Origin: Clostridia bacterium
GTDB taxonomy: Bacteria; Bacillota; Clostridia; UMGS1840
DNA: 64,000 bases
Assembly (NCBI GenBank): GCA_017468465.1
Contig: JAFUIN010000023.1
Coordinates: 1 to 64,000 of the forward strand
Reading direction: 5' to 3'
In this document: in pieces, positions 1 through 64,000 of the stretch
Position numbering within the stretch: the first letter of the stretch is position 1
Layout: each line of letters begins with the position of its first letter
The notes under the pieces: generated by a model
What the model saw: only the letters and a program-made list of their open reading frames with translations
The model's database searches: none
What the model was told of the DNA's origin: nothing
Translations under genes and position numbers: made by a program

Positions 1-160
1 CAGAAATATTCTCAATATAACCATCATTAATATCATAAACTAAACTTTCAAATTTATATTCCATATCTTCCAAAGAAAAAGTACTATAAAAACTAATAAA
101 ACAAACAAAAAAAATAACAGCAGTAATTGCTGTTATTCTAATATTTCTTTTGCTTTCCAT
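1..160 (-). CDS. Partial unknown exported or membrane protein (N-terminal part)
   Basis: A reading frame begins with ATG at 160 and stays open to the left edge. The visible 53 residues start with a short basic segment (MESKRNIR), then a hydrophobic stretch of about 18 residues, then a polar region ending in DINDGYIENIS. This is the layout of a signal peptide or membrane anchor followed by an extracellular domain. No ribosome binding site is visible at proper spacing, because the only G-rich stretch touches the start codon. An inverted repeat with a T-run lies inside the hydrophobic segment. The frame may be a truncated or displaced gene. I do not recognise the family. Confidence 0.4.
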   Translation of the reverse strand, partial: MESKRNIRITAITAVIFFVCFISFYSTFSLEDMEYKFESLVYDINDGYIENIS

Positions 161-329
161 CCCCGGCTTATCCGAAAATCTACGGGCTTATTACAGGGAA
201 GTTTCGATTTGTATGATCCCCTTTACGATAGGGCTTCCGCTGGTGATGTTCATGCTGACATTGCTAAAAACCTCTAATACAAAAGGTCATTTTCAAAAAA
301 GCTGTAGTAACGGTGACCATGAACAATAA
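90..329 (+). pseudogene. Possible C-terminal remnant of a GerAB-type spore germination permease
   Basis: The plus strand has an open frame here with no usable upstream start. It encodes two hydrophobic segments, the second being IPFTIGLPLVMFMLTLLK after SENLRAYYREVSIC. This resembles the last membrane helix of GerAB/YndE-type amino-acid permease-like germination proteins, though I cannot run a search. Its end overlaps the radC 3' end, and its start overlaps the unknown minus-strand gene. If real, it is a decayed fragment left by a rearrangement. It could equally be a chance hydrophobic frame. Confidence 0.2.
101..137 (-). terminator. Intrinsic terminator downstream of radC
   Basis: A 10-bp perfect stem (113-122 with 128-137) encloses a 5-nt loop. 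On the minus strand it is followed by an eight-T run and a further T-rich stretch. It lies about 140 bases beyond the radC stop, so it suits the end of the hisB-radC operon. It also falls inside the 5' end of the partial minus-strand gene, so one of the two readings may be coincidental. Confidence 0.6.
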
Positions 330-981
330 TATGGTCTTTCACACGGATATCTACTGTGTTCAAAGCACGGGTAATGAGTCGGGTGGTGTCAATATCTGCT
401 CCGCTGGGCGAAAGATTGCCACTGGGATGATTATGTGCCAGAATGACCTGCTTGGTTTTTGGATATTTTAAGGCAGCCTCCAACACTTTACGAGGCTCTA
501 CCGGAATTTCACTGACAGAGCCCTCCAGAATTTTTTCGTAAGAAATAACTTTTCCGCTATTATTCAGAAAAACAGCGTAGAACACCTCATTAGAATGCCC
601 GAAAAACATTGCAGAAACATAATCTGCAATTTCTTCTGTTGAGCCGAGGACACGTTTTTCTTTCAGCTTTTCGGTTTCGATTTCCCGCATGATACAGTTA
701 ATCAGCGTAATGAGTGCAACAGTGTTTTCTCCAACTCCCGGAATTTTCTTCAATTCCCCCGGAGATGCCTCAAAAACAGCAGAAAAATTACCATTAAAAT
801 AATTGAGAATGTCGTGAGACAATTCATTCGTATCTCTGCGGGGAATGGAATAAAACGTCAAAAGCTCCAAGAGCTCATGGGGGCATAGATAATCCATCTG
901 CCCGGAAAGCAACTTAGAGCGCATGCGGCGACGATGTCCGTTATGGGGATTTTCTAATTGTTTCTCCCGATTATCTGTCAT
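274..981 (-). CDS. radC: RadC family protein (JAB1/MPN domain)
   Basis: The protein has 235 residues, the usual RadC length. A helix-hairpin-helix-like segment (about 77-90, IPGVGENTVAL) precedes a JAMM metalloprotease-like motif, HNHPSGNLSPSGAD, at about 183-196. The two His and the distal Asp that would bind zinc are all present. RadC was first named for DNA repair, but its biochemical role is still unsettled in most bacteria. It is the last gene of a minus-strand group with hisB-like, HAD and fumarase-beta genes. Its start overlaps the fumarase-beta stop by 11 bases, which suggests translational coupling. Confidence 0.95.
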   Translation of the reverse strand: MTDNREKQLENPHNGHRRRMRSKLLSGQMDYLCPHELLELLTFYSIPRRDTNELSHDILNYFNGNFSAVFEASPGELKKIPGVGENTVALITLINCIMREIETEKLKEKRVLGSTEEIADYVSAMFFGHSNEVFYAVFLNNSGKVISYEKILEGSVSEIPVEPRKVLEAALKYPKTKQVILAHNHPSGNLSPSGADIDTTRLITRALNTVDIRVKDHIIVHGHRYYSFFENDLLY

Positions 982-1495
982 ACAAATTATTTCCGTCCTT
1001 GTCGATTACTACAGTAAGCGCCAAATCTTTGACAGTAAGCTTGCGAACTGCTTCTGTTCCCAAATCTTCATAGCACACAATTTCTGCAGCTGTAATAGAC
1101 TTGGAAATCAATGCACCGGCACCGCCAATCGCAGCAAAATATACACTCTGATTGCGTTTCATAGCATCAATAACCGGCTGCTTACGAATGCCTTTGCCAA
1201 TCATACCAAGCTGTCCCAAATCCAACAATACGGGAGCGTAACGGTCCATACGATAGCTGGAGGTAGGTCCGCAGGAACCAATCACTTCTCCCGGCTTTGC
1301 AGGGGTAGGACCGGCATAATAAATAATTTTATCTTTAATATCAAAGGGAAGTTCTTCTCCTTTTTCCAAGGTTTCGGTCATTCTCTTATGGGCTGCATCT
1401 CTGGCAGTATAAATTTCGCCGGATAATAAAATCATATCGCCGGCTTTTAAGTTTTTAATTTTTTCTACTTCTGAAGTGTGTAATTTGAGTTCCAT
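971..1495 (-). CDS. Fumarate hydratase class I / L(+)-tartrate dehydratase beta subunit
   Basis: This 174-residue protein matches the C-terminal (beta) half of class I Fe-S hydro-lyases. Visible motifs include GEIYTARDAAHKR, YYAGPTPAKPG, IGSCGPTSSYRMD and IGGAGALISKSI. The family reversibly hydrates fumarate to malate, or dehydrates tartrate, as an alpha-beta pair in which alpha carries the 4Fe-4S cluster. I chose the ATG before ELKLHTS because upstream codons lack family similarity. The alpha-subunit gene is not adjacent: a HAD phosphatase lies upstream and radC downstream. The alpha gene must therefore be elsewhere or missing. Confidence 0.9.
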   Translation of the reverse strand: MELKLHTSEVEKIKNLKAGDMILLSGEIYTARDAAHKRMTETLEKGEELPFDIKDKIIYYAGPTPAKPGEVIGSCGPTSSYRMDRYAPVLLDLGQLGMIGKGIRKQPVIDAMKRNQSVYFAAIGGAGALISKSITAAEIVCYEDLGTEAVRKLTVKDLALTVVIDKDGNNLYDR

Positions 1496-1538
1496 TCTCG
1501 CAACTAATGTCCTTTCCAACTTTAACAATTTCTTTCAT

Positions 1539-2564
1539 CTATAAAATTTCCGGAAGACAGGTAGCATCCTCCAAAATAAAATTAGCGCCCATATTTTCAA
1601 AGAAAACCCGGGCATTTTTTCCGTCAACACCGGTCAGCACAGCACAGAATTTACACCCTGCATTTTGTGCCGCCAACAAATCACATAAAGCATCTCCAAC
1701 CACAAGCACACGACTTAAATCCGGCTTTTTATCCAGATGTTCTATCGAAAATGCGCTGCCCATTGCCGCTTTGATAAACTGGAACGGATGGGGCTTTACC
1801 AGCTTTTCGCCCTCCGGAAGCTTCTCCTGCCATTCCATTACATCGTCGTAGCTGACAATTTTATCTGCATCAAACAGGGAAAGCACACCCCAGTTAGAAA
1901 GAGGACGTTCCAGCTCTGTCTTCGGTCTTCCGCTACCGATTCCCAACCGATAACCTGAAGCTTTCAGAGCAGTAAGCATTGCTTTTGTTTCCTCCAGACC
2001 CAAAAGTGCTTCTTCCGAATCCATCAATCCGATATTTCCCTTCGATGCCGCAGAGGATGTGGGATATAACGAAAAATACTTCTCATCCCCCAAATACCAA
2101 TGCTGAAATTTCAAAACAATTTCCTGATATAAATTGCCGCCTTTTTTGGCATAGTCTTCAGGATAATTGAAGATTTCTTCATATTCCTGCGCCAAAACTT
2201 CCAGAAGTTCCGGTGCCAGTACATTTTTATCGGTTAAAAAGGCAGATACCTGAGTGAAAATATCTTCCTCCTCAAGTCCTTCGCTTTTTAAGATATCTGT
2301 AGCTAAAATCACCGCATAAGCCAAGTCCCAATTAGAATTGATGCCCAGCGATTTTACCGTTGTAACTGTATTTTGATAATCAAACACGGTATCCGTAATA
2401 GAATCTACATTTTCGTAGCAGTATTCGGGATTCAGCTCCAAATCTTCACAAAAATATTCATACACAGTCAATGCTGCTGCTTTCCAATAGGCATATTCGC
2501 CGGTAATGACACCGTCCAGATCAAACAGCACGGTATCAAACTGCCTAGAGTGCCCGTCGTCCAT
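1539..2564 (-). CDS. HAD-superfamily hydrolase (phosphatase-like)
   Basis: The protein has 341 residues with all four HAD motifs. Motif I is DLDGVIT near residue 16, with the nucleophile and acid Asp residues. Motif II is IGSGRP. The motif III Lys lies in KPHPF, and motif IV is VVGDALCDLLAAQNAG. An unusually large helical cap of about 180 residues sits between motifs I and II. It is therefore larger than standard phosphoglycolate phosphatases of about 220 residues. It should be a cytosolic phosphatase or phosphoglucomutase-like enzyme of unknown substrate. It lies 30 bases after the HisB-like gene. A histidinol-phosphate phosphatase role is possible but not shown. Confidence 0.88.
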   Translation of the reverse strand: MDDGHSRQFDTVLFDLDGVITGEYAYWKAAALTVYEYFCEDLELNPEYCYENVDSITDTVFDYQNTVTTVKSLGINSNWDLAYAVILATDILKSEGLEEEDIFTQVSAFLTDKNVLAPELLEVLAQEYEEIFNYPEDYAKKGGNLYQEIVLKFQHWYLGDEKYFSLYPTSSAASKGNIGLMDSEEALLGLEETKAMLTALKASGYRLGIGSGRPKTELERPLSNWGVLSLFDADKIVSYDDVMEWQEKLPEGEKLVKPHPFQFIKAAMGSAFSIEHLDKKPDLSRVLVVGDALCDLLAAQNAGCKFCAVLTGVDGKNARVFFENMGANFILEDATCLPEIL

Positions 2565-2594
2565 AATATTTCTCCGTTTCTTTTTCGATATATT

Positions 2595-3227
2595 TTATAA
2601 TACTTCTACATTAAAATCAATTTTACCTGCCACACCGGAGGTTAACCCCACACGGCTGCTATCACAAGCTAAAGCATTTTTCAGGCAAATGCCGAGCGCG
2701 CGGTAAATTGCTTCAAAAATATGATGTGCATTGGTTCCCTTTTTCAAGTTCACGTGCAAGGTTGCCTGCGCTCCCTGTGCCACACCTTCCAAAAACACCA
2801 GCAAATCTTCGGTAGGCACGCCTTCTGTCATTTCCGGAATGTTTCCGGAAAGATTTTCAAAATCAAAATATGCACGGTCTTCAAAGCTGATAGCCGCTTC
2901 TGCATAGGCTTCATCAATAATGCCAACACCATTTCCGAAGCCAACCACGCCGTCGCCACAATTTGCTGCTACATAAGACTTCAAAGCCTTCCCGAATGCG
3001 ATTCCCAAATCTTCAAAAATCACGTGTGACAACACAAAAGTATTCAACTTCACATCGGTTTCTATCGTAAATCCACCGCGATATGCAATGTGTTCCAGCA
3101 TATGATTCAAAAATGGATACGGTGTATTGATTTTAGCACGATAATCAGATGCAAGACCGGAAAAATCGCACAAAACGCGCATTTCAGATTCTGTTGTGGT
3201 ACGTGTTACTTTTACAGTTGTTTTCAT
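2595..3227 (-). CDS. Divergent HisB-like protein (imidazoleglycerol-phosphate dehydratase family)
   Basis: The 210-residue length and order of motifs fit HisB, which dehydrates imidazole-glycerol phosphate in histidine synthesis. Conserved blocks are NHMLEHIAYRGGF (41-53), FEDLGIAFGKAL (71-82), the IIDEAYAEAA block and AHHIFEAIYRAL (167-177). However, the usual HHTVED motif reads HVIFED, with V69 where the second His is expected. The later His of the HMLE block is R50, and the C-terminal IPSTKG motif is absent. Several manganese-binding ligands are thus missing. No other his genes are nearby. It is either a degenerate dehydratase or a paralog with another task. Confidence 0.75.
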   Translation of the reverse strand: MKTTVKVTRTTTESEMRVLCDFSGLASDYRAKINTPYPFLNHMLEHIAYRGGFTIETDVKLNTFVLSHVIFEDLGIAFGKALKSYVAANCGDGVVGFGNGVGIIDEAYAEAAISFEDRAYFDFENLSGNIPEMTEGVPTEDLLVFLEGVAQGAQATLHVNLKKGTNAHHIFEAIYRALGICLKNALACDSSRVGLTSGVAGKIDFNVEVL

Positions 3228-3294
3228 AAATCAGCCTTCCTTTCCGTTTGGATAAAGAGGATTTTTTGTGTTTTTCTCATAATGCACGAATTGC

Positions 3295-3323
3295 ATTATA
3301 ACACATTGTTAAGAAAAAATCAA
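3295..3323 (-). promoter_or_regulatory. Sigma-A promoter for the hisB-like operon
   Basis: On the minus strand a TTGATT -35 box (3323-3318) and a TATAAT -10 box (3300-3295) are separated by exactly 17 bases. The -10 box lies about 70 bases upstream of the HisB-like start. A short A/T-rich leader with an inverted repeat around TGCATTA/TAATGCA-like bases follows. This gives the four-gene group its own start, independent of ligA. Confidence 0.75.
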
Positions 3324-3327
3324 GCCC

Positions 3328-5322
<1,995 letters not shown>

Positions 5323-5955
5323 TTACATACCTTGGCTCAGGCTTTTATAGTTAATAAAAAAGTTGTAGTCCATCACTTGTCGCACCACAAAAGAGCTGTC
5401 GATTTGCTCACATACATTGCGGGAAAGCTCTGTAGTATTGGACGGTGGTATCAATAGCACCGCAACCACAATGAAGCAAACTGTAATAAAGGATGCTCCG
5501 GATAACACCACGCCGCACAGACGGTTTAACGTGCCGATTACCGGAACGTGGTTAATCAGCTTGGTGCACTTCTTCAGAATCAGTATTCCCAGTTTTATAA
5601 TGAAAATGATCAGAAGAATACTAATCACGTTAAGAATGACAGTGGTGATGCCGGATGCCATCGTTTCGGTTAAGGCAGTGACATCAAACACCTGATATTT
5701 TACAAACAAACCATCTAACTGTGCGTTTGCCTGACTTTTTTCCACATATCCTTTCATCCACTCTAAAACACCGGCGTTTACCCAGTCATACAACGGGGTT
5801 TTCATCAGCATTGGTGTAATGTACGGATACAATAAATAACCGCCGATGGCAGATATAATGACACCCATAAATCCAACCAATGCCTGCAAAAATCCGGTTT
5901 TATAACCTACATAAAAGGCAATTACCAAACAAATGATAAATAAAATATCAAGCAT
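5323..5955 (-). CDS. CvpA family membrane protein
   Basis: A 210-residue protein with four predicted membrane helices. The first is MLDILFIICLVIAFYVGYK, followed by a Gly-rich helix pair and the conserved LNRLCGVVLSG segment before the last helix. These are hallmarks of CvpA (colicin V production) proteins, which are widespread inner-membrane proteins of unclear function. An AAAGGGG ribosome binding site lies seven bases before the ATG. It sits between DUF5711 and ligA within the same operon. Confidence 0.85.
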   Translation of the reverse strand: MLDILFIICLVIAFYVGYKTGFLQALVGFMGVIISAIGGYLLYPYITPMLMKTPLYDWVNAGVLEWMKGYVEKSQANAQLDGLFVKYQVFDVTALTETMASGITTVILNVISILLIIFIIKLGILILKKCTKLINHVPVIGTLNRLCGVVLSGASFITVCFIVVAVLLIPPSNTTELSRNVCEQIDSSFVVRQVMDYNFFINYKSLSQGM

Positions 5956-5973
5956 TTTTAATCCCCTTTCCTG

Positions 5974-7137
5974 TTAACGAAGCACCATACGCTCCTGCCC
6001 GATGACAGCAATTTTATTTTTGAAATAGGTTGCGTCCTTGATTTCAAAATCCATTAGTTCGCTGTCTAAAATTTTTCCGTTTTTAGAAACATTCAAAATT
6101 TCTTTTCTTTTGTATGCTAAAAATTTGTCTTTGGAAATATCGCCAATTTTTAAGAACGCATCCAGAGAAAAGCTATCTGTTTTTCTTCCTTTTTTATCAT
6201 ATACCTCGCAGAGATAATTTTCGGAAACAGAGTTTTCAAAGCACAAAAGCACGGAACCGTTGGTAAAGGTATCAAACTGCTTTAATTTTCTGTCGCCAAA
6301 CTGTGTCAAGAGACTCAATTCGCCGCTGTCTGTCATCAAATACAGTCCATTCGTGCAAAGTATCAAGGCATACTGGTCAGTATAAGAAACAGCTACGCCC
6401 ATTTTATCCCCAATTACCTGCCCTCTGACAGGTTCTTCGGTATCCAGCCGGAAAAACAGCATTTTGGAAGTAATTCCCCCACCGGACACATCATTGGTTA
6501 AAACCGCCATCATATCGGTTTTCGGGTTAATTTTTGCATCTACTACATAGCCTGTACCGGAATACCAGGTGTATAACTCGTTACCATATTCATTGTAAAC
6601 CTTCACCGCAGCTTTAGAGCCATCCTCGTGAAGAATCATTACAAACTGACCTTTTTCGTTCATATCTGCACGAATGATTTCCTTATCGAAGCTCAGCGGT
6701 GCAATAATTCCGCTTTCGTCAAATAAAAGTGCTGTAGTTCCGGAAATATCGTATGCAAGAATGGTTTTTTCGCTGGTTAAGTATACCGGTTCTTGCATTG
6801 CACGAATAAACGGAGAAATGGTGGAGTTTACATCATGTGCTACATCCTTGCCCAAAGCATTTACCGATTTCAACCCGTCAATAGTGGTGAGGTAGTATGT
6901 ATTTTTTAATGACACACCACTGATATGCTGTGCAGGAGTATAATACACCGGTTCTGCCTGCCCGGGAGCTGAAAACAGACCGCTTTGATATAAAAAGCCG
7001 ATCCCAAGACACAGTAATGCCAGCAGAATAACTGCAAGCAATATTTTCCAGAAGGTGTTTTTCTTTTGCTTCTTTTTCTCAGCGCGCTTTTTCCGAAGCT
7101 CAATCCGTTCTTCCAGGGTTCTTTCTTTCTTTTTCAT
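5974..7137 (-). CDS. DUF5711-type membrane-anchored beta-propeller-like protein
   Basis: The protein has 387 residues from the ATG that follows an AGAGGATG ribosome binding site. A very basic N-terminus (KKKERTLEERIELRKKRAEK) precedes one membrane helix at about 32-50. A long extracellular region rich in beta strands follows, with repeated hydrophobic-turn patterns such as ILAYDISGTTALLFDESG and VKVYNEYGNELYTW. This looks like a WD40/PQQ-like propeller, as in the clostridial DUF5711 family. Its function is unknown. The frame can be extended upstream by 19 codons, but that would enter the truA end and lacks a ribosome binding site. Confidence 0.75.
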   Translation of the reverse strand: MKKKERTLEERIELRKKRAEKKKQKKNTFWKILLAVILLALLCLGIGFLYQSGLFSAPGQAEPVYYTPAQHISGVSLKNTYYLTTIDGLKSVNALGKDVAHDVNSTISPFIRAMQEPVYLTSEKTILAYDISGTTALLFDESGIIAPLSFDKEIIRADMNEKGQFVMILHEDGSKAAVKVYNEYGNELYTWYSGTGYVVDAKINPKTDMMAVLTNDVSGGGITSKMLFFRLDTEEPVRGQVIGDKMGVAVSYTDQYALILCTNGLYLMTDSGELSLLTQFGDRKLKQFDTFTNGSVLLCFENSVSENYLCEVYDKKGRKTDSFSLDAFLKIGDISKDKFLAYKRKEILNVSKNGKILDSELMDFEIKDATYFKNKIAVIGQERMVLR

Positions 7138-7162
7138 CAAATCACATCCTCTTTCAGACCGA

Positions 7163-7897
7163 TTAGTAATATACATCGTATAAATATAATCCATGCGGCG
7201 GAACCGTCATTCCCGCATCTGTACGGCATTTGCTTTCTATGATAGTCTTTAATTCTTCCCGTTCCATTTTGCCATTCCCGATTTGAATCAGCGTACCGGT
7301 GATAATTCTTACCATATTATATAAAAATCCATTAGCAGAAATGCGGATTTCAATTTCATTTCCCGTTTTTGTGACGGTTAATTCGGTGACATTTCGAACG
7401 GTAGTTTTCACCTGAGCACCCGATGCCATGAAACATTTGAAATCCTTTTCTCCCACAATTAAACTGCAGGCATCCTGCATTTTTTTCACGTCCAAAGGAA
7501 TGGGATAAAAATAACTGCGTTTACAGAAAAGTGCTTCCGGATTTCTTTGGTTTAAGATTTTATACACATAGGTTTTATACTTTGGTGAAAACCGTGCATG
7601 AAAATCATTGGGAACCTCTTTGCATTCTCTCACCGTGATATCGCAAGGCAATAAAGAATTCATTGCCAGAACAAAACGGTCACAAGGAATGGGCGACTTG
7701 GTATGCACGTTAAAATAATAGCGCAGTGCATGAACTCCCGCATCCGTTCTGCCACAGCCGATGATGCGCAAATTTTCCCCCGTTAACGTATGAAGCACTC
7801 GTTCCAGCTCGCTCTGGATGGTAATTTGCCCATCCTGACACTGATAGCCGTGATAATTGGTGCCGTCGTAGGAAATCTGAAACAGTAAATTTCTCAT
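7163..7897 (-). CDS. truA: tRNA pseudouridine(38-40) synthase TruA
   Basis: TruA converts uridines 38-40 of the tRNA anticodon arm to pseudouridine. The 244-residue protein has the catalytic Asp (D52) in GCGRTDAGVHAL. It also has the conserved ISYDGTNYHGYQ start, the FHARFSPKYKTYVYKI segment, and the FLYNMVRIITGTLIQIG block. Its start overlaps the ecfT stop by four bases, an ATGA-type coupling. TruA next to the ECF core genes is a common Firmicutes arrangement. Confidence 0.97.
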   Translation of the reverse strand: MRNLLFQISYDGTNYHGYQCQDGQITIQSELERVLHTLTGENLRIIGCGRTDAGVHALRYYFNVHTKSPIPCDRFVLAMNSLLPCDITVRECKEVPNDFHARFSPKYKTYVYKILNQRNPEALFCKRSYFYPIPLDVKKMQDACSLIVGEKDFKCFMASGAQVKTTVRNVTELTVTKTGNEIEIRISANGFLYNMVRIITGTLIQIGNGKMEREELKTIIESKCRTDAGMTVPPHGLYLYDVYY

Positions 7898-8703
7898 AAG
7901 GATGCTCCCACAAGGTTACAGGATAGCATAACCGTAATTGCTAAAATAAAGACGAACAGTGCTAACGTATCCTTTTTCTGATATTTCAGTTCTTTCAGCT
8001 TTGTGCGGTCATCACCGCCGTGATAGCAACGGGATTCCATTGCAACTGCCAACTCGTCTGCCCGACGAAAAGCCGATACAAACAGCGGAATTAAAATGGG
8101 AACAAGCGCTTTTGCACGGCGAATCAGATTCCCCTCGGAAAGAGCTGCTCCCCTTGCCTTTTGTGCTGCCATAATCTTGTCGGTTTCTTCAATCAATGTG
8201 GGAATAAACCGCAGTGCAATAGACATCATCATGGCAATTTCGTGTGCCGGCACACCGATTTTGGCAAACGGCTTCAATAAACTTTCAATACCGGAGGTTA
8301 GCGTAATGGGCGTGGTGGTATAGGTTAAAAACGACGTCCCCATCACCAAAAACACAATACGAAACAGCATAAACAACGACATAATAATGCCTTCATGGGT
8401 AATTTTTAAGATTCCCCATTGCCACAGAATCCGTCCATCTGTCATAAATAGATTCAACAGTGCTGTAATAGACATCAGAATGAGTAAGGGTTTTAAGCCT
8501 TTCAATAAAAAGCTAACCGGAATTTTGGAGACAGCACAAAGAAGTAAGGTGAGTACCGCCAACACCAAAAATCCCCAGAAATTCTGAATCAGAAAAATCG
8601 AAACAATATAAACCAGCGTCAAAACAATTTTCAAGCGGGGGTCTAATTTGTGAACCACTGATTCTGACGGGTAATACTGCCCGATGGTAATATCCTTTAA
8701 CAT
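7894..8703 (-). CDS. ecfT: Energy-coupling factor transporter transmembrane protein EcfT
   Basis: The 269-residue integral membrane subunit couples the two EcfA ATPases to vitamin- or metal-binding S components. Several hydrophobic helices are visible. The C-terminal cytoplasmic coupling region carries the typical Ala-Arg-Gly type motifs, QKARGAALSEG and DELAVAMESRCYHGG. It follows ecfA2 by two bases. No S component gene is in the window, so this is a shared (group II) ECF module that should serve S proteins encoded elsewhere. Confidence 0.95.
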   Translation of the reverse strand: MLKDITIGQYYPSESVVHKLDPRLKIVLTLVYIVSIFLIQNFWGFLVLAVLTLLLCAVSKIPVSFLLKGLKPLLILMSITALLNLFMTDGRILWQWGILKITHEGIIMSLFMLFRIVFLVMGTSFLTYTTTPITLTSGIESLLKPFAKIGVPAHEIAMMMSIALRFIPTLIEETDKIMAAQKARGAALSEGNLIRRAKALVPILIPLFVSAFRRADELAVAMESRCYHGGDDRTKLKELKYQKKDTLALFVFILAITVMLSCNLVGASL

Positions 8704-8705
8704 AG

Positions 8706-9560
8706 TTATCCTCTCAAATTCATAATTGCCGAAACTGCATCCGAAACCGTAAAAATATTTTCGGGGATCGCGATTCCCTTTTCCCGAAGCTTATGGACCG
8801 CTAATGTAACCTGCGGAACTGAAAGCCCGATTTTGTGAAGCTTTTCTGCGTGATGAAACACCTCTGCCAAACTGCCGGAAAGCATCACCTTTCCTTCGTT
8901 TAACACCAACAATTTATCACAGTATTTTGCAACATCCTCCATGCTGTGAGACACTAAAATAACGCTCATATTCATTTGTTTGTGAATGTTGCGGATACTT
9001 CTTAAAATTTCTTCTCTGCCCTTGGGATCCAGCCCGGCCGTGGGTTCATCCAGAATCAGAACCTTCGGTTCCATTGCCAGAACTCCTGCAATGGCAACTC
9101 TTCTCTTTTGCCCGCCGGAAACAGAAAAAGGTGATTTTTCTGCTAATTCAAAGGGCAAGCCAACCAATTCCATTGCCGTGCGTACCCGAAGATCAATCTC
9201 TTTTTCCGAAAGCCCCATATTGGAGGGCCCAAAAGCAATATCCTGATAAATGGTTTCTGCAAACAGCTGCTGTTCAGGATACTGAAACACCAATCCAACC
9301 GTAAAGCAAAGACCTTTTGTATCAGCGTTTTTTCCGGTAATGATACGGTCTCCCACACGAATCGTTCCTTCTGTAGGCTTCACAAGACCGTTCAAATGCT
9401 GCACCAATGTGGATTTTCCGCTTCCGGAATGACCGATTAGCCCAACAAATTCACCGCTTTTCACAGTAAAATTGATGTTTTCCAGTGCCACCTTTTCAAA
9501 AGGAGTGCCGGGTACATATATATAAGTTAAATTTTCAACTGAAATATTCAATGTTTTCAC
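8706..9560 (-). CDS. ecfA2: ECF transporter ATP-binding protein EcfA2
   Basis: An ABC ATPase of 284 residues. Walker A is GHSGSGKST, the Q-loop is FQYPEQQLF, the signature is SVSGGQKRR, and Walker B is VLILDEPTAGLD followed by the H-loop VSHSMEDVAKY. The N-terminal tail YIYVPGTPFEKVALENI is typical of EcfA2 (CbiO2). It pairs with EcfA1 ten bases upstream to drive vitamin uptake through EcfT at the membrane. Confidence 0.96.
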   Translation of the reverse strand: MKTLNISVENLTYIYVPGTPFEKVALENINFTVKSGEFVGLIGHSGSGKSTLVQHLNGLVKPTEGTIRVGDRIITGKNADTKGLCFTVGLVFQYPEQQLFAETIYQDIAFGPSNMGLSEKEIDLRVRTAMELVGLPFELAEKSPFSVSGGQKRRVAIAGVLAMEPKVLILDEPTAGLDPKGREEILRSIRNIHKQMNMSVILVSHSMEDVAKYCDKLLVLNEGKVMLSGSLAEVFHHAEKLHKIGLSVPQVTLAVHKLREKGIAIPENIFTVSDAVSAIMNLRG

Positions 9561-9569
9561 CAGATTTTT

Positions 9570-10400
9570 CTACAATACTTTTGTGATTTGTTCTACCAAT
9601 TCATCCACAGATAAGATGCAAGAGTCAATGTTCAACCCTGCCTGATGGAGCTGATAGGAAAGCTCGGTAATCTGCGGAACGTCCAACCCCGTCTTTTTTA
9701 AGATTTCATATTGGGAAAAAATTTCCTCCGGTGTTCCGTCCAGTAAAATTTTTCCCTTTTCCATAACAACAATGCGGTCAGCAAGGGCTGCTTCTTCCAT
9801 ATTATGCGTGATGAGAATTGCGGTAATGCCATATTCCCGATTCAGTCTCAGAATGGTTTCCACTACTTCTTTTCTGCCTCTGGGGTCCAGCATAGCCGTG
9901 GGCTCATCCAGCACAATCACCGAGGGGCGCATGGCAACAATGCCGGCAATGGCAACCCGCTGTTTTTGTCCACCGGACAAGTGCTGCGGTGAACTGAGTC
10001 GGTATTCATACATCCCTACACATTTTAACGCATCGTCCACTCTTTTGCGAATTTCTTCGGAAGGAACGCCTAAATTTTCCGGTGCAAAGGCAACATCATC
10101 TTCAATGATGGATGCCACCAGCTGATTGTCGGGATTTTGAAATACCAATCCACAATTTTTCCGGATTTCTAAAAGAAGCGCTTCGTTCTTTGTATCCATC
10201 CCGGAAACATACACTGTTCCGCCGGTTGGAAGAAGCACTGCATTAAACAGCTTTGCCAAAGAAGATTTTCCACTGCCGTTATGCCCTAAAAGTGCGGTAA
10301 AGCTCCCTTTTTCGATTGTTAAATTAAACTGCTCAAGAACCTTTTTCTGACTGTCCTCATATCCAAAGGTCAGGTTCTCGGTTTTAATAATCTCCATCAT
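9570..10400 (-). CDS. ecfA1: ECF transporter ATP-binding protein EcfA1
   Basis: The partner ATPase has 276 residues. Motifs are Walker A GHNGSGKSS, Q-loop FQNPDNQLV, signature HLSGGQKQR and Walker B VIVLDEPTAMLD, then THNMEEAALAD. Two consecutive ATG codons are possible starts, preceded by GAGGAATC. It follows the rRNA methyltransferase by 18 bases in the same operon. The EcfA1-EcfA2-EcfT order is the standard Firmicutes arrangement. Confidence 0.96.
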   Translation of the reverse strand: MMEIIKTENLTFGYEDSQKKVLEQFNLTIEKGSFTALLGHNGSGKSSLAKLFNAVLLPTGGTVYVSGMDTKNEALLLEIRKNCGLVFQNPDNQLVASIIEDDVAFAPENLGVPSEEIRKRVDDALKCVGMYEYRLSSPQHLSGGQKQRVAIAGIVAMRPSVIVLDEPTAMLDPRGRKEVVETILRLNREYGITAILITHNMEEAALADRIVVMEKGKILLDGTPEEIFSQYEILKKTGLDVPQITELSYQLHQAGLNIDSCILSVDELVEQITKVL

Positions 10401-10418
10401 ATCTGATTCCTCTTTTTG

Positions 10419-11288
10419 CTACTCTGCCTGCCATCTTGCAGTAGAGCCGCAAGGTAAATACAAGCCGGAATGTGTGGCACGAAAACCAATTTCGTCTGCT
10501 GTCACCTTTCCGCCGAATTTCTTCCCAACTGTTAAGTTCAGGATGTTTTCCATGACTGTATTGGACAGGCCTGTGGTATAACTGTTGATAATAAAAAACA
10601 GCGGTTTTTCGGTTAAAATGCGGGAGGACAATTCCACCAGCTCAAAAATTTTATCTTCAATCTTCCATAACTCACCGTTCGGACCTCTCCCATAAGAAGG
10701 CGGATCCATAATAATGGCGTCGTAATAATTCTGGCGCTTAATTTCACGCTCCACAAATTTGTAAGCATCATCCACGATAAAGCGAACCTTGCCGTTTTGA
10801 TTTAAGTTGTTTAGTTCTACATTTTCTTTCGCCCAGGTTACAATGGATTTCGCAGCATCCAGATGGCACACGCTTGCTCCCTCTTTTAAGCAGGCAACAG
10901 TGGCACCACCAGTATAGGCAAATAGATTGAGCACTTTGATTTCTCTGCCGGAGGAGCGAATCATATCACGGGCAAAATCCCAATTAACCGCCTGTTCGGG
11001 AAAAAGGCCGGTATGCTTAAAACCGGTAGGGCGCACCTTAAACCGTAAGTCACGATAAGAAATTTCCCAATGCTCGGGCAATTTTTTATAATATTTCCAT
11101 TCGCCGCCACCCTTGTGACTGCGAAAATATTTGGCATCAATTTTTCCGGAATGCTTCCCGATGGCACCATGCTTCCACACGACCTGGGGGTCGGGACGAA
11201 GAAGCTTGACATCCTTCCATCTCTCCAGCTTGTAGCCGTCTTCCGCATCCAGCAACTCAAAATCTTCCCAATACTCTGAAATCCACAT
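10419..11288 (-). CDS. Class I SAM-dependent methyltransferase (RlmI-like)
   Basis: A 289-residue protein with a Rossmann methyltransferase fold. Motif I is VLNLFAYTGGATVACL, the acidic loop is CHLDAAKSIVTWAKEN, and the catalytic motif DPPSYGRGPNGELWKI resembles the 23S rRNA m5C1962 (RlmI) group. The N-terminal WKYYKKLPEHWEISY stretch is typical of a shorter subgroup lacking the PUA domain. It probably methylates RNA in the cytosol, but the exact site cannot be read from the sequence. It is the first gene of the ECF-truA-ligA operon. Confidence 0.88.
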   Translation of the reverse strand: MWISEYWEDFELLDAEDGYKLERWKDVKLLRPDPQVVWKHGAIGKHSGKIDAKYFRSHKGGGEWKYYKKLPEHWEISYRDLRFKVRPTGFKHTGLFPEQAVNWDFARDMIRSSGREIKVLNLFAYTGGATVACLKEGASVCHLDAAKSIVTWAKENVELNNLNQNGKVRFIVDDAYKFVEREIKRQNYYDAIIMDPPSYGRGPNGELWKIEDKIFELVELSSRILTEKPLFFIINSYTTGLSNTVMENILNLTVGKKFGGKVTADEIGFRATHSGLYLPCGSTARWQAE

Positions 11289-11350
11289 AATTTATCCTCA
11301 TTTTTCTAAGTAAAATCTACAAAAATCTAAAAATGGACATACTTTGATAT

Positions 11351-11379
11351 ATTTTATCACAAAAGCATAGACTTGTCAA
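11351..11379 (-). promoter_or_regulatory. Sigma-A promoter of the methyltransferase-ecf-truA-ligA operon
   Basis: On the minus strand a perfect TTGACA (11379-11374) and a TAAAAT -10 box (11356-11351) are 17 bases apart. This lies about 63 bases upstream of the methyltransferase start. No other comparable promoter was seen between the eight genes, which are all within 25 bases of each other or overlap. Confidence 0.8.
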
Positions 11380-11700
11380 GGTTTACAGGGCGAAAAACAG
11401 CATAAAAAAAGCCTCCTCTGTGTAAGATGAGATAAGGATTGCCGAACAAAACTCGGAGGGGTTGTTATAGGGTAAAAATATTAAAAAGAGATTCCTCGCA
11501 TTCAATCGGAATGACACCTGTCAGGTGTTCTGCCGATTTTTTTCTTTTGTCATTCTGAGGAGTCCGCATGACGACGAAGAATCTCCTTTGCAGAGTATGT
11601 AATAATCCTACAGAAAGATTCCGCGTTTCAACGTGCCATTGACATGCGGAATGGCAGCAGAAAACGTGATTCGCAGAGCAACCTATCTATTAACATCCAT
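11380..11700. other. Gene-free divergent intergenic region with repeat-like DNA
   Basis: The 510-base gap between divergent operons has a promoter at each end. Its middle holds no plausible gene. It contains the MITE-like inverted repeat listed separately (11488-11585). A second element runs from 11621 to 11655, where an 8-bp arm, ATTCCGC plus flank, is repeated inverted as GCGGAAT. A 5-6 bp G/C-rich pair (GCCTCC with GGAGGG) lies around 11410-11460 and may be a weak hairpin. Confidence 0.6.
11488..11585. repeat. MITE-like imperfect inverted repeat (GAGATTC...GAATCTC type)
   Basis: The arms GAGATTCCTCG (11488-11498) and CGAAGAATCTC (11575-11585) pair with one gap. A nested pair, GGAATGAC and GTCATTC, lies inside. 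A 7-bp palindrome (ACACCTG/CAGGTGT) sits at the centre. The sequence resembles a widespread intergenic repeat in gut Firmicutes with the core GTCATTCTGAG and GAAGAATCTC. It encodes no protein and has no recognisable target duplication by eye. Confidence 0.6.
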
Positions 11701-11738
11701 AAAAAACGGAATATTCCAAAAAAGATTAAAAATTTTGC

Positions 11739-11767
11739 TTGCATTAAAGTGTATTATATGGTATAAT
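11739..11767 (+). promoter_or_regulatory. Sigma-A promoter for the topoisomerase-ychF-tgt-rlmB operon
   Basis: TTGCAT (11739-11744) and a perfect TATAAT (11762-11767) are separated by 17 bases. This places transcription start about 25 bases before the GTG start of the ParE-like gene. The leader contains the ribosome binding site GAAGAGG. Confidence 0.8.
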
Positions 11768-11798
11768 AAAATGTAAAAATATTGAAGAGGTGAACTGA

Positions 11799-13781
11799 GT
11801 GGCAACGGAAGAAATTTACGGCAACGACAGTATATCCAAACTGAAAGACGAGGAGCGTGTCAGACTGCGCCCTGCGGTTATTTTCGGTTCGGATGGTATT
11901 ACGGGCTGTCAGCACTCTATTTTTGAAATATTATCTAACTCTATTGACGAAGCCAGAGAAGGCTACGGCAAAAAAATTGAAATCACCAGATTTCGTGACC
12001 AATCGGTTGAAGTCAAAGACTATGGTCGCGGAATTCCTTTGGACTACAACTCCAAGGAAGACACCTACAACTGGCAGTTGGTTTTTTGCGAATTGTATGC
12101 CGGTGGGAAATATAACAATCAGGGTGGCGAAAACTACGAATACAGCTTGGGCTTGAACGGTCTGGGCGCATGCGCAACCCAATATGCTTCTGAATATATG
12201 AGCGTTCGGGTGGTTCGTGACGGATATCTCTATTCCCTGGAATTTGAAAAAGGAAAAAATGTAGGTGGATTAAAAAAAGAACCCACATTAGAAAAGAAAA
12301 CAGGCACCGTTATCAAGTGGCGGCCCGATTTAGAAGTATTTACCGACATTGATGTTCCTCTGGAATATTACATCAATACATTAAAAAAACAAGCTGTGGT
12401 AAACTCCGGCATTACATTTCTCTTAAAAGACGAATTGGAAAACGGAAAATTTCAGGAGTATACCTTCCTTTATAAAGACGGTATCACCGACTATGTAAAC
12501 GAGTTGACAACAGAAAAGGCGCTTACCCAGGTTCGCACCGTTTCTGCGGAACGTCTGGGACGTGACAGGTCGGACAAGCCGGAATACAAAGTAAAAATGA
12601 ACTTCGCATTCTGTTTCAACAACGAAGTGAACCTCATTGAATATTATCACAACTCCAGCTTTCTGGAATATGGCGGTTCCCCCGAAAAGGCAGTAAAAAA
12701 TGCGTTTGTTTACGCCATTGACAACTATATCAAGCAAACCAACAAATACAAAGCAAACGAAGCAAAGATTACTTACAACGATGTATTTGACAGCTTGATT
12801 TTGGTGTCCAACTCATTCTCCACCATTACCTCTTATGAAAACCAGACCAAAAAAGCAATTACCAACAAGTTTATTCAAGAGGCAATGCAGGATTTCTTAA
12901 AAGAACAGTTGGAAATCTACTTTATCGAAAATAAAACTGATGCCGAAAAAATTGCAGAGCAGATTTTAGTAAACAAACGAAGCCGTGAACAAGCGGAAAA
13001 AGCCAAGGTTAACATTAAGAAAAAGCTGTCGCAAGCTGTCGATGTGGTAAACCGTGTGCAGAAGTTTGTGGATTGCCGTACCAAAGATGTGGCTCGACGT
13101 GAGCTTTACATCGTGGAAGGTGATTCTGCGCTGGGCTCCTGTAAATTGGGCAGAGATGCAGAATTTCAGGCAATTATGCCAATCCGCGGTAAAATATTGA
13201 ACTGCTTGAAAGCCGAATACGATAAAATTTTCAACTCTGAAATCATCACCGATTTGATGCGCGTGCTTGGCTGCGGTGTGGAAATTAAACTGAAAAATCA
13301 AAAAGATATGTCTGCCTTTGATTTGGACAAGTTAAGATGGGACAAAATCATCATTTGTACCGATGCTGATGTGGACGGATTCCAGATCCGTACCCTGGTT
13401 TTGACTATGCTTTATATCCTGACCCCCACTCTCATTGAAAAAGGAAAAGTTTATATCGCAGAATCTCCCCTTTATGAAATTAACTCCAAAGAAAAAGGAA
13501 CATTCTTTGCATACGATGAAAAAGAAAAAACTGACCATCTGGCTTCCTTGACCGGAAAATATACCCTCCAGCGTTCCAAGGGACTTGGTGAAAACGAGCC
13601 GGAAATGATGTGGCAAACCACCATGAACCCTGAAACAAGACGGTTAATCAAGGTAATGCCCGAAGGAATGATTGAAACCAAAGAAACCTTTGAGCTGCTT
13701 CTGGGAGATAACCTGCAGGGCAGAAAAGATTATATTCAAATGCACGGTAAAGAATATTACGAATTTTTGGATATCAGCTGA
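11799..13781 (+). CDS. Type IIA DNA topoisomerase subunit B (ParE/GyrB-like, divergent)
   Basis: This 660-residue ATPase subunit starts at GTG behind GAAGAGGTGAACTGA. The GHKL ATPase motifs are EILSNSIDEA, DYGRGIP and a modified glycine-rich lid, YSLGLNGLGA. The TOPRIM metal motifs read VEGDSALGSCKLGRD and DADVDG, and the end has QRSKGLGENEPEMMW. GyrB usually reads EGDSAGGSAKQGRD, so this is a divergent second topoisomerase of the kind seen in Clostridia. It should pair with the downstream A subunit to decatenate or relax DNA. Topoisomerase IV is the best label; gyrase activity is not excluded. Confidence 0.9.
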   Translation: MATEEIYGNDSISKLKDEERVRLRPAVIFGSDGITGCQHSIFEILSNSIDEAREGYGKKIEITRFRDQSVEVKDYGRGIPLDYNSKEDTYNWQLVFCELYAGGKYNNQGGENYEYSLGLNGLGACATQYASEYMSVRVVRDGYLYSLEFEKGKNVGGLKKEPTLEKKTGTVIKWRPDLEVFTDIDVPLEYYINTLKKQAVVNSGITFLLKDELENGKFQEYTFLYKDGITDYVNELTTEKALTQVRTVSAERLGRDRSDKPEYKVKMNFAFCFNNEVNLIEYYHNSSFLEYGGSPEKAVKNAFVYAIDNYIKQTNKYKANEAKITYNDVFDSLILVSNSFSTITSYENQTKKAITNKFIQEAMQDFLKEQLEIYFIENKTDAEKIAEQILVNKRSREQAEKAKVNIKKKLSQAVDVVNRVQKFVDCRTKDVARRELYIVEGDSALGSCKLGRDAEFQAIMPIRGKILNCLKAEYDKIFNSEIITDLMRVLGCGVEIKLKNQKDMSAFDLDKLRWDKIIICTDADVDGFQIRTLVLTMLYILTPTLIEKGKVYIAESPLYEINSKEKGTFFAYDEKEKTDHLASLTGKYTLQRSKGLGENEPEMMWQTTMNPETRRLIKVMPEGMIETKETFELLLGDNLQGRKDYIQMHGKEYYEFLDIS

Positions 13782-13826
13782 TAATTTTTTTGCACAAAAG
13801 AAACCATAAAAGGAGCGTGACCCCCT

Positions 13827-15998
13827 TTGAATCATAGAGAACAGCCCATTACCGAGACCTTACGAACCAACTATATGCCCTATGCTATGAGTGTGATTAT
13901 TTCTCGTGCCATTCCGGAAATAGACGGTTTTAAGCCCTCTCACCGAAAGCTGTTATACACCATGTATAAAATGGGACTCTTAAATTCCCAAAAGATAAAG
14001 TCTGCCAATGTTGTGGGCAGAACCATGCAGTTAAACCCTCACGGAGATGCAGCAATATATGAAACCATGGTTCGTCTCACCCGCGGAAACGGCGCTTTGC
14101 TTCATCCGCTGGTGGACTCCAAAGGAAACTTCGGGAAAGTATATTCTAGAGATATGGCATATGCTGCTTCCCGTTACACAGAAGTAAAGCTGGACCCTAT
14201 CTGCAACGAGCTGTTCCGTGATATCGACTCAGACACTGTTGACTTTATGGACAACTATGACGGAACCTTAAAAGAACCGGCGCTTCTCCCGGTGACCTTC
14301 CCCACCATTTTAACCGGAGCAAATCAAGGGATTGCCGTTGGAATGGCATCCAATATCTGCTCTTTTAACTTGCGGGAGGTATGTGATGCTACCATCGCTT
14401 ACTTAAAAGACGAAAACGCCGATATATATGACATTATCACCGCACCGGATTTCCCCACCGGAGGAACCATTATCTGCGAACCCGAAGCAATGAAGGAAAT
14501 TCTTGCCACCGGGCGCGGTTCTTTCAAAATCCGCGGTTCTTATGAATACAACAAAAAAGAGCATTTAATTGAAATCAAAGAAATTCCATACACCACCACG
14601 TCGGAAGCGATTATCGACAAAATTGTGGACAACATCAAAAACGGAAAACTCAACAAAGAAATTGCCGATGTTCGTGATGAAACCGACCTGAGCGGTCTGA
14701 AAATCACCATCGACTTAAAACGTGGGGTTGACCCGGATGCCTTGATGCTGAAACTTTATAAGATGACTCCCCTGCAGGATAGCTTTGGCTGTAACTTTAA
14801 TTTAATTGTGGGCAACGAACCGGATGTATACGGTGTGGGCGGAATCATTCACGAATGGTCCAAATTCCGTATCAACTGTGTGAAACGCAGACTGTTATAC
14901 GAGATTAAAAAGAAATCTGCAAAGCTTCACCTGCTGGAAGGTCTGAAGAAAATTCTTCTGGATTTGGACAAAGCCATTGCCATCATTCGCGGAACCGAAG
15001 ATGACGCTATGGTTGTTCCCAATTTAATGGCAGGCTTCGGCATCGACGAGGTGCAGGCAGAATTTATTGCAGAAATCAAATTAAGAAACTTAAACAAAAA
15101 ATACATCTTAAACAGAATCGCCGATGTTGACGATTTGAAAAAAGAGTTAAAAGACCTGAAATATTCGGTAGAACACGAAGAAAAAATCAAAGAAATTATC
15201 ATCGAAGAGTTGACCAAAATCAAAGACAAATACGGTATGGACAGAAAAACTACCTTTGTAGCCGAAAATGAAGTCGATCACTACGAAGCCAATACTGTAA
15301 TTGAAGACTATAACCTGAAGCTCTTTATTACCAAACAGCATTACATTAAAAAAATCCGCCTGACTTCCTTAAAAGCCGGCGGAGAGCACAAGCTGAAAGA
15401 CGGTGATAAGGTAAACTTAGAAATTGATGAAACAAACTTAGGCGAAATTTTGGTATTTACCAATCACTTTAATGCCTACAAATTGAAAATTCATGAAATT
15501 CCCGATACAAAGCTTTCCAACTTTGGAGAATATCTCCCCTCTTTGCTGGAAATGGAACCTGAGGAAGTTCCCGTTCAGCTTTTCACCACGGGAGATTATA
15601 AAGGCTTCTTCCTGTTTGTGTTTGAAAACGGTAAAACTGCAAAAGTTCCCGTTTCAGCTTATCAGACCAAAACAAACAGAAAGCGACTGATCAAAGCGTA
15701 TTCCAACGCCTCCCCTGTTGTCAGAATTTTCAAGCTGCAGGAAGATACCGATTTAGCACTGTTCTCCAATATGGATAAAGCATTGGTGGTAAACACATCG
15801 TTAATCAACTTAAAAACCACCCGTGACACCATCGGCGTGCAGACCATGAGACTGAAAAACGCAAAAATTAAAAAAGCGGCTCTGTTGACCGAAACCCGCA
15901 TCAAAGAGCCGGAATATTATTTAGGCAAAACCATTCCATTAAGCGGATGCTCACTGCGAATGGAAGACAAAGGCTTCAAACAGCTGAAATTATTCTAA
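13827..15998 (+). CDS. Type IIA DNA topoisomerase subunit A (ParC/GyrA-like, divergent)
   Basis: The protein has 723 residues from a TTG start behind AAAAGGAG. The start is supported by the conserved N-terminus ITETLRTNYMPYAMSVIISRAIPEIDG. The DNA-cleaving Tyr is Y117 in AASRYTEVK. It is shorter than typical ParC or GyrA (about 800-850). The C-terminal DNA-wrapping domain after about residue 490 lacks a recognisable GyrA box, which favours a topoisomerase IV-like role. It follows the B subunit by 45 bases, so the two are co-transcribed. Confidence 0.9.
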   Translation: MNHREQPITETLRTNYMPYAMSVIISRAIPEIDGFKPSHRKLLYTMYKMGLLNSQKIKSANVVGRTMQLNPHGDAAIYETMVRLTRGNGALLHPLVDSKGNFGKVYSRDMAYAASRYTEVKLDPICNELFRDIDSDTVDFMDNYDGTLKEPALLPVTFPTILTGANQGIAVGMASNICSFNLREVCDATIAYLKDENADIYDIITAPDFPTGGTIICEPEAMKEILATGRGSFKIRGSYEYNKKEHLIEIKEIPYTTTSEAIIDKIVDNIKNGKLNKEIADVRDETDLSGLKITIDLKRGVDPDALMLKLYKMTPLQDSFGCNFNLIVGNEPDVYGVGGIIHEWSKFRINCVKRRLLYEIKKKSAKLHLLEGLKKILLDLDKAIAIIRGTEDDAMVVPNLMAGFGIDEVQAEFIAEIKLRNLNKKYILNRIADVDDLKKELKDLKYSVEHEEKIKEIIIEELTKIKDKYGMDRKTTFVAENEVDHYEANTVIEDYNLKLFITKQHYIKKIRLTSLKAGGEHKLKDGDKVNLEIDETNLGEILVFTNHFNAYKLKIHEIPDTKLSNFGEYLPSLLEMEPEEVPVQLFTTGDYKGFFLFVFENGKTAKVPVSAYQTKTNRKRLIKAYSNASPVVRIFKLQEDTDLALFSNMDKALVVNTSLINLKTTRDTIGVQTMRLKNAKIKKAALLTETRIKEPEYYLGKTIPLSGCSLRMEDKGFKQLKLF

Positions 15999-16041
15999 GC
16001 TGTTTCGCCCGCATCATAAATGAAAGAAAAGGAAATGAATT

Positions 16042-17136
16042 ATGAAACTTGGAATCGTAGGACTTCCCAATGTCGGAAAATCCACTTTATTTAACGCAAT
16101 CACAAAAGCAGGTGCAGAAGCGCAGAACTATCCCTTTTGCACCATCGAACCAAATGTTGGTATTGTAACGGTACCCGACCCCCGTTTGGACGTTTTAACC
16201 AAAATGTATAACTCCAAAAAAACCGTTCCCGCAATTATCGAATTTGTTGACATTGCCGGCTTGGTAAAAGGTGCCAGCAAGGGCGAAGGTTTGGGAAACA
16301 AATTTTTATCGCACATTTGTGAAGTAGACGCTGTCATTCACGTGGTAAGATGCTTTGAAAACACAAACATTGTGCATGTGGAAGGTTCAGTTGACCCTGC
16401 CCGTGATATTGAAATTATCAATATGGAATTGATTTTTGCCGATTTAGATTCCATTGACAGAAGAATCGAACGTGCCACCAAACAGCTGAAGGGTGATAAA
16501 AAATATCAAGTAGAAATTGATGTATTAAAACACTTAAAAGAAGAAATGGAAACGGGCAAAACTGCCCGTGAGGTTGGTCTTTCCGACGAAGAAAAAGAAC
16601 TGTTAAAAGACTTGTCTCTCTTAACCTTGAAACCGGTTATCTACGCTGCAAACCTGTCGGAAGAAGATTTGAAACAAGGCGGCGAATCAAATGAATATTT
16701 CAAGCTTTTAACCGAGCTGGCAAAAAAAGAAAACGCCAGTGTTATCCCTGTTTCTGCACAGATTGAAGCAGAAATATCTGAACTGGACGACGAAGAAAAG
16801 GCAATGTTTTTGGAAGAACTTGGATTGGCGCAATCCGGTCTGGACCGGCTGATTCAGGCAAGCTATTCCCTCTTGGGTCTTATTTCTTACTTAACCGCCG
16901 GTGAACCGGAAACCAGAGCCTGGACCATTGTAAAAGGAACCAAAGCACCCGGTGCTGCCGGCAAAATCCATTCCGACTTTGAACGTGGCTTTATCCGTGC
17001 AGAAGTAATCGGATATGACGAACTTATCGAAGCAGGCTCTATGACCGCTGCAAAAGAAAAAGGCTGGGTTCGTTCCGAAGGAAAAGAATATGTGGTAAAA
17101 GACGGCGACATTATTTTGTTCCGTTTCAATGTGTAA
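16042..17136 (+). CDS. ychF: Redox-regulated ATPase YchF (Obg-family P-loop protein)
   Basis: A 364-residue Obg-family P-loop protein that prefers ATP over GTP. The G1 motif is GLPNVGKST, G3 is DIAGLVKGAS followed by KGEGLGNKFL, and the NLSEED segment occupies the altered G4 position. The C-terminal TGS domain starts near LISYLTAGEPETRAW and ends with the conserved FRFNV. YchF binds ribosomes and is linked to stress responses. It lies 43 bases after the topoisomerase A subunit, probably in the same transcript. Confidence 0.97.
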   Translation: MKLGIVGLPNVGKSTLFNAITKAGAEAQNYPFCTIEPNVGIVTVPDPRLDVLTKMYNSKKTVPAIIEFVDIAGLVKGASKGEGLGNKFLSHICEVDAVIHVVRCFENTNIVHVEGSVDPARDIEIINMELIFADLDSIDRRIERATKQLKGDKKYQVEIDVLKHLKEEMETGKTAREVGLSDEEKELLKDLSLLTLKPVIYAANLSEEDLKQGGESNEYFKLLTELAKKENASVIPVSAQIEAEISELDDEEKAMFLEELGLAQSGLDRLIQASYSLLGLISYLTAGEPETRAWTIVKGTKAPGAAGKIHSDFERGFIRAEVIGYDELIEAGSMTAAKEKGWVRSEGKEYVVKDGDIILFRFNV

Positions 17137-17149
17137 AGGATTTTCATTT

Positions 17150-18286
17150 ATGTATCAACTGTTAAAACAAGAAGGCGAAGCCAGACGCGGCGAATTCAAA
17201 ACCGTACACGGCACGGTGCAAACCCCCGTGTTTATGAATGTGGGAACAGCTGCCGCAATTAAAGGTGCCGTTTCTGCATTGGACTTAAAAGACATCGGCT
17301 GTCAGGTTGAGCTTTCCAATACTTATCATTTGCATCTTCGCCCCGGAGATACCATTATCAAACAAATGGGGGGACTTCACAAATTTATGAACTGGGACCG
17401 CCCCATTCTTACCGATAGCGGCGGATTTCAGATTTTTTCGCTCGCCAAGCTTCGTAAAATTCAGGAAGAAGGAGTTACCTTTGCCTCTCACATCGACGGA
17501 CGTCGTATTTTTATGGGGCCGGAGCAATCGATGCAGATTCAGTCCAATCTGGGTTCTACCATTGCTATGGCATTTGACGAGTGTGTAGAGAACCCGTCCA
17601 CCCACAGCTATGTAGAACGTTCTGCAGCAATGACGGTCAGATGGCTGGAACGCTGCAAAAAAGAAATGGCACGGCTCAATTCCCTGCCCGACACCGTGAA
17701 TCCCAATCAACTGTTGTTTGGCATCAACCAGGGCGGCATTTACGAGGACATCCGTGTGGAGCATATGAAGCAAATTACCGATATGAATTTAGACGGTTAT
17801 GCCATTGGCGGTCTTGCAGTAGGCGAAACTCACGAAGAAATGTATCGCATTATTGAGGCAGTGATGCCCTATATGCCAAAAGAAAAACCCCGCTATTTAA
17901 TGGGTGTTGGAACGCCGGGCAACATATTGAACGCTGTGGCAAGAGGTGTGGATTTCTTCGACTGTGTGATGCCTGCAAGAAACGCACGTCACGCATCTAT
18001 TTATACCAAAAACGGCATTATGCACCTGATGAACAAAAAATATGAGACGGATGACCGTCCCATCGACGAGCAATGCAACTGCCCCACCTGCCGCAATTTC
18101 TCCAGAGCATATATCAGACACCTGTTCAAAGCAAAAGAAATGCTTGCAATGCGGCTTTGCGTGATGCACAACCTATATTTTTACAACGAATTGATGGCTG
18201 ACATCCGTCATCATATTGAAGAAGGAACTTTCACCAAATTCTATCTGGAAAAAGCACCTTTATACGATAATCATATCCAGGAATGA
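17150..18286 (+). CDS. tgt: tRNA-guanine transglycosylase (queuosine pathway)
   Basis: Tgt swaps guanine 34 of GUN anticodons for preQ1. The 378-residue protein has the substrate loop LTDSGGFQIFSL, the FDECVENPS segment, the nucleophile region in GVGTPGNILNAVARGVDFFDCVMPARNA (shown here by its parts VGTPGN and DCVMPARNARH), and the zinc site CNCPTC followed by a distal His. I chose the ATG before YQLLKQEG because it aligns with the family and has AAAGGATTTTCATTT before it. It is preceded by ychF and followed at 11 bases by rlmB. Confidence 0.97.
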   Translation: MYQLLKQEGEARRGEFKTVHGTVQTPVFMNVGTAAAIKGAVSALDLKDIGCQVELSNTYHLHLRPGDTIIKQMGGLHKFMNWDRPILTDSGGFQIFSLAKLRKIQEEGVTFASHIDGRRIFMGPEQSMQIQSNLGSTIAMAFDECVENPSTHSYVERSAAMTVRWLERCKKEMARLNSLPDTVNPNQLLFGINQGGIYEDIRVEHMKQITDMNLDGYAIGGLAVGETHEEMYRIIEAVMPYMPKEKPRYLMGVGTPGNILNAVARGVDFFDCVMPARNARHASIYTKNGIMHLMNKKYETDDRPIDEQCNCPTCRNFSRAYIRHLFKAKEMLAMRLCVMHNLYFYNELMADIRHHIEEGTFTKFYLEKAPLYDNHIQE

Positions 18287-18297
18287 GGAATATAAAG

Positions 18298-19068
18298 ATG
18301 GAAGAAATGAAAAAATTTAACGAAAACGAAAGAATTGAAGATAAAATTGAAGGCAGAAACCCTGTGCTGGAAGCTTTGAAAGCAGATACGGAAATTGATA
18401 AAATTTACGTGATGAATCACTTCAAAGACCCCATTCTCTATCAAATTGTAAAGCTTGCCAACCAGAAAAAAATTCCGGTTTCCCGTGTGGAAAAAGGCAA
18501 ACTGGACCGGATGAGCGAAGTGAAAAACCATCAAGGTGTCATTGCTTCGGTATCCCAGGCAAAATACGTTTCTGTACAGGAAATCCTGGAATCAGCTTAT
18601 GAAAAAGGAAAAAATCCTTTCCTTGTTATTTTAGACGGCATTGAGGACACCCACAATTTAGGCGCCATTGTCCGTTCGGCAGAATGTGCCGGCTGTGACG
18701 GAGTCATCATTCCAAAACGCCGTGCTGCAGGGGTAAACAGCGGTGCCTATAAGGCGTCTGCCGGTGCAGTAAATTATATGAAAATTGCCAGAGTCACCAA
18801 CTTAAACTCCACCATTTTGGAGCTAAAAGAACAGGGCGTGTTGATTGTAGGCACCGATGCCTCTGCCAATATGTCTTACAAAGACCCGGACCTGACTGTT
18901 CCCCTTGCCATTGTAATCGGTTCGGAAGGGTACGGAATGAGTGAACACGTAAAGCAAAAATGTGACACTTTGGTGAGTCTTCCTATTTTAGGACAAGTGA
19001 ATTCCTTAAACGCATCGGTTTGTGCAGGCATTATGATTTACGAAGCACTGAACCAAAGAATGAAATAA
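18298..19068 (+). CDS. rlmB: 23S rRNA (guanosine-2'-O-)-methyltransferase RlmB-type (TrmH/SpoU family)
   Basis: The 256-residue SPOUT enzyme has an N-terminal substrate-binding domain (IEGRNPVLEALKAD). The knotted methyltransferase domain follows, with motif 1 DGIEDTHNLGAIVRSAE, motif 2 IVIGSEGYGMS and motif 3 LPILGQVNSLNASVCAG. It transfers a methyl group from SAM to a ribose of 23S rRNA. The start after GAGGAATATAAAG is preferred over an upstream ATG that overlaps tgt. A bidirectional terminator follows. Confidence 0.94.
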   Translation: MEEMKKFNENERIEDKIEGRNPVLEALKADTEIDKIYVMNHFKDPILYQIVKLANQKKIPVSRVEKGKLDRMSEVKNHQGVIASVSQAKYVSVQEILESAYEKGKNPFLVILDGIEDTHNLGAIVRSAECAGCDGVIIPKRRAAGVNSGAYKASAGAVNYMKIARVTNLNSTILELKEQGVLIVGTDASANMSYKDPDLTVPLAIVIGSEGYGMSEHVKQKCDTLVSLPILGQVNSLNASVCAGIMIYEALNQRMK

Positions 19069-19088
19069 CATTACTTTACATTAAAAAT

Positions 19089-19126
19089 CAGAGCTGCCTT
19101 ACTTTGCAAGACAGCTCTGTTTTTTA
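19089..19126. terminator. Bidirectional intrinsic terminator between rlmB and the DUF5693 gene
   Basis: An 8-bp stem (CAGAGCTG with CAGCTCTG) is followed on the plus strand by seven Ts and on the minus strand by TTTTTAAT. It separates two convergent genes. Confidence 0.85.
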
Positions 19127-21100
19127 TTCTGTTTTTTTCTGAAGCTTTGGTAAAATCACATGACGGATTAACATTACAATTCCAATCAATACGGCAGAAA
19201 CCAATATGCCGCACAAAAGACCGTTGACTACCCGAAGCAAGCTTACTGTCACCGCAGTAAACGTATGGCAGAAAGTGTTTAACAAAGAAGTAAACAACAC
19301 TGTGGCGAAAATTCCACAAAGAATTTTCCATTCTGTTTTAACATTTGTGACTCCAAAATAAAGGAACAAGGCAAATGCCGGATATCCGAACAAAAATTCT
19401 TTGAATCGGGGACGAATGTAAAACACATCGGTAAGCCATTTTCTGAAGCTGTCTTCCATGGGTAAAATCAAGTTGGATTTTCCACTGCGGATTAAATAAT
19501 ATACCAATCCCAAAAGAATCACCACTCCAATCGGAATCAATATCCATTTATTTACCTGTTTCATCCAACTCCACATTGCCTTGGGAAGTTCTTTCAGAGA
19601 AATGTTGTCTCTGTGGTAGATCATGTACGCATTACATATGGTTACCAAAATAGGCAACAACAAACTGATTTTCACACCGTAGAAAAAGGCTGTAGAGGTG
19701 TAAAATTCGATGCCTCCCAATAAAGCTGCAATGCTGATGATTGCGCAAAGCAGTATCCCAAACGTTGCACCGAGAATGAAAAACAGCTTTGTCTTACCGT
19801 TCATATGTTTATCCAGATAATATATCAAAACTGTCAGTAAAAAGCAAGCAAACAGCATAATCGCCAAAGCATAAAATGCTGCTAAATATTCTGAAAACGC
19901 ATAGGAAGCAATGACAGATACAATCATTAGTCCAAAATAGCTTTCTGTGAAATAGACAGGTGTTTTCCGAAGGAAAAACAAAAGATATAAGTACAAAAAT
20001 GTCAATGCAAGAATTCCACCTGCCATCACCATGGTATTTTGAGAATACGGATATGGCATTTTTTCGCGGGAGGAGGTGACCTCATACCCTCTCATGGAAC
20101 TTGTAAAATCAGAAATCGCTTTTGCAGTTAGGTTAAAATTGGTTTCTAAGTCAACATCCGGATTTTCTAAAAGATTGGTATGAATAAAGGTAGTATTTCG
20201 CTCGATCGCCGAGTTGAACCACTGATAATAGCGATAGCGGTACAATGACTGGTCGTGCGGCACTAACTTGTCCATATGAAATCCGCGAACTGTGTTATAT
20301 TTCATAACCGAAAAGAAATCGTCATACAAATACGGGTGTTCATTTCCGATTTGATTTTCGTTTTCCCACAATACCAAGGTAAAGTCCATGGTTCGCAAGG
20401 TTGCCTTCATTTCGTCGGACAGCGGTTGTTTATTATCGTGGGGATTGTTCCTTAAAATTACAAAAGAAACACTGTTAGAATTGACAAACTCATTAAAATA
20501 TTTGGGATATATGGGGTTTTCAAAGGTGTAAGACGGATAGAACACCGCCGCTTTCATCCCAACACTTTCCACCAATGCCAAATCGAGATAATCATAGCCC
20601 ACAATTAAATCGTTATGATGGGTCAGGCTTTGAAATGCAAACACCATGGTTTCGCCATCTTCCAGAAAACGATTGGTATAATCGGTGTACCGATAAGAAA
20701 GCTCCAGACTCATAAATTCTCTTAAGGAGGAATCGCGAACCACGGCAACCAGATTATCCGACTTCATGGGATAATCGCCCAATGCTTCCCGAATCTGACG
20801 GGAGATATCATCCTCGTTGATAAACAAAGAGGAGTAAGTTATCAGCTCTAACCGTCCGTCTTGGTTAAGACTTTTTATTGTCAGTGGCTCCAATGTTACA
20901 ACATCTGCACCGGCATCCTGTAATATACCAAGCGCTTCTTGTGTATTTTTTCCCTGCTGCTTCAGATTGGTCATATCTGCCGAAACAAAAATATTGCGGC
21001 TGCCGGTTTCGTATACAATTCTTTGAGTAAAGCCGGTCAATAAAATCAAGGTCATGACCACTGCCACCAGACCGGCAATCCAAATCCGTTCCTTTTTCAT
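19124..21100 (-). CDS. DUF5693 multispanning membrane protein
   Basis: The protein has 658 residues. A first membrane helix (about 6-24) is followed by about 330 extracellular residues. Then come at least seven hydrophobic segments, ending in a basic KLQKKTE tail. The soluble region contains SADMTNLKQQGKNTQEALG and DAGADVVTLEPLTIKSLN, typical of DUF5693. I recall such proteins lying near CsaB-type cell-wall pyruvylation genes, but none is present here. I chose the ATG behind AGAGAGGATTTTTAT. It is likely an envelope protein of unknown role. Confidence 0.75.
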   Translation of the reverse strand: MKKERIWIAGLVAVVMTLILLTGFTQRIVYETGSRNIFVSADMTNLKQQGKNTQEALGILQDAGADVVTLEPLTIKSLNQDGRLELITYSSLFINEDDISRQIREALGDYPMKSDNLVAVVRDSSLREFMSLELSYRYTDYTNRFLEDGETMVFAFQSLTHHNDLIVGYDYLDLALVESVGMKAAVFYPSYTFENPIYPKYFNEFVNSNSVSFVILRNNPHDNKQPLSDEMKATLRTMDFTLVLWENENQIGNEHPYLYDDFFSVMKYNTVRGFHMDKLVPHDQSLYRYRYYQWFNSAIERNTTFIHTNLLENPDVDLETNFNLTAKAISDFTSSMRGYEVTSSREKMPYPYSQNTMVMAGGILALTFLYLYLLFFLRKTPVYFTESYFGLMIVSVIASYAFSEYLAAFYALAIMLFACFLLTVLIYYLDKHMNGKTKLFFILGATFGILLCAIISIAALLGGIEFYTSTAFFYGVKISLLLPILVTICNAYMIYHRDNISLKELPKAMWSWMKQVNKWILIPIGVVILLGLVYYLIRSGKSNLILPMEDSFRKWLTDVFYIRPRFKEFLFGYPAFALFLYFGVTNVKTEWKILCGIFATVLFTSLLNTFCHTFTAVTVSLLRVVNGLLCGILVSAVLIGIVMLIRHVILPKLQKKTE

Positions 21101-21122
21101 ATAAAAATCCTCTCTCATCACG

Positions 21123-21160
21123 AAAAAATAGCAGAGAGGATATAAAACTTCTCCGCTATT
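21123..21160 (-). terminator. Intrinsic terminator after fucU
   Basis: The arms AATAGC plus GAGA (21127-21138) and TCTC plus GCTATT (21148-21160) pair with one mismatch. On the minus strand a run of six Ts follows. It separates fucU from the DUF5693 gene, whose ribosome binding site lies just beyond. Confidence 0.65.
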
Positions 21161-21166
21161 ATATCA

Positions 21167-21589
21167 TTATTCGGTTACAACGCCCTTTTTCAAAATAATG
21201 TTGGCATACAGTGCGCTTTCTCCGCTCATAATGACAGCATATGCTTTTTCGGCACGTTCATAGAATGCGTAACGTTCTACAAATTCGATGGGTGCATCTG
21301 TATGTTTTGCCACAATTTCTTTATAAGTGTCCCAAATGGGCGTTTCCACAGTGTCACCGGGTACTTTTTCCATTAAATATACCGGTGTTGCATAGGTATC
21401 AAGCGGGAACAGTTTCAAAATTGCTTCTAAAATTTCAGGCACATCATGACCATCCAGACGAATCAATTTGTCTCCGATTCTGGCACCGGGAAAATTGCCA
21501 TCGCCAATAACGATTTCGTCGCCATGCCCCATTTCCATTAAAATTTTTAATAATTCGGGGGATAAAATTTTGGGAATTCCTTTTAACAT
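21167..21589 (-). CDS. fucU: L-fucose mutarotase (FucU/RbsD family)
   Basis: FucU interconverts alpha- and beta-L-fucose. The 140-residue length matches FucU. Motifs include the start LKGIPKILSPELLKILMEMGHGDEIVIGDGN (in parts: MGHGDEIVI, DGNFP), then LDGHDVPEILEAI, and the catalytic-end region FVERYAFYERAEKAYAV. The true start is the ATG eight bases after AAAGGAG, not the TTG two codons earlier. It has its own promoter. The context is a fucose-salvage locus with the fucokinase/guanylyltransferase gene 1 kb upstream. RbsD (ribose) is an alternative; the EFVERYAFYERA block favours FucU. Confidence 0.88.
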   Translation of the reverse strand: MLKGIPKILSPELLKILMEMGHGDEIVIGDGNFPGARIGDKLIRLDGHDVPEILEAILKLFPLDTYATPVYLMEKVPGDTVETPIWDTYKEIVAKHTDAPIEFVERYAFYERAEKAYAVIMSGESALYANIILKKGVVTE

Positions 21590-21637
21590 AACCAATACTC
21601 CTTTTATAGAATAGAAATTATAATACTGATTGGATAC

Positions 21638-21666
21638 AGTATATCACAAATTTTGCAATTCGTCAA
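21638..21666 (-). promoter_or_regulatory. Sigma-A promoter of fucU
   Basis: On the minus strand TTGACG (21666-21661) and TATACT (21643-21638) are 17 bases apart. The -10 box is about 49 bases before the fucU ATG. It overlaps no gene, although it lies just after the ZIP gene stop. Confidence 0.75.
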
Positions 21667-21676
21667 TAAATTCTTT

Positions 21677-22375
21677 CTATTTTAAGAGGATTCCCGTAAT
21701 CAATCCAAAAATATACATAATTTCACAGATTCTTGACTTTGAGGATTTCTTTTCCTGACGGGAAAGTTCAGCACTCAAAACATAGAGCAAGCAGCCGGCA
21801 CAAAAGCCAAAACTGAAGCTGTTACACCCCGGGCTGATATTCCCAAGAGCAGCTCCGACCATTGCAAAAAGTCCGGTGAACACACCGCAAGACAGCGCAA
21901 AAAGAAAAATCTCGCCGAGTTTTTTGTTCCAAGTGCCACAAAAAAGAATGCCTTGCGCAGTATGGCGAATCAAAAACCCTGCAAATAAAGCTATCGCCAA
22001 TTCAATATGGTTCACAAATGCCATCCCCACCGCCAGTCCCTCCGGAATATGCGGAATCAGCATACAGAATCTAAACCGTCCGTCTGGTTGTTGTTGATAA
22101 CCTTTTCCCCATATGAAAACAGAACCAACCCCTCCGATCAGAAGCCCTGTGCAAGCATGGATGAATCCACCGATATCAATGGCTACCGGTAACAAATGAA
22201 AGGTTACCGTTGCCATCATCAGTCCTGACGAAAACTCCTGAAAGCCGGAGCAGAAACTGCTGTTATCTGTGACAATTAACTGTTTATTATGTTTTTTGAT
22301 AAGCCACCCAATGATGTAACCCACCAAAATGCCCGGGGCACCTGATAAAAAACCGAAAAGAAAAACTTCTGCCAT
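21677..22375 (-). CDS. ZIP-family divalent metal transporter (ZupT-like)
   Basis: A 232-residue membrane protein with about eight helices. Helix 4 carries the ZIP signature HIPEGLAVG, where most ZupT proteins read HNIPEGLAV; the third position differs slightly. Helix 5 has HTAQGILF in place of the usual HNxPEG-like motif. It should move Zn2+, Fe2+ or Mn2+ across the membrane. A TGGAGCG ribosome binding site precedes ATG. Its neighbours are fucose genes, but terminators and promoters on both sides separate it, so the adjacency may carry no function. Confidence 0.8.
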   Translation of the reverse strand: MAEVFLFGFLSGAPGILVGYIIGWLIKKHNKQLIVTDNSSFCSGFQEFSSGLMMATVTFHLLPVAIDIGGFIHACTGLLIGGVGSVFIWGKGYQQQPDGRFRFCMLIPHIPEGLAVGMAFVNHIELAIALFAGFLIRHTAQGILFCGTWNKKLGEIFLFALSCGVFTGLFAMVGAALGNISPGCNSFSFGFCAGCLLYVLSAELSRQEKKSSKSRICEIMYIFGLITGILLK

Positions 22376-22435
22376 ATATAGAACGCTCCATTTTTTTAAA
22401 TCTTACTTCACTATATGCCGAAAGCATTCATTCTA

Positions 22436-22480
22436 AAACAAAAAACTGCAGTAATACAATTCTTGAATTACTGCAGTTTT
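22436..22480 (-). terminator. Intrinsic terminator after the fucokinase/guanylyltransferase gene
   Basis: A 14-bp perfect stem (22442-22455 with 22467-22480, core CTGCAGTAAT) has an 11-nt loop. On the minus strand it continues into TTTTTTGTTTT. It ends the glycosyltransferase operon before the ZIP gene. Confidence 0.9.
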
Positions 22481-22487
22481 CTTTTCT

Positions 22488-25484
22488 TTATACAATCGTG
22501 CAATCCCAAACATCAATGCTGCTGTCACCAAATACTGATTTTAGTTGCTTGCGAACTTCATCTTTTGTCACATTTTCTTTCAAAATTGCCTGTAAGAATC
22601 CGCCACCGCCGGCACCGCAAACCAATTTTCCGTCAATAAAAGGTTCTAAAGAAGCAAAAATCTGGTCAATTAAGGTATTGGTAATGCCTTTATCAATTTG
22701 CTGCGACAATTCCCAATGGGTATTCATCAGCTTTGCAAATGCATCAATTCTGCCTCGTTGCAGCTCAAACTTCATCAAGGTTGCAATCCGCTGAATTTCA
22801 TCCAGCGCATCAACAACCTCTTTTTGATTGCCGATATAGCTTCCAATCACATCCCGTAGCAGATTTCTTGCCAACCGACGCTGTCCGGTATAAATCAACA
22901 CAAACCGACGATTCAGCTCTTCACGGACTTCTTCTGCTATGGAGACATATTCAATCTGTAAGGTTTGGTCCATACCCGGACGGGTGGTAATATATTTCAA
23001 ACCGTCAGTCATACCGCCGACCTGGTCCTGCCAGCCACCGCCGGTAGACATAATCTGCTCTACGCACAGCACCTGACGGCATAATTTTTCTTCGGTATAT
23101 GAAATTCCAAAAAATTCTGAAATAGCTTTCACACAAGCAGCAGACAGAATGGAGCTGGTCCCCAACCCGCTTCCTTTCGGAACGCCGGTCACTTCAGAAT
23201 TCATCACGAAACCACCGCCCATACGCTCCAGAATTTCAGCAAGATTGCCACCCTCACGGGGTAAAATTCCGCAAGCAAGCAGCGCCGCCTTTTGCAAAGC
23301 AAAGGGGTCATAAGGATTTCCGGTCTGTTGTAAGGGCTCAATGGTATCAAATTCACCATATACATCCATGTCCCGACTTTCAAAAACGATTTTTCGTTCG
23401 GGAATACGTTTTAGGGTCACTTCCACCGGCTTTTCTCCATTTAAGAGAATTGCCGCATTGAGCACTGTTCCTCCCTGTTCCATACAGTACGGAGGTGTAT
23501 CGCTCCAACCGCCGCCAAAGTTCACACGCAAGGGCAGTTTCACCGTGTGTTTATCGGTTACAATTTTACATTGCGCGTGATATTCCATACAGCTGCTACT
23601 GTTTTCCAGAATCGCCTGACGGATACAACCAAAACACTTGGTATAATAATCGTCTCCGTACACTTCTCCCAACGCTCTGCCGATATAATAATAGATACGA
23701 ATTTTTTGAGAAAAATCAGCATTTTTCATGTAGGATTCCAGCCATTGCTTTTGAACATCGGTTAATGTGGTGACAGAAAGCTTTTGACAAACCTCGTCCA
23801 CCGGTATTCCCTGTTCAATAGCTTTGGCGATGCCATCCATTGTTCTTAACTCATGCAAACGATTGCTCCAAAGAATAATCGCTTTGGAATCTGCATCAAA
23901 AAAACCTGATGACAAGCTTTTTCTGTTAGCATTTTTCCAGAAATCTATGTTTCCTTTTCCCTGAAACAGTGCATACACATTCAGCGCCTGAGAAACTGCC
24001 TCCTCCATGGAATCGCACACCGGATACAATTCGGCATTCCAAAGAGTGTGGTCATTTGTTTGCCACAATTCATCTACAGAAATCTGATTTCTTGTTAAAA
24101 AGGAAGAAAGCTCTTCGCCACAGAAAACCGCTCCATCTTCTAATGCAAGCTTTGGATTATCCAGAACACCGTAAATTCTGACTACATATTTTCCGTCACG
24201 CTGCTTCAATCCATGCAGTACCACATTGGAAGGTACACTGACTTTGGAAATTTCCACACCGGACAACAAAACGTTGTCTCCCACCACAGCATCCCGATGT
24301 ACGAAGCTGTCTTCAAAATAACAATTACTTCCCACACTTGCCTCGTGAGAAACCACACTGTTATATCCGGCAGCATCGTGGGTAATACTGCTGTTTACTG
24401 TACGGCTCCAGCCTAAATTTGTATAATTTTCAATTTCTTTGGACATCAGCTCCATAATTTCTGAAGTGGTTCCAAAATGAATGAACTTGGTTGGTGCAAA
24501 TCGAAGCAATTTCATACGGTAAGGTCTTAAGACTTCCCACACCTGCTTTCTTGCCAAGGTTAATTCATCACAAAATTCACCTTCCGGTTTTTCTTTATAA
24601 AACGCTTCCAGCGATGAGGTTTCTGCCAATGGATACAAAAAATCCCCATACAGCGAAAGCCGTACTGTATCGTTAACCAATTTGTTATATTTATCACAAT
24701 CAAATATGCCGTTTGTGGAAATCAGTGCATAAAGGGAGGCAATCATATCAGCAGAAAAAATCACAGCTCCGGTGTCAATATCCACACAGCCATTTTCATT
24801 GACAGCTCCATTTTGCGTCAACTGTTCCACACTTTGTTTATGTAAGAAGGCTTCCACATTTCCGCTTTCGCCCTGCAAAAATACACCGTGATTTTTGCCG
24901 GTTTCCACAGGTTCTTTGAAAGAAATTGCAGCAGCTCCGTGACCGGAATAATCAATCTGCAAGGGATTAAACAGCAAAAGAACATCACCCGATGCCAAAA
25001 CCATACCTTCACGGATTCGGCTGGGAACCGATGCCATTACAATCATAAATTCATCAAACAACGTAGATGCCATTCCGTTAGGAAGCTGATGCGGAACAGG
25101 TGAAAAAAGTTTGCCCAAAGCAGAATATTGGGGCACCCGTTTGCTGTCTCCGCCGGAATGAATCACCAGAATGCGCAACTGTGAAAAATCCGCACATCCT
25201 CTATGCTCCGCAATATAGCGAATGACTCCCAATGTTGCGCCACCGCTGCCAACACGTTTGCCTTCAGGATCCGGAACAACTGCAAAATGGGTATCTTTTG
25301 GCAAAAAGCCTTTGTCTTCACGAACCTTTAACTGTGCTCGATAACCTTCTGCCTGCAGCTCATTGGAGGCGGTGAGAATCACATAATCCCAATATGCACC
25401 ACCGGACTGTTTCAAGCTGCGATGATATTCCTCCCAGGCATCGCTATATGATTGTGCGAGAAAAAGAGACGTTAACTGTTTCAT
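22488..25484 (-). CDS. fkp: Bifunctional L-fucokinase / fucose-1-phosphate guanylyltransferase (Fkp type)
   Basis: This 998-residue two-domain enzyme salvages L-fucose to GDP-fucose. The N-terminal guanylyltransferase half has VGSGGATLG (about 78-86) and HSGGDSKRVPQYS (109-121), followed by left-handed beta-helix-like repeats near residues 365-440. The C-terminal half (from about 650) is a GHMP kinase: RVNFGGGWSDTPP (653-665), the ATP loop PKGSGLGTSS (769-778) and CGAGGGGF (956-963). The size resembles Bacteroides Fkp (about 950). The start is the ATG after AAGGAGTAAAGTG. It follows an acetyltransferase gene by 19 bases. GDP-fucose would feed glycan decoration, but no fucosyltransferase family is certain here. 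Confidence 0.9.
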   Translation of the reverse strand: MKQLTSLFLAQSYSDAWEEYHRSLKQSGGAYWDYVILTASNELQAEGYRAQLKVREDKGFLPKDTHFAVVPDPEGKRVGSGGATLGVIRYIAEHRGCADFSQLRILVIHSGGDSKRVPQYSALGKLFSPVPHQLPNGMASTLFDEFMIVMASVPSRIREGMVLASGDVLLLFNPLQIDYSGHGAAAISFKEPVETGKNHGVFLQGESGNVEAFLHKQSVEQLTQNGAVNENGCVDIDTGAVIFSADMIASLYALISTNGIFDCDKYNKLVNDTVRLSLYGDFLYPLAETSSLEAFYKEKPEGEFCDELTLARKQVWEVLRPYRMKLLRFAPTKFIHFGTTSEIMELMSKEIENYTNLGWSRTVNSSITHDAAGYNSVVSHEASVGSNCYFEDSFVHRDAVVGDNVLLSGVEISKVSVPSNVVLHGLKQRDGKYVVRIYGVLDNPKLALEDGAVFCGEELSSFLTRNQISVDELWQTNDHTLWNAELYPVCDSMEEAVSQALNVYALFQGKGNIDFWKNANRKSLSSGFFDADSKAIILWSNRLHELRTMDGIAKAIEQGIPVDEVCQKLSVTTLTDVQKQWLESYMKNADFSQKIRIYYYIGRALGEVYGDDYYTKCFGCIRQAILENSSSCMEYHAQCKIVTDKHTVKLPLRVNFGGGWSDTPPYCMEQGGTVLNAAILLNGEKPVEVTLKRIPERKIVFESRDMDVYGEFDTIEPLQQTGNPYDPFALQKAALLACGILPREGGNLAEILERMGGGFVMNSEVTGVPKGSGLGTSSILSAACVKAISEFFGISYTEEKLCRQVLCVEQIMSTGGGWQDQVGGMTDGLKYITTRPGMDQTLQIEYVSIAEEVREELNRRFVLIYTGQRRLARNLLRDVIGSYIGNQKEVVDALDEIQRIATLMKFELQRGRIDAFAKLMNTHWELSQQIDKGITNTLIDQIFASLEPFIDGKLVCGAGGGGFLQAILKENVTKDEVRKQLKSVFGDSSIDVWDCTIV

Positions 25485-25503
25485 CACTTTACTCCTTCAG
25501 ATT

Positions 25504-26118
25504 TCATTTGGTTTGGGGTTCCACACCGGGCACTGTGCCGATTTTTTTTGCAGGATTTCCTGCCCAGATTTCTCCGTCCGGAATCGGTTTTGTAACAACT
25601 GAACCGGCACCCACAATGCTGTATTTGCCGACAGTGACACCTTTTAAGATGTAGCTTCCGGCTCCGATAAAGGCATAATCTTCAATGACAATAGGGTTGG
25701 TAATCACCGCCGGAATTTCTGGTTTCTGCGTTCTCTCAAATGGATTGAGAGAATGAAAATTGGTATCGTAGATTTTAACACCGGCACCAATACGAACAAA
25801 ATTACCAATGGAAACACAGTTGGCACAGGTGATGGCGCAATTCGACATTCCCACATCGTTTCCAATGGTAAGGTTAGCATTTTTTAACACTTGAATATAG
25901 GTTTTTTCTCCACCGCCAATGGGATTGGCTTTCCCTTTGGAATTGATGCGGACACGATCTCCTATGGTAATAGTCCCTTTATTTTTTATATATAAAATTC
26001 CTTTTGTTTCGTGCTGTTTTCCAACCTGAACATGTTTCAGAGCATACCACATCCGATTTATAAGGTTGGAAGGAAGATAATAGAAAAAGCGAAGAACTTT
26101 TTTTATCGTACCTTTCAT
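25504..26118 (-). CDS. Left-handed beta-helix acyltransferase (WbbJ/maltose O-acetyltransferase-like)
   Basis: A 204-residue protein built of hexapeptide repeats such as VSIGNFVRIGAGVKI and YAFIGAGSYILKGVTVG. It ends with the family's C-terminal block EIWAGNPAKKIG. The acetyl-CoA site His lies in DTNFHSLNPFER. It probably O-acetylates a sugar on a surface polysaccharide. I chose the ATG after GGAGAGTACAAA, which overlaps the end of the glycosyltransferase by four bases. Between a glycosyltransferase and the fucose enzyme, it fits a glycan-building operon. Confidence 0.85.
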   Translation of the reverse strand: MKGTIKKVLRFFYYLPSNLINRMWYALKHVQVGKQHETKGILYIKNKGTITIGDRVRINSKGKANPIGGGEKTYIQVLKNANLTIGNDVGMSNCAITCANCVSIGNFVRIGAGVKIYDTNFHSLNPFERTQKPEIPAVITNPIVIEDYAFIGAGSYILKGVTVGKYSIVGAGSVVTKPIPDGEIWAGNPAKKIGTVPGVEPQTK

Positions 26119-27290
26119 TTTGTACTCTCCATAAATTCTTTTAATCGTTCCGCCCATTTGGAATAATCAAACTGATTGCAAACAGTATTTCGTGCTTCCA
26201 CGCACATTGTTTGCCGTTCTTCAACACTCATCGCAAGCACTCGTCTGATAGCTTCTGCACAAGCCTCTGGAGTGTTTTCATCAAACAAAACCGCATCTTT
26301 CCCATCGGTTAAATAGCGGTAATAGTCCCCTACCCGATTTCCAATGGGAACAATGCCATATGCCATCAATTCCGGCAATTTACTGGGGAAGTTTGCACGG
26401 GTCACCAGGTTATCCGGACGAGACATATAAAGATAATCCACCCTTTGATACAAATTGATCAGCTCGTCATATTCCATCCAGCCGTGAAACAAAACAGTGT
26501 CTCCAAGCTGGTCTAACACAGTTTGTTCATCGGCTAAAAAAGCACGCAGTTTTTCCTCTTTTACCCCGGTCATATGAAAACGGACGTGTTGCTTTTCATC
26601 TTCGGTCAGTTTTGCCAATCCTTTCAACATCACACCAATGTCATCCTTATACATGGGATTGCCCGGATAAATCAAATGAACAATATCTGTATTTTCTTTT
26701 TTAGAAGGATCAAAGGGGATGCCGGCTGCATCAATAATCACAGGAAACACTTTGGTATTGCATTTTTTGCTGCGGTAATATTCTGCAATACAGTCTGAAA
26801 TGGAAACAATTCCATCGCACAAAGGTGCCCATTTTGCAAAGGTTTTATTAGCAGAACGGTAACGAATATCCTTTTCCCCTTTCGGATACTGAAAAGGCTG
26901 ATGCCATTCCACCACATCTATCACTGTTTTAATATTTCGTTTTTTACAAAATTTCAAAATTGGTGCAATATATAAGCTGTTGGAGCCATACAGATAGACA
27001 ATATCTCCTTGTTTTACGCCACATTTTTTCAAGAGAGAAACCATCAGATAGCCACTCAGGAGCTTTTCTTTTCTTGCATCTTTCAATTCCAAATTGCGAT
27101 AAGGCAAGCCGGCATGATAGTAATATCCATTTTCCGATTTTGCATTCTTCGGTGTTTGTCCGCAAGACAGCACAATCACCTCATAAGAAGCTTGCTTAAG
27201 TGCCTGTGCAATATATTGAATTCGGTTTGCACCTGCATCTCCATGAGGAAAATGCGCACTGGCACAAACATATATTTTCTTATCCGACAT
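26115..27290 (-). CDS. Glycosyltransferase family 4-like protein
   Basis: A 391-residue GT-B fold glycosyltransferase. The N-terminus has FPHGDAGANRIQYIAQAL, the donor-site region has FHGWMEYDELINLYQRVDYLYMS (in parts), and the C-terminal domain has ELMAYGIVPIGNRVGDYYRYL with an E near the nucleotide-sugar site. No membrane segment is present, so it acts at the cytosolic face. The sugar it transfers is unknown. As the first gene of an operon with an acetyltransferase and the GDP-fucose enzyme, it could be a fucosyltransferase, but that is only context. Confidence 0.85.
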   Translation of the reverse strand: MSDKKIYVCASAHFPHGDAGANRIQYIAQALKQASYEVIVLSCGQTPKNAKSENGYYYHAGLPYRNLELKDARKEKLLSGYLMVSLLKKCGVKQGDIVYLYGSNSLYIAPILKFCKKRNIKTVIDVVEWHQPFQYPKGEKDIRYRSANKTFAKWAPLCDGIVSISDCIAEYYRSKKCNTKVFPVIIDAAGIPFDPSKKENTDIVHLIYPGNPMYKDDIGVMLKGLAKLTEDEKQHVRFHMTGVKEEKLRAFLADEQTVLDQLGDTVLFHGWMEYDELINLYQRVDYLYMSRPDNLVTRANFPSKLPELMAYGIVPIGNRVGDYYRYLTDGKDAVLFDENTPEACAEAIRRVLAMSVEERQTMCVEARNTVCNQFDYSKWAERLKEFMESTK

Positions 27291-27347
27291 AACTGTAAAG
27301 CTCCTTTTGATATTTTATATCAATCTATCTATAGAACCGCTATATAC

Positions 27348-27376
27348 AGTATAGCATCAAAACAATCATTTGTCAA
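27348..27376 (-). promoter_or_regulatory. Sigma-A promoter of the glycosyltransferase-acetyltransferase-fkp operon
   Basis: On the minus strand a perfect TTGACA (27376-27371) and TATACT (27353-27348) have a 17-base spacer. The -10 box is about 58 bases before the glycosyltransferase start. Confidence 0.85.
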
Positions 27377-27405
27377 CAATTACGTCATTTGCCACCATAT
27401 TTGCA

Positions 27406-27440
27406 CAAAAAAAATTGCTTACCGAAAACGGTAAGCAATT
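27406..27440 (-). terminator. Intrinsic terminator after secF
   Basis: A 12-bp perfect stem (AATTGCTTACCG, 27413-27424, with CGGTAAGCAATT, 27429-27440) has an AAAA loop. On the minus strand it continues into an eight-T tract. It closes the secDF operon twelve bases after the secF stop. Confidence 0.92.
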
Positions 27441-27451
27441 TTTATAGGTTC

Positions 27452-28345
27452 TTATTTGCCCATTGCTTTCTTTCTGCTGTTTAAGCCTGCAGTTTTCATA
27501 GTTGCCCACAACGGAGAAACAATGAAGACAGAGGAATATGCACCGCCGATAATACCAATGATTAAGGGGAATGCAAATTCTCTGATAGAATCTACGCCCA
27601 GCACATACAACACAGCAACCATTACAAAGGTAGTGATAGTGGTGTTGATGGAACGACCTAATGTCTGGGTGATAGACTTATCGGTAATTTCAGCAAAGGT
27701 TTCTTTTTTCGCCAATCTCTGATTTTCTCTGATTCGGTCGAAAATAACAATGGTGTTATTGATAGAGTAACCCAGGATGGTCAGCACAACAGCGATAAAA
27801 GAAGAGTTCACGGGAACGCGGAAAATTGCATATACGGAAATCATAATCAGAACGTCATGAATCAGTGCAATAATTGCGCTTAAACCGGATAAAAATTCAA
27901 AACGGATGGTGATATAGATGAGCATTAAGATAACTGCAATCAACACTGCCCACAATGCTTCGCCTGCCAACTGTTTGCCGTATGCAGGAGTGAAGGTGGA
28001 AATGGAATAATCGCTGTAATCTTCTGCCAAATTGTATTTGGTTTTTAATGCGCCAATCAGCTTGTCAGACTCAGCTTCAGTTAAGTTTTTGGTTTTAATG
28101 GTCATTTCGTTGGGATTATCCAGACTGGGCTGTACTGCAGAAACGCTGAAGCCCAATGCTTCGTTACAAACAGAAGCCACTTCGTCTTTGGAAACTTCCT
28201 GACCTAAGTTCATCATAATGCTGGTACCGCCGGCAAAGTCAATATCAATATTGAAGCCGCCAACCAAAGAGAATACCAACCCTACTAAAATGATTGCAAC
28301 AGAAACAGCAACATAAATCCATCTGTTTTTGTAAATATTAAGCAT
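27452..28345 (-). CDS. secF: Protein translocase subunit SecF
   Basis: SecF has 297 residues, with SecD pulling exported proteins through SecYEG using the proton gradient. Visible features are the first helix, the periplasmic domain with DIDFAGGTSIMMNL, and five further helices. These include LGYSINNTIVIFDRIREN and SITQTLGRSINTTITTF, the RND-type conserved blocks. Its start overlaps the secD stop by eight bases. Confidence 0.97.
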   Translation of the reverse strand: MLNIYKNRWIYVAVSVAIILVGLVFSLVGGFNIDIDFAGGTSIMMNLGQEVSKDEVASVCNEALGFSVSAVQPSLDNPNEMTIKTKNLTEAESDKLIGALKTKYNLAEDYSDYSISTFTPAYGKQLAGEALWAVLIAVILMLIYITIRFEFLSGLSAIIALIHDVLIMISVYAIFRVPVNSSFIAVVLTILGYSINNTIVIFDRIRENQRLAKKETFAEITDKSITQTLGRSINTTITTFVMVAVLYVLGVDSIREFAFPLIIGIIGGAYSSVFIVSPLWATMKTAGLNSRKKAMGK

Positions 28346-29651
28346 TGTTGTTTCCTCCTTTCAGCGGTGCGCCGTATAAGAATCTGTTTTTGATGTTGAT
28401 GTCAACCGTTGCTTTCAAGAGGAACTTGGTTACAACGATTGCAGTGAACATAGAAACGATAATACCAACACCTAAAGTAATGGCAAAGCCTTTAATCGGA
28501 CCGGAGCCTAAGAAATAAAGAACACCGGCTGCGATGATGGTGGTAACGTTAGAGTCGATGATGGAAATCAGGGCTCTGTTGAAACCAGCATCCAGAGAAG
28601 CTTTTAAGGTTTTACCCAGTTTGAATTCTTCTTTCATTCTTTCAAAAATGATAACGTTGGCGTCAACTGCCATACCGATGGAGAGGATAACCCCTGCGAT
28701 ACCGGGTAAGGACAGGTTGATTCTAAAGCCAGCATAAATCAGGCAACACAGTGCTACATAGAACACCAATGCAATAGAAGCTACCAAGCCCGGCAGTCTG
28801 TAAAGCGCAATCATAAATACAAAGATAATGATTAAGCCGATTAAAGCAGCCAATAAGCTGGTCTGTAATGCAGAATCACCCAGGGTAGGACCTGCGGTTC
28901 TCTGCTGAACAACTGCCAGATTGAAAGGAAGCTGACCGTCATTGATTAACGCTGCCAGTTCTTCTGCAGATGCTTTATCAAAGTCACCTTCGATCTGGAA
29001 CTGTGTGCTTTCAATTCTTTCTTTTACATTGGGAGCAGAAATTACATCTTCGTCTAACATAATTGCAATCTGCTTGCCAGCATACTGGCTGGTTGCATCT
29101 GCAAAACGTTTGGAAGCATCTTCTGTAACTTCGATTGCAACAACGTGCTGCGCACCGGAAGTGTTGGTTGCCTGCAGATAAATGCCTTCTGCAGATTTGA
29201 TATCGTCACCGGACATGATTTCTTCGCCGAATGTATTGGTTGCAGAATCATAACCGTAGAATGCTAATTTTGCAGTCTGACCGATTTCCTGAATTGCTTT
29301 TGCTGTATCTTTTACAGAGGGCAATTCCACTTCTAACTGGTTACCTTTTACGGTAACAGTACCTTCGGTATAACCCTGTCTGTCCAGACGTGCGGTAATA
29401 ATTTTTCTCGCAACTTCCATCTGGGATTCTTCGGGGTCAATTGCAACAACAGAACCGTCTTCTGCTGTCTGGGATGCCTGATACACGATTACGGAACCGC
29501 CTGCCAGGTCAAACCCTTTTCTGATACCATGTTCTTCGTCAAAAACAGGGTAAGTCTTGAATGAGCCGATTGTCACTCCAAAGGCTGCTGTGTAACAAAG
29601 TACAAAAACAACCAGAAGGGCAATCACAATTTTGCCAATACCTTTAGCCAT
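28338..29651 (-). CDS. secD: Protein translocase subunit SecD
   Basis: SecD has 437 residues. The N-terminal helix is followed by GFDLAGGSVIVYQ, the P1 domain, then NDGQLPFNL. The membrane part has GVILSIGMAVDANVIIFERMKEE and the end has INIKNRFLYGAP. All are standard SecD marks. It is the first gene of a two-gene secDF operon. Confidence 0.97.
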   Translation of the reverse strand: MAKGIGKIVIALLVVFVLCYTAAFGVTIGSFKTYPVFDEEHGIRKGFDLAGGSVIVYQASQTAEDGSVVAIDPEESQMEVARKIITARLDRQGYTEGTVTVKGNQLEVELPSVKDTAKAIQEIGQTAKLAFYGYDSATNTFGEEIMSGDDIKSAEGIYLQATNTSGAQHVVAIEVTEDASKRFADATSQYAGKQIAIMLDEDVISAPNVKERIESTQFQIEGDFDKASAEELAALINDGQLPFNLAVVQQRTAGPTLGDSALQTSLLAALIGLIIIFVFMIALYRLPGLVASIALVFYVALCCLIYAGFRINLSLPGIAGVILSIGMAVDANVIIFERMKEEFKLGKTLKASLDAGFNRALISIIDSNVTTIIAAGVLYFLGSGPIKGFAITLGVGIIVSMFTAIVVTKFLLKATVDINIKNRFLYGAPLKGGNNNA

Positions 29652-29708
29652 GTTTTCCTCCTGTGTGCCGATAACGACACTATTTGAAATAATTTTATAA
29701 CTTAATAT

Positions 29709-29737
29709 AGTATACTATTTTTTTCAGGATTAGTCAA
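29709..29737 (-). promoter_or_regulatory. Sigma-A promoter of secDF
   Basis: On the minus strand TTGACT (29737-29732) and TATACT (29714-29709) are separated by 17 bases. The -10 box lies 58 bases upstream of the secD ATG. Confidence 0.8.
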
Positions 29738-29799
29738 GCAAATTCTGAAAAATACGAAAAATTTGTTCTTTTTTGCCGGAATTTTGTTGTTTTTTATCC

Positions 29800-30144
29800 T
29801 TAACCTGCCGGCCAGGTCAATTCGCGACCGCCAAGCAAATGAAAATGAATGTGAAACACCGTCTGTCCTGCTGCCTGATTGCAGTTGGAAACCACACGAT
29901 AGCCGTCCTCGGAAATTCCGTTTTCTTTTGCAATTTTAGGAATTGCTTCATAAATCTTGGAAATTACAGAGGAGTTTTCCTCTGTAATTTCGTTCAATGT
30001 GGAAATATGTTTTTTAGGAATCACCAAAATGTGCACCGGTGCGGTGGGAGCGATATCCCAAAAGGCATATACGTAGTCATCTTCATATGCTTTTTTAGAA
30101 GGGATTTCCCCTTTTATGATTTTACAGAATAAACAATCTTCCAT
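29800..30144 (-). CDS. hinT: HIT family protein (purine nucleoside phosphoramidase)
   Basis: The 114-residue protein has the HIT signature FHIHFHLLGGREL near the C-terminus, in which the histidine triad hydrolyses AMP-lysine or similar phosphoramidates. The N-terminus has DCLFCKIIKGEIPSKKAYED, typical of HinT with its CxxC-like pair. It follows alaS by 10 bases. This arrangement suggests a link to aminoacyl-adenylate clearing, though that is inference. Confidence 0.95.
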   Translation of the reverse strand: MEDCLFCKIIKGEIPSKKAYEDDYVYAFWDIAPTAPVHILVIPKKHISTLNEITEENSSVISKIYEAIPKIAKENGISEDGYRVVSNCNQAAGQTVFHIHFHLLGGRELTWPAG

Positions 30145-30154
30145 AAAAACCTCC

Positions 30155-32800
30155 TTACAACTGACCCTTCAAAACTTCTTCTGCCAAAGACAATGCTTCG
30201 GAAATTTTAGAAGCGTCCTTACCGCCACCTTGTGCCATGTCGGGCTTACCGCCGCCGGAGCCACCTGCTGCCTTGGTTACTTCGCGGATGATATTTCCTG
30301 CATGTGCCCCTTTTGCAACGGCTGCTTTATTGGCACTTGCCAGGAAAGTAATTTTGCCGTCTGCTACGCTGGACAGCACAATCACAACCGGAGCATCAGC
30401 AAATTTATTTTTAATTTCATCGCACAAATTACGGAGCATTTCTACAGATGCTCCTTCTTGTTGTGCCACAATCAGAGAAACGCCGGAAATATCCTTTTTG
30501 GAATTTAAGATTTCGTCAGCTTCCCCTTTGGAGAGCTTCGCTCTTAATTCCTCAATCTGCTGCTTTTGCGCTTTCAGTTCGTCCATAAACTGAGCTGCTT
30601 TGACAGTCAAATCGGAAATATTGTTTACTTTGAAGATTTTTGCGGTGTCAAACAACATTTCTTCCCGTTTTTTCATAAATTCAATGTAATTGCTGCCGGT
30701 TACTGCTTCAATTCTTCTGACTCCGGCTGCAACACCGCTTTCGGATACAATTTTGAACAAGCCTGCCTGTGCTGTGTTGGTAAGGTGTGTACCACCGCAA
30801 AATTCCATGGAATAGTCACCCATGGTAACAACACGGACATTTTCGCCGTATTTTTCGCCAAAGAGTGCCATTGCACCTAATTTCTTTGCTTCACCAATGG
30901 GCATTACTTTGCAGGAAATATCCATTGCAGATAAAATTGCATTGTTTACCAAGTTTTCAGTTTCTTTCAGTTCGTCAGCAGTCATTGCTTCAAAATGAGA
31001 GAAGTCAAAACGCAACCGTTCGGGAGTCACATAAGAACCTGCCTGATTGACATGGTCACCCAACACAGTTTTCAATGCTTTTTGCAAAAGATGTGTGGTA
31101 GAATGGTTTCGTGCTGTTGCCAGTCTTTTTTCTTTGTTGACCGATAAGGTAACTTTGACATCCTTTTCCAGAGCACCGGTTTCTACCGTAACCATATGAC
31201 CGAATTTTCCGTCAGAATATTTTTTGGTGTCGGTAACTACCGCTTTCACACCGCTTGCTAACATCAAGCCGGTGTCTCCTGCCTGTCCACCGCTTTCACC
31301 GTAAAATACAGTCGTGTCGGTGAAAACAGTGCCGCTTTCGCCTGCTCCTAATGCATCTACCATAGCACCGTCTTTTAAGATTGCTGTAACAGTTGCTTCG
31401 GTTTCCAACATATCGTAACCGGTAAATTCACAGAAAGGCAAATCTTTAATCAATTTTGCAACTTCGTTTTCCCAACCTAATGTAGAGGTATCCCCACGGG
31501 CATTTCTTGCTTTTTCTCTCTGTTCATTCATACAAGCATGATACTTGTCTTCATCCAGAGTGAAGCCGTTTTCTTCTACCATTTCTTTGGTTAAATCCAA
31601 GGGGAATCCATAAGTGTCATACAGCTTGAATGCAACTTCACCGTCAAACACGGTTTCGCCTTTTTTCTTCATATCGGCAATAAAGTCACCAAGCATCAAA
31701 AGGCCTGCATCAATGGTTTTATAGAATTTTTCTTCTTCGGTAGAGATGATTTTCTTAATATAGTCCTGTTTTTCCCACAGTTCCGGATAAGCATCTTTGG
31801 ACTGATCGATTACTACATCGGCAAGCTCGGTTAAGAACATTTTGTCAATGCCCAACAGCTTTCCGTGACGTGCCGCACGCCGCAGTAATCTACGCAGTAC
31901 ATAACCTCTGCCTTCGTTGGAGGGAATAACTCCGTCAGACACTAAAAATACAGTGGAACGGATATGGTCGGTTACCACACGAATAGAAACATCGGTTTCA
32001 TGTTCTGCACCATAGGTTTTACCTGACATTGTGCAGACAGTATCCAGCACCCGTTTTACTGTGTCAACTTCAAACAGAGAGCCTACTCCCTGCATAATTG
32101 CCGCAATACGTTCCAGCCCCATACCGGTGTCGATATTGGGATGCGCCAGACGATTGTAGTTGCCGTCTTTATCTTTATCGAACTGAGTAAATACCAAATT
32201 CCAGAATTCTACAAAACGGTCACAGTCGCAACCTACTGCACAGTCAGGGCTTCCGCATCCGTTTTCTACACCGCGGTCAAAATAAATTTCAGAGCAAGGA
32301 CCGCAGGGACCGGTTCCGATTTCCCAGAAGTTGTCCTCTTTGCCAAGACGAACCATTCTGTCGGGAGAAACTCCCACTTTTTTGGTCCAGATATCATAGG
32401 CTTCGTCGTCGTCCTGATAAACGCTGACCCAAAGTCTGTCTACCGGAAGCTTCATACGTTCGGTAATAAATTCCCACGCCCAGCCGGTTACTTCATTTTT
32501 GAAATAGTCACCGAAAGAAAAATTCCCAAGCATTTCAAAGAAGGTACCGTGACGAGCGGTTTTCCCTACTCTTTCAATATCAGGAGTTCTGATACATTTC
32601 TGGCAGGTAGTAACACGCTTGGACGGAGGAGTTTCTTCTCCGGTAAAATATTTTTTCAAGGGTGCCATACCGGCATTGATTAACAACAGTGAATTATCGT
32701 TAATCGGCACCAACGGGAATGATTGCATTCTCAAATGTGCTTTTTCCTGGAAGAATGATAAAAATTCTTCACGGATTTGATTGAGTCCCATTTTTTCCAT
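30155..32800 (-). CDS. alaS: Alanyl-tRNA synthetase
   Basis: A full-length 881-residue class II synthetase. Motifs include MQSFPLVPINDNSLLLINAGM, the editing-domain HSTTHLL, the zinc Cys/His pair CGGTHL, and the C-terminal DHHA1 glycine-rich end GGSGGGKPDMAQGGG. I placed the start at the ATG after AAAGGATATATAAC. A longer frame upstream would run into the preceding membrane-protein gene and lacks family similarity. It charges tRNA-Ala in the cytosol. No T-box leader is visible upstream, so it may be read with the upstream gene. Confidence 0.98.
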   Translation of the reverse strand: MEKMGLNQIREEFLSFFQEKAHLRMQSFPLVPINDNSLLLINAGMAPLKKYFTGEETPPSKRVTTCQKCIRTPDIERVGKTARHGTFFEMLGNFSFGDYFKNEVTGWAWEFITERMKLPVDRLWVSVYQDDDEAYDIWTKKVGVSPDRMVRLGKEDNFWEIGTGPCGPCSEIYFDRGVENGCGSPDCAVGCDCDRFVEFWNLVFTQFDKDKDGNYNRLAHPNIDTGMGLERIAAIMQGVGSLFEVDTVKRVLDTVCTMSGKTYGAEHETDVSIRVVTDHIRSTVFLVSDGVIPSNEGRGYVLRRLLRRAARHGKLLGIDKMFLTELADVVIDQSKDAYPELWEKQDYIKKIISTEEEKFYKTIDAGLLMLGDFIADMKKKGETVFDGEVAFKLYDTYGFPLDLTKEMVEENGFTLDEDKYHACMNEQREKARNARGDTSTLGWENEVAKLIKDLPFCEFTGYDMLETEATVTAILKDGAMVDALGAGESGTVFTDTTVFYGESGGQAGDTGLMLASGVKAVVTDTKKYSDGKFGHMVTVETGALEKDVKVTLSVNKEKRLATARNHSTTHLLQKALKTVLGDHVNQAGSYVTPERLRFDFSHFEAMTADELKETENLVNNAILSAMDISCKVMPIGEAKKLGAMALFGEKYGENVRVVTMGDYSMEFCGGTHLTNTAQAGLFKIVSESGVAAGVRRIEAVTGSNYIEFMKKREEMLFDTAKIFKVNNISDLTVKAAQFMDELKAQKQQIEELRAKLSKGEADEILNSKKDISGVSLIVAQQEGASVEMLRNLCDEIKNKFADAPVVIVLSSVADGKITFLASANKAAVAKGAHAGNIIREVTKAAGGSGGGKPDMAQGGGKDASKISEALSLAEEVLKGQL

Positions 32801-32844
32801 TTTGTTATATATCCTTTCCTTTTTAATACAAGCTGATAATCGGC

Positions 32845-34206
32845 TTACTGCTGAACGCCGTATTTTTTTTGAACATTCTCCCGCCGTTTTAAGAGAATCA
32901 TGGTTCCACCCACGATAACATGGCAAAGAACAACGTCAAACAATATATTATACAAAAAGAGTTCAGCCCCAAGGGCGGCTTCTCCACTCACAAATATCGG
33001 AGCCATAAAGGCAAAAAGTGCCGCAACACACAACAGTATCAAAAATAATGCTTGCGCTTTTTGAACATTTTGTTCTGCTTTTTTGAGTCGGATGCCGCAC
33101 CATATAATAACTGCGCCGAAAAACGCCAATACAAACCAGAAATCCGGCTGAATAAAGCGCCGTTTCAATCCGCTGTATAAGTTGAAACCGTATTTTAATT
33201 TCTGAATTTCCGGATAGTTGGACACATATTGCTGACGAATTTCGTAACCGTTATCGGCAGCGCATTCTAATTTTTCTAAAAATGCTGACGGATGGGTCAG
33301 ATAATATCCGATAATTTTTCCGTAATTTACGGATAATCTACCATCATCCAACACAGCAGAATCTACATCATATACCGTCTTTCCCACATACTGCTCTGCT
33401 TCCGCAGGAAGCCCCAAATCAAGAACTGCAGCTGTATCCGGATTATCTTTCAATATACCGTAATAAATAGCATGAAAGCGATTCTGCTGCTCTTTTTGGA
33501 AGAATACTCCGCCGCTAAAGCATACCACAGAACCCACTGATACTGCCACTGCCAAGCAAGCAGTCACAATCCGGTACCACAAATCTTTTCTGACAAAAAG
33601 CGTGGGAATCAGGCAAAGTGCCAGGAAGATACCAATCCAGAAATATCCGGGTTTCAAGCCAGCTGCAAAAAATGAAAGCAATGCACACAAGAGGGTACGA
33701 ATCATCCCCGGCTTTCCGTACAGCTGCGATAGTATCAGGCAAACTGTTACTAAAATTACACAGTAAAAGGCACCTTCTATATTCAAAGAATTCAAGTGCA
33801 AAAGATATGCAAAATCGCAGAAAAGAAAAATTCCAACGCCTGCAATCAGCAGCTTATACCAAGACTTTTCGGCTGGATATTTTGCAATAAAATACGCCAT
33901 CGACAAAAGAACAGCAAGAAAATATATACTTGCCAACCCTCTCACATCAAAACCGGAAAACAAGGCAGACAGCGGCCGCAGAATCCAATTCATAGTGCCG
34001 GTGTAGCTATTTTCACAAGGGATAGCAGTAAAATACGTCTGACATCCGTTTGAGCTGTTTAAGAAAAAGCCGCCGGAAGCAATCTGGAAATAATCGGAAC
34101 CACCCATTCCTGCCACAGGTGCCAACAGATTACACCATGCAAACAACAGAATAGAAACCCCTAAACACAAAAGGATTGCCTGTTTTGTTGTCCATTCTTT
34201 TTTCAA
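32845..34206 (-). CDS. Multispanning membrane protein, possibly GT-C glycosyltransferase-like
   Basis: The 453-residue protein starts at TTG after a GGAGG site. It has about ten hydrophobic helices, with a roughly 110-residue extracytoplasmic loop around 240-340 that includes GLPAEAEQYVGKTVYDVDSA. The first loop (GMGGSDYFQIASGGF) and the LLHLNSLNIEGAFY motif loosely recall polyprenol-phosphate-dependent GT-C glycosyltransferases such as WsfD-type glycan proteins. I cannot assign a reaction. It lies 44 bases before alaS; the pair may be read together by default. Confidence 0.6.
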   Translation of the reverse strand: MKKEWTTKQAILLCLGVSILLFAWCNLLAPVAGMGGSDYFQIASGGFFLNSSNGCQTYFTAIPCENSYTGTMNWILRPLSALFSGFDVRGLASIYFLAVLLSMAYFIAKYPAEKSWYKLLIAGVGIFLFCDFAYLLHLNSLNIEGAFYCVILVTVCLILSQLYGKPGMIRTLLCALLSFFAAGLKPGYFWIGIFLALCLIPTLFVRKDLWYRIVTACLAVAVSVGSVVCFSGGVFFQKEQQNRFHAIYYGILKDNPDTAAVLDLGLPAEAEQYVGKTVYDVDSAVLDDGRLSVNYGKIIGYYLTHPSAFLEKLECAADNGYEIRQQYVSNYPEIQKLKYGFNLYSGLKRRFIQPDFWFVLAFFGAVIIWCGIRLKKAEQNVQKAQALFLILLCVAALFAFMAPIFVSGEAALGAELFLYNILFDVVLCHVIVGGTMILLKRRENVQKKYGVQQ

Positions 34207-34249
34207 AATATTTTACACCTCCAACGGTTATCTCCATTTCTTATACGAA

Positions 34250-34301
34250 AAACAAAAAAATGGACGACAAAACATCTTTTTTCCATAAAAGATGTTTTGT
34301 C
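34250..34301 (-). terminator. Intrinsic terminator after the zinc-ribbon gene
   Basis: A 15-bp perfect stem (34266-34280 with 34287-34301, core ACAAAACATC) has a 6-nt loop. On the minus strand it is followed after GTCCA by a seven-T run. It lies just after the zinc-ribbon gene. Confidence 0.92.
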
Positions 34302-34316
34302 GAGCACTTCTGACAG

Positions 34317-34676
34317 TTATTTCAGTTTTTCACCACAGGATAAACAGAAATTTGCATCATTGGGATTGGTTTTTTTGCATGCAGGGCAAAGAGATACATT
34401 TTTGATGCTGTTAATTTCATCTTTGATTGCAGAGATTTCTTCATATTTTGCATCAATATCCTTAAGCATCATGTCAATATCTTCAGAAAATTCTGCTCCT
34501 GCTTCATAATCACGATATACCAGCATACCGATATTTTTGAAAAGCTTATCAATTTTTGTTTCCAATTCGTTAATAGAAAAAGTCAAACGGGTAATGTCAT
34601 ACAACTCGGTAGACTTCTCCTTTGTGTATTTTGCAGTTTTGGACACTGTGCTTTTCACTTTATCAAACCATTCCAT
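34317..34676 (-). CDS. Small coiled-coil zinc-ribbon protein
   Basis: A 119-residue protein of unknown function. Residues 1-85 are an amphipathic helical stretch, including KTAKYTKEKSTELYDITRL and NELETKIDKLFKNIGML, likely a coiled coil. The C-terminal zinc ribbon has CPACKKTNPNDANFC and CG, a treble of CxxC pairs. Proteins of this layout are frequent in Firmicutes as hypothetical proteins. The start is at the ATG after GGAGG. It stands alone, with its own terminator. Confidence 0.75.
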   Translation of the reverse strand: MEWFDKVKSTVSKTAKYTKEKSTELYDITRLTFSINELETKIDKLFKNIGMLVYRDYEAGAEFSEDIDMMLKDIDAKYEEISAIKDEINSIKNVSLCPACKKTNPNDANFCLSCGEKLK

Positions 34677-34724
34677 AAATAATACCTCCATTATAATAAT
34701 TTATAGTAACATTATATTATTCTT

Positions 34725-35486
34725 TTATCTTTTTCTGCGCAAAACTTCATACATACTGATTCCACCGGCAACCGCAACATTCAGCGACTCAATGTCGGAG
34801 TCCATGGGGATAATATAAACTTCATTCAAGGTTGCAAGAAGTTCTTTGGAAATGCCGTTTGCTTCCGAGCCCAGCATAATGGCTGTTTTATCGGAAAATG
34901 AAGTCTCATAAATGGACTTTGCAGTTTCCGTTAAAGCGGCTCCGTATATGGTGTAACCTTGTTCCTGCAAGGCAGAAACCAAATCGGCTAAATCCTTTAC
35001 CCGAATCAGATTCAACGAAAAAATTGCAGACATCGCAGAACGAACCACCTTGGGAGAAAACACATCGGCACAATTTTCGTCCATAACGATGTCAGTAAAC
35101 CCACTTGCCAATGCTGTGCGTAAAATCGTTCCTAAATTACCGGGGTCGGACACTCTATTTAACAAAAGTACCTGCCCGGAGGTAATCTTTCGCTCTTCCG
35201 GCATATGAAACACTGCCACAATTCCCTGCGGTGTCTTGGTTTCACAGACTTCCTTTAATACAGCATCGCTGACACGGTATATGTCTGTTCCTTCCAATGC
35301 GGGAACCGGCTCTGCAAACGTATTTTCCACAAGAAGCATGCTTGGCTGCTGCTTCTTTATACTGTCCATAACATTCCGATATCCCTCGGAAAGAAACATA
35401 CCGCTTTGTTCCCGATATTTTTTCTGTTTGAGCTTTTTGAGTTCACAAACAGTTTTGTTTTTAGAACTGGTGATTTCTTTTATCAT
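34725..35486 (-). CDS. TrmH/SpoU family RNA 2'-O-methyltransferase
   Basis: The second SPOUT methyltransferase in the window (253 residues). The N-terminal KELKKLKQKKYREQSG-like part and knot motifs LLNRVSDPGNLGTILRTAL, IMLGSEANGIS and IPMDSDIESLNVAVAGGISMYE identify it. It is distinct in sequence from rlmB at 18298. It probably methylates ribose 2'-OH of 23S rRNA or tRNA, but the target is not readable. A repeat array lies directly upstream of it. Confidence 0.93.
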   Translation of the reverse strand: MIKEITSSKNKTVCELKKLKQKKYREQSGMFLSEGYRNVMDSIKKQQPSMLLVENTFAEPVPALEGTDIYRVSDAVLKEVCETKTPQGIVAVFHMPEERKITSGQVLLLNRVSDPGNLGTILRTALASGFTDIVMDENCADVFSPKVVRSAMSAIFSLNLIRVKDLADLVSALQEQGYTIYGAALTETAKSIYETSFSDKTAIMLGSEANGISKELLATLNEVYIIPMDSDIESLNVAVAGGISMYEVLRRKR

Positions 35487-35527
35487 ACTATGCTCTCCAT
35501 GAGGAATTGGGAATCTGTATCAACGAT

Positions 35528-35993
35528 AAACAAGTGCACAATCACGGGATACGCTGCTTTCTACGGTATGTAGTTGGTGGAAAGCAGCAAGTATATTGTG
35601 CATTTTAGCGAATGCCGCGTACGTCTTTGTACGCAAGCGAGCGCAAATGTGCAAGGTACGCCGCTATCCATGGTATGTAATTTGAGGAAAGAAGTAAGTA
35701 GATTGTGCATTTTAGTGAGTGCCGCGTACGTCTTTGTACGCAAGCGAGCGCAAATGTGCAAGATACGCTGCTATCCATGGTATGTAATTTGAAGAAAGAA
35801 GCAAGTAGATTGTGCATTTTAGTGAGTGCCGCGTACGTCTTTGTACGCAAGCGAACGTAAATGTGCAAGGTACGCCGCTATTCATGATATGTAATTTGAA
35901 GAAAGAAGCAAGTAGATTGTGCATTTTAGTGAGTGCCGCGTACGCCTTTGTACGCAAGCGAACGTAAATGTGCAAGGTACGCCGCTTATTTCT
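35528..35993 (+). repeat. Array 1: about four copies of a 107-bp unit with a hairpin core
   Basis: The segment TTGTGCATTT starts at 35596, 35703, 35810 and 35917, giving an exact period of 107. A diverged partial unit precedes at 35529-35590. Each unit holds a core GAGTGCCGCGTAC, a 6-bp perfect inverted repeat GCGTAC/GTACGC with a 6-nt loop, and an outer arm TTGTGCATTT that pairs with AAATGTGCAA (two G-U pairs) as plus-strand RNA. The 107 period is not a multiple of three, and the short frames in it show no gene-like features. The array fills the gap between trmH and relA. A CRISPR array is excluded by unit length and sequence. Confidence 0.85.
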
Positions 35994-38171
35994 TCAAATT
36001 CTTTTGGCAGCAATGACGCCTCGGACATTATTCAACCGTACCAAAACCTTTGCAAGCTGGTCTTGACCGGTCACTTCAATGGTTAGATGGATAAGTCCGG
36101 TGCCGTCTTTTACGACTTTGGCAGACATAGCGTTAACAGGCACTTTCATATCGTTTAGGGCAAGGGTTAAATCCACCAAAAGACCATTACGGTCTGCAGA
36201 AGTCACTGCAAGGTCTACGCTGTGAGAACTTCCGTCCTCTGCTGCCCAGGTGGCTTCGACCAGTCGGTTTTTGTCGCCGTCGGAGCGCTCGATGTCACGA
36301 AGTGCTACACAATCAGCACGGTGAATGGTAACACCACGGCCGCGGGTAATATACCCCACCACTTTATCTCCGGGAACGGGAGAACAGCATTTTGCGGTAC
36401 GAACCAGGCAATTATCCTGCCCTTTTACCACAATTCCCTGCTTAATATGTTTTTTAACGGTTTTTTCTTTATTCGCATTTTGAATGTCATTCAAAACGGT
36501 ATTATCATCCGGAACACGGGTGCGTTCCAGATAATCCTCAATACGAAGTGCGATTTTTTCGGGGGTTATACCTCCATAACCCACAATCGCATAAAAGTCA
36601 TCTACTTTGGCAACACTGTATTTTTTGGAAATGTAGCCAAAAAGCTCTTCATTTTCTACCAGTTCCTTCAGGGTCATATCAAACTTTTTGATTTCTTTTT
36701 CCAGCATTTCTTTACCCTTTTGGATGTTTTCTTCCCGCTTTTCTTTTTTGAAAAACTGATTGATTTTACTTCTTGCCTGGCTGGTACGGGCAATTTTTAA
36801 CCAATCGGCATGGGGACCGGAAGATGTGGCAGAGGTGATAATTTCCACAATGTCACCATTTTGCAGTTTTTGGTCGATGGGCACAATACGATTATTCACC
36901 TTGGCACCCACCATACGCCAACCAACAGCGCTATGAACCATAAATGCAAAATCTATAGGAGTGGACCCACTGGGGAGACTGTATACATCCCCTTTGGGTG
37001 AAAAAACAAAAACTTCGTCAGCAAATAAGTCAATTTTTATATGGCTGATATATTCCGATGGGTTAGAAAAATCTTTTTCAGTTTCCAACAACTGACGAAC
37101 CCACTGGAATTTATCCCCGGAGCCGCTTTTGTTCTGGGCTCCTTCTTTATACTTCCAATGTGCAGCAATGCCGTATTCTGCAGTGCGGTGCATATCCCAG
37201 GTTCTGATTTGAATTTCGAACGGGGTTCCCGCATGACTGACTAAGGTTGTATGCAAAGACTGATACATATTCTGCTTGGGCATACTGATATAGTCCTTAA
37301 ATCTGCCGGGAATCGGTTTATAAAGCTCGTGTACACAACCGAGCACAGTATAGCACTCCGTAATGTTGCCGACTATGATACGAAGTGCGAACAAATCATA
37401 TATTTCGTCTATGGTGATGTTTTTAGAGTACATCTTCTTATAGATGCTGTAAAAATGTTTTGCTCTACCCTCAATATGAGCCTGCACACCGATTTCGGAA
37501 AGCTTTTCGGTCAGCTGGTCTTTGATGTCCTCAACAATCTGAAGACGCTGTGTACGCTTTTTGGCGATTCCGGTAGAAATTTCTTTATAACCAATGGGGT
37601 CCAGATACAATAAAGATAAGTCCTCCAACTCCCATTTTAAGTTATAAATCCCCAAGCGGTGCGCAATCGGAGCATAAATCTCCATGGTTTCCAGCGCTTT
37701 CTCACGCCGCTTTTCCTCAGGCATACTTTTCAACGTGCGCATATTGTGAAGACGGTCTGCCAGCTTGATGAGAATGACACGGATGTCTTTTGCCATCGCC
37801 ATAAACATCTTTCTTAAATTTTCAATCTGCTCTTCTTCTTTGGAGCTAAAATCAATTTGCCCCAATTTTGTTACACCGTCTACAATGTTGGCAATATCTT
37901 CGCCAAATTCTTTTTTTACATAGTCATAACCGTACTCGGTATCTTCAATGGTATCGTGGAGCAATGCAGCACAAATAGACTCGTCGTCCAGATTCAACTC
38001 AGCAATGATTTCTGCAACAGAAAACGGATGATTATAATAAGGTTCTCCGCTTCGCCGAAACTGACCTTCATGAGCCATTTTACAAAACTGATAGGTTTTT
38101 TGCAACAATCCCTCGTTACACTTTGGATTATACTTCTTTACTTTTTCTAAAAGCGCAGAAAACTGTTCCAT
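35994..38171 (-). CDS. relA: Bifunctional (p)ppGpp synthetase/hydrolase (RelA/SpoT)
   Basis: The 725-residue Rsh protein has an HD hydrolase domain (HPFSVAEIIAEL, LLHDTIEDT), a synthetase domain (HFYSIYKKMY to MPKQNMYQSLHTTL), a TGS domain (VFSPKGDVYSLPSGSTPIDF) and a C-terminal ACT domain. The HD motif has its catalytic His-Asp pair, so both functions are likely. It makes and breaks (p)ppGpp during starvation. It follows recJ by 43 bases. Its stop abuts the repeat array. Confidence 0.97.
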   Translation of the reverse strand: MEQFSALLEKVKKYNPKCNEGLLQKTYQFCKMAHEGQFRRSGEPYYNHPFSVAEIIAELNLDDESICAALLHDTIEDTEYGYDYVKKEFGEDIANIVDGVTKLGQIDFSSKEEEQIENLRKMFMAMAKDIRVILIKLADRLHNMRTLKSMPEEKRREKALETMEIYAPIAHRLGIYNLKWELEDLSLLYLDPIGYKEISTGIAKKRTQRLQIVEDIKDQLTEKLSEIGVQAHIEGRAKHFYSIYKKMYSKNITIDEIYDLFALRIIVGNITECYTVLGCVHELYKPIPGRFKDYISMPKQNMYQSLHTTLVSHAGTPFEIQIRTWDMHRTAEYGIAAHWKYKEGAQNKSGSGDKFQWVRQLLETEKDFSNPSEYISHIKIDLFADEVFVFSPKGDVYSLPSGSTPIDFAFMVHSAVGWRMVGAKVNNRIVPIDQKLQNGDIVEIITSATSSGPHADWLKIARTSQARSKINQFFKKEKREENIQKGKEMLEKEIKKFDMTLKELVENEELFGYISKKYSVAKVDDFYAIVGYGGITPEKIALRIEDYLERTRVPDDNTVLNDIQNANKEKTVKKHIKQGIVVKGQDNCLVRTAKCCSPVPGDKVVGYITRGRGVTIHRADCVALRDIERSDGDKNRLVEATWAAEDGSSHSVDLAVTSADRNGLLVDLTLALNDMKVPVNAMSAKVVKDGTGLIHLTIEVTGQDQLAKVLVRLNNVRGVIAAKRI

Positions 38172-38214
38172 ACTGTTCTGTTAAAAACCTTTCTTCCACA
38201 CACACGTAAGTCGA

Positions 38215-39921
38215 TTATACAAGCTTAATATCCTTTAATTTCAATGCAGGATATTTCTTATTCCGATACTCATTGGTATAGGGTGATACAATGGCATTGA
38301 CCACATCACCGTTACGGAGCATGCGGAAGCTTTCGTTGGAGCCAAGTCCAAAGCCAATCACCATAATGGAAAAGCTCTTCTTGGAAAATTTCATACGGAT
38401 ATGCTTTTCGTCTCCAAAATAGGTAATGTCCTCAATTTTTACTTTTTCAATGAGGAAATGAGGCATCGGATTGCCCATACCACAGGGCTGAATGCCTTCC
38501 AGCATATCGGTCAATTCCAAATTGATATCCTTATCGGTGATTTTACCTTCGTAGGTAATTTCTTCCACGTACACTTTGGTGTTGAAATTTTCTTTGGCAT
38601 AAAGGTTAATTTTTTCACGGAAAGCATCAATATTATCTTTCGAAACGGTCAACCCCGCTGCCAGCTCATGACCGCCGAATTTTAGTAGCAAATCGTCGCA
38701 ATAAGACAAAGCTTCAAACATATTGAAGCCCAAAAGACCGCGACAGGAGCCTTTTGCTTCGTTGCCTTCCACTGCAATCAATACACAGGGCTTTCCATAT
38801 TTTTCAGTAATTCTGGATGCTACAATCCCGATTACACCGTGATGCCAGGATTCGGATGCCAACACAATGACACGATCTGTCGTATGCGATTTATCCTTAT
38901 CAATAATTGCACAAGCCTGACGCAGAATTTCCTGTTCGATGGTCTGGCGGCGGATGTTTTCTTCACAAAGCATTTTTGCAAGAGATTCCGCTTCCTTCGG
39001 ATCAGAGGTGGTGAACAGTCGAACCGCATCTACTGCGTTGCCCAAACGGCCAACTGCATTGATTCTGGGAGCAATAATAAAGCCAACATGCGAGGAAGTC
39101 AATACTTTTCCGGCAAGACCGGCTTCCTGAATCAGCGCTTTCAGACCAAGGTTCTGGGGATCGCCCAGAAGTTTTAAGCCAAGGGATACAAACACACGGT
39201 TTTCGCCGGTTAAGGTAACAATGTCTGCAATGGTACCAAGGCACAAAAGGTCACCGTAACGGTCCAACAGCTGTTTGGATTTTCCGCCGCTTTCCAATGC
39301 TTCAATCAGCTTGAATGCAACGCCTACCCCGGATAATTCCTTGAAAGGATAGGTACAATCGGGACGCTTGGGGTTAATGACCGCAAACGCCGGCGGAAGC
39401 TCTTCTTTACACTTATGATGGTCGGTTACAACCACAGAAATGCCCAGAGAAGTGGCATAACGGATATCGTCAAATGCGGTGATGCCGCAATCAGCCGTAA
39501 TAATCAAGCCAACGCCGTCATTTTTGAAGGACAGCACAGCATCCTTATTCAAGCCGTACCCTTCATCAGAACGGGACGGGATGTAATAGGACACGTTGGC
39601 TCCAATGGATTTTAAGTACAGATAGATAATGGAAACAGCGGTAATGCCGTCAACATCATAATCTCCATACACAACAATTTTTTGATTCTGGGAAATGGTC
39701 TCGCGAATTTTAGAAACACCTTTTTCCATATCCTTAAGCAAAAAGGGATCTAAGAGTGCATCTACACTCGGATTCAAAAAAGCCGCTGCCTGTTCGGGAG
39801 TTTCAATACCGCGGTTACATAGAACATTTGCACAAAGCGGGTGCAATTTCAGCGCTTCTCCTATTTTATTTGCAGTTTCAGGATTGGGTTGTTTTAACAC
39901 CCATTTGCTTTTTTTTGTCAT
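38215..39921 (-). CDS. recJ: Single-stranded-DNA-specific 5' exonuclease RecJ
   Basis: RecJ has 568 residues with DHH-family motifs: YGDYDVDGITAVSI (motif I), ITADCGITA, VTDHHKC, and the DHHA1 GGHELAAGLTV block. It degrades 5' ended single strands in repair and recombination. It has its own divergent promoter with rsmD and precedes relA in the same transcript. Confidence 0.97.
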   Translation of the reverse strand: MTKKSKWVLKQPNPETANKIGEALKLHPLCANVLCNRGIETPEQAAAFLNPSVDALLDPFLLKDMEKGVSKIRETISQNQKIVVYGDYDVDGITAVSIIYLYLKSIGANVSYYIPSRSDEGYGLNKDAVLSFKNDGVGLIITADCGITAFDDIRYATSLGISVVVTDHHKCKEELPPAFAVINPKRPDCTYPFKELSGVGVAFKLIEALESGGKSKQLLDRYGDLLCLGTIADIVTLTGENRVFVSLGLKLLGDPQNLGLKALIQEAGLAGKVLTSSHVGFIIAPRINAVGRLGNAVDAVRLFTTSDPKEAESLAKMLCEENIRRQTIEQEILRQACAIIDKDKSHTTDRVIVLASESWHHGVIGIVASRITEKYGKPCVLIAVEGNEAKGSCRGLLGFNMFEALSYCDDLLLKFGGHELAAGLTVSKDNIDAFREKINLYAKENFNTKVYVEEITYEGKITDKDINLELTDMLEGIQPCGMGNPMPHFLIEKVKIEDITYFGDEKHIRMKFSKKSFSIMVIGFGLGSNESFRMLRNGDVVNAIVSPYTNEYRNKKYPALKLKDIKLV

Positions 39922-39953
39922 TACGTAAGCCCTGCTTTCTCATATTTTTTTAC

Positions 39954-39982
39954 ATTATACCACTAACAAAAAAAATTTTCAA
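39954..39982 (-). promoter_or_regulatory. Sigma-A promoter of recJ
   Basis: On the minus strand TTGAAA (39982-39977) and TATAAT (39959-39954) are 17 bases apart. It is 33 bases upstream of the recJ start. It lies back to back with the rsmD promoter. Confidence 0.75.
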
Positions 39983-40001
39983 GATATATTTGAAAAAAAA
40001 C

Positions 40002-40030
40002 TTTACAAATTTATAAAGTTATGCTAAAAT
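40002..40030 (+). promoter_or_regulatory. Sigma-A promoter of rsmD-coaD
   Basis: TTTACA (40002-40007) and TAAAAT (40025-40030) are separated by 17 bases. The leader to the TTG start is about 112 bases. It holds an AT-rich stretch with a TTTTGTAGG/GCAAAAC-like pair but no known riboswitch signature. Confidence 0.75.
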
Positions 40031-40142
40031 AGAAAATGATGTTTTGTAGGTATTCCTTTGTGCAATATGAATTTGCAAAAAGAAACAAAGCATAAAACTG
40101 CAAAACATATTAAGATTTTCCGATATCGGAGTTGATTTTATT

Positions 40143-40673
40143 TTGAAAGTTACCAGCGGAATTCGCAGAGGAACCCTGCTGTTCTCTCCTGAAGATTTAT
40201 CGGTACGCCCCACAACAGATAAAGTAAAGCAAGCTGTTTTCAATATGATTCAGTTTGATGTGCAGAAAGATAGCGTGCTGGATTTGTTCGCTGGCAGCGG
40301 TGCATTGGGAATTGAAGCGTTAAGCAGAGGCGCAAAGCACTGCACCTTTGTGGATATACAGCCGGAGATTGTCAGAAAAAATGTGGAAAAGGTTCGTTTT
40401 GGCGATATTTCCACCATTGTTTGTAAGGACTATCAAACTTTTTTGAAGCAATGCACCACACGATTTGATTTGGTTTTTTTAGACCCACCCTACCAGAACG
40501 GGATGGTTGAGGCAGCTCTTAAGCTTTTAATTGCGCACAATCTTTTGCTTCCCGACTGCCTGATTGTTTGGGAAAGCGACGCATCCGAGCAAATAACACC
40601 ACCCGATGAAATCCGGATTCTGAAGGAACGAACCTTCGGAAGAATCCACGTCAGAATTGGAGCACTATCATGA
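40143..40673 (+). CDS. rsmD: 16S rRNA (guanine966-N2)-methyltransferase RsmD
   Basis: The 176-residue protein starts at TTG. The family start KVTSGIRRG, the [15 protein letters not shown] block, the SAM motif [19 protein letters not shown] and the catalytic LDPPYQNG motif all fit RsmD, which methylates G966 in 16S rRNA. GGAG lies 13 bases ahead of the TTG. The gene overlaps coaD by four bases. Confidence 0.95.
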
Positions 40674-41143
40674 AAATCGCAATTTATCCCGGCAGTTTCG
40701 ACCCGCTGACCAACGGACACCTGGATATTATTACACGGTCCTCAAAATTATTTGACAAAGTCATTGTGACCGTGCTGACAAACAGCAGCAAGCAACCGCT
40801 GTTTTCAGTGGAAGAACGCCTTGATCTCATCCGTCGGACCACCAAGCACCTTCCCAATGTGGAGGCAGAATGTTTTGCCGGTTTGCTGGTGGATTTTGCA
40901 AAAGAAAAAAATTGTAATGTTTTAATTAAGGGGCTTCGCGTTATGTCGGATTTTGAATACGAATTCCAAATGGCGCTGGCAAACAAAAGCCTGATGCCGA
41001 ATGTGGAAACCATGTTCTTGCCCACAGCACAGGAGTATATGTTTTTATCCTCCAGCATCGTGAAAGAACTGGCACGTTATCACGGCGATCTGACAGGCTT
41101 GGTTCCCCCTGAAATTGAGCAGGATATACGAAATAAATTTTAA
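40670..41143 (+). CDS. coaD: Phosphopantetheine adenylyltransferase CoaD
   Basis: The 157-residue protein transfers AMP from ATP to 4'-phosphopantetheine in CoA synthesis. It has the nucleotidyltransferase start [16 protein letters not shown] with the THxGH-type TNGH motif, and the end [19 protein letters not shown] with the ISSS-like phosphate-binding motif. It overlaps rsmD, the normal Firmicutes pair. Confidence 0.97.
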
Positions 41144-41175
41144 CTGTTTTTGAAAGACAGAAAGGAGCATCTCTT

Positions 41176-41754
41176 ATGGATTTACAGGCATTGATAGACG
41201 AATTGGAAGAAATCGTTGAATCTGCATCAAAAGTACCGCTTTCCAGCAAATGTATGATTGACCGGGAGGAAGTCTGGAGTGTAATTGAGCAAATCAGACT
41301 GCACTACCCCGAAGAATTAAAACAGGCACAATGGGTAAAAAAAGAGAGAGAACGCATCATCAACGAAGCAAATCAGGAAGCTGCCTCTATTATTGAGACT
41401 GCAAATCAGCAGGTTGTGCAAATGGTCAACGAAACCGAAATCATCAAAATTGCAAAAGCAAAAGCAGATGAACTGGTAAAAGAAGCTGACCTGGAAGCAG
41501 TGGAAATCAAGCACAAAGCTGAAGTGGCAGCGACTGCTCATTATGACGAAGTGAAGGAACGTGCAGACCAGTATAAATTAAACGCTCAAAAATATGCAGA
41601 CGGACTTTTGGCAACTGCAGACAATGCAGTAAATTCTGCCAGAGACACCCTTTATAACGCATACACTCAAATTAACGCTTCCTATCAGGAAACCGAAACA
41701 CTTCTGGACAAAATTGCATCTTCCAGACAGGTCATTAACGGCGCAAAAGAATAA
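41176..41754 (+). CDS. Coiled-coil protein (ATP-synthase-H-like, unknown function)
   Basis: A 192-residue protein that is almost wholly helical. It has long heptad-like stretches rich in A, E and K, such as EANQEAASIIETANQQ and KADELVKEADLEAVEIKHK. There is no membrane helix or known catalytic motif. Genes of this type are common after coaD in Clostridia and are often labelled ATPase or V-ATPase subunit H by low-complexity match. It may be a cytoskeletal or DivIVA-like helper. An AAAGGAG ribosome binding site precedes the ATG. Confidence 0.75.
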   Translation: MDLQALIDELEEIVESASKVPLSSKCMIDREEVWSVIEQIRLHYPEELKQAQWVKKERERIINEANQEAASIIETANQQVVQMVNETEIIKIAKAKADELVKEADLEAVEIKHKAEVAATAHYDEVKERADQYKLNAQKYADGLLATADNAVNSARDTLYNAYTQINASYQETETLLDKIASSRQVINGAKE

Positions 41755-41756
41755 AA

Positions 41757-41951
41757 ATCGTCAGGCCGCAAGGTGCAACGATGAAGACATTAAATTTGGG
41801 AACGATTTACATAAGCTGCCCTTTCTCTATAAGTGCGATTTGAACAACAGTTGGTGAAACCAATGAAGTGAAAGAAAAGCAAGTTGTGTAATCAACCGCA
41901 GAACATTGCAATAAATAAAAGGGCTATTACTCCATCGGGTAACAGCCCTTT
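41757..41951 (+). ncRNA. Candidate structured RNA ending in an intrinsic terminator
   Basis: Between the coiled-coil gene and uvrC lies about 195 bases with nested pairing. A first hairpin (ATCGT/ACGAT at 41757-41782) carries a GCAA tetraloop. A long rod pairs 41804-41811 with 41887-41893, 41815-41817 with 41878-41880, 41821-41825 with 41870-41874, and TTGG with CCAA around a TGAAA loop (41851-41863). The terminator at 41918-41951 closes it. It resembles no riboswitch I know; 6S-like or SRP-like readings were considered but are unproven. A 20-codon frame at 41781 exists but is not convincing. Confidence 0.35.
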
Positions 41952-41958
41952 CTTTCCC
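41918..41958 (+). terminator. Intrinsic terminator before uvrC
   Basis: The stem AAAGGGCT plus TTAC (41918-41930) pairs with GTAA plus AGCCCTTT (41939-41951) with one mismatch. It is followed by TCTTTCCCC. It ends the rsmD-coaD transcript or the candidate RNA. It sits just 28 bases before the uvrC ribosome binding site. Confidence 0.8.
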
Positions 41959-41985
41959 CTTAGATTAAGTTGTCAGGAGTCTGAT

Positions 41986-43833
41986 ATGAAAAAAGTGTGC
42001 GACAAATTGCAAGAACACAAGGAAAAATTAAAACTGGTACCAAAAAAACCCGGTGTGTACCTGATGAAAAATCAGGATGACCGGGTCATTTATGTTGGCA
42101 AAGCAAAAGCGCTTCACAACCGTTTGTCGCAATATTTCATTGGTACTCCCAAAGATACAAAAACCATGCAAATGGTCGCCCACGTGGACCATTTTGATTA
42201 TATCATTACTGCATCAGAAAAGGATGCACTCCTATTAGAAAACAATCTTATCAAAAAATATAAGCCAAAGTATAACATTCTCTTAAAAGATGATAAAACC
42301 TATCCCTTTATCAAAATCAACCGTGGTGAAAAGTTTCCCTATTTGTCTCTTGTGAGAAAAGTTCAAAAGGATGCGGGACAGTATTACGGCCCTTATCTGA
42401 ATGCGCAGATTGTAAACGAGGTGATCGACCTGGTTTCCAAGGAATACGGTCTTCGCTCTTGTCAAAGCAATTTATCCAAAGGAAAAATGCGCCCCTGTCT
42501 GAATTATCATATCGGATACTGCACAGCCCCCTGCTTTGGGCATATCTCCGAAGAGGAATATAACCAAAAACTGCAGCAAGCCATCCAAGCTCTGGATAAC
42601 GGTTTGCGGAGCATATTACCGCAGTTGAAAGAAAAAATGGAAGCCTGTGCTGCGGCCTTGGATTTTGAAGGTGCCGCAAAATATCGGGACAGCATTCGTC
42701 TGGTTGAAAAATTCTCGCAAAAGCATCAGGTAATTACCGTGAAAAAAGTCACCCTGGATGCAATCTTTTTATATCGTGACGGTCCCCTTTCTGCGATTTC
42801 CGTGCTGGAGGTGCGAAACGGTATCATCAACGGCAAAAAAAATTATACTTTTCCGGAATCTCAGGCTGTTCCTACCGACGAAATGATTTCTTCTTTTTTG
42901 GAACAATATTATCTGACACAGGAAAATAAGACAGGGCGTATCGTGCTGTCTGTCAACGAAGAGACCATGCCTGATTTTCCGCTCTTATCCGAGCTTTTAT
43001 CCCGTTTGTTTGAGCAAAAAATCACTGTCTCTGCACCACGCGGAAAATTCACAAAAGACCTTTTGGAAATGGCAAAAATCAATGCCATTGAAGCAATCAA
43101 ATTGCGGTTGGAATCCAAAATCGATGACCAGCTGTTTCTTTTGAAGGAAGCACTCAATTTATTTCAGACCCCCCTGCGAATTGAAAGCTACGACAACTCC
43201 AATACCGCAGGTGCAAATGCAGTGGGCGTAATGACCGTATTTGAAAACGGCGTTCTCTCGCAAAAAGAAAAACGAACCTTTGCCATCAAAAACCGCAACG
43301 GTTCCGACGACTACGCCGCTATGTACGAGGTGCTGGACCGAAGATTTTCTCATCTTGCAAATGGAGACAAAGGCTTTGATATTGCCCCAGATTTGGTTTT
43401 GGTAGATGGTGGAAAAGGTCAGGTTAAAATCGCCAAGGAAGTACTGATCAAACATAACTTTCAAATTCCGGTTTTTGGTATGGTGAAGGATGAAAAGCAT
43501 CGTCTCAGAGACTTAACTGACGGCTACCGAATGTATCAAATAAAGGATGCACGGCAAGTGTTTGTGTTTGTGTCTAAAATCAACGAAGAAACGCACAAAA
43601 ACGCGTTATCCTATCACAAAAAGAAAACCACACTCACTGCCACACAGTCGGAGCTTCTCACCATTCCTCAAGTGGGAATGACTACCCTGAAAAAGCTATA
43701 TGGTCATTTCAAAACCTTAAAAAACATCAAGGAAGCGACAGAAGAAGAACTGAAGCTTGCAGTTCCAAGCTCTGCCGCTAAAAACATCTACCGCCATTTT
43801 CATCCTGATGAATTTGATGCTTCAAAACAATAA
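41986..43833 (+). CDS. uvrC: Excinuclease ABC subunit C
   Basis: UvrC makes both incisions in nucleotide excision repair. The 615-residue protein has a GIY-YIG domain (KPGVYLMKNQDDRVIYVGKAK), the UVR domain, the UvrC homology region (RIESYDNSNTAGANAVGVMTVFENG in parts), and C-terminal helix-hairpin-helix repeats. I chose the ATG six bases after CAGGAG. A longer upstream TTG frame would run through the terminator. The 3' end overlaps the small minus-strand gene by 12 bases. Confidence 0.97.
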   Translation: MKKVCDKLQEHKEKLKLVPKKPGVYLMKNQDDRVIYVGKAKALHNRLSQYFIGTPKDTKTMQMVAHVDHFDYIITASEKDALLLENNLIKKYKPKYNILLKDDKTYPFIKINRGEKFPYLSLVRKVQKDAGQYYGPYLNAQIVNEVIDLVSKEYGLRSCQSNLSKGKMRPCLNYHIGYCTAPCFGHISEEEYNQKLQQAIQALDNGLRSILPQLKEKMEACAAALDFEGAAKYRDSIRLVEKFSQKHQVITVKKVTLDAIFLYRDGPLSAISVLEVRNGIINGKKNYTFPESQAVPTDEMISSFLEQYYLTQENKTGRIVLSVNEETMPDFPLLSELLSRLFEQKITVSAPRGKFTKDLLEMAKINAIEAIKLRLESKIDDQLFLLKEALNLFQTPLRIESYDNSNTAGANAVGVMTVFENGVLSQKEKRTFAIKNRNGSDDYAAMYEVLDRRFSHLANGDKGFDIAPDLVLVDGGKGQVKIAKEVLIKHNFQIPVFGMVKDEKHRLRDLTDGYRMYQIKDARQVFVFVSKINEETHKNALSYHKKKTTLTATQSELLTIPQVGMTTLKKLYGHFKTLKNIKEATEEELKLAVPSSAAKNIYRHFHPDEFDASKQ

Positions 43834-44010
43834 AAACAGTATCGTTCCACCAATCAGGAGTAACACACCGCCACCCAATAAGAGAAAGAATCCCGTCGGA
43901 TACTTTCTCTTATTTTTTATGCGAAAACGCTGGGACAATGACGTTTGTTTTTTGATATAATTTTCAATAATTTCTTCCGCAACCTGCAACGCCATGCTTT
44001 TATGATTCAT
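43822..44010 (-). CDS. Small single-span membrane protein
   Basis: A 62-residue frame with a good ribosome binding site, AGGAAAGG, ten bases before ATG. The N-terminal part is an amphipathic helix (MALQVAEEIIENYIKKQ), followed by a basic patch (RFRIKNKRKYP) and a C-terminal membrane helix (TGFFLLLGGGVLLLIGGTILF). It looks gene-like but has no known family by eye. It is convergent with uvrC and overlaps its 3' end by 12 bases. Confidence 0.5.
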   Translation of the reverse strand: MNHKSMALQVAEEIIENYIKKQTSLSQRFRIKNKRKYPTGFFLLLGGGVLLLIGGTILFLLF

Positions 44011-44162
44011 ATCGTAAAATTCCTTTCCTCAGGATACTCTCAATTCATCCATATTATCGGCAAATTTGTTTACATTATACGATGTTATTTTTGACAAGTA
44101 ACAAACCACAGCGTTCTTTTTTTCTCCCTTTTTTCATAATTTAGAAAAAAAGGAGGTAACAA

Positions 44163-45212
44163 ATGAAAACAAGCATTGTATTTTCATTAAAAAACTTTTT
44201 ATACCGACTCAGCATATTGCTGCTGTGCATTGCCATTTTCGCAGCATGCAACAAATGGAATCTACCATCCAAGCTGTTTTCTTCTATGACAAAACAACTG
44301 ATTGCCAAAAAAACAGAGCTTCCGTTTTCAAAAGACACGTTTTCTTCTTTGTTATTCGCAAAAACTGTTTATGCCGCTATGCCTGTGAACGTCGAAAAGC
44401 CTGCAGCTGCCGAAGTTGAAACTGCAACCTCACCGACTCCTGTTGCCACCAGTGCTCCCGAACCTGTTCCGGCATCGAAGGATTTTTCGTCACCAAGCAA
44501 TCAAAGCAACAACCACAATCATGGTGTTGTTGTAAAAAACCATGCAGAAAAAAGCTTCAACATTGAAGAACTGCTGAAGAAGCCCCTGATATTCGACAAT
44601 TCTACCGGTGGATATAAGGTTCTCGTTGTGCATACACACACAACAGAAAGTTATTTTCCAAATGACCGTGACAACGATGAAAACAAAAACATGATTCGCG
44701 TGGGAAAAGAATTTGTCAATGTGCTGGAAAAAAACCATATTCAAACGCTGCACATTACCAAGGTGCACGATGTTCCTTATACCACCTCGTACAAAAAAAG
44801 CCTGGAAAGCGTGAATGCTGCCTTAAAAGAGCATCCCTCTATTGAAGTGGTAATCGACTTACACCGGGACGCTTTATACGATGCAAACGGTGGAAAAATC
44901 AAGCCTTTGACAACCATAAACGGAGAAGCTGCTGCACAGGTAATGATTGTAACCGGAACCGAAAAAGGCGGTCTTCCCCACCCGAACTGGATTGATAATC
45001 TGACCTTTGCCGTAAAGGTGCAGAACAATCTGCAACAACACTATCCCAATTTGGCACGTCCTGTAGATTTAAGAAAAGAACGATTCAATACCCATACCAC
45101 AAAAAATTCCATTATTTTTGAAATCGGTGCCAACGGAAACACCATAGAAGAAGCAATCGCCGGAGCAAAGCTGGCGGCACAGGCAGTGGCAAACGTGCTC
45201 CAATCGAAATAA
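44163..45212 (+). CDS. spoIIP: Stage II sporulation protein P
   Basis: SpoIIP is the amidase and endopeptidase that thins septal peptidoglycan during engulfment. The 349-residue protein has an N-terminal anchor helix (about 13-30), a Pro/Ala-rich linker, and the catalytic domain with HTHTTESY, IDLHRDALYDANG and the metal-site NSIIFEIGANGN. These contain the zinc-binding His and Glu residues. It is preceded by a strong AAAGGAGG site. It indicates a spore-forming lineage. Its neighbour gpr is convergent, not co-directional. Confidence 0.95.
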   Translation: MKTSIVFSLKNFLYRLSILLLCIAIFAACNKWNLPSKLFSSMTKQLIAKKTELPFSKDTFSSLLFAKTVYAAMPVNVEKPAAAEVETATSPTPVATSAPEPVPASKDFSSPSNQSNNHNHGVVVKNHAEKSFNIEELLKKPLIFDNSTGGYKVLVVHTHTTESYFPNDRDNDENKNMIRVGKEFVNVLEKNHIQTLHITKVHDVPYTTSYKKSLESVNAALKEHPSIEVVIDLHRDALYDANGGKIKPLTTINGEAAAQVMIVTGTEKGGLPHPNWIDNLTFAVKVQNNLQQHYPNLARPVDLRKERFNTHTTKNSIIFEIGANGNTIEEAIAGAKLAAQAVANVLQSK

Positions 45213-45216
45213 GCTT

Positions 45217-46122
45217 TCAGGAAACAAAGTTTTCTGCATAAGAAAGGTCAATATTCCGATGCAGTGCCAGGTTGATTCCACCGGCAACCATACGGGCACT
45301 GCGGGCAATCATATTGTCGATATCCTTCGGACTGACAAAACAATTTTTATCGGTATGTTTCATCATGGCACGAAGCATTGTTTGTGCCTCTTCCAAGCTG
45401 TCATTTGCTTCAAAAAAAGACGATAACGCAGAATAAACAATGGAATCAGAATCCACTACCGTGGGAATCCCAATGGCAATCACCGGAACCCCTAAGGAGT
45501 CCTTGTTCAATCCATCTCTGCGGTTTCCCACACCGGAGCCGGGGTTAATGCCTGTATCGGTTAACTGTACCGTAGAAAACATTCTGCCCGGATTTCCGGC
45601 ACAAAGTGCATCTACGGCAATGACTGCTGACGGTTGATACCGCCCCACAACGCCTTTGACAATCTCAACCGTTTCCAAGCCGGTAATCCCCATTACCCCC
45701 GGAGAAATGGCGCTGACTGCCTGAAAATCTGCTTTGTTTTCGGTATTCAGATAATCCATTACGTGATTGGTTACCATAATGCGTTCTATCACAGAGGGTC
45801 CCAAGGAATCGGGCGTAATATTGCGGTTTCCTAACCCGATAACCAAAATCTTTTCTGTGTTTTTGGGTAATAGCTTTTTCAGCTCTGTTGCTAATAATTC
45901 GGTGTGTTGCTCCAGTTTTTCCGGAAGAGTGTCGGTAAACGCCTTGGTTTCCAGCGTTACAAAATTACCCATCGGTTTCTGAACCAGTCGGGATGCTTCC
46001 TTTGTTGTAATGGAAATGCGCGTTACCAAAGTGCCTTCTGCTTCCTCGGTTGATTGCATAATTCCTTCGTTTTCGTGGGTATAGATGCTCTCTAAAGCAA
46101 GGTCTGTTCGTAGTGGCGACAT
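45217..46122 (-). CDS. gpr: Germination protease (GPR endopeptidase)
   Basis: GPR degrades small acid-soluble spore proteins at germination. The 301-residue protein contains the propeptide-like start SPLRTDLALESIY, then the family blocks VIGLGNRNITPDSLGPSV, VMGITGLETVEIVKGVV, IAVDALCAGNPGRMFSTVQL and GVGNRRDGLNKDSLGVPVIAIGIPTVVD (by parts). An AAGGAG ribosome binding site precedes it. A CATACTA box about 25 bases before the ATG on the minus strand would suit a sigma-G -10 element, but the -35 is weak. It ends five bases from the spoIIP stop, facing it. Confidence 0.95.
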   Translation of the reverse strand: MSPLRTDLALESIYTHENEGIMQSTEEAEGTLVTRISITTKEASRLVQKPMGNFVTLETKAFTDTLPEKLEQHTELLATELKKLLPKNTEKILVIGLGNRNITPDSLGPSVIERIMVTNHVMDYLNTENKADFQAVSAISPGVMGITGLETVEIVKGVVGRYQPSAVIAVDALCAGNPGRMFSTVQLTDTGINPGSGVGNRRDGLNKDSLGVPVIAIGIPTVVDSDSIVYSALSSFFEANDSLEEAQTMLRAMMKHTDKNCFVSPKDIDNMIARSARMVAGGINLALHRNIDLSYAENFVS

Positions 46123-46164
46123 ACTGACATTTCTCCTTTTTATTTTTAGTATGTCCGAAAATAT

Positions 46165-46206
46165 AAAAAAACGTAAGGAATTTTTTCAGAATTCCCTACG
46201 TTTTTT
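46165..46206 (-). terminator. Intrinsic terminator after the amidase gene
   Basis: The stem ACGTA plus GGAATT (46171-46182) pairs with AATTCC plus TACGT (46190-46201), with one mismatch, and AAAAAA/TTTTTT extends it. On the minus strand it continues into a seven-T run. It ends the amidase transcript just upstream of gpr. Confidence 0.85.
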
Positions 46207-46212
46207 CTTTTT

Positions 46213-48015
46213 TTAGGATGCCTGATCCACCGCAATCATTTTAGCATAAATCTTTTCAATCCCGATTGCAATATGCTCAGCAATTTTCTCGATTCGTTCT
46301 TCCTGCAATAGTTTTTCCAAATCGGCAGGATTCGACATAAACAAGCATTCCACTAATATTGCCGGCATTTGGGTTTTGCGGATTACCACAATCTGCGGAT
46401 TTTTAAGGAGTCCTCTGTCGTAACCTTCTGTTCCTTTCACCAATTCCTTTTGCATGATATTGGCAATGGTTTTTCCGGAAATGTTCATTCCTTCCTTGGG
46501 GTCATCGTAAGCATACATGGTCAAGGTTCCCTTTGCAGAAGAATCCTCAAAGGAGTTGTTGTGAATGGATACAAACAAATCTGCATTTGCAGAATTGGCA
46601 ATATCTGCACGGGTTGTAAGCCCTACATAAGTATCAGTGGTACGGGTTGCAATCACACGGTAGCCTTTATTCTGAAGAATCTTCAGAACATGGTTGGAAA
46701 TTGCCAGATTCAGTTCTTTTTCTTTCACCACAATTTCGCCATCCACTATGCCTAATGTTCCCGGCTCGGTTCCACCGTGACCGGGGTCTAAAACAATGAG
46801 TTTTTCGGTTTTGGAAACCGAATCTTCCTCCGGAATCGGTGTAGGAATCAGCTTCGGCTCTGTTACGGTGACAATGAAGCTTGTCCCGTCTGCCCGATAA
46901 GTATATCGGGCATCTTCTTTTGCGGTAATGGTTACCCGAGTTTTATCGGTATGTTCATAAAACTGAATCTTTTCCACGTAATTTCCTTGGAAGTGAAGGT
47001 TATCTGCTGTGCATCCGGTATTGTAAAAATCAATCACAATCCGATAAGGATTATAAAGCACAAAGGGGTCTGCAGAAAGTACCGTGTTGGACGAAATAAT
47101 AATTTCATCATCGTCTGCTTGTTTACTTGCAGAAATCTTCTTCACCATAGATGGAGAGTCGGTCAGAGAAATGGAGAAAAAGCCGTTGTCATACCCGAAG
47201 TTTACCTTGGTTTCCTTATTCAAATCCACCACAATGCGTACACTGTTCGGCTGAACGGTAAACTGTGAAAAACGAATTTTGGAAATATATTCTGACCCTA
47301 CTTTCAATTCGTTAATATCGGTTTGCAGCACCGCATCAGGAATATCCACAACATACCGAAGGGGATTTTCCAGCTTCATGGTCTGATAGGACTCGATTTT
47401 TCCCGTTTTGGTTTGAATTTTCAAGTATAGCTGATTGGCTGTTCGTTCAGTAAAGATTTTATTAATAGTAATATCGTCTTCTGTAGTCAGTGTGCCCTCT
47501 GTATTCTTGCCGGGTGACTGGGTTGACACCGGTTTAATGACAGGAGCAGCGGTTGGTTTTACAGTAGGAGAAGGCGTAGGTGACGGTGTGGGCGACGGCA
47601 TCGTAATCAATACACTGCGGGTATCGTCATCCCAATCTACATCGTAGCCGAAATTTTCCGACACAAACCGAATCGGGACAAAGGTTCTGTCGTTACGAAT
47701 CAATGCCGGAGTATCCATAATAACCGGCATATCTCCCACATAGGCAATTTCATTGTCTATGGTTAAAACAACACGTCGGTTCGGAGAATAAATGGTTACC
47801 TTGCGGTTTGCAGGATTCCAAAGCACGTCATAGCCCATTTTTTCGGTGATCATGCGAACCGGAACCATCGTACGGCTATTTTCTATGTATGGCTCTACGT
47901 CGGAAGTAATCCGATTTCCTTCCAGATAAATTTTTATACTGTCATCAGCAACAACCGCTACCGCAGTCTGCAACAATAATATCAATGCCAGGAAAAAAAC
48001 TGTCAATTTTTTCAT
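46213..48015 (-). CDS. N-acetylmuramoyl-L-alanine amidase with copper-amine-oxidase-like and AMIN domains
   Basis: A 600-residue secreted cell-wall hydrolase. A signal peptide ends near AVVADDS. Residues 25-145 hold two stalk domains typical of copper amine oxidase N-terminal modules (MVPVRMITEKMGYDVLW, FVPIRFVSENFGYDVDW). A Thr-Pro-Ser linker follows, then an AMIN-like region, then Amidase_3: LDPGHGGTEPGTLG, RTTDTYVGLTTRADIAN, SIHNNSFED and a final Glu in AILVECLF. The His and Glu residues bind zinc. It should cut the amide between MurNAc and L-Ala. It lies downstream of ruvB on the same strand. Confidence 0.93.
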   Translation of the reverse strand: MKKLTVFFLALILLLQTAVAVVADDSIKIYLEGNRITSDVEPYIENSRTMVPVRMITEKMGYDVLWNPANRKVTIYSPNRRVVLTIDNEIAYVGDMPVIMDTPALIRNDRTFVPIRFVSENFGYDVDWDDDTRSVLITMPSPTPSPTPSPTVKPTAAPVIKPVSTQSPGKNTEGTLTTEDDITINKIFTERTANQLYLKIQTKTGKIESYQTMKLENPLRYVVDIPDAVLQTDINELKVGSEYISKIRFSQFTVQPNSVRIVVDLNKETKVNFGYDNGFFSISLTDSPSMVKKISASKQADDDEIIISSNTVLSADPFVLYNPYRIVIDFYNTGCTADNLHFQGNYVEKIQFYEHTDKTRVTITAKEDARYTYRADGTSFIVTVTEPKLIPTPIPEEDSVSKTEKLIVLDPGHGGTEPGTLGIVDGEIVVKEKELNLAISNHVLKILQNKGYRVIATRTTDTYVGLTTRADIANSANADLFVSIHNNSFEDSSAKGTLTMYAYDDPKEGMNISGKTIANIMQKELVKGTEGYDRGLLKNPQIVVIRKTQMPAILVECLFMSNPADLEKLLQEERIEKIAEHIAIGIEKIYAKMIAVDQAS

Positions 48016-48063
48016 AAGACGGCAATCAACTCCTTTCCCATATCAATTCTTATCCCAAAAAAA

Positions 48064-49092
48064 TTATTCCAATGTCATTTGTTCATACTGTTCCGTTTTT
48101 TCATACGGAATCCCAAAATGCTGATATGCCAATCTGGTAACTACTCTGCCGCGAGGGGTTCTCTGTAAAAAACCAAGCTGCATAAGATAAGGTTCGTACA
48201 CATCTTCAATAGTGTTGGCATCTTCTCCGGTGGTTGCAGCCAGCGTTTCCAAGCCAACCGGCCCGCCGGAGAAAGCGTCAATCATGGTTTTGATCATATT
48301 TTTGTCGGTTCTGTCCAGCCCGATATCATCAATTTCCAGCATAGAAAGCGCATAATCTGCTGTTTTTGCATCTACGTTTCCATTAGACTTGATTTCGGCA
48401 TAGTCACGCACACGGCGCAACAAACGGTTAGCAATTCGGGGAGTTCCTCTGGAACGGCGGGCTATCTCCATTGCACCTGAAATTTCTATATTGACGCCCA
48501 GAATCTGTGCAGAACGAAGAACAATCTGCATCAGCTCCTCCGTGGTATAAAGCTCCAACCGCTGAAGGACACCAAAACGATCTCTCAAAGGAGAAGTCAA
48601 GCTACCCGCTTTTGTAGTTGCTCCAATCAATGTAAATTTGGGCAAATCCAGACGAATACTTCTTGCAGCCGGCCCTTTCCCGATAATAATGTCCAAGGCG
48701 AAATCTTCCATTGCCGGATACAACACCTCTTCCACGCTTTTGGAAAGACGATGAATTTCGTCGATAAACAAAACATCATGCTCGGAAAGGTTGGTCAGAA
48801 TTGCCGCTAAATCACCCGGTTTTTCAATGGCAGGACCGGAAGTGACACGCAAATTTACATTCAGCTCGTTGGCAATGATATTCGCAAGGGTTGTTTTCCC
48901 CAATCCGGGAGGTCCGTAAAACAAACAATGGTCCAAGGACTCATTCCTTTTTTTGGCGGCCTCGATAAAGATTTTCATATTCTCTTTTACTTTTTGCTGC
49001 CCGATATAGTCCTCCAGTGTTTTGGGGCGAAGACTCAGTTCAGAGTCATTTCCCAAAGCTTCCGGAGTGACAATTCTTTCTTCTTCCATCAT
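48064..49092 (-). CDS. ruvB: Holliday junction branch migration ATPase RuvB
   Basis: RuvB has 342 residues with Walker [11 protein letters not shown], Walker [10 protein letters not shown], sensor [18 protein letters not shown] and the C-terminal winged helix. It drives branch migration with RuvA. Its start is 584 bases from the ruvA stop, and the gap is filled by repeat array 2. Confidence 0.97.
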
Positions 49093-49159
49093 AGGCTTGG
49101 TTCCTTTCGTTACAAATTATCCATATCTATTCTATTGGCAAATGAAAATTTCAACTTTC

Positions 49160-49676
49160 AAAACAAGTCGCACGAAAATTGCTCAGATTGTGTATTTCAG
49201 CGAGTGCCGCGTACTTTTTTAGTATCGGTACGCGTCCATCTGTTTACCCGGAATTTTACCTTGAATAAGTCGCAGAAAAATTGCTCAGGTTGTGCATTTC
49301 AGCAAGCGCCGCGTACTTTTTTTGTTATCCGGCACGCGTCATCTACTGATCCAGGATTTTTACCTAAGACAAGTCGCAGAAAAATTGCTCAGGTTGTGCA
49401 TTTCAGCAAGCGCCGCGTACTTTTTTTGTTATCCGGCACGCGTCATCTGCTGATCCAGGATTTTTACCTAAGACAAGTCGCACGAAAATTGCTTAGATTG
49501 TGCATTTCAACAAGTGCCGCGTACTTTTTTGGTATCGGTACGCGTCATCTGCTGATCTAGGATTTTTACCTAAGACAAGTCGCAGAAAAATTGCTCAGGT
49601 TGTGCATTTCAACGAGTGCCGCGTACCTGGTGTACGCAAATGAGTGTAAATGTGCAAGATGAGTGATTTTTCAAGA
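49160..49676 (+). repeat. Array 2: five copies of a 102-104-bp unit related to array 1
   Basis: TTGTG(C/T)ATTTCA starts at 49188, 49290, 49394, 49498 and 49600, so the period is 102-104. Each unit begins AAGTCGCA(C/G)GAAAATTGCT or similar and has the core GCGCCGCGTAC or GTGCCGCGTAC. The spacer between core and next unit contains a variable T-rich tract. The last unit (49596-49660) carries the full array 1 hairpin, GCGTAC with GTACGC and AAATGTGCAA. The array splits ruvA from ruvB. No coding potential is evident. Confidence 0.85.
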
Positions 49677-50270
49677 CTACATTAACTCTTTTAGTGCTAA
49701 TTTAATAATCTCTTCCAGCTGGTCCGACTTGGAAGATACAAATTTCACTGCTTGACGGGATTCGTATGCAGAATATCCTAAAACCATCAGGGCGTTTACG
49801 GCTTCTTGCAAAATACTGTTGGGAACAGAAACGGTTGTTTCGCCGGAAGCTCCTGCAATTTCCCGAAGGTCAACCCCTTTCAGTTTGTCTTTTAATTCAA
49901 CGATAATTTTTTCTGCCAGTTTTTTCCCAACGCCTTGCGCTCTGGTAATGGATTGTGCATCCTGTGTTGCAACACTCATGGCAAATTCAGTCGGTGTTAA
50001 GGCAGACAAAACTGCCAAAGCAGCTTTTGGACCAACCCCCGAAACCGACAGCAGCATTTTGAAGGTAGAAAGCTCCTCTTCGGTGGAAAATCCATATAAA
50101 TCGAGAGCATCCTCCTTCACATTCAAATACGTGTAAACGGTTGCTTCCTGATGATTGGTAACACGGGCTAATGTTGTATTGGAGGTGTAGATTTTATATC
50201 CGATTCCCCCATTATGTATAACCAAGAACCCTTCTTTCACTTCTGCAAGTCCTGAAATACTATAATACAT
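49677..50270 (-). CDS. ruvA: Holliday junction DNA helicase subunit RuvA
   Basis: RuvA has 197 residues with the OB-fold start MYYSISGLAEVKEGFLVIHNGGIGY (in parts), then tandem helix-hairpin-helix motifs (LLSVSGVGPKAALAVLSAL and ITRAQGVGKKLAEKIIVEL), and the C-terminal domain that binds RuvB. It tetramerises on four-way junctions. It follows ruvC by 39 bases. Confidence 0.97.
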   Translation of the reverse strand: MYYSISGLAEVKEGFLVIHNGGIGYKIYTSNTTLARVTNHQEATVYTYLNVKEDALDLYGFSTEEELSTFKMLLSVSGVGPKAALAVLSALTPTEFAMSVATQDAQSITRAQGVGKKLAEKIIVELKDKLKGVDLREIAGASGETTVSVPNSILQEAVNALMVLGYSAYESRQAVKFVSSKSDQLEEIIKLALKELM

Positions 50271-50309
50271 AAAAATTACCGTCTCTTTCTATCGTAATAA
50301 AATGAATCA

Positions 50310-50807
50310 TTATTTCAGCTTATCAAGATAACTGTGATAGCCGGAATAATTGGTGTGACAAACAGCAATCGCAAGGGCGTCGGCAATATCGTCCGGCTTT
50401 GGAATTTTCTCTAAATTCAGCAGCGTTTTTACCATTTTCTGAACCTGCATTTTTTCTGCTTTTCCATAGCCCACAACTGCTTGCTTCACCTGAAGCGGTG
50501 TATATTCATACACAGAAATTCCCGCAAGCTGACATGCCAAAAGAATGACTCCACGTGCCTGTGCAACGGCAATGGCGGTGGTGGTATTGGTATTAAAAAA
50601 CAGTTGTTCAATGGCAACCACATCAGGCTTTGTTTCTGAAAGCCAGAGATTCATCTCCCGAAAAATAGTCTCCAACCGGTTAGACATTTCTTCTTTCGGA
50701 AAAGTTTCAATTTTTCCGTATTTTACAGTGGAATATTTGTTCCCAAAATATTCAATTACCCCTACCCCAACCAATGCGTAGCCGGGGTCAATCCCCATAA
50801 TTCTCAT
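50310..50807 (-). CDS. ruvC: Crossover junction endodeoxyribonuclease RuvC
   Basis: RuvC has 165 residues with the RNase H-like start IMGIDPGYALVGVGVIE (Asp 6), the catalytic Glu in PDVVAIEQLFF, and the C-terminal Asp pair in KPDDIADALAIAVCH. It resolves Holliday junctions symmetrically. It is first in the ruvC-ruvA group; ruvB is displaced beyond array 2. Confidence 0.97.
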   Translation of the reverse strand: MRIMGIDPGYALVGVGVIEYFGNKYSTVKYGKIETFPKEEMSNRLETIFREMNLWLSETKPDVVAIEQLFFNTNTTTAIAVAQARGVILLACQLAGISVYEYTPLQVKQAVVGYGKAEKMQVQKMVKTLLNLEKIPKPDDIADALAIAVCHTNYSGYHSYLDKLK

Positions 50808-50893
50808 AGCTTATTCTTAAAAAAACTCCCAATTTTCTTATGCGGAAAATCGTTTTTTTCTCCCTTTTTGCCAAATTTTCGAATTTTCAAGAA

Positions 50894-50911
50894 GAATTTT
50901 TCATAAAATTC
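50894..50911 (+). promoter_or_regulatory. Inverted repeat upstream of argG, possible operator
   Basis: GAATTTT (50894-50900) and AAAATTC (50905-50911) form a perfect 7-bp inverted repeat with a 4-base centre, 11 bases upstream of the argG -35 box. The half-site resembles AhrC/ArgR ARG-box arms (GAAT/ATTC), so ArgR binding is plausible but unproven. Confidence 0.4.
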
Positions 50912-50921
50912 AAATTAGCTC

Positions 50922-50950
50922 TTGTATTTTTATAAAGAATGTAGTATAAT
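50922..50950 (+). promoter_or_regulatory. Sigma-A promoter of argG
   Basis: TTGTAT (50922-50927) and a perfect TATAAT (50945-50950) are 17 bases apart. A second inverted repeat, TTTATCG and CGATAAA (50962-50968 and 50983-50989), lies about 12 bases downstream and may be an operator or hairpin. The leader to the argG ATG is about 88 bases, and AAAGGAGAAATGCAAG is the ribosome binding site. Confidence 0.8.
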
Positions 50951-51037
50951 TTTGTAGTAAGTTTATCGGAAACCGTTTTTTTCGATAAAATTCGAACCAC
51001 AATTATTATTATAGCACATATAAAGGAGAAATGCAAG

Positions 51038-52246
51038 ATGAAAGAAAAAGTTATTTTAGCTTATTCCGGTGGATTGGACACTTCCATCATTATTCCGTGG
51101 CTGAAAGAAAACTACGATTACGAAGTTATCGCTGTTTGCGGTGATGTTGGTCAAGGTAAAGAAACCGACGGTCTGGAAGAAAAAGCTATCAAAACCGGTG
51201 CTTCCAAATGCTACATTGAAGATTTAAGAGAAGAATATGTAAAAGATTTCATTTATCCCACTGTTAGAGCCGGTGCGGTTTATGAAGGAAAATATTTACT
51301 GGGTACCTCCCATGCAAGACCCTGCATCGCAAAAAGACTGGTGGAAATCGCAAGAGCAGAAGGCGCAACCGCTATCTGCCACGGCGCAACCGGTAAAGGT
51401 AATGACCAGGTTCGTTTTGAGCTGACCATCAAGGCATTGGCACCCGACCTGAAAATCATTGCTCCCTGGAGAATCTGGGATATCAAATCCAGAGACCAGG
51501 AAATTGAATATGCCCAAGAAAGAAACATTCCGATTCCGGTTACCAAAGAAGACAACTATTCTATGGACAGAAACATCTGGCATCTGTCTCACGAAGGTCA
51601 GGACCTGGAAGATCCGTGGAACGAACCCCAGTATGACAAGCTGTTGAAGCTGATGGTTACTCCCGAAGCTGCTCCCGATAAACCGGAATATGTGGAAATT
51701 GAATTTGTAAAAGGTGACGCTGTAAAGGTGAACGGCGAAGCGCTTTCTCCCTTGGGTGTTGTTACCAAGCTGAACGAAATTGCGGCAAGAAACGGTGTAG
51801 GTATTGACGACATCGTTGAAAATCGTCTGGTTGGTATGAAATCCAGAGGAGTGTATGAAACTCCCGGTGGAAAGGTGCTGTACTTTGCGCACAGAGACTT
51901 AGAGTACTTATGCTTGGATAAATACACCATGCACTATAAAGAACAGCTGGCTGTAAGATTTGCAGAACTGGTGTACGACGGCTTATGGTTCTCTCCCTTA
52001 AGAGAAGCATTATCTGCTTTCGTTGATAAAACTCAAGAAAATGTGACCGGTACTGTTAGACTGAAGCTTTACAAAGGAAACATTATGTCTGCAGGTTCTA
52101 AATCGGAACATTCTCTCTACATCGAAGAATATGCAACCTTTGATGAAGATGAAGTGTACAACCAGAAAGATGCAGAAGGCTTTATCAACCTCTTTGGCTT
52201 ACAGACCAAAATGAAAGCATTGGTTGACTTGAAAAACAAGAAATAA
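51038..52246 (+). CDS. argG: Argininosuccinate synthase
   Basis: ArgG condenses citrulline and aspartate. The 402-residue protein starts with the P-loop [14 protein letters not shown] and has the family blocks [46 protein letters not shown] (here [12 protein letters not shown]) and [14 protein letters not shown]. It has a strong promoter. argH should follow, but a large LRR gene sits between. Confidence 0.98.
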
Positions 52247-52258
52247 TTAAATACCAAC

Positions 52259-52292
52259 AGAAGCACAAATCTTTACCAGGGTTTGTGCTTCT
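52259..52292 (+). promoter_or_regulatory. Hairpin between argG and the LRR gene, without a U-tract
   Basis: AGAAGCACAAA (52259-52269) pairs perfectly with TTTGTGCTTCT (52282-52292) around a 12-nt loop. It is followed by TGCGCAGT, so it is not a classical terminator. It may be an mRNA processing or stability hairpin, or a weak attenuator that lets only part of the transcription reach the LRR gene. Confidence 0.5.
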
Positions 52293-52317
52293 TGCGCAGT
52301 ATGAGAGGAATTTTTTT

Positions 52318-54531
52318 ATGAAAAAAATCTGCATTTTAGCACTTTTTCTCTATATGTTTTTGATGTTTTCCGGCATTTCTGCCTTGGCAGTAACCGACAC
52401 TGTTACCAAAAGCGGAACCTTTGAAGGCTATTGGGGTGACTCATTCCAATGGAAGCTCTACGACGATGGTGAGCTTGTGATCACCGGAGAAGGAATTTTA
52501 ACCTGCAGTCCTTACGGTTCCTCTAACGGTTCAGCCTATCCTTGGTATTCTTCCTACAGCAAAATAAAATCTATCACCGTAGGTGAAGGAATCACAGCGG
52601 TAGGTTTATATGCTTTTGATTCATGCTATGCTACCAGTGTTTCTCTCCCCGAAACACTGAGCTCCATCGGTAGCTACGCTTTTAGAGGAACAAAAATAAC
52701 CTCTATCAGGACTCCGGCAAAGTTAGAAACTGTCTCTTCTTACGCATTTTTGAACTGTAGCAGTTTGACAACGGTTGAAATGCCCAATATAACTACAATT
52801 AACTCCTGTGCCTTTGAAAATTGTAAAGCGCTTAAAGAAATTACCATTACGGCAAAATACATATACAGTGAGGCATTTTACAACTGTAATACTCTTCACA
52901 CCGTTAACTTTTCTGCAGTTCCCACCACCTTGGACACCTCTGCCTTTTCGCTGTGTTCGAAATTACAAACCGTAAATTTTGTCGGTACCGAAACCCAGTG
53001 GAATAAACTTGCAAACGGAAACAACATCCTATCCAAGGTAACTACAGTAAATTATGTAAAAGCACTCAGCTTTGACGCTAACGGTGGCGGATTTGGTATT
53101 CTTCCTGTATTGGCAACGGCAGGCTCCACTGTTGTTATCCCAGATGCCGTTCCTATCAAAAACGGCTACACATTCTTTGGGTGGGCAGCTTATAAATATG
53201 ATACCATTGTGGCATATTCTGCAGGTGATGAATTCCCTCTTTCTGAAAATACAACGCTCTATGCTGTATGGGAAACCCCCGACGGTGTACTTGCAAAAGG
53301 TACTCATCCGAGCACCGATATGAATTGGGTATTGTACGAAGACGGACACCTCGTTATTGACGGCACGGGCTCGGTTTACGGAGATAACTCCAGCGATACA
53401 GAAGGCTATAAACACTACCGCACCGCTATCAAAACTGTCACTGTAAACGAAGGCATCACAGGAATAGGAAACAATGCATTCTACAATTTCCCAATCACAA
53501 GCATCAGCTTACCATCTACTCTGACCGGTATTGGATATAATGCGTTTTCCTACACCAATTTGAAAAACATCACCATTCCTTCCTCTGTTAGCTATATCGG
53601 TAGCGGAATGCTATTAGGAAGCCAGATTGAAACTATCAATTTAGGAAATCCTTCTTATGATATTTCAACCATCTTTACAAGCTGTACAGATATGCAATCT
53701 CTTGATTCTATCACCGTAGATGAAAATAACACCTTATATACTGTGCATAATGGTGTGCTATACAACAAAGATATGACCGCTGTTATCCGTATCCCTGCAA
53801 CATTTGCAGGACAATTAGTGTTGCCGGATTCTGTTACAACCGTCAGCAAATATGCGTTTTCTGATGCACCGAATTTGGAAAGCATCGTGTTCCCTGTTAA
53901 CATTACGCAAATTGGTGACAGAGTATTCAACAGCGAAGTCGCTCCCACTATTTATTATAAGGGTACTGAAGCGCAATGGCAAAATGTCAGTATCAGCACT
54001 GTTTGGAACAACATCATCCCTTCTGAATATGAATACGGAAAAACCTACAGCATCACCTATGATGCGCTGGGGGGAACTGATGCGCCCATAGCAGGTGAAA
54101 AGGTGAAAGGCGAAGTGTACACCATTTCCGAAACCATTCCCCAAAAAGCAAACTACACTTTTCTGGGATGGGCAACCACTGCGAATGCAACCACAGCACA
54201 GTATCTTCCCGGTGATGTCTACACCGAAGACAAGGAAACCGTGTTCTATGCTGTTTGGGAATTAAAGGAAGCAGAGGTTGAATACACAGATGCCAGCCGT
54301 TGGTGGATGTTTGGTGTTTTCGTGGAAGGAAATCCGTCTGATAAAACTGCTTATGTTGCTATTTATGACCAATATGAAAAATTCATATCGTGTGATGTTT
54401 TTCCTGTTGTAAATGGAAGCAGTGACTTAATGCTTCCCAAAGACAGCCAGGCAAAAACGGCTAAAGTGTTTGTGTTGGACGATATCACTACAGCACCTTA
54501 TACTAAATCGGTTACAATCAATCTAAATTAA
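52318..54531 (+). CDS. Secreted BspA-type leucine-rich-repeat protein with Flg_new repeats
   Basis: A 737-residue exported protein. A signal peptide (MKKICILALFLYMFLMFSGI to about 25) precedes BspA-type LRRs such as YAFLNCSSLTTVEMPNIT and NAFYNFPITSISLPSTLTG. Two Listeria-Bacteroides (Flg_new) repeats occur (SFDANGGG to YAVWE, and TYDALGGTDA to YAVWELKE). The C-terminus (about 660-737) carries VEGNPSDKTAYVAIYDQY and KTAKVFVLDD, also found in the GLUG protein downstream. No sortase or S-layer anchor is visible. It probably binds a host or matrix surface. It lies oddly between argG and argH. Confidence 0.85.
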   Translation: MKKICILALFLYMFLMFSGISALAVTDTVTKSGTFEGYWGDSFQWKLYDDGELVITGEGILTCSPYGSSNGSAYPWYSSYSKIKSITVGEGITAVGLYAFDSCYATSVSLPETLSSIGSYAFRGTKITSIRTPAKLETVSSYAFLNCSSLTTVEMPNITTINSCAFENCKALKEITITAKYIYSEAFYNCNTLHTVNFSAVPTTLDTSAFSLCSKLQTVNFVGTETQWNKLANGNNILSKVTTVNYVKALSFDANGGGFGILPVLATAGSTVVIPDAVPIKNGYTFFGWAAYKYDTIVAYSAGDEFPLSENTTLYAVWETPDGVLAKGTHPSTDMNWVLYEDGHLVIDGTGSVYGDNSSDTEGYKHYRTAIKTVTVNEGITGIGNNAFYNFPITSISLPSTLTGIGYNAFSYTNLKNITIPSSVSYIGSGMLLGSQIETINLGNPSYDISTIFTSCTDMQSLDSITVDENNTLYTVHNGVLYNKDMTAVIRIPATFAGQLVLPDSVTTVSKYAFSDAPNLESIVFPVNITQIGDRVFNSEVAPTIYYKGTEAQWQNVSISTVWNNIIPSEYEYGKTYSITYDALGGTDAPIAGEKVKGEVYTISETIPQKANYTFLGWATTANATTAQYLPGDVYTEDKETVFYAVWELKEAEVEYTDASRWWMFGVFVEGNPSDKTAYVAIYDQYEKFISCDVFPVVNGSSDLMLPKDSQAKTAKVFVLDDITTAPYTKSVTINLN

Positions 54532-54555
54532 AATGAAAAGCGAGGAAATAAAATC

Positions 54556-55932
54556 ATGAAGCTTTGGGGCGGAAGATTTAATAAAGAGACAGACAAGGCC
54601 GTGGACGATTTTAACAGTTCCATTTCCTTTGACTGCAAAATGTATAAAGAGGATATCAAAGGAAGTATTGCTCACGTTACCATGCTTGGAAAGCAAGGCA
54701 TTATCCCCCGGGAAAATGCTGAAAAAATCAAGGATGAGCTGGGCAAAATTCTGGAGGATATCGAAGCAGGAAAAATAGAATTTTCATTGGAAGCAGAAGA
54801 CATTCATATGAATGTGGAAACCATTTTAATTGAACGTCTGGATGCCATTGGAAAGCAACTACATACAGGCAGAAGCCGTAATGACCAGGTTGCTTTGGAT
54901 GTAAAAATGTGCACCAGAAATGCAATTTCTGATATCAAAGGCGAAGTAAAAAATCTGCTCTCTGTCATTGCTGGTTTAGCGGAGCGGGAAAAGGCTACCA
55001 TTATGCCCGGGTATACCCATTTGCAAAAGGCACAGCCCATCACTTTGGGACATCATTTGATGGCATATTTCCAAATGTTCCGTCGGGATTATGAACGTCT
55101 CTCTGACTGTTTGAAAAGAATGTCTCTTTGCCCGCTGGGAAGCGGTGCATTGGCAAGCACAACCTATCCCCTTGACCGTCATTACACCGCAGAGCTGTTA
55201 GGCTTTGAAGGCCCGACCGAAAACAGCTTGGACGGTGTTTCCGACCGTGATTTTGTGGCAGAGTTTATTTTTGCATTGTCTTTAATTATGATGCACTTAT
55301 CAAGATTTTCCGAAGAAATCATTCTTTGGTGCAGTGACGAATTTTCCTTCATCCGTTTGGATGATGCCTATTCTACCGGTTCCAGCATTATGCCCCAGAA
55401 AAAGAATCCTGACATTGCAGAATTAACCCGCGGAAAAACCGGTCGAGTATATGGCTCTTTGATGACCATTCTGACCATCTTAAAAGGAATTCCTCTGGCA
55501 TATAATAAGGATATGCAGGAAGACAAGGAAGCGTTGTTTGATGCTTATGACACTGTAAAAATGAGTCTTCCTATCTTCGCCAAAATGATTGAAACCATGA
55601 CCGTAAATACCGAAAAAATGCGAAATGGTGCCAAAGGCGGCTTTACCAACGCTACCGATGCAGCAGACTATCTGGTAAAAAAAGGAATGCCGTTTCGTGA
55701 TGCTCACAAAGTGATTGGCGAGATGGTTAGCTACTGCATTGGCGAAAAAATTGCACTGGAGGATATCCCTTTAGAAAAGCTGAAAGAATTTTCCGCTGTA
55801 ATTGAAGAAGATTACTACCATGCAATTTCTTTGGAAACCTGTGTGAACGAACGAAATGTTTATGGTGGACCCGCTCCGAAAGCGTTGGATGTTGCCATCC
55901 AAAATGCAAAGACTTTCTTAAGTAATTTATAA
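54556..55932 (+). CDS. argH: Argininosuccinate lyase
   Basis: ArgH cleaves argininosuccinate to arginine and fumarate. The 458-residue protein starts with LWGGRFNKETDKAV and has the superfamily signature SSIMPQKKNPD with its catalytic Ser region. It also has GRSRNDQVALD, MPGYTHLQKAQP and DRDFVAEF. It follows the LRR gene by 24 bases, with GAGGAAATAAAATC as ribosome binding site. A terminator-like inverted repeat and a tRNA-Arg gene follow. Confidence 0.98.
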   Translation: MKLWGGRFNKETDKAVDDFNSSISFDCKMYKEDIKGSIAHVTMLGKQGIIPRENAEKIKDELGKILEDIEAGKIEFSLEAEDIHMNVETILIERLDAIGKQLHTGRSRNDQVALDVKMCTRNAISDIKGEVKNLLSVIAGLAEREKATIMPGYTHLQKAQPITLGHHLMAYFQMFRRDYERLSDCLKRMSLCPLGSGALASTTYPLDRHYTAELLGFEGPTENSLDGVSDRDFVAEFIFALSLIMMHLSRFSEEIILWCSDEFSFIRLDDAYSTGSSIMPQKKNPDIAELTRGKTGRVYGSLMTILTILKGIPLAYNKDMQEDKEALFDAYDTVKMSLPIFAKMIETMTVNTEKMRNGAKGGFTNATDAADYLVKKGMPFRDAHKVIGEMVSYCIGEKIALEDIPLEKLKEFSAVIEEDYYHAISLETCVNERNVYGGPAPKALDVAIQNAKTFLSNL

Positions 55933-55942
55933 AATTTTTTTC

Positions 55943-56010
55943 GTAGAAATGTAAAATGAGAATACAGCATTTAGTTACTTTTTTCAATCATATCTCTTTT
56001 ACATTTCTAC
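55943..56010 (+). repeat. Long inverted repeat between argH and tRNA-Arg
   Basis: GTAGAAATGTAAAA (55943-55956) and TTTTACATTTCTAC (55997-56010) are perfect inverted 14-bp arms enclosing 40 bases. The right arm ends five bases before the tRNA gene. It may terminate argH transcription, be a processing site, or be a remnant of a mobile element end. Confidence 0.7.
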
Positions 56011-56015
56011 CTTAT

Positions 56016-56090
56016 GCCCCCGTAGTTAAGTGGATATAACATGCCCCTCCTAAGGGCAAATCGTGCGTTCGATTCGCGCCAGGGGTGCCA
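56016..56090 (+). tRNA. tRNA-Arg (anticodon CCU)
   Basis: A 75-base cloverleaf. The acceptor is 1-7 GCCCCCG, the D stem is GTTA/TAAC, and the anticodon stem TGCCC/GGGCA encloses the loop CTCCTAA, giving anticodon CCT (reads AGG). The variable loop is four bases, the T stem GTGCG/CGCGC encloses TTCGATT, and CCA is encoded. The acceptor pairs 1-72 (G-U) and 6-67 (C-A) are imperfect. It lies between argH and the GLUG protein. The first codons of the longer GLUG frame run through it and are not coding. Confidence 0.93.
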
Positions 56091-56122
56091 AATCTCATAT
56101 TTTTAATAAAGGACCTCACACT

Positions 56123-59100
56123 ATGAAAAAAACAATGAAAACTCTTTTTGCAATGTTGCTGCTTGGAATGCTTTTTTCTTTTTCCGGCATCACAGCACTG
56201 GCAGAAAATGATATTGTGACAACTGTAGGAGATATCAGTGTTCCCGGTAACGGAACAGCTGCAAATCCGTATTTAATTTCGACCGAAGAACAGCTGTTGC
56301 TGATTGCAAACAGCTCCCTTCCCAATGCCTTACAATCACGTTACAAGCTGCAAAATGATATTACCGTTACACAAGAAACGTGGATGCCTATCGGCTATGA
56401 CAATAAGTCACCGTTTTCCGGTTCCTTTGATGGAAACGGATATACTATTTCTGGAATCAATGTCGAAATTGGTTATACCTATTCCGGTTTCTTTGGCGTC
56501 AATACCGGTTACATTAAACACCTTCGTATTGATGTTTCAATCAATTCCGGTGGATGCAGTGGTAGCTTGATTGCACGAAACGAAGGTGTCATACTGGATT
56601 GTTTTTCTTCAGGAACTATTACCAGTACCGGAAATCAGGTAGGCGGGCTGGTCGGCTTAAACTTCAGCGGTACCATTGGATACTCAGGCTCTACCACAAC
56701 TGTGTCAGGAAAAGAATGTGTAGGTGGTCTAATTGGCCAACATCAAGCTTATTATGTCAATAACACCACCATCATTCACAACAGCTATGCGCAAGGAAAT
56801 ATTATAGGAACCACCAACGTGGGCGGTCTGGTAGGTCGTATGTATGAAACCAATAATATGAAGCCGGTTGTAGAAAATTGCTACGCTTCCGGAATTGTCA
56901 ACAACGGTAAAGGCGGTGGTTTACTGGGTAGCGGCTACGGAACATATTATAACTCTTACTATAATGTGTTCAACACTGGAAACCAGCGCGGTTTTGCGGT
57001 TTCCACCGAAGAACTGAAAGACCAAAATACGTTCTATCTTTGGGATTTTGAATACAAATGGGCGATTGACAACGAATTTCCATACATCCGATATACCGAA
57101 GGTACTTCCGAAAGCAGTATATTAGACGGAGCAGGAACCATCGAAGACCCATACCTCGTGAGAAATGAAAAAGATCTACGTAACGTACAAGGCGGAAAAG
57201 GGACCGATCGAGTCTATTACTATAAGCTGGTAAACGACATTGAATTGACCGCAAAATACTGGACCCCTCTAAACGCTTACGGCGAATTTGAAGGGGTATT
57301 CAATGGAAATGGACATACCATATCCGGTTTGAATTTTTCTTCCACCAACTACGATGCAGTCGGTCTGTTCGGATACAACAGCGGTACCATCAAAAACCTT
57401 ACAGTTATCGGCAACATCCAAGCCACTGCAAAAGCCGGTCTGCTGGCTGGGCAAAATAATGGCCTTTTGGAAAACTGTTTTTCCTCGGGAACCGTAACCA
57501 GTACCGGAAATGAGGTTGGCGGATTGGCTGGGTTGAATTTCAGTGGAAGAATCCGCTATTGCGGCTCTGATGCAACCGTATCAGGAAAAGAAAACGTAGG
57601 TGGTCTGGTTGGTCAGCACCAGGGTTATTACTCCGATCGGGTTGCCCTCATCAACGATTGTTATGCACAAGGAAATGTGAACGGAAATACCAATGTGGGC
57701 GGATTAGTTGGACATATGTATGCAGTCTACAATCAGGAACCCATCATCAGAGACTGTTATGCCTCCGGACTTGTCAATAACGGACAAGGTTGCGGATTAG
57801 TGGGTACTGGCTACAATCATGGACGGTATTACAACTCCTATTACAACTCTTTCAATGCAGGGAACAAACGAGGATTTGCAGTTTCGTTGGAAGAATTAGA
57901 ACAACAAGATACCTTCTATCAGTGGGATTTTGATAATGTTTGGGCAATGGATAGCGGATACCCGTATATTCAGCTAAGAGACGGAGACAAGTCTATCACC
58001 TTTGAGGGAACCGGCACCAAAGATTTTCCCTACCTTGTGAAAACCGAGCGGCAGCTTCTGGCGATAGCAACCGAACGGACACACATTGAAAACGACGTAT
58101 ATTACCGGTTAGCCAATGATATTACGCTTACCGCAAAATGTTGGACTCCCATCGGATTGTATGAAGAATTTCAGGGTATCTTTGATGGAAACGGACATAC
58201 GATTTCCAACTTGAATTACACCATCGGCAATTACGATTGTGCAGGCTTATTTGCTTATAACAACGGTACCATCAAAAATCTTACGGTTGTCGGCAACATC
58301 AAGGCTACCGCAAAAGTCGGAATGCTGGTAGGAGAAAATAACAACGGTCTGATCGAAAACTGTTTTTCTACTGGAACTGTAACCAGTACAGGAAACGAAG
58401 TTGGCGGGCTGATTGGGTTGAATTTCAGTGGAAGAATCCGCTATTGTGGCTCCGATGCAACCGTATCAGGAAAAGAAAACGTGGGTGGTCTGGTTGGTCA
58501 GCACCAAGGTTATTATTCTGATCAGGTTGCCCTCATCAACGATTGTTATGCACAAGGTGATGTAAGCGGAAATACCAATGTGGGCGGGTTGATTGGACGT
58601 ATGCATATAGTCTACAATCAGGAACCTATTGTTAGAGATTGCTATGCCTCCGGATTTGTCAGTGGCGGAACCGGCGGCGGTCTTTTAGGCACCAGTGGCG
58701 GTCGATATTATAACTCCTACTATTATCATGGAAATGCAGGAAATCAAAGAGGATTCGCAGTATCACCGGAAGAATTAAAACAACAAGATACCTTCTATCA
58801 ATGGAATTTTGATACTGTTTGGAAAATGGATGGCGGATACCCGTATATTCAGCTTCGAGACGGTGACAAATCCATCTCATTTGAGGGGTCCGGTTCTGAG
58901 GATTTCCCCTATCTCATTAAAACTGAACGACAACTTTATGCGATGGCAACCGACCAAGCGAGAATGGGTGATAACATCTATTATCAGCTGGCAAACGATA
59001 TTGCTCTCACCGCAAAGCATTGGACTCCTATCGGTGCTTCGGTCGACTTTAGAGGCGTCTTTGACGGGAACGGACACACCATATCCAATGTCGAGCATGT

Positions 59101-60019
59101 TCGTTCCTCTATCAACAATATAGGATTCTTCGGTGTGAATGCAGGTACCATTAAAAACCTGAAGGTATCCGGAGATATTATTGGTAAAGGAAACACCGGT
59201 CTCCTTGCTGCAACAAACTATGGCCTCATCGAAAACTGTCTTTCCGAGGGAACTGTAGTAAGCAACGGCGATAATGCAGGTGGCTTGGTAGGTTACAATG
59301 ATGGCGGGAAAATCCGCACCTCCGGCTCCTTTGCTTCTGTAAGCGGACAAAACAACGTGGGGGGCTTGTTAGGTTACAGCAATGTTTCCTATAGCGACGG
59401 AGAAATCACCAACTGCTTTGCACACGGCGACGTAACGGGAAACTCTACCGTTGGCGGGCTGGTTGGTTATCATTATCAATACCGCGGTACATTTGTGCTG
59501 CAATATAATTATGCTATCGGTAAAGTTTCCGGAAACAACAAAGCCAGCGGTCTGCTGGGTGGATATCATTATGACGGCACTGCCACAATGTCAGACAATT
59601 ATTATAATTCTGAAACTTCATTATGCACCGATACGGTGGCTGCTACCCCAAAAACAACAGCAGAAATGAAAACAAAAGATACCTATGAAGGATGGAATTT
59701 TGACACCATCTGGGCAATGGATGACAATACACTGGACGGATATCCGTATCTGGAAAATGTTGTAACAGCGGAAGATAACTCCATGGATGCAGGCGGAATT
59801 TCTTTCTGGCTGACCCTAAGCGGAAACCCGAATACCGGTACGGTATATGCCGGAATATACGAAGCAAATGGCACTCTGAAACAACTGAAAGATTACCCTG
59901 CCCAAAAAATTATCAATATCGTATTTGATGAAGGTATGACAGGGTCTTATGTAAAAATTATGTGGTGGAAAGAAGAATTGGTACCTATGTGTCCTCCTCA
60001 AACCATTCCTCTGCAATAA
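56123..60019 (+). CDS. Secreted GLUG-repeat protein with tandem 295-residue modules
   Basis: A 1298-residue exported protein. A signal peptide (MKKTMKTLFAMLLLGMLFSF to about 30) is followed by four modules of about 294 residues starting near 30, 333, 627 and 920. Each module begins with an NPYLI or FPYLVKTERQL type strand, has GLUG motifs (NVGGLVG, GGLIGLNFSG), and ends near FDxVWAMD-YPYIQLRDGD. The C-terminal module (about 1220-1298, FWLTLSGNPNTGTVYAGIYEANG) is shared with the LRR protein. The ATG after AAAGGACCTCACACT is chosen because earlier codons overlap the tRNA. Its role is likely adhesion or surface recognition. Confidence 0.85.
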   Translation: MKKTMKTLFAMLLLGMLFSFSGITALAENDIVTTVGDISVPGNGTAANPYLISTEEQLLLIANSSLPNALQSRYKLQNDITVTQETWMPIGYDNKSPFSGSFDGNGYTISGINVEIGYTYSGFFGVNTGYIKHLRIDVSINSGGCSGSLIARNEGVILDCFSSGTITSTGNQVGGLVGLNFSGTIGYSGSTTTVSGKECVGGLIGQHQAYYVNNTTIIHNSYAQGNIIGTTNVGGLVGRMYETNNMKPVVENCYASGIVNNGKGGGLLGSGYGTYYNSYYNVFNTGNQRGFAVSTEELKDQNTFYLWDFEYKWAIDNEFPYIRYTEGTSESSILDGAGTIEDPYLVRNEKDLRNVQGGKGTDRVYYYKLVNDIELTAKYWTPLNAYGEFEGVFNGNGHTISGLNFSSTNYDAVGLFGYNSGTIKNLTVIGNIQATAKAGLLAGQNNGLLENCFSSGTVTSTGNEVGGLAGLNFSGRIRYCGSDATVSGKENVGGLVGQHQGYYSDRVALINDCYAQGNVNGNTNVGGLVGHMYAVYNQEPIIRDCYASGLVNNGQGCGLVGTGYNHGRYYNSYYNSFNAGNKRGFAVSLEELEQQDTFYQWDFDNVWAMDSGYPYIQLRDGDKSITFEGTGTKDFPYLVKTERQLLAIATERTHIENDVYYRLANDITLTAKCWTPIGLYEEFQGIFDGNGHTISNLNYTIGNYDCAGLFAYNNGTIKNLTVVGNIKATAKVGMLVGENNNGLIENCFSTGTVTSTGNEVGGLIGLNFSGRIRYCGSDATVSGKENVGGLVGQHQGYYSDQVALINDCYAQGDVSGNTNVGGLIGRMHIVYNQEPIVRDCYASGFVSGGTGGGLLGTSGGRYYNSYYYHGNAGNQRGFAVSPEELKQQDTFYQWNFDTVWKMDGGYPYIQLRDGDKSISFEGSGSEDFPYLIKTERQLYAMATDQARMGDNIYYQLANDIALTAKHWTPIGASVDFRGVFDGNGHTISNVEHVRSSINNIGFFGVNAGTIKNLKVSGDIIGKGNTGLLAATNYGLIENCLSEGTVVSNGDNAGGLVGYNDGGKIRTSGSFASVSGQNNVGGLLGYSNVSYSDGEITNCFAHGDVTGNSTVGGLVGYHYQYRGTFVLQYNYAIGKVSGNNKASGLLGGYHYDGTATMSDNYYNSETSLCTDTVAATPKTTAEMKTKDTYEGWNFDTIWAMDDNTLDGYPYLENVVTAEDNSMDAGGISFWLTLSGNPNTGTVYAGIYEANGTLKQLKDYPAQKIINIVFDEGMTGSYVKIMWWKEELVPMCPPQTIPLQ

Positions 60020-60043
60020 CAAAAAGTCAAAGGAGACTCTCTT

Positions 60044-60679
60044 ATGAGCGTATTACAAGAATTGACACAAATTTTACAAAGAGGACGTGTTCCCAAAGTA
60101 AAAGAACTGGTAGAACAGGCAATTTCCGAAGAAATTGCACCGGAAACCATTTTAGAAGACGGCTTACTGAAAGGCATGGCAATCATCGGAGAAAAATTCA
60201 AGAAAAATGAAGTATTTATCCCCGAAGTAATGATGGCAGCGCGTGCCATGAACGCAGGAGTAGAATTACTGCGCCCATTGCTCATTTCTGCCGGAGTTTC
60301 CAAAAAAGGAACTGCCGTTATCGGAACAGTGAAAGGTGATTTGCACGATATCGGGAAAAACATCTGCAAAATGATGTTGGAAGCAAAAGGGCTTGAGGTG
60401 TTCGATCTGGGCACTGATGTTACTGCCGATACCTTTATTGAAAAAGCAATCGAGCACAATGCAACTGTAATTTGCTGCTCTGCTCTTTTAACTACAACCA
60501 TGAATGAAATGAAAAATGTCATTGTAAAAGCCACAGAAGCAGGCATTCGTGACAAGGTAACCATCATGATTGGCGGTGCGCCGGTAACACAGGAATTCTG
60601 CGATACTATCACTGCAGATTATTATACTCCCGATGCCGCAACCTGCTCCGAAGTTGCACTGCAATCCTGCACTCGGTAA
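60044..60679 (+). CDS. Corrinoid (cobalamin-binding) protein of methyltransferase type
   Basis: A 211-residue two-domain protein. The N-terminal four-helix cap (about 1-85) is followed by a B12-binding Rossmann domain with the lower-ligand motif GDLHDIGKN (DxHxxG), then SALLTTTM and GGAPVTQEFC. It resembles MtbC/MtmC-type corrinoid proteins, which shuttle methyl groups between a substrate methyltransferase and a second enzyme. No such methyltransferase is in the window. It follows the GLUG gene by 24 bases with its own AAAGGAG site. Confidence 0.9.
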   Translation: MSVLQELTQILQRGRVPKVKELVEQAISEEIAPETILEDGLLKGMAIIGEKFKKNEVFIPEVMMAARAMNAGVELLRPLLISAGVSKKGTAVIGTVKGDLHDIGKNICKMMLEAKGLEVFDLGTDVTADTFIEKAIEHNATVICCSALLTTTMNEMKNVIVKATEAGIRDKVTIMIGGAPVTQEFCDTITADYYTPDAATCSEVALQSCTR

Positions 60680-60745
60680 TCCTCTCAAAAATAACCACCA
60701 CAGCAGCAACGAAATCAACTCTTTGCAAGAAAGGAGCTTTTTTCC

Positions 60746-62146
60746 GTGAAAACAAAGCATACATACAGCTACCACAGCTTTTTCTTCCCCTTTGTATGGG
60801 ATAATGCCGGTAAAATGGATTTTGTGACCTATCTGAAAAAAGTAGAAGAAAGCGGTTGGAACTGCAATGATGTAAGAAATTTTTCAGAAATTGACTCTGA
60901 TTCGGTTGCAGATTATGCAGCCGTACAATATTTTACCGATGCGGCAAAAAAATCTCTTTTCGGCTGGAATGCTGATTTTGTTCGCTGTTATCGCTCTAAA
61001 AGAACAGACCAAAACGCAAGATATATCATTGAAAAAGGAAAAAAAAGCTGGAATTTGAGACTCTTGTCCATCCAGCTGAAAATTTACAATACAGGCATTG
61101 GTATTTTATGTTTTGAAACTGCTAATGACGATGCCTGTACCTTAACGGATGTAAAAGCAATCAATGAATACGGCAGAAGAATTTTTCCGCCATATACTGC
61201 CAAAGAAGGATGCAGCCGATGCGCCGACCGATTAGGAATCTTTGTCCAAAACGCTGAATTTTGTGAGAACATTGCTACAAAAATTCCCTCTTCCAGTTTA
61301 GATTGCATTCCAAATTTCATCTGTCAATTATTACCCTCTGGGGTACCGATTCAATCAGCGATTGACGACAGAATGTATATTTCCTGTCTGGTAAATGATG
61401 CTGCTTCGTTTTCGTTCTTAAAAGAATATCAAACCAATGAAACAGCCTCACAAAGCTTATATGAGCTTATTTTTACCGATTTGGAAGGAACCTGCTCCTG
61501 CCCTACCCAAGATGTTAGAGAAACACAGCTAGAACGTGTGCTTTACCGTCGGTGGCTGGAACAGCTTTCAGAGGATGGTACTGTTTGCGGAACCCTGTAT
61601 GCAGTAACAAGACATTCGTTTTTTTGTATGACTGCATCCGAGGATCCCCTATTGCCGGAGCATTCGTTCCGTGCAATTTATACCCCCATGGCAACAATGG
61701 TGTTATCACAACGGGCAACTATTTTATCGTTGGATAATATGGTGTCGCATTTATCCAATGGATTTGGGCAAAAAAACGCCAGACTGACAAGAAAACAAAT
61801 CCGAACACTGCAGCAATTACAAGGAAAACACATTGGTTTCCTGAATCAGCATATGAACATTGAAGTCACCTGTCAGGAACAAGGAATTGAGCTGTATGAA
61901 ATGCTACAGCAGGAAATGAATGTCAATCGGGAAGCAGAAAGCATCTGCAATGAAATTGAGCGGCTGTCCGATGCAGCAAACACTGCAAACGATAACTTTT
62001 TAACTATTCTGGCTACCGTTTTGGCTTCTGCCCTTGTATTTTTACAGCCGGTGGCAGAAACTGTCTTTCAATGGATTCCGCTCTATTATCTCTCAACAAT
62101 CGCACTGGCTGTCGTAATCATCATTCTTGTTTTCAAAAAACGATAA
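60746..62146 (+). CDS. Unknown protein with C-terminal two-helix membrane anchor (CorA-like layout)
   Basis: A 466-residue protein starting at GTG after AAAGGAG. The N-terminus has a SYHSFFFPFVWDN motif, and the first 390 residues appear soluble, with Cys residues including CSRC and CSC. A coiled-coil-like stretch (about 390-420) precedes two membrane helices (NFLTILATVLASALVFLQ and IPLYYLSTIALAVVIIILVF) and a KKR end. The order soluble domain, long helix, two helices recalls CorA, but the GMN pore motif is missing. I do not recognise the family. It follows the corrinoid gene by 66 bases. Confidence 0.6.
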   Translation: MKTKHTYSYHSFFFPFVWDNAGKMDFVTYLKKVEESGWNCNDVRNFSEIDSDSVADYAAVQYFTDAAKKSLFGWNADFVRCYRSKRTDQNARYIIEKGKKSWNLRLLSIQLKIYNTGIGILCFETANDDACTLTDVKAINEYGRRIFPPYTAKEGCSRCADRLGIFVQNAEFCENIATKIPSSSLDCIPNFICQLLPSGVPIQSAIDDRMYISCLVNDAASFSFLKEYQTNETASQSLYELIFTDLEGTCSCPTQDVRETQLERVLYRRWLEQLSEDGTVCGTLYAVTRHSFFCMTASEDPLLPEHSFRAIYTPMATMVLSQRATILSLDNMVSHLSNGFGQKNARLTRKQIRTLQQLQGKHIGFLNQHMNIEVTCQEQGIELYEMLQQEMNVNREAESICNEIERLSDAANTANDNFLTILATVLASALVFLQPVAETVFQWIPLYYLSTIALAVVIIILVFKKR

Positions 62147-62152
62147 AAAAAC

Positions 62153-62197
62153 GAGCTATAGCAAAATGATTTTCGTTTTGCTATAGCTCATTTTTTT
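62153..62197. terminator. Bidirectional intrinsic terminator
   Basis: A 14-bp perfect stem (GAGCTATAGCAAAA, 62153-62166, with TTTTGCTATAGCTC, 62176-62189) has a 9-nt loop. T-runs follow on both strands. It separates the unknown membrane protein from the FliB-like gene. Confidence 0.92.
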
Positions 62198-62200
62198 GGC

Positions 62201-63115
62201 TTATTCAAACAATTTCAACAGCGCTTGAATGTTTTCCTCACTGTACTCAATTTCCGAAGAATACAGGCGCGCGATTTCTACCAGTTTGTCCATTGAAAAA
62301 CCACCGGAAGAAACCATCCGAAACAGAGAAGAAACCATCCATAAGCCTAAAACAGAAAATAAAATCCGCTCACGAAAACAGCCGTCGGATAATCCTTGTG
62401 CCAAGTGTCGATACACAAAATAACAAAGAAGCTGTTCCAAGGGAATTTCCCACTCTTTGCCCAAGGGCAACAGCTCCTCCGACAACGAAAACTCCCGAAG
62501 AAGTCGTCCCCATGTTTCATCCAGACGTTCCAGCGACAAAAATATATCTGCCCATTCCTGATTACTTTTGTCCGGGAACGACATCTGATATTTTGACAGC
62601 AGATTTTCTACCCGTTGCTTCAAAGAAAATTCTCTTTCTTGTATCATTCTAAAGATTTCCTTGCGGAAACGAAAAAAGCATTTTTCTTCTTCTGTCAGTA
62701 ACATTTCGTCTGCTTCCGGCACAAAAAAACGTTCCTTTTGAGAGAGAATCAACTCCCCCGCCGCTTCACAGCAAAGTCCCAATCCAATTTCGGTGTAATG
62801 GGTATAAAAATTGCGAAATCTGGGATGGTCAGTACATATCTGGCAAAGAGCACTTTCCCCTTTTTCCAGAATAATATCGCATAAATTATCTTCATTCAAA
62901 AAAGGACAACGCTCCTTGTCATCCAAAATAAAATGAGGCGTATTTTCAACTGAAATATGCTCTTGTAAGCGTTCTCCAAGTGGCCCGGAAAAAGACTGAT
63001 ATCTTAGGTAGGTTTCTTCATCAATATCAATCTCCCACCCCACACAGCAGCTATGCTTACATCGCCCTGCAATACACTGAAATTGCTGATAATAGCCGGG
63101 TTTCAAAAGATTCAT
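62201..63115 (-). CDS. FliB-like cysteine-rich lysine N-methylase family protein
   Basis: A 304-residue protein with the FliB-type cysteine pattern: GRCKHSCCVGWEIDID, CPFLNEDNLCDIILEKG, ALCQICTDHPRF and GLCCEAA. These cysteines are thought to bind an Fe-S cluster. Some family members methylate flagellin lysines. It is shorter than Salmonella FliB (about 400), and no flagellin or motility gene is in the window. The actual substrate is thus unknown. It shares a bidirectional terminator with the preceding gene. Confidence 0.8.
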   Translation of the reverse strand: MNLLKPGYYQQFQCIAGRCKHSCCVGWEIDIDEETYLRYQSFSGPLGERLQEHISVENTPHFILDDKERCPFLNEDNLCDIILEKGESALCQICTDHPRFRNFYTHYTEIGLGLCCEAAGELILSQKERFFVPEADEMLLTEEEKCFFRFRKEIFRMIQEREFSLKQRVENLLSKYQMSFPDKSNQEWADIFLSLERLDETWGRLLREFSLSEELLPLGKEWEIPLEQLLCYFVYRHLAQGLSDGCFRERILFSVLGLWMVSSLFRMVSSGGFSMDKLVEIARLYSSEIEYSEENIQALLKLFE

Positions 63116-63184
63116 AACACTCTTCCCTTCTTCTGAAAAAAAGCACCTTTTCGGCGCACTCCGAACAAGGTGCTTTTAATGCAA

Positions 63185-64000
63185 TCAACGCAAAAATCCA
63201 ATTCCCTCCCGAAAGGTTTTTCCGGCTAAAGCTGCCTGTTTCACAGCTTCGGAAAAACAGTTATAGGCGGGCACAAATTTCACACTGAAACGATTGGTAT
63301 TCCAGCGAAAAACATAACGTAAAATGGCATCCGATTCTTCCGTATCCACAACCTCAAATAAATTCCGGAAACTTAAAATATTACTGTCCGGAGGCAAAAT
63401 ATCCTGCAATCCATCGTCCAGCAACCAGGATTTTACCACAATGGGATATTCCTTGCCAAAGAAGTTCTTAGCCTGAAAAAACGCATCTTCACAAGCTTTT
63501 TTGGATAATTTTCCGCCAAAAGGAATGTAACAGCGTAACAGAGTATCGCCCTTTTTTATGCCTTTTTCCGGAATCTCCCAAAGAGAAACTTCCAACCCGA
63601 ATTGCAGTCGTCCCAAACGGAAAATTTTGCCGTCCAGAAGCTTCAGTATCCATTCCATTCTGCCAAGTGAAAGCTCATTTTTTAAGTCACTGAATATGTT
63701 GGTATAAGTAACAATATCGCTTAAGGTATCGAAAAGAATCGGTTCTCCGATTCCTTTTTCCTGATATTTTTTTTCCAATGTTTCACACAAGAACAATGCA
63801 GAAAGGAAATTCCGCTTTCCATCCTGACATTCCACATCATAAGCATCTGCAGAAATCGTATCCGAAATGGCTGCATCTTTCAGAATCCGATAAAATTCTT
63901 CATCAAAACAGCGCGGGAACCCAAGTTTTTGATACCACTTTTCAATGATTTTCGGCACCTCCGGATTTTTCGGGCTCCAACCGCCGGCATTATCAGGAAC
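63185..64000 (-). CDS. Acyltransferase-like protein (N-acyltransferase/GNAT_C type), cut by the window edge
   Basis: At least 257 residues. The frame remains open to 64000, and the only apparent start (GTG at 63958) has no spaced ribosome binding site, so the N-terminus may lie outside. Visible parts are an N-terminal helical region (PKIIEKWYQKLGFP), then LFLCETLEKKYQEKG, SLGRMEWILKLLDG, and CYIPFGGKLSKKACEDAF. The C-terminal part has NRFSVKFVPAYNCFSEAVKQ. The layout resembles the N-acyltransferase plus GNAT C-terminal family found in Firmicutes. The substrate is unknown. Confidence 0.6.
   Translation of the reverse strand, partial: VPDNAGGWSPKNPEVPKIIEKWYQKLGFPRCFDEEFYRILKDAAISDTISADAYDVECQDGKRNFLSALFLCETLEKKYQEKGIGEPILFDTLSDIVTYTNIFSDLKNELSLGRMEWILKLLDGKIFRLGRLQFGLEVSLWEIPEKGIKKGDTLLRCYIPFGGKLSKKACEDAFFQAKNFFGKEYPIVVKSWLLDDGLQDILPPDSNILSFRNLFEVVDTEESDAILRYVFRWNTNRFSVKFVPAYNCFSEAVKQAALAGKTFREGIGFLR

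Follow-up and report, generated by a model that had tools for sequence, protein, structure and literature searches.

REP sequences are 14-40 nt long and combine a conserved stem with a tag, GTAG or CGTC, that stays unpaired (PMC3733652, PMC12306157); some are located 15 nt or less from a stop codon, and ribosome stalling has been reported for these (discussed in PMC12306157). Classical tagged REPs are associated with a RAYT transposase. ERIC sequences carry short constant terminal repeats, with a target duplication (Table 1 of PMC2229807), and alter mRNA stability in an orientation-dependent manner (PMC2229807). Template switching during replication, in which the reverse complement is copied, can make and repair perfect stems (PMC8794818), and palindromic candidate structured RNAs have been found in intergenic regions of human microbiomes, one of which, HMP2_1065, lies near ruvA in Bacteroidetes (PMC8040213).

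The window, that is, the whole stretch of 64,000 nucleotides analysed here, belongs to a Clostridia genome of 1.51 Mb in 32 contigs (G000) and contains two repeat arrays, array 1 and, between ruvA and ruvB, array 2. The original prediction had described array 2 as five units with a period of 102-104 bases at 49160-49676, and this was confirmed both by TRF (4.5 copies of a 104-bp unit, 49163-49626, score 684) and by an ungapped repeat search, which placed the five copies at 49160, 49262, 49366, 49470 and 49572, with spacings of 102, 104, 104 and 102. The core and arm said to be common to both arrays were also recovered: GCCGCGTAC was present in all nine units (5/5 in array 2 and 4/4 in array 1) and, with one mismatch allowed, gave 16 matches in the window versus 4.6 ± 2.2 in shuffled sequence, and units 2-5 of array 2 harboured an exact TTGTGCATTT, unit 1 having TTGTGTATTT instead. 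As predicted, the whole array 1 hairpin was found in the last unit, and there only: unit 5 (49572-49676), which adjoins ruvA, was matched by the covariance model R3 at 49602-49655, and its apex consists of TTGCGTAC, a CCAG-type loop and GTACGCGG, with paired arms extending to the ruvA stop codon, whereas no R3 match was obtained for units 1-4, in which the other half-apex is ACGCGTGCC/ACGCGTACC together with the T-run.

The ruvA-ruvB intergenic gap holding these five 102-104 bp units measures 584 nt. Since ruvC, ruvA and ruvB keep their usual order and every gene is left whole, the proposed splitting of ruvA from ruvB amounts to this enlarged gap, for which the array is responsible, and the ruvCAB cluster is not broken. 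Gene names (Table 1) derive from reading of the sequence, complemented for ruvA and ruvB with tblastn between relatives. The same kind of array occupies the same gap in the independently assembled congeners G001 and G003, so array 2 is not an assembly artefact. A 210-aa ORF (48928-49560, + strand) and an 87-aa ORF (35605-35975, - strand) are made mostly of repeats and are likely spurious genes in automatic annotation.

Table 1. Features of the two arrays and their flanking genes in the window (covariance-model E-values are rough).
Feature	Coordinates	Strand	Basis
RlmB/TrmH-type methyltransferase gene, downstream of array 1	34725..35486	-	ORF
Array 1, four complete 107-bp hairpin units	35550..35986	-	TRF, repeat search, R3
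spoT/relA-type gene; array 1 stem includes its end, AATTTGA	35994..38171	-	ORF, inverted repeat, filled/empty comparison
ruvB, downstream gene	48064..49092	-	ORF; tblastn
Array 2 unit 1, TTGTGTATTT variant	49160..49261	-	Repeat register
Array 2 unit 2	49262..49365	-	Repeat register
Array 2 unit 3	49366..49469	-	Repeat register
Array 2 unit 4, half-apex replaced (ACGCGTACC ... GTACGCGG)	49470..49571	-	Repeat register; no R3 match
Array 2 unit 5, stop-proximal, complete hairpin	49572..49676	-	Repeat register, R3 E 1.2e-15, fold
ruvA, upstream gene; hairpin starts at its stop codon	49677..50270	-	ORF; orthologues 91-93% in genus
ruvC, upstream of ruvA, same direction	50310..50807	-	ORF

For array 1 (35550-35986), TRF gave a 107-bp unit present in 4.1 copies, with R3 matches at 35598-35652, 35705-35759, 35812-35866 and 35919-35973. 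The core also occurs outside the two arrays: a covariance model detected nine units in four places of the same genome, the two further sites being a degenerate three-unit array in a potB-/potC-like gap on C4 and, on C20, one copy after argB, and many other genomes carry it as well. The potB-potC gap (L001, G000:C4, 880-1340) also contains several other interspersed repeats, for example GTAGGGGTCGGCGTCCCCGACGACCC and one of a TCATTCTGAACG...CTTCACTTCGTGC type, and repeats like GTAGGGGACGATGCCCACATCGTCCC occur too in the potB-potC gap of G001-G003.

A single copy of the element is an imperfect hairpin of 90-120 nt whose apex, in the gene sense, reads 5' TTGCGTAC-loop-GTACGCGG-C 3'. The stop-proximal ruvA unit begins, in that sense, at the stop codon and folds as AGTC..GAAAAAT..CTCA..TTG..CATTT..TTGCGTAC-loop-GTACGCGG..AAATG..CAA..TGAG..ATTTTTC..GACT. 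Differences between species are paired, both at ruvA (CATTT/AAATG versus CTTTT/AAAAG) and at potB (TTGGCG/CGCCAA versus GAGGC/GCCTC), and the copies inspected outside the genus are likewise long hairpins, interrupted by internal loops that are symmetric, with two bases on each side (for example CA/CA, TC/TC or CC/TC). Across a 34-copy alignment, 85.8% of the cells were paired, compared to 71.2% in shuffled and 30-50% in slid registers, the latter control leaning in favour of the structure, which was derived from the same sequences; double-change cells numbered 89 versus 38.7 in shuffled alignments. Pairing extends about 55 nt either side of the centre (about 69 in G016), and in four lineages the outer arms of a copy paired far better with each other than with those of different copies (0/5000 permutations). 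Arms of the window genus, at 41-55 nt from the centre, resembled each other across copies no more than shuffled sequence does, while element ends were much more constant in Desulfurivibrio (10.4/14 cross-copy). Several copies have a distal arm that repeats, in inverted form, the end of the coding sequence and its stop codon, as in hgdB (CTCTAG/CTAGAG, CCCTCTG/CAGAGGG), and an inverted copy of the coding end is also found in a lipoprotein gene (CCTAAGGGC/GCCCTTAGG). Template-switch copying would explain how arms can be unique and yet well paired, although such hairpins have been described for RNA genes and not for a dispersed element with a constant apex (PMC8794818). Both strands fold strongly, folding being weaker in G011 than in other lineages. 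The antisense strand folds somewhat better in 4/5 lineages, so a role as sense RNA is not favoured over one at the DNA level or in antisense; an antisense RNA transcribed from the + strand, suggested at first by the wobble pairs there, was dropped as a main claim given the strong folding of both strands and the modest difference.

Like REP elements and the GTAG/CGTC-tagged REP superfamilies, the element is dispersed, extragenic, palindromic, multi-copy, mostly located downstream of genes and present in several phyla, but it is longer (90-120 nt), only its apex is conserved and its arms are site-specific. By inspection, no consistent unpaired GTAG or CGTC tag was seen at the foot of the hairpin, the feet being variable and site-specific. 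With ERIC/IRU and MITE-like repeats it shares a size of about 100-127 bp as imperfect palindromes, a location in transcribed intergenic regions, the relevance of orientation relative to genes (PMC2229807) and interspersed copies with insertion polymorphism (the Collinsella sites described below and the ruvA and relA gaps), but its variable ends and conserved centre, without constant terminal inverted repeats, set it apart from ERIC. The microbiome RNAs, compared with the element by description only, are mostly predicted intrinsic terminators (PMC8040213). A search of 4227 Rfam families gave no match near the gathering score at the element, and a literature text search for the apex sequence returned nothing relevant among the matches listed. 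Integron attC sites, too, are long imperfect hairpins that follow a stop codon closely and whose arms are variable in part. Their recombination boxes lie at the ends and their middle is variable, the reverse of the element, and the attC candidate was rejected, RYYYAAC/GTTRRRY boxes being found in 0/67 copies. An intrinsic terminator, in which a T-run follows a GC-rich stem, was discarded as well: there were no terminator-like sites at 49000-49800, and a T-run followed only 1/67 copies.

The spacing of ruvA and ruvB was then compared in relatives. All five genomes of the window genus, the one genus covered in its family, carry the element (3-9 units each). Across these and other relatives, the gap with the element measured 584 nt (G000, 5 units), 463 nt (G003, 4 units) and 260 nt (G001, 2 units), versus about 52-70 nt (G004), 73 (G005), 12 (G006), 18 (G007) and 13 nt (G008) in the five relatives lacking it there; no ruvA was found in the G002 assembly. 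Similarly, the relA-rlmB gap was about 500 and 410 nt with the element and about 20 and 60 nt without it. The original prediction thus withstands its own refuting condition, an equally large ruvA-ruvB spacing in all relatives. The element was absent from four sister-family genomes of the order. Sites in the genus were limited to six gene ends (spoT/relA, ruvA, potB, argB, rseP and ftsW), each common to at least 2 species, with copies beginning behind the stop codon, and there was one extra inverted copy in the potB-potC gap of G001. Sites were empty at relA in G001 and G003 and at ruvA in G004. Copies at ruvA were most alike among themselves across species (90-98%), but the G003 potB and G001 ftsW units were 97% alike, and for 14/27 units the best match in another genome lay at a different locus. 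The shared positions thus speak for inheritance, accompanied by a degree of exchange between loci or of movement. Overall, the sequences suggest that the genus copies arose mostly by vertical inheritance and local tandem duplication, with a few signs of movement, the extra units being, by the same reading, local tandem duplications. Two contigs of G002, C62 (L057) and C66 (L060), carry two different potB 3' ends with elements, reflecting either a paralogue or a strain mixture.

To establish the distribution of the family, the apex pattern TTGCGTACAN{3,6}GTACGCGGCRBT was scanned over about 85,000 species genomes, yielding 55 stretches versus about 3 expected by a uniform-composition estimate. 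Carriers included Collinsella, Sporomusa and other Negativicutes, MAGs of Clostridia, Oscillospiraceae and Peptococcaceae, and Desulfurivibrio, so that, judged by sequence likeness, the family is present in bacteria of at least three phyla; the genus-specific repeat suggested by the search within the order was refuted by Collinsella, Sporomusa and Desulfurivibrio. Since the same pattern was used to collect the cross-phylum set, and variant apices exist in Collinsella, the constancy of the apex is overstated. With at most 150 candidates scored per genome, and in genomes that are mostly drafts or MAGs, matches of a covariance model built on the 34-copy alignment reached 66 in Desulfurivibrio (AMeS2), 61 in a Selenomonadales MAG (SL1-B47) and 39 in a termite-gut Bacillota MAG (Th196P3bin37), and ranged from 9 to 17 in Collinsella and from 2 to 6 in Sporomusa-type genomes. 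A phage or plasmid origin was rejected: exact apex matches in viral contigs numbered 0, and distant blastn with one unit each found no match in plasmids or phages. In Desulfurivibrio, a gene lying between inverted copies was considered as part of a composite transposon, an idea set aside because, on reading of its sequence, the gene looks like one for a corrinoid-type protein rather than a transposase. In the Clostridia MAG BRZ_BR__bin101 (L106, 2065-2352), the stretch from an rplA-like gene to an L10 leader holds three copies, spaced 113 bp apart, which form a tandem array of the family outside the window genus. In a termite-gut Bacillota MAG (L143, 834-887), a 23S rRNA gene is preceded, at a distance of about 50-100 nt, by one copy on the other strand.

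Copies usually begin at the upstream stop codon or tRNA end, in the sense orientation. A stop codon was found 35-70 nt upstream of the apex on the same strand in 67 of 96 copies, which include orthologous ones and are hence not independent, as against 11/96 on the other strand and 3.2 in shifted controls; the distances to the apex were 39-70 nt. This bias appeared in every group tested, being weakest in G011 (5/10 versus 1). Two copies (L129 and L142) lie behind a tRNA end, at -52 nt, the same distance as from stop codons, and in Desulfurivibrio the element's own TAA is often the stop codon. It is the conserved apex with site-specific, self-complementary arms, together with the post-stop position, that defines the family; neither trait had been described in the original prediction.

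Seven gene ends of Collinsella were polymorphic, the element being present, absent, replaced (by another apex or orientation) or nested. It directly follows the guaB stop codon in L313 and is absent from L314-L316; mobB is filled in L249/L256 and empty in L245, L248, L258 and L261; and a filled hgdB copy corresponds to an empty site in L326. At moderate divergence, the empty ruvA (G004), relA (G001, G003), guaB and mobB sites showed no matching palindrome. New copies were nested in the middle of old ones in L278, L281 and L282. At two Collinsella sites, copies are bordered by CGCTG and CCTAGGCTTTCCC; no clean target duplication was seen in the comparison of filled and empty Collinsella sites, guaB included. 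Five Collinsella loci (L253, L259, L267, L289 and L300) combine Collinsella-type arms with another apex, GGGCATGACC..GGTCTATGCCC or GGGCGCCGCACGC..GCGTGCGCCC, some of them reversed, which indicates that the apex is exchangeable. The idea of one spreading repeat family thus stands in that both arrays belong to one dispersed family with insertion polymorphism in Collinsella; within the genus, the spread is not free, copies being restricted to the six shared gene ends.

Taken together, we consider it probable that array 2 arose by local duplication of one member of a dispersed family of non-coding long palindromes, acquired at gene ends and forming a putative post-stop hairpin. An ordinary local tandem repeat, generated by slippage or unequal crossing-over and resembling array 1 by chance, would fit the near-identical units within the array and their varying number at ruvA (5, 4 and 2), but the same unit recurs elsewhere, both at further loci and in different phyla, and its hairpin keeps the same position; this process accounts for the extra units and not for the element, is refuted as a full explanation, and we regard it as extremely improbable. 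A core element could instead have inserted into the loop of pre-existing terminator-like hairpins, the outer arms being older. Such an origin would agree with outer arms that are unique to each site and self-complementary around an inner part common within a genome, with the position right behind gene ends and with the nesting of a new copy within an old one (L278, L281, L282), yet the arms extend into coding sequence and stop codons without T-runs after them, and the empty sites bear no matching palindrome, making it improbable.

A stronger competitor, although still rather unlikely in our judgement, is an ancient intercistronic cis-acting regulatory RNA that is not mobile and is kept by selection, empty sites representing losses. 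It draws on the recurrence of the same six gene ends across the genus, on compensatory changes with strong covariation and on the sense orientation behind stop codons. What tells against it are the 39-66 matches behind unrelated genes in some genomes (at most 150 candidates scored per genome), the polymorphism, nesting and replacement at the same Collinsella gene ends, the near-identical units at different loci of different species, and the slightly better folding of the antisense strand.

Under the dispersed-palindrome explanation, copies are acquired at gene ends, as seen from the insertion polymorphism in Collinsella, and they lie in the sense orientation directly after a stop codon or the 3' end of a tRNA. 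In several cases the outer arms are inverted copies of the host gene end, possibly produced by fold-back template switching, which at a palindrome may extend and repair the stem. In the genus, comparison of species shows mostly vertical transmission of the copies behind the six genes and, at ruvA and spoT/relA, growth by tandem duplication to a total of 2-5 units. An RNA element that starts at the stop codon agrees with both the position and the orientation, and the best reading, by analogy, is that of a dispersed palindrome of the REP/ERIC kind which, if it acts at all, does so as a post-stop hairpin. Any such hairpin, starting from the ruvA stop codon in a ruvC-ruvA-ruvB transcript, might work like a REP or ERIC element, so that the ruvA part would be altered in its stability or termination-proximal translation, and ruvB would be uncoupled. 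More tentatively, the family may represent an unnamed multi-phylum class of hairpins at gene 3' ends, whose outer stem would be built by inverted copying of the host end and whose constant apex would be recognised by a widespread factor, an enzyme or RNA-binding protein.

Known dispersed palindromes (REP, ERIC, MITE) have constant ends, and this family inverts the design, with a constant centre and site-specific arms. The natural pairs of filled and empty sites, together with congeners carrying 0, 2, 4 or 5 units between ruvA and ruvB, are suited to testing operon tuning by post-stop hairpins, and the filled and empty pairs also to testing if palindromes grow into host genes through template switching. 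Finally, the family would explain some intergenic sequence that is so far unannotated in Collinsella, a common genus of the human gut.
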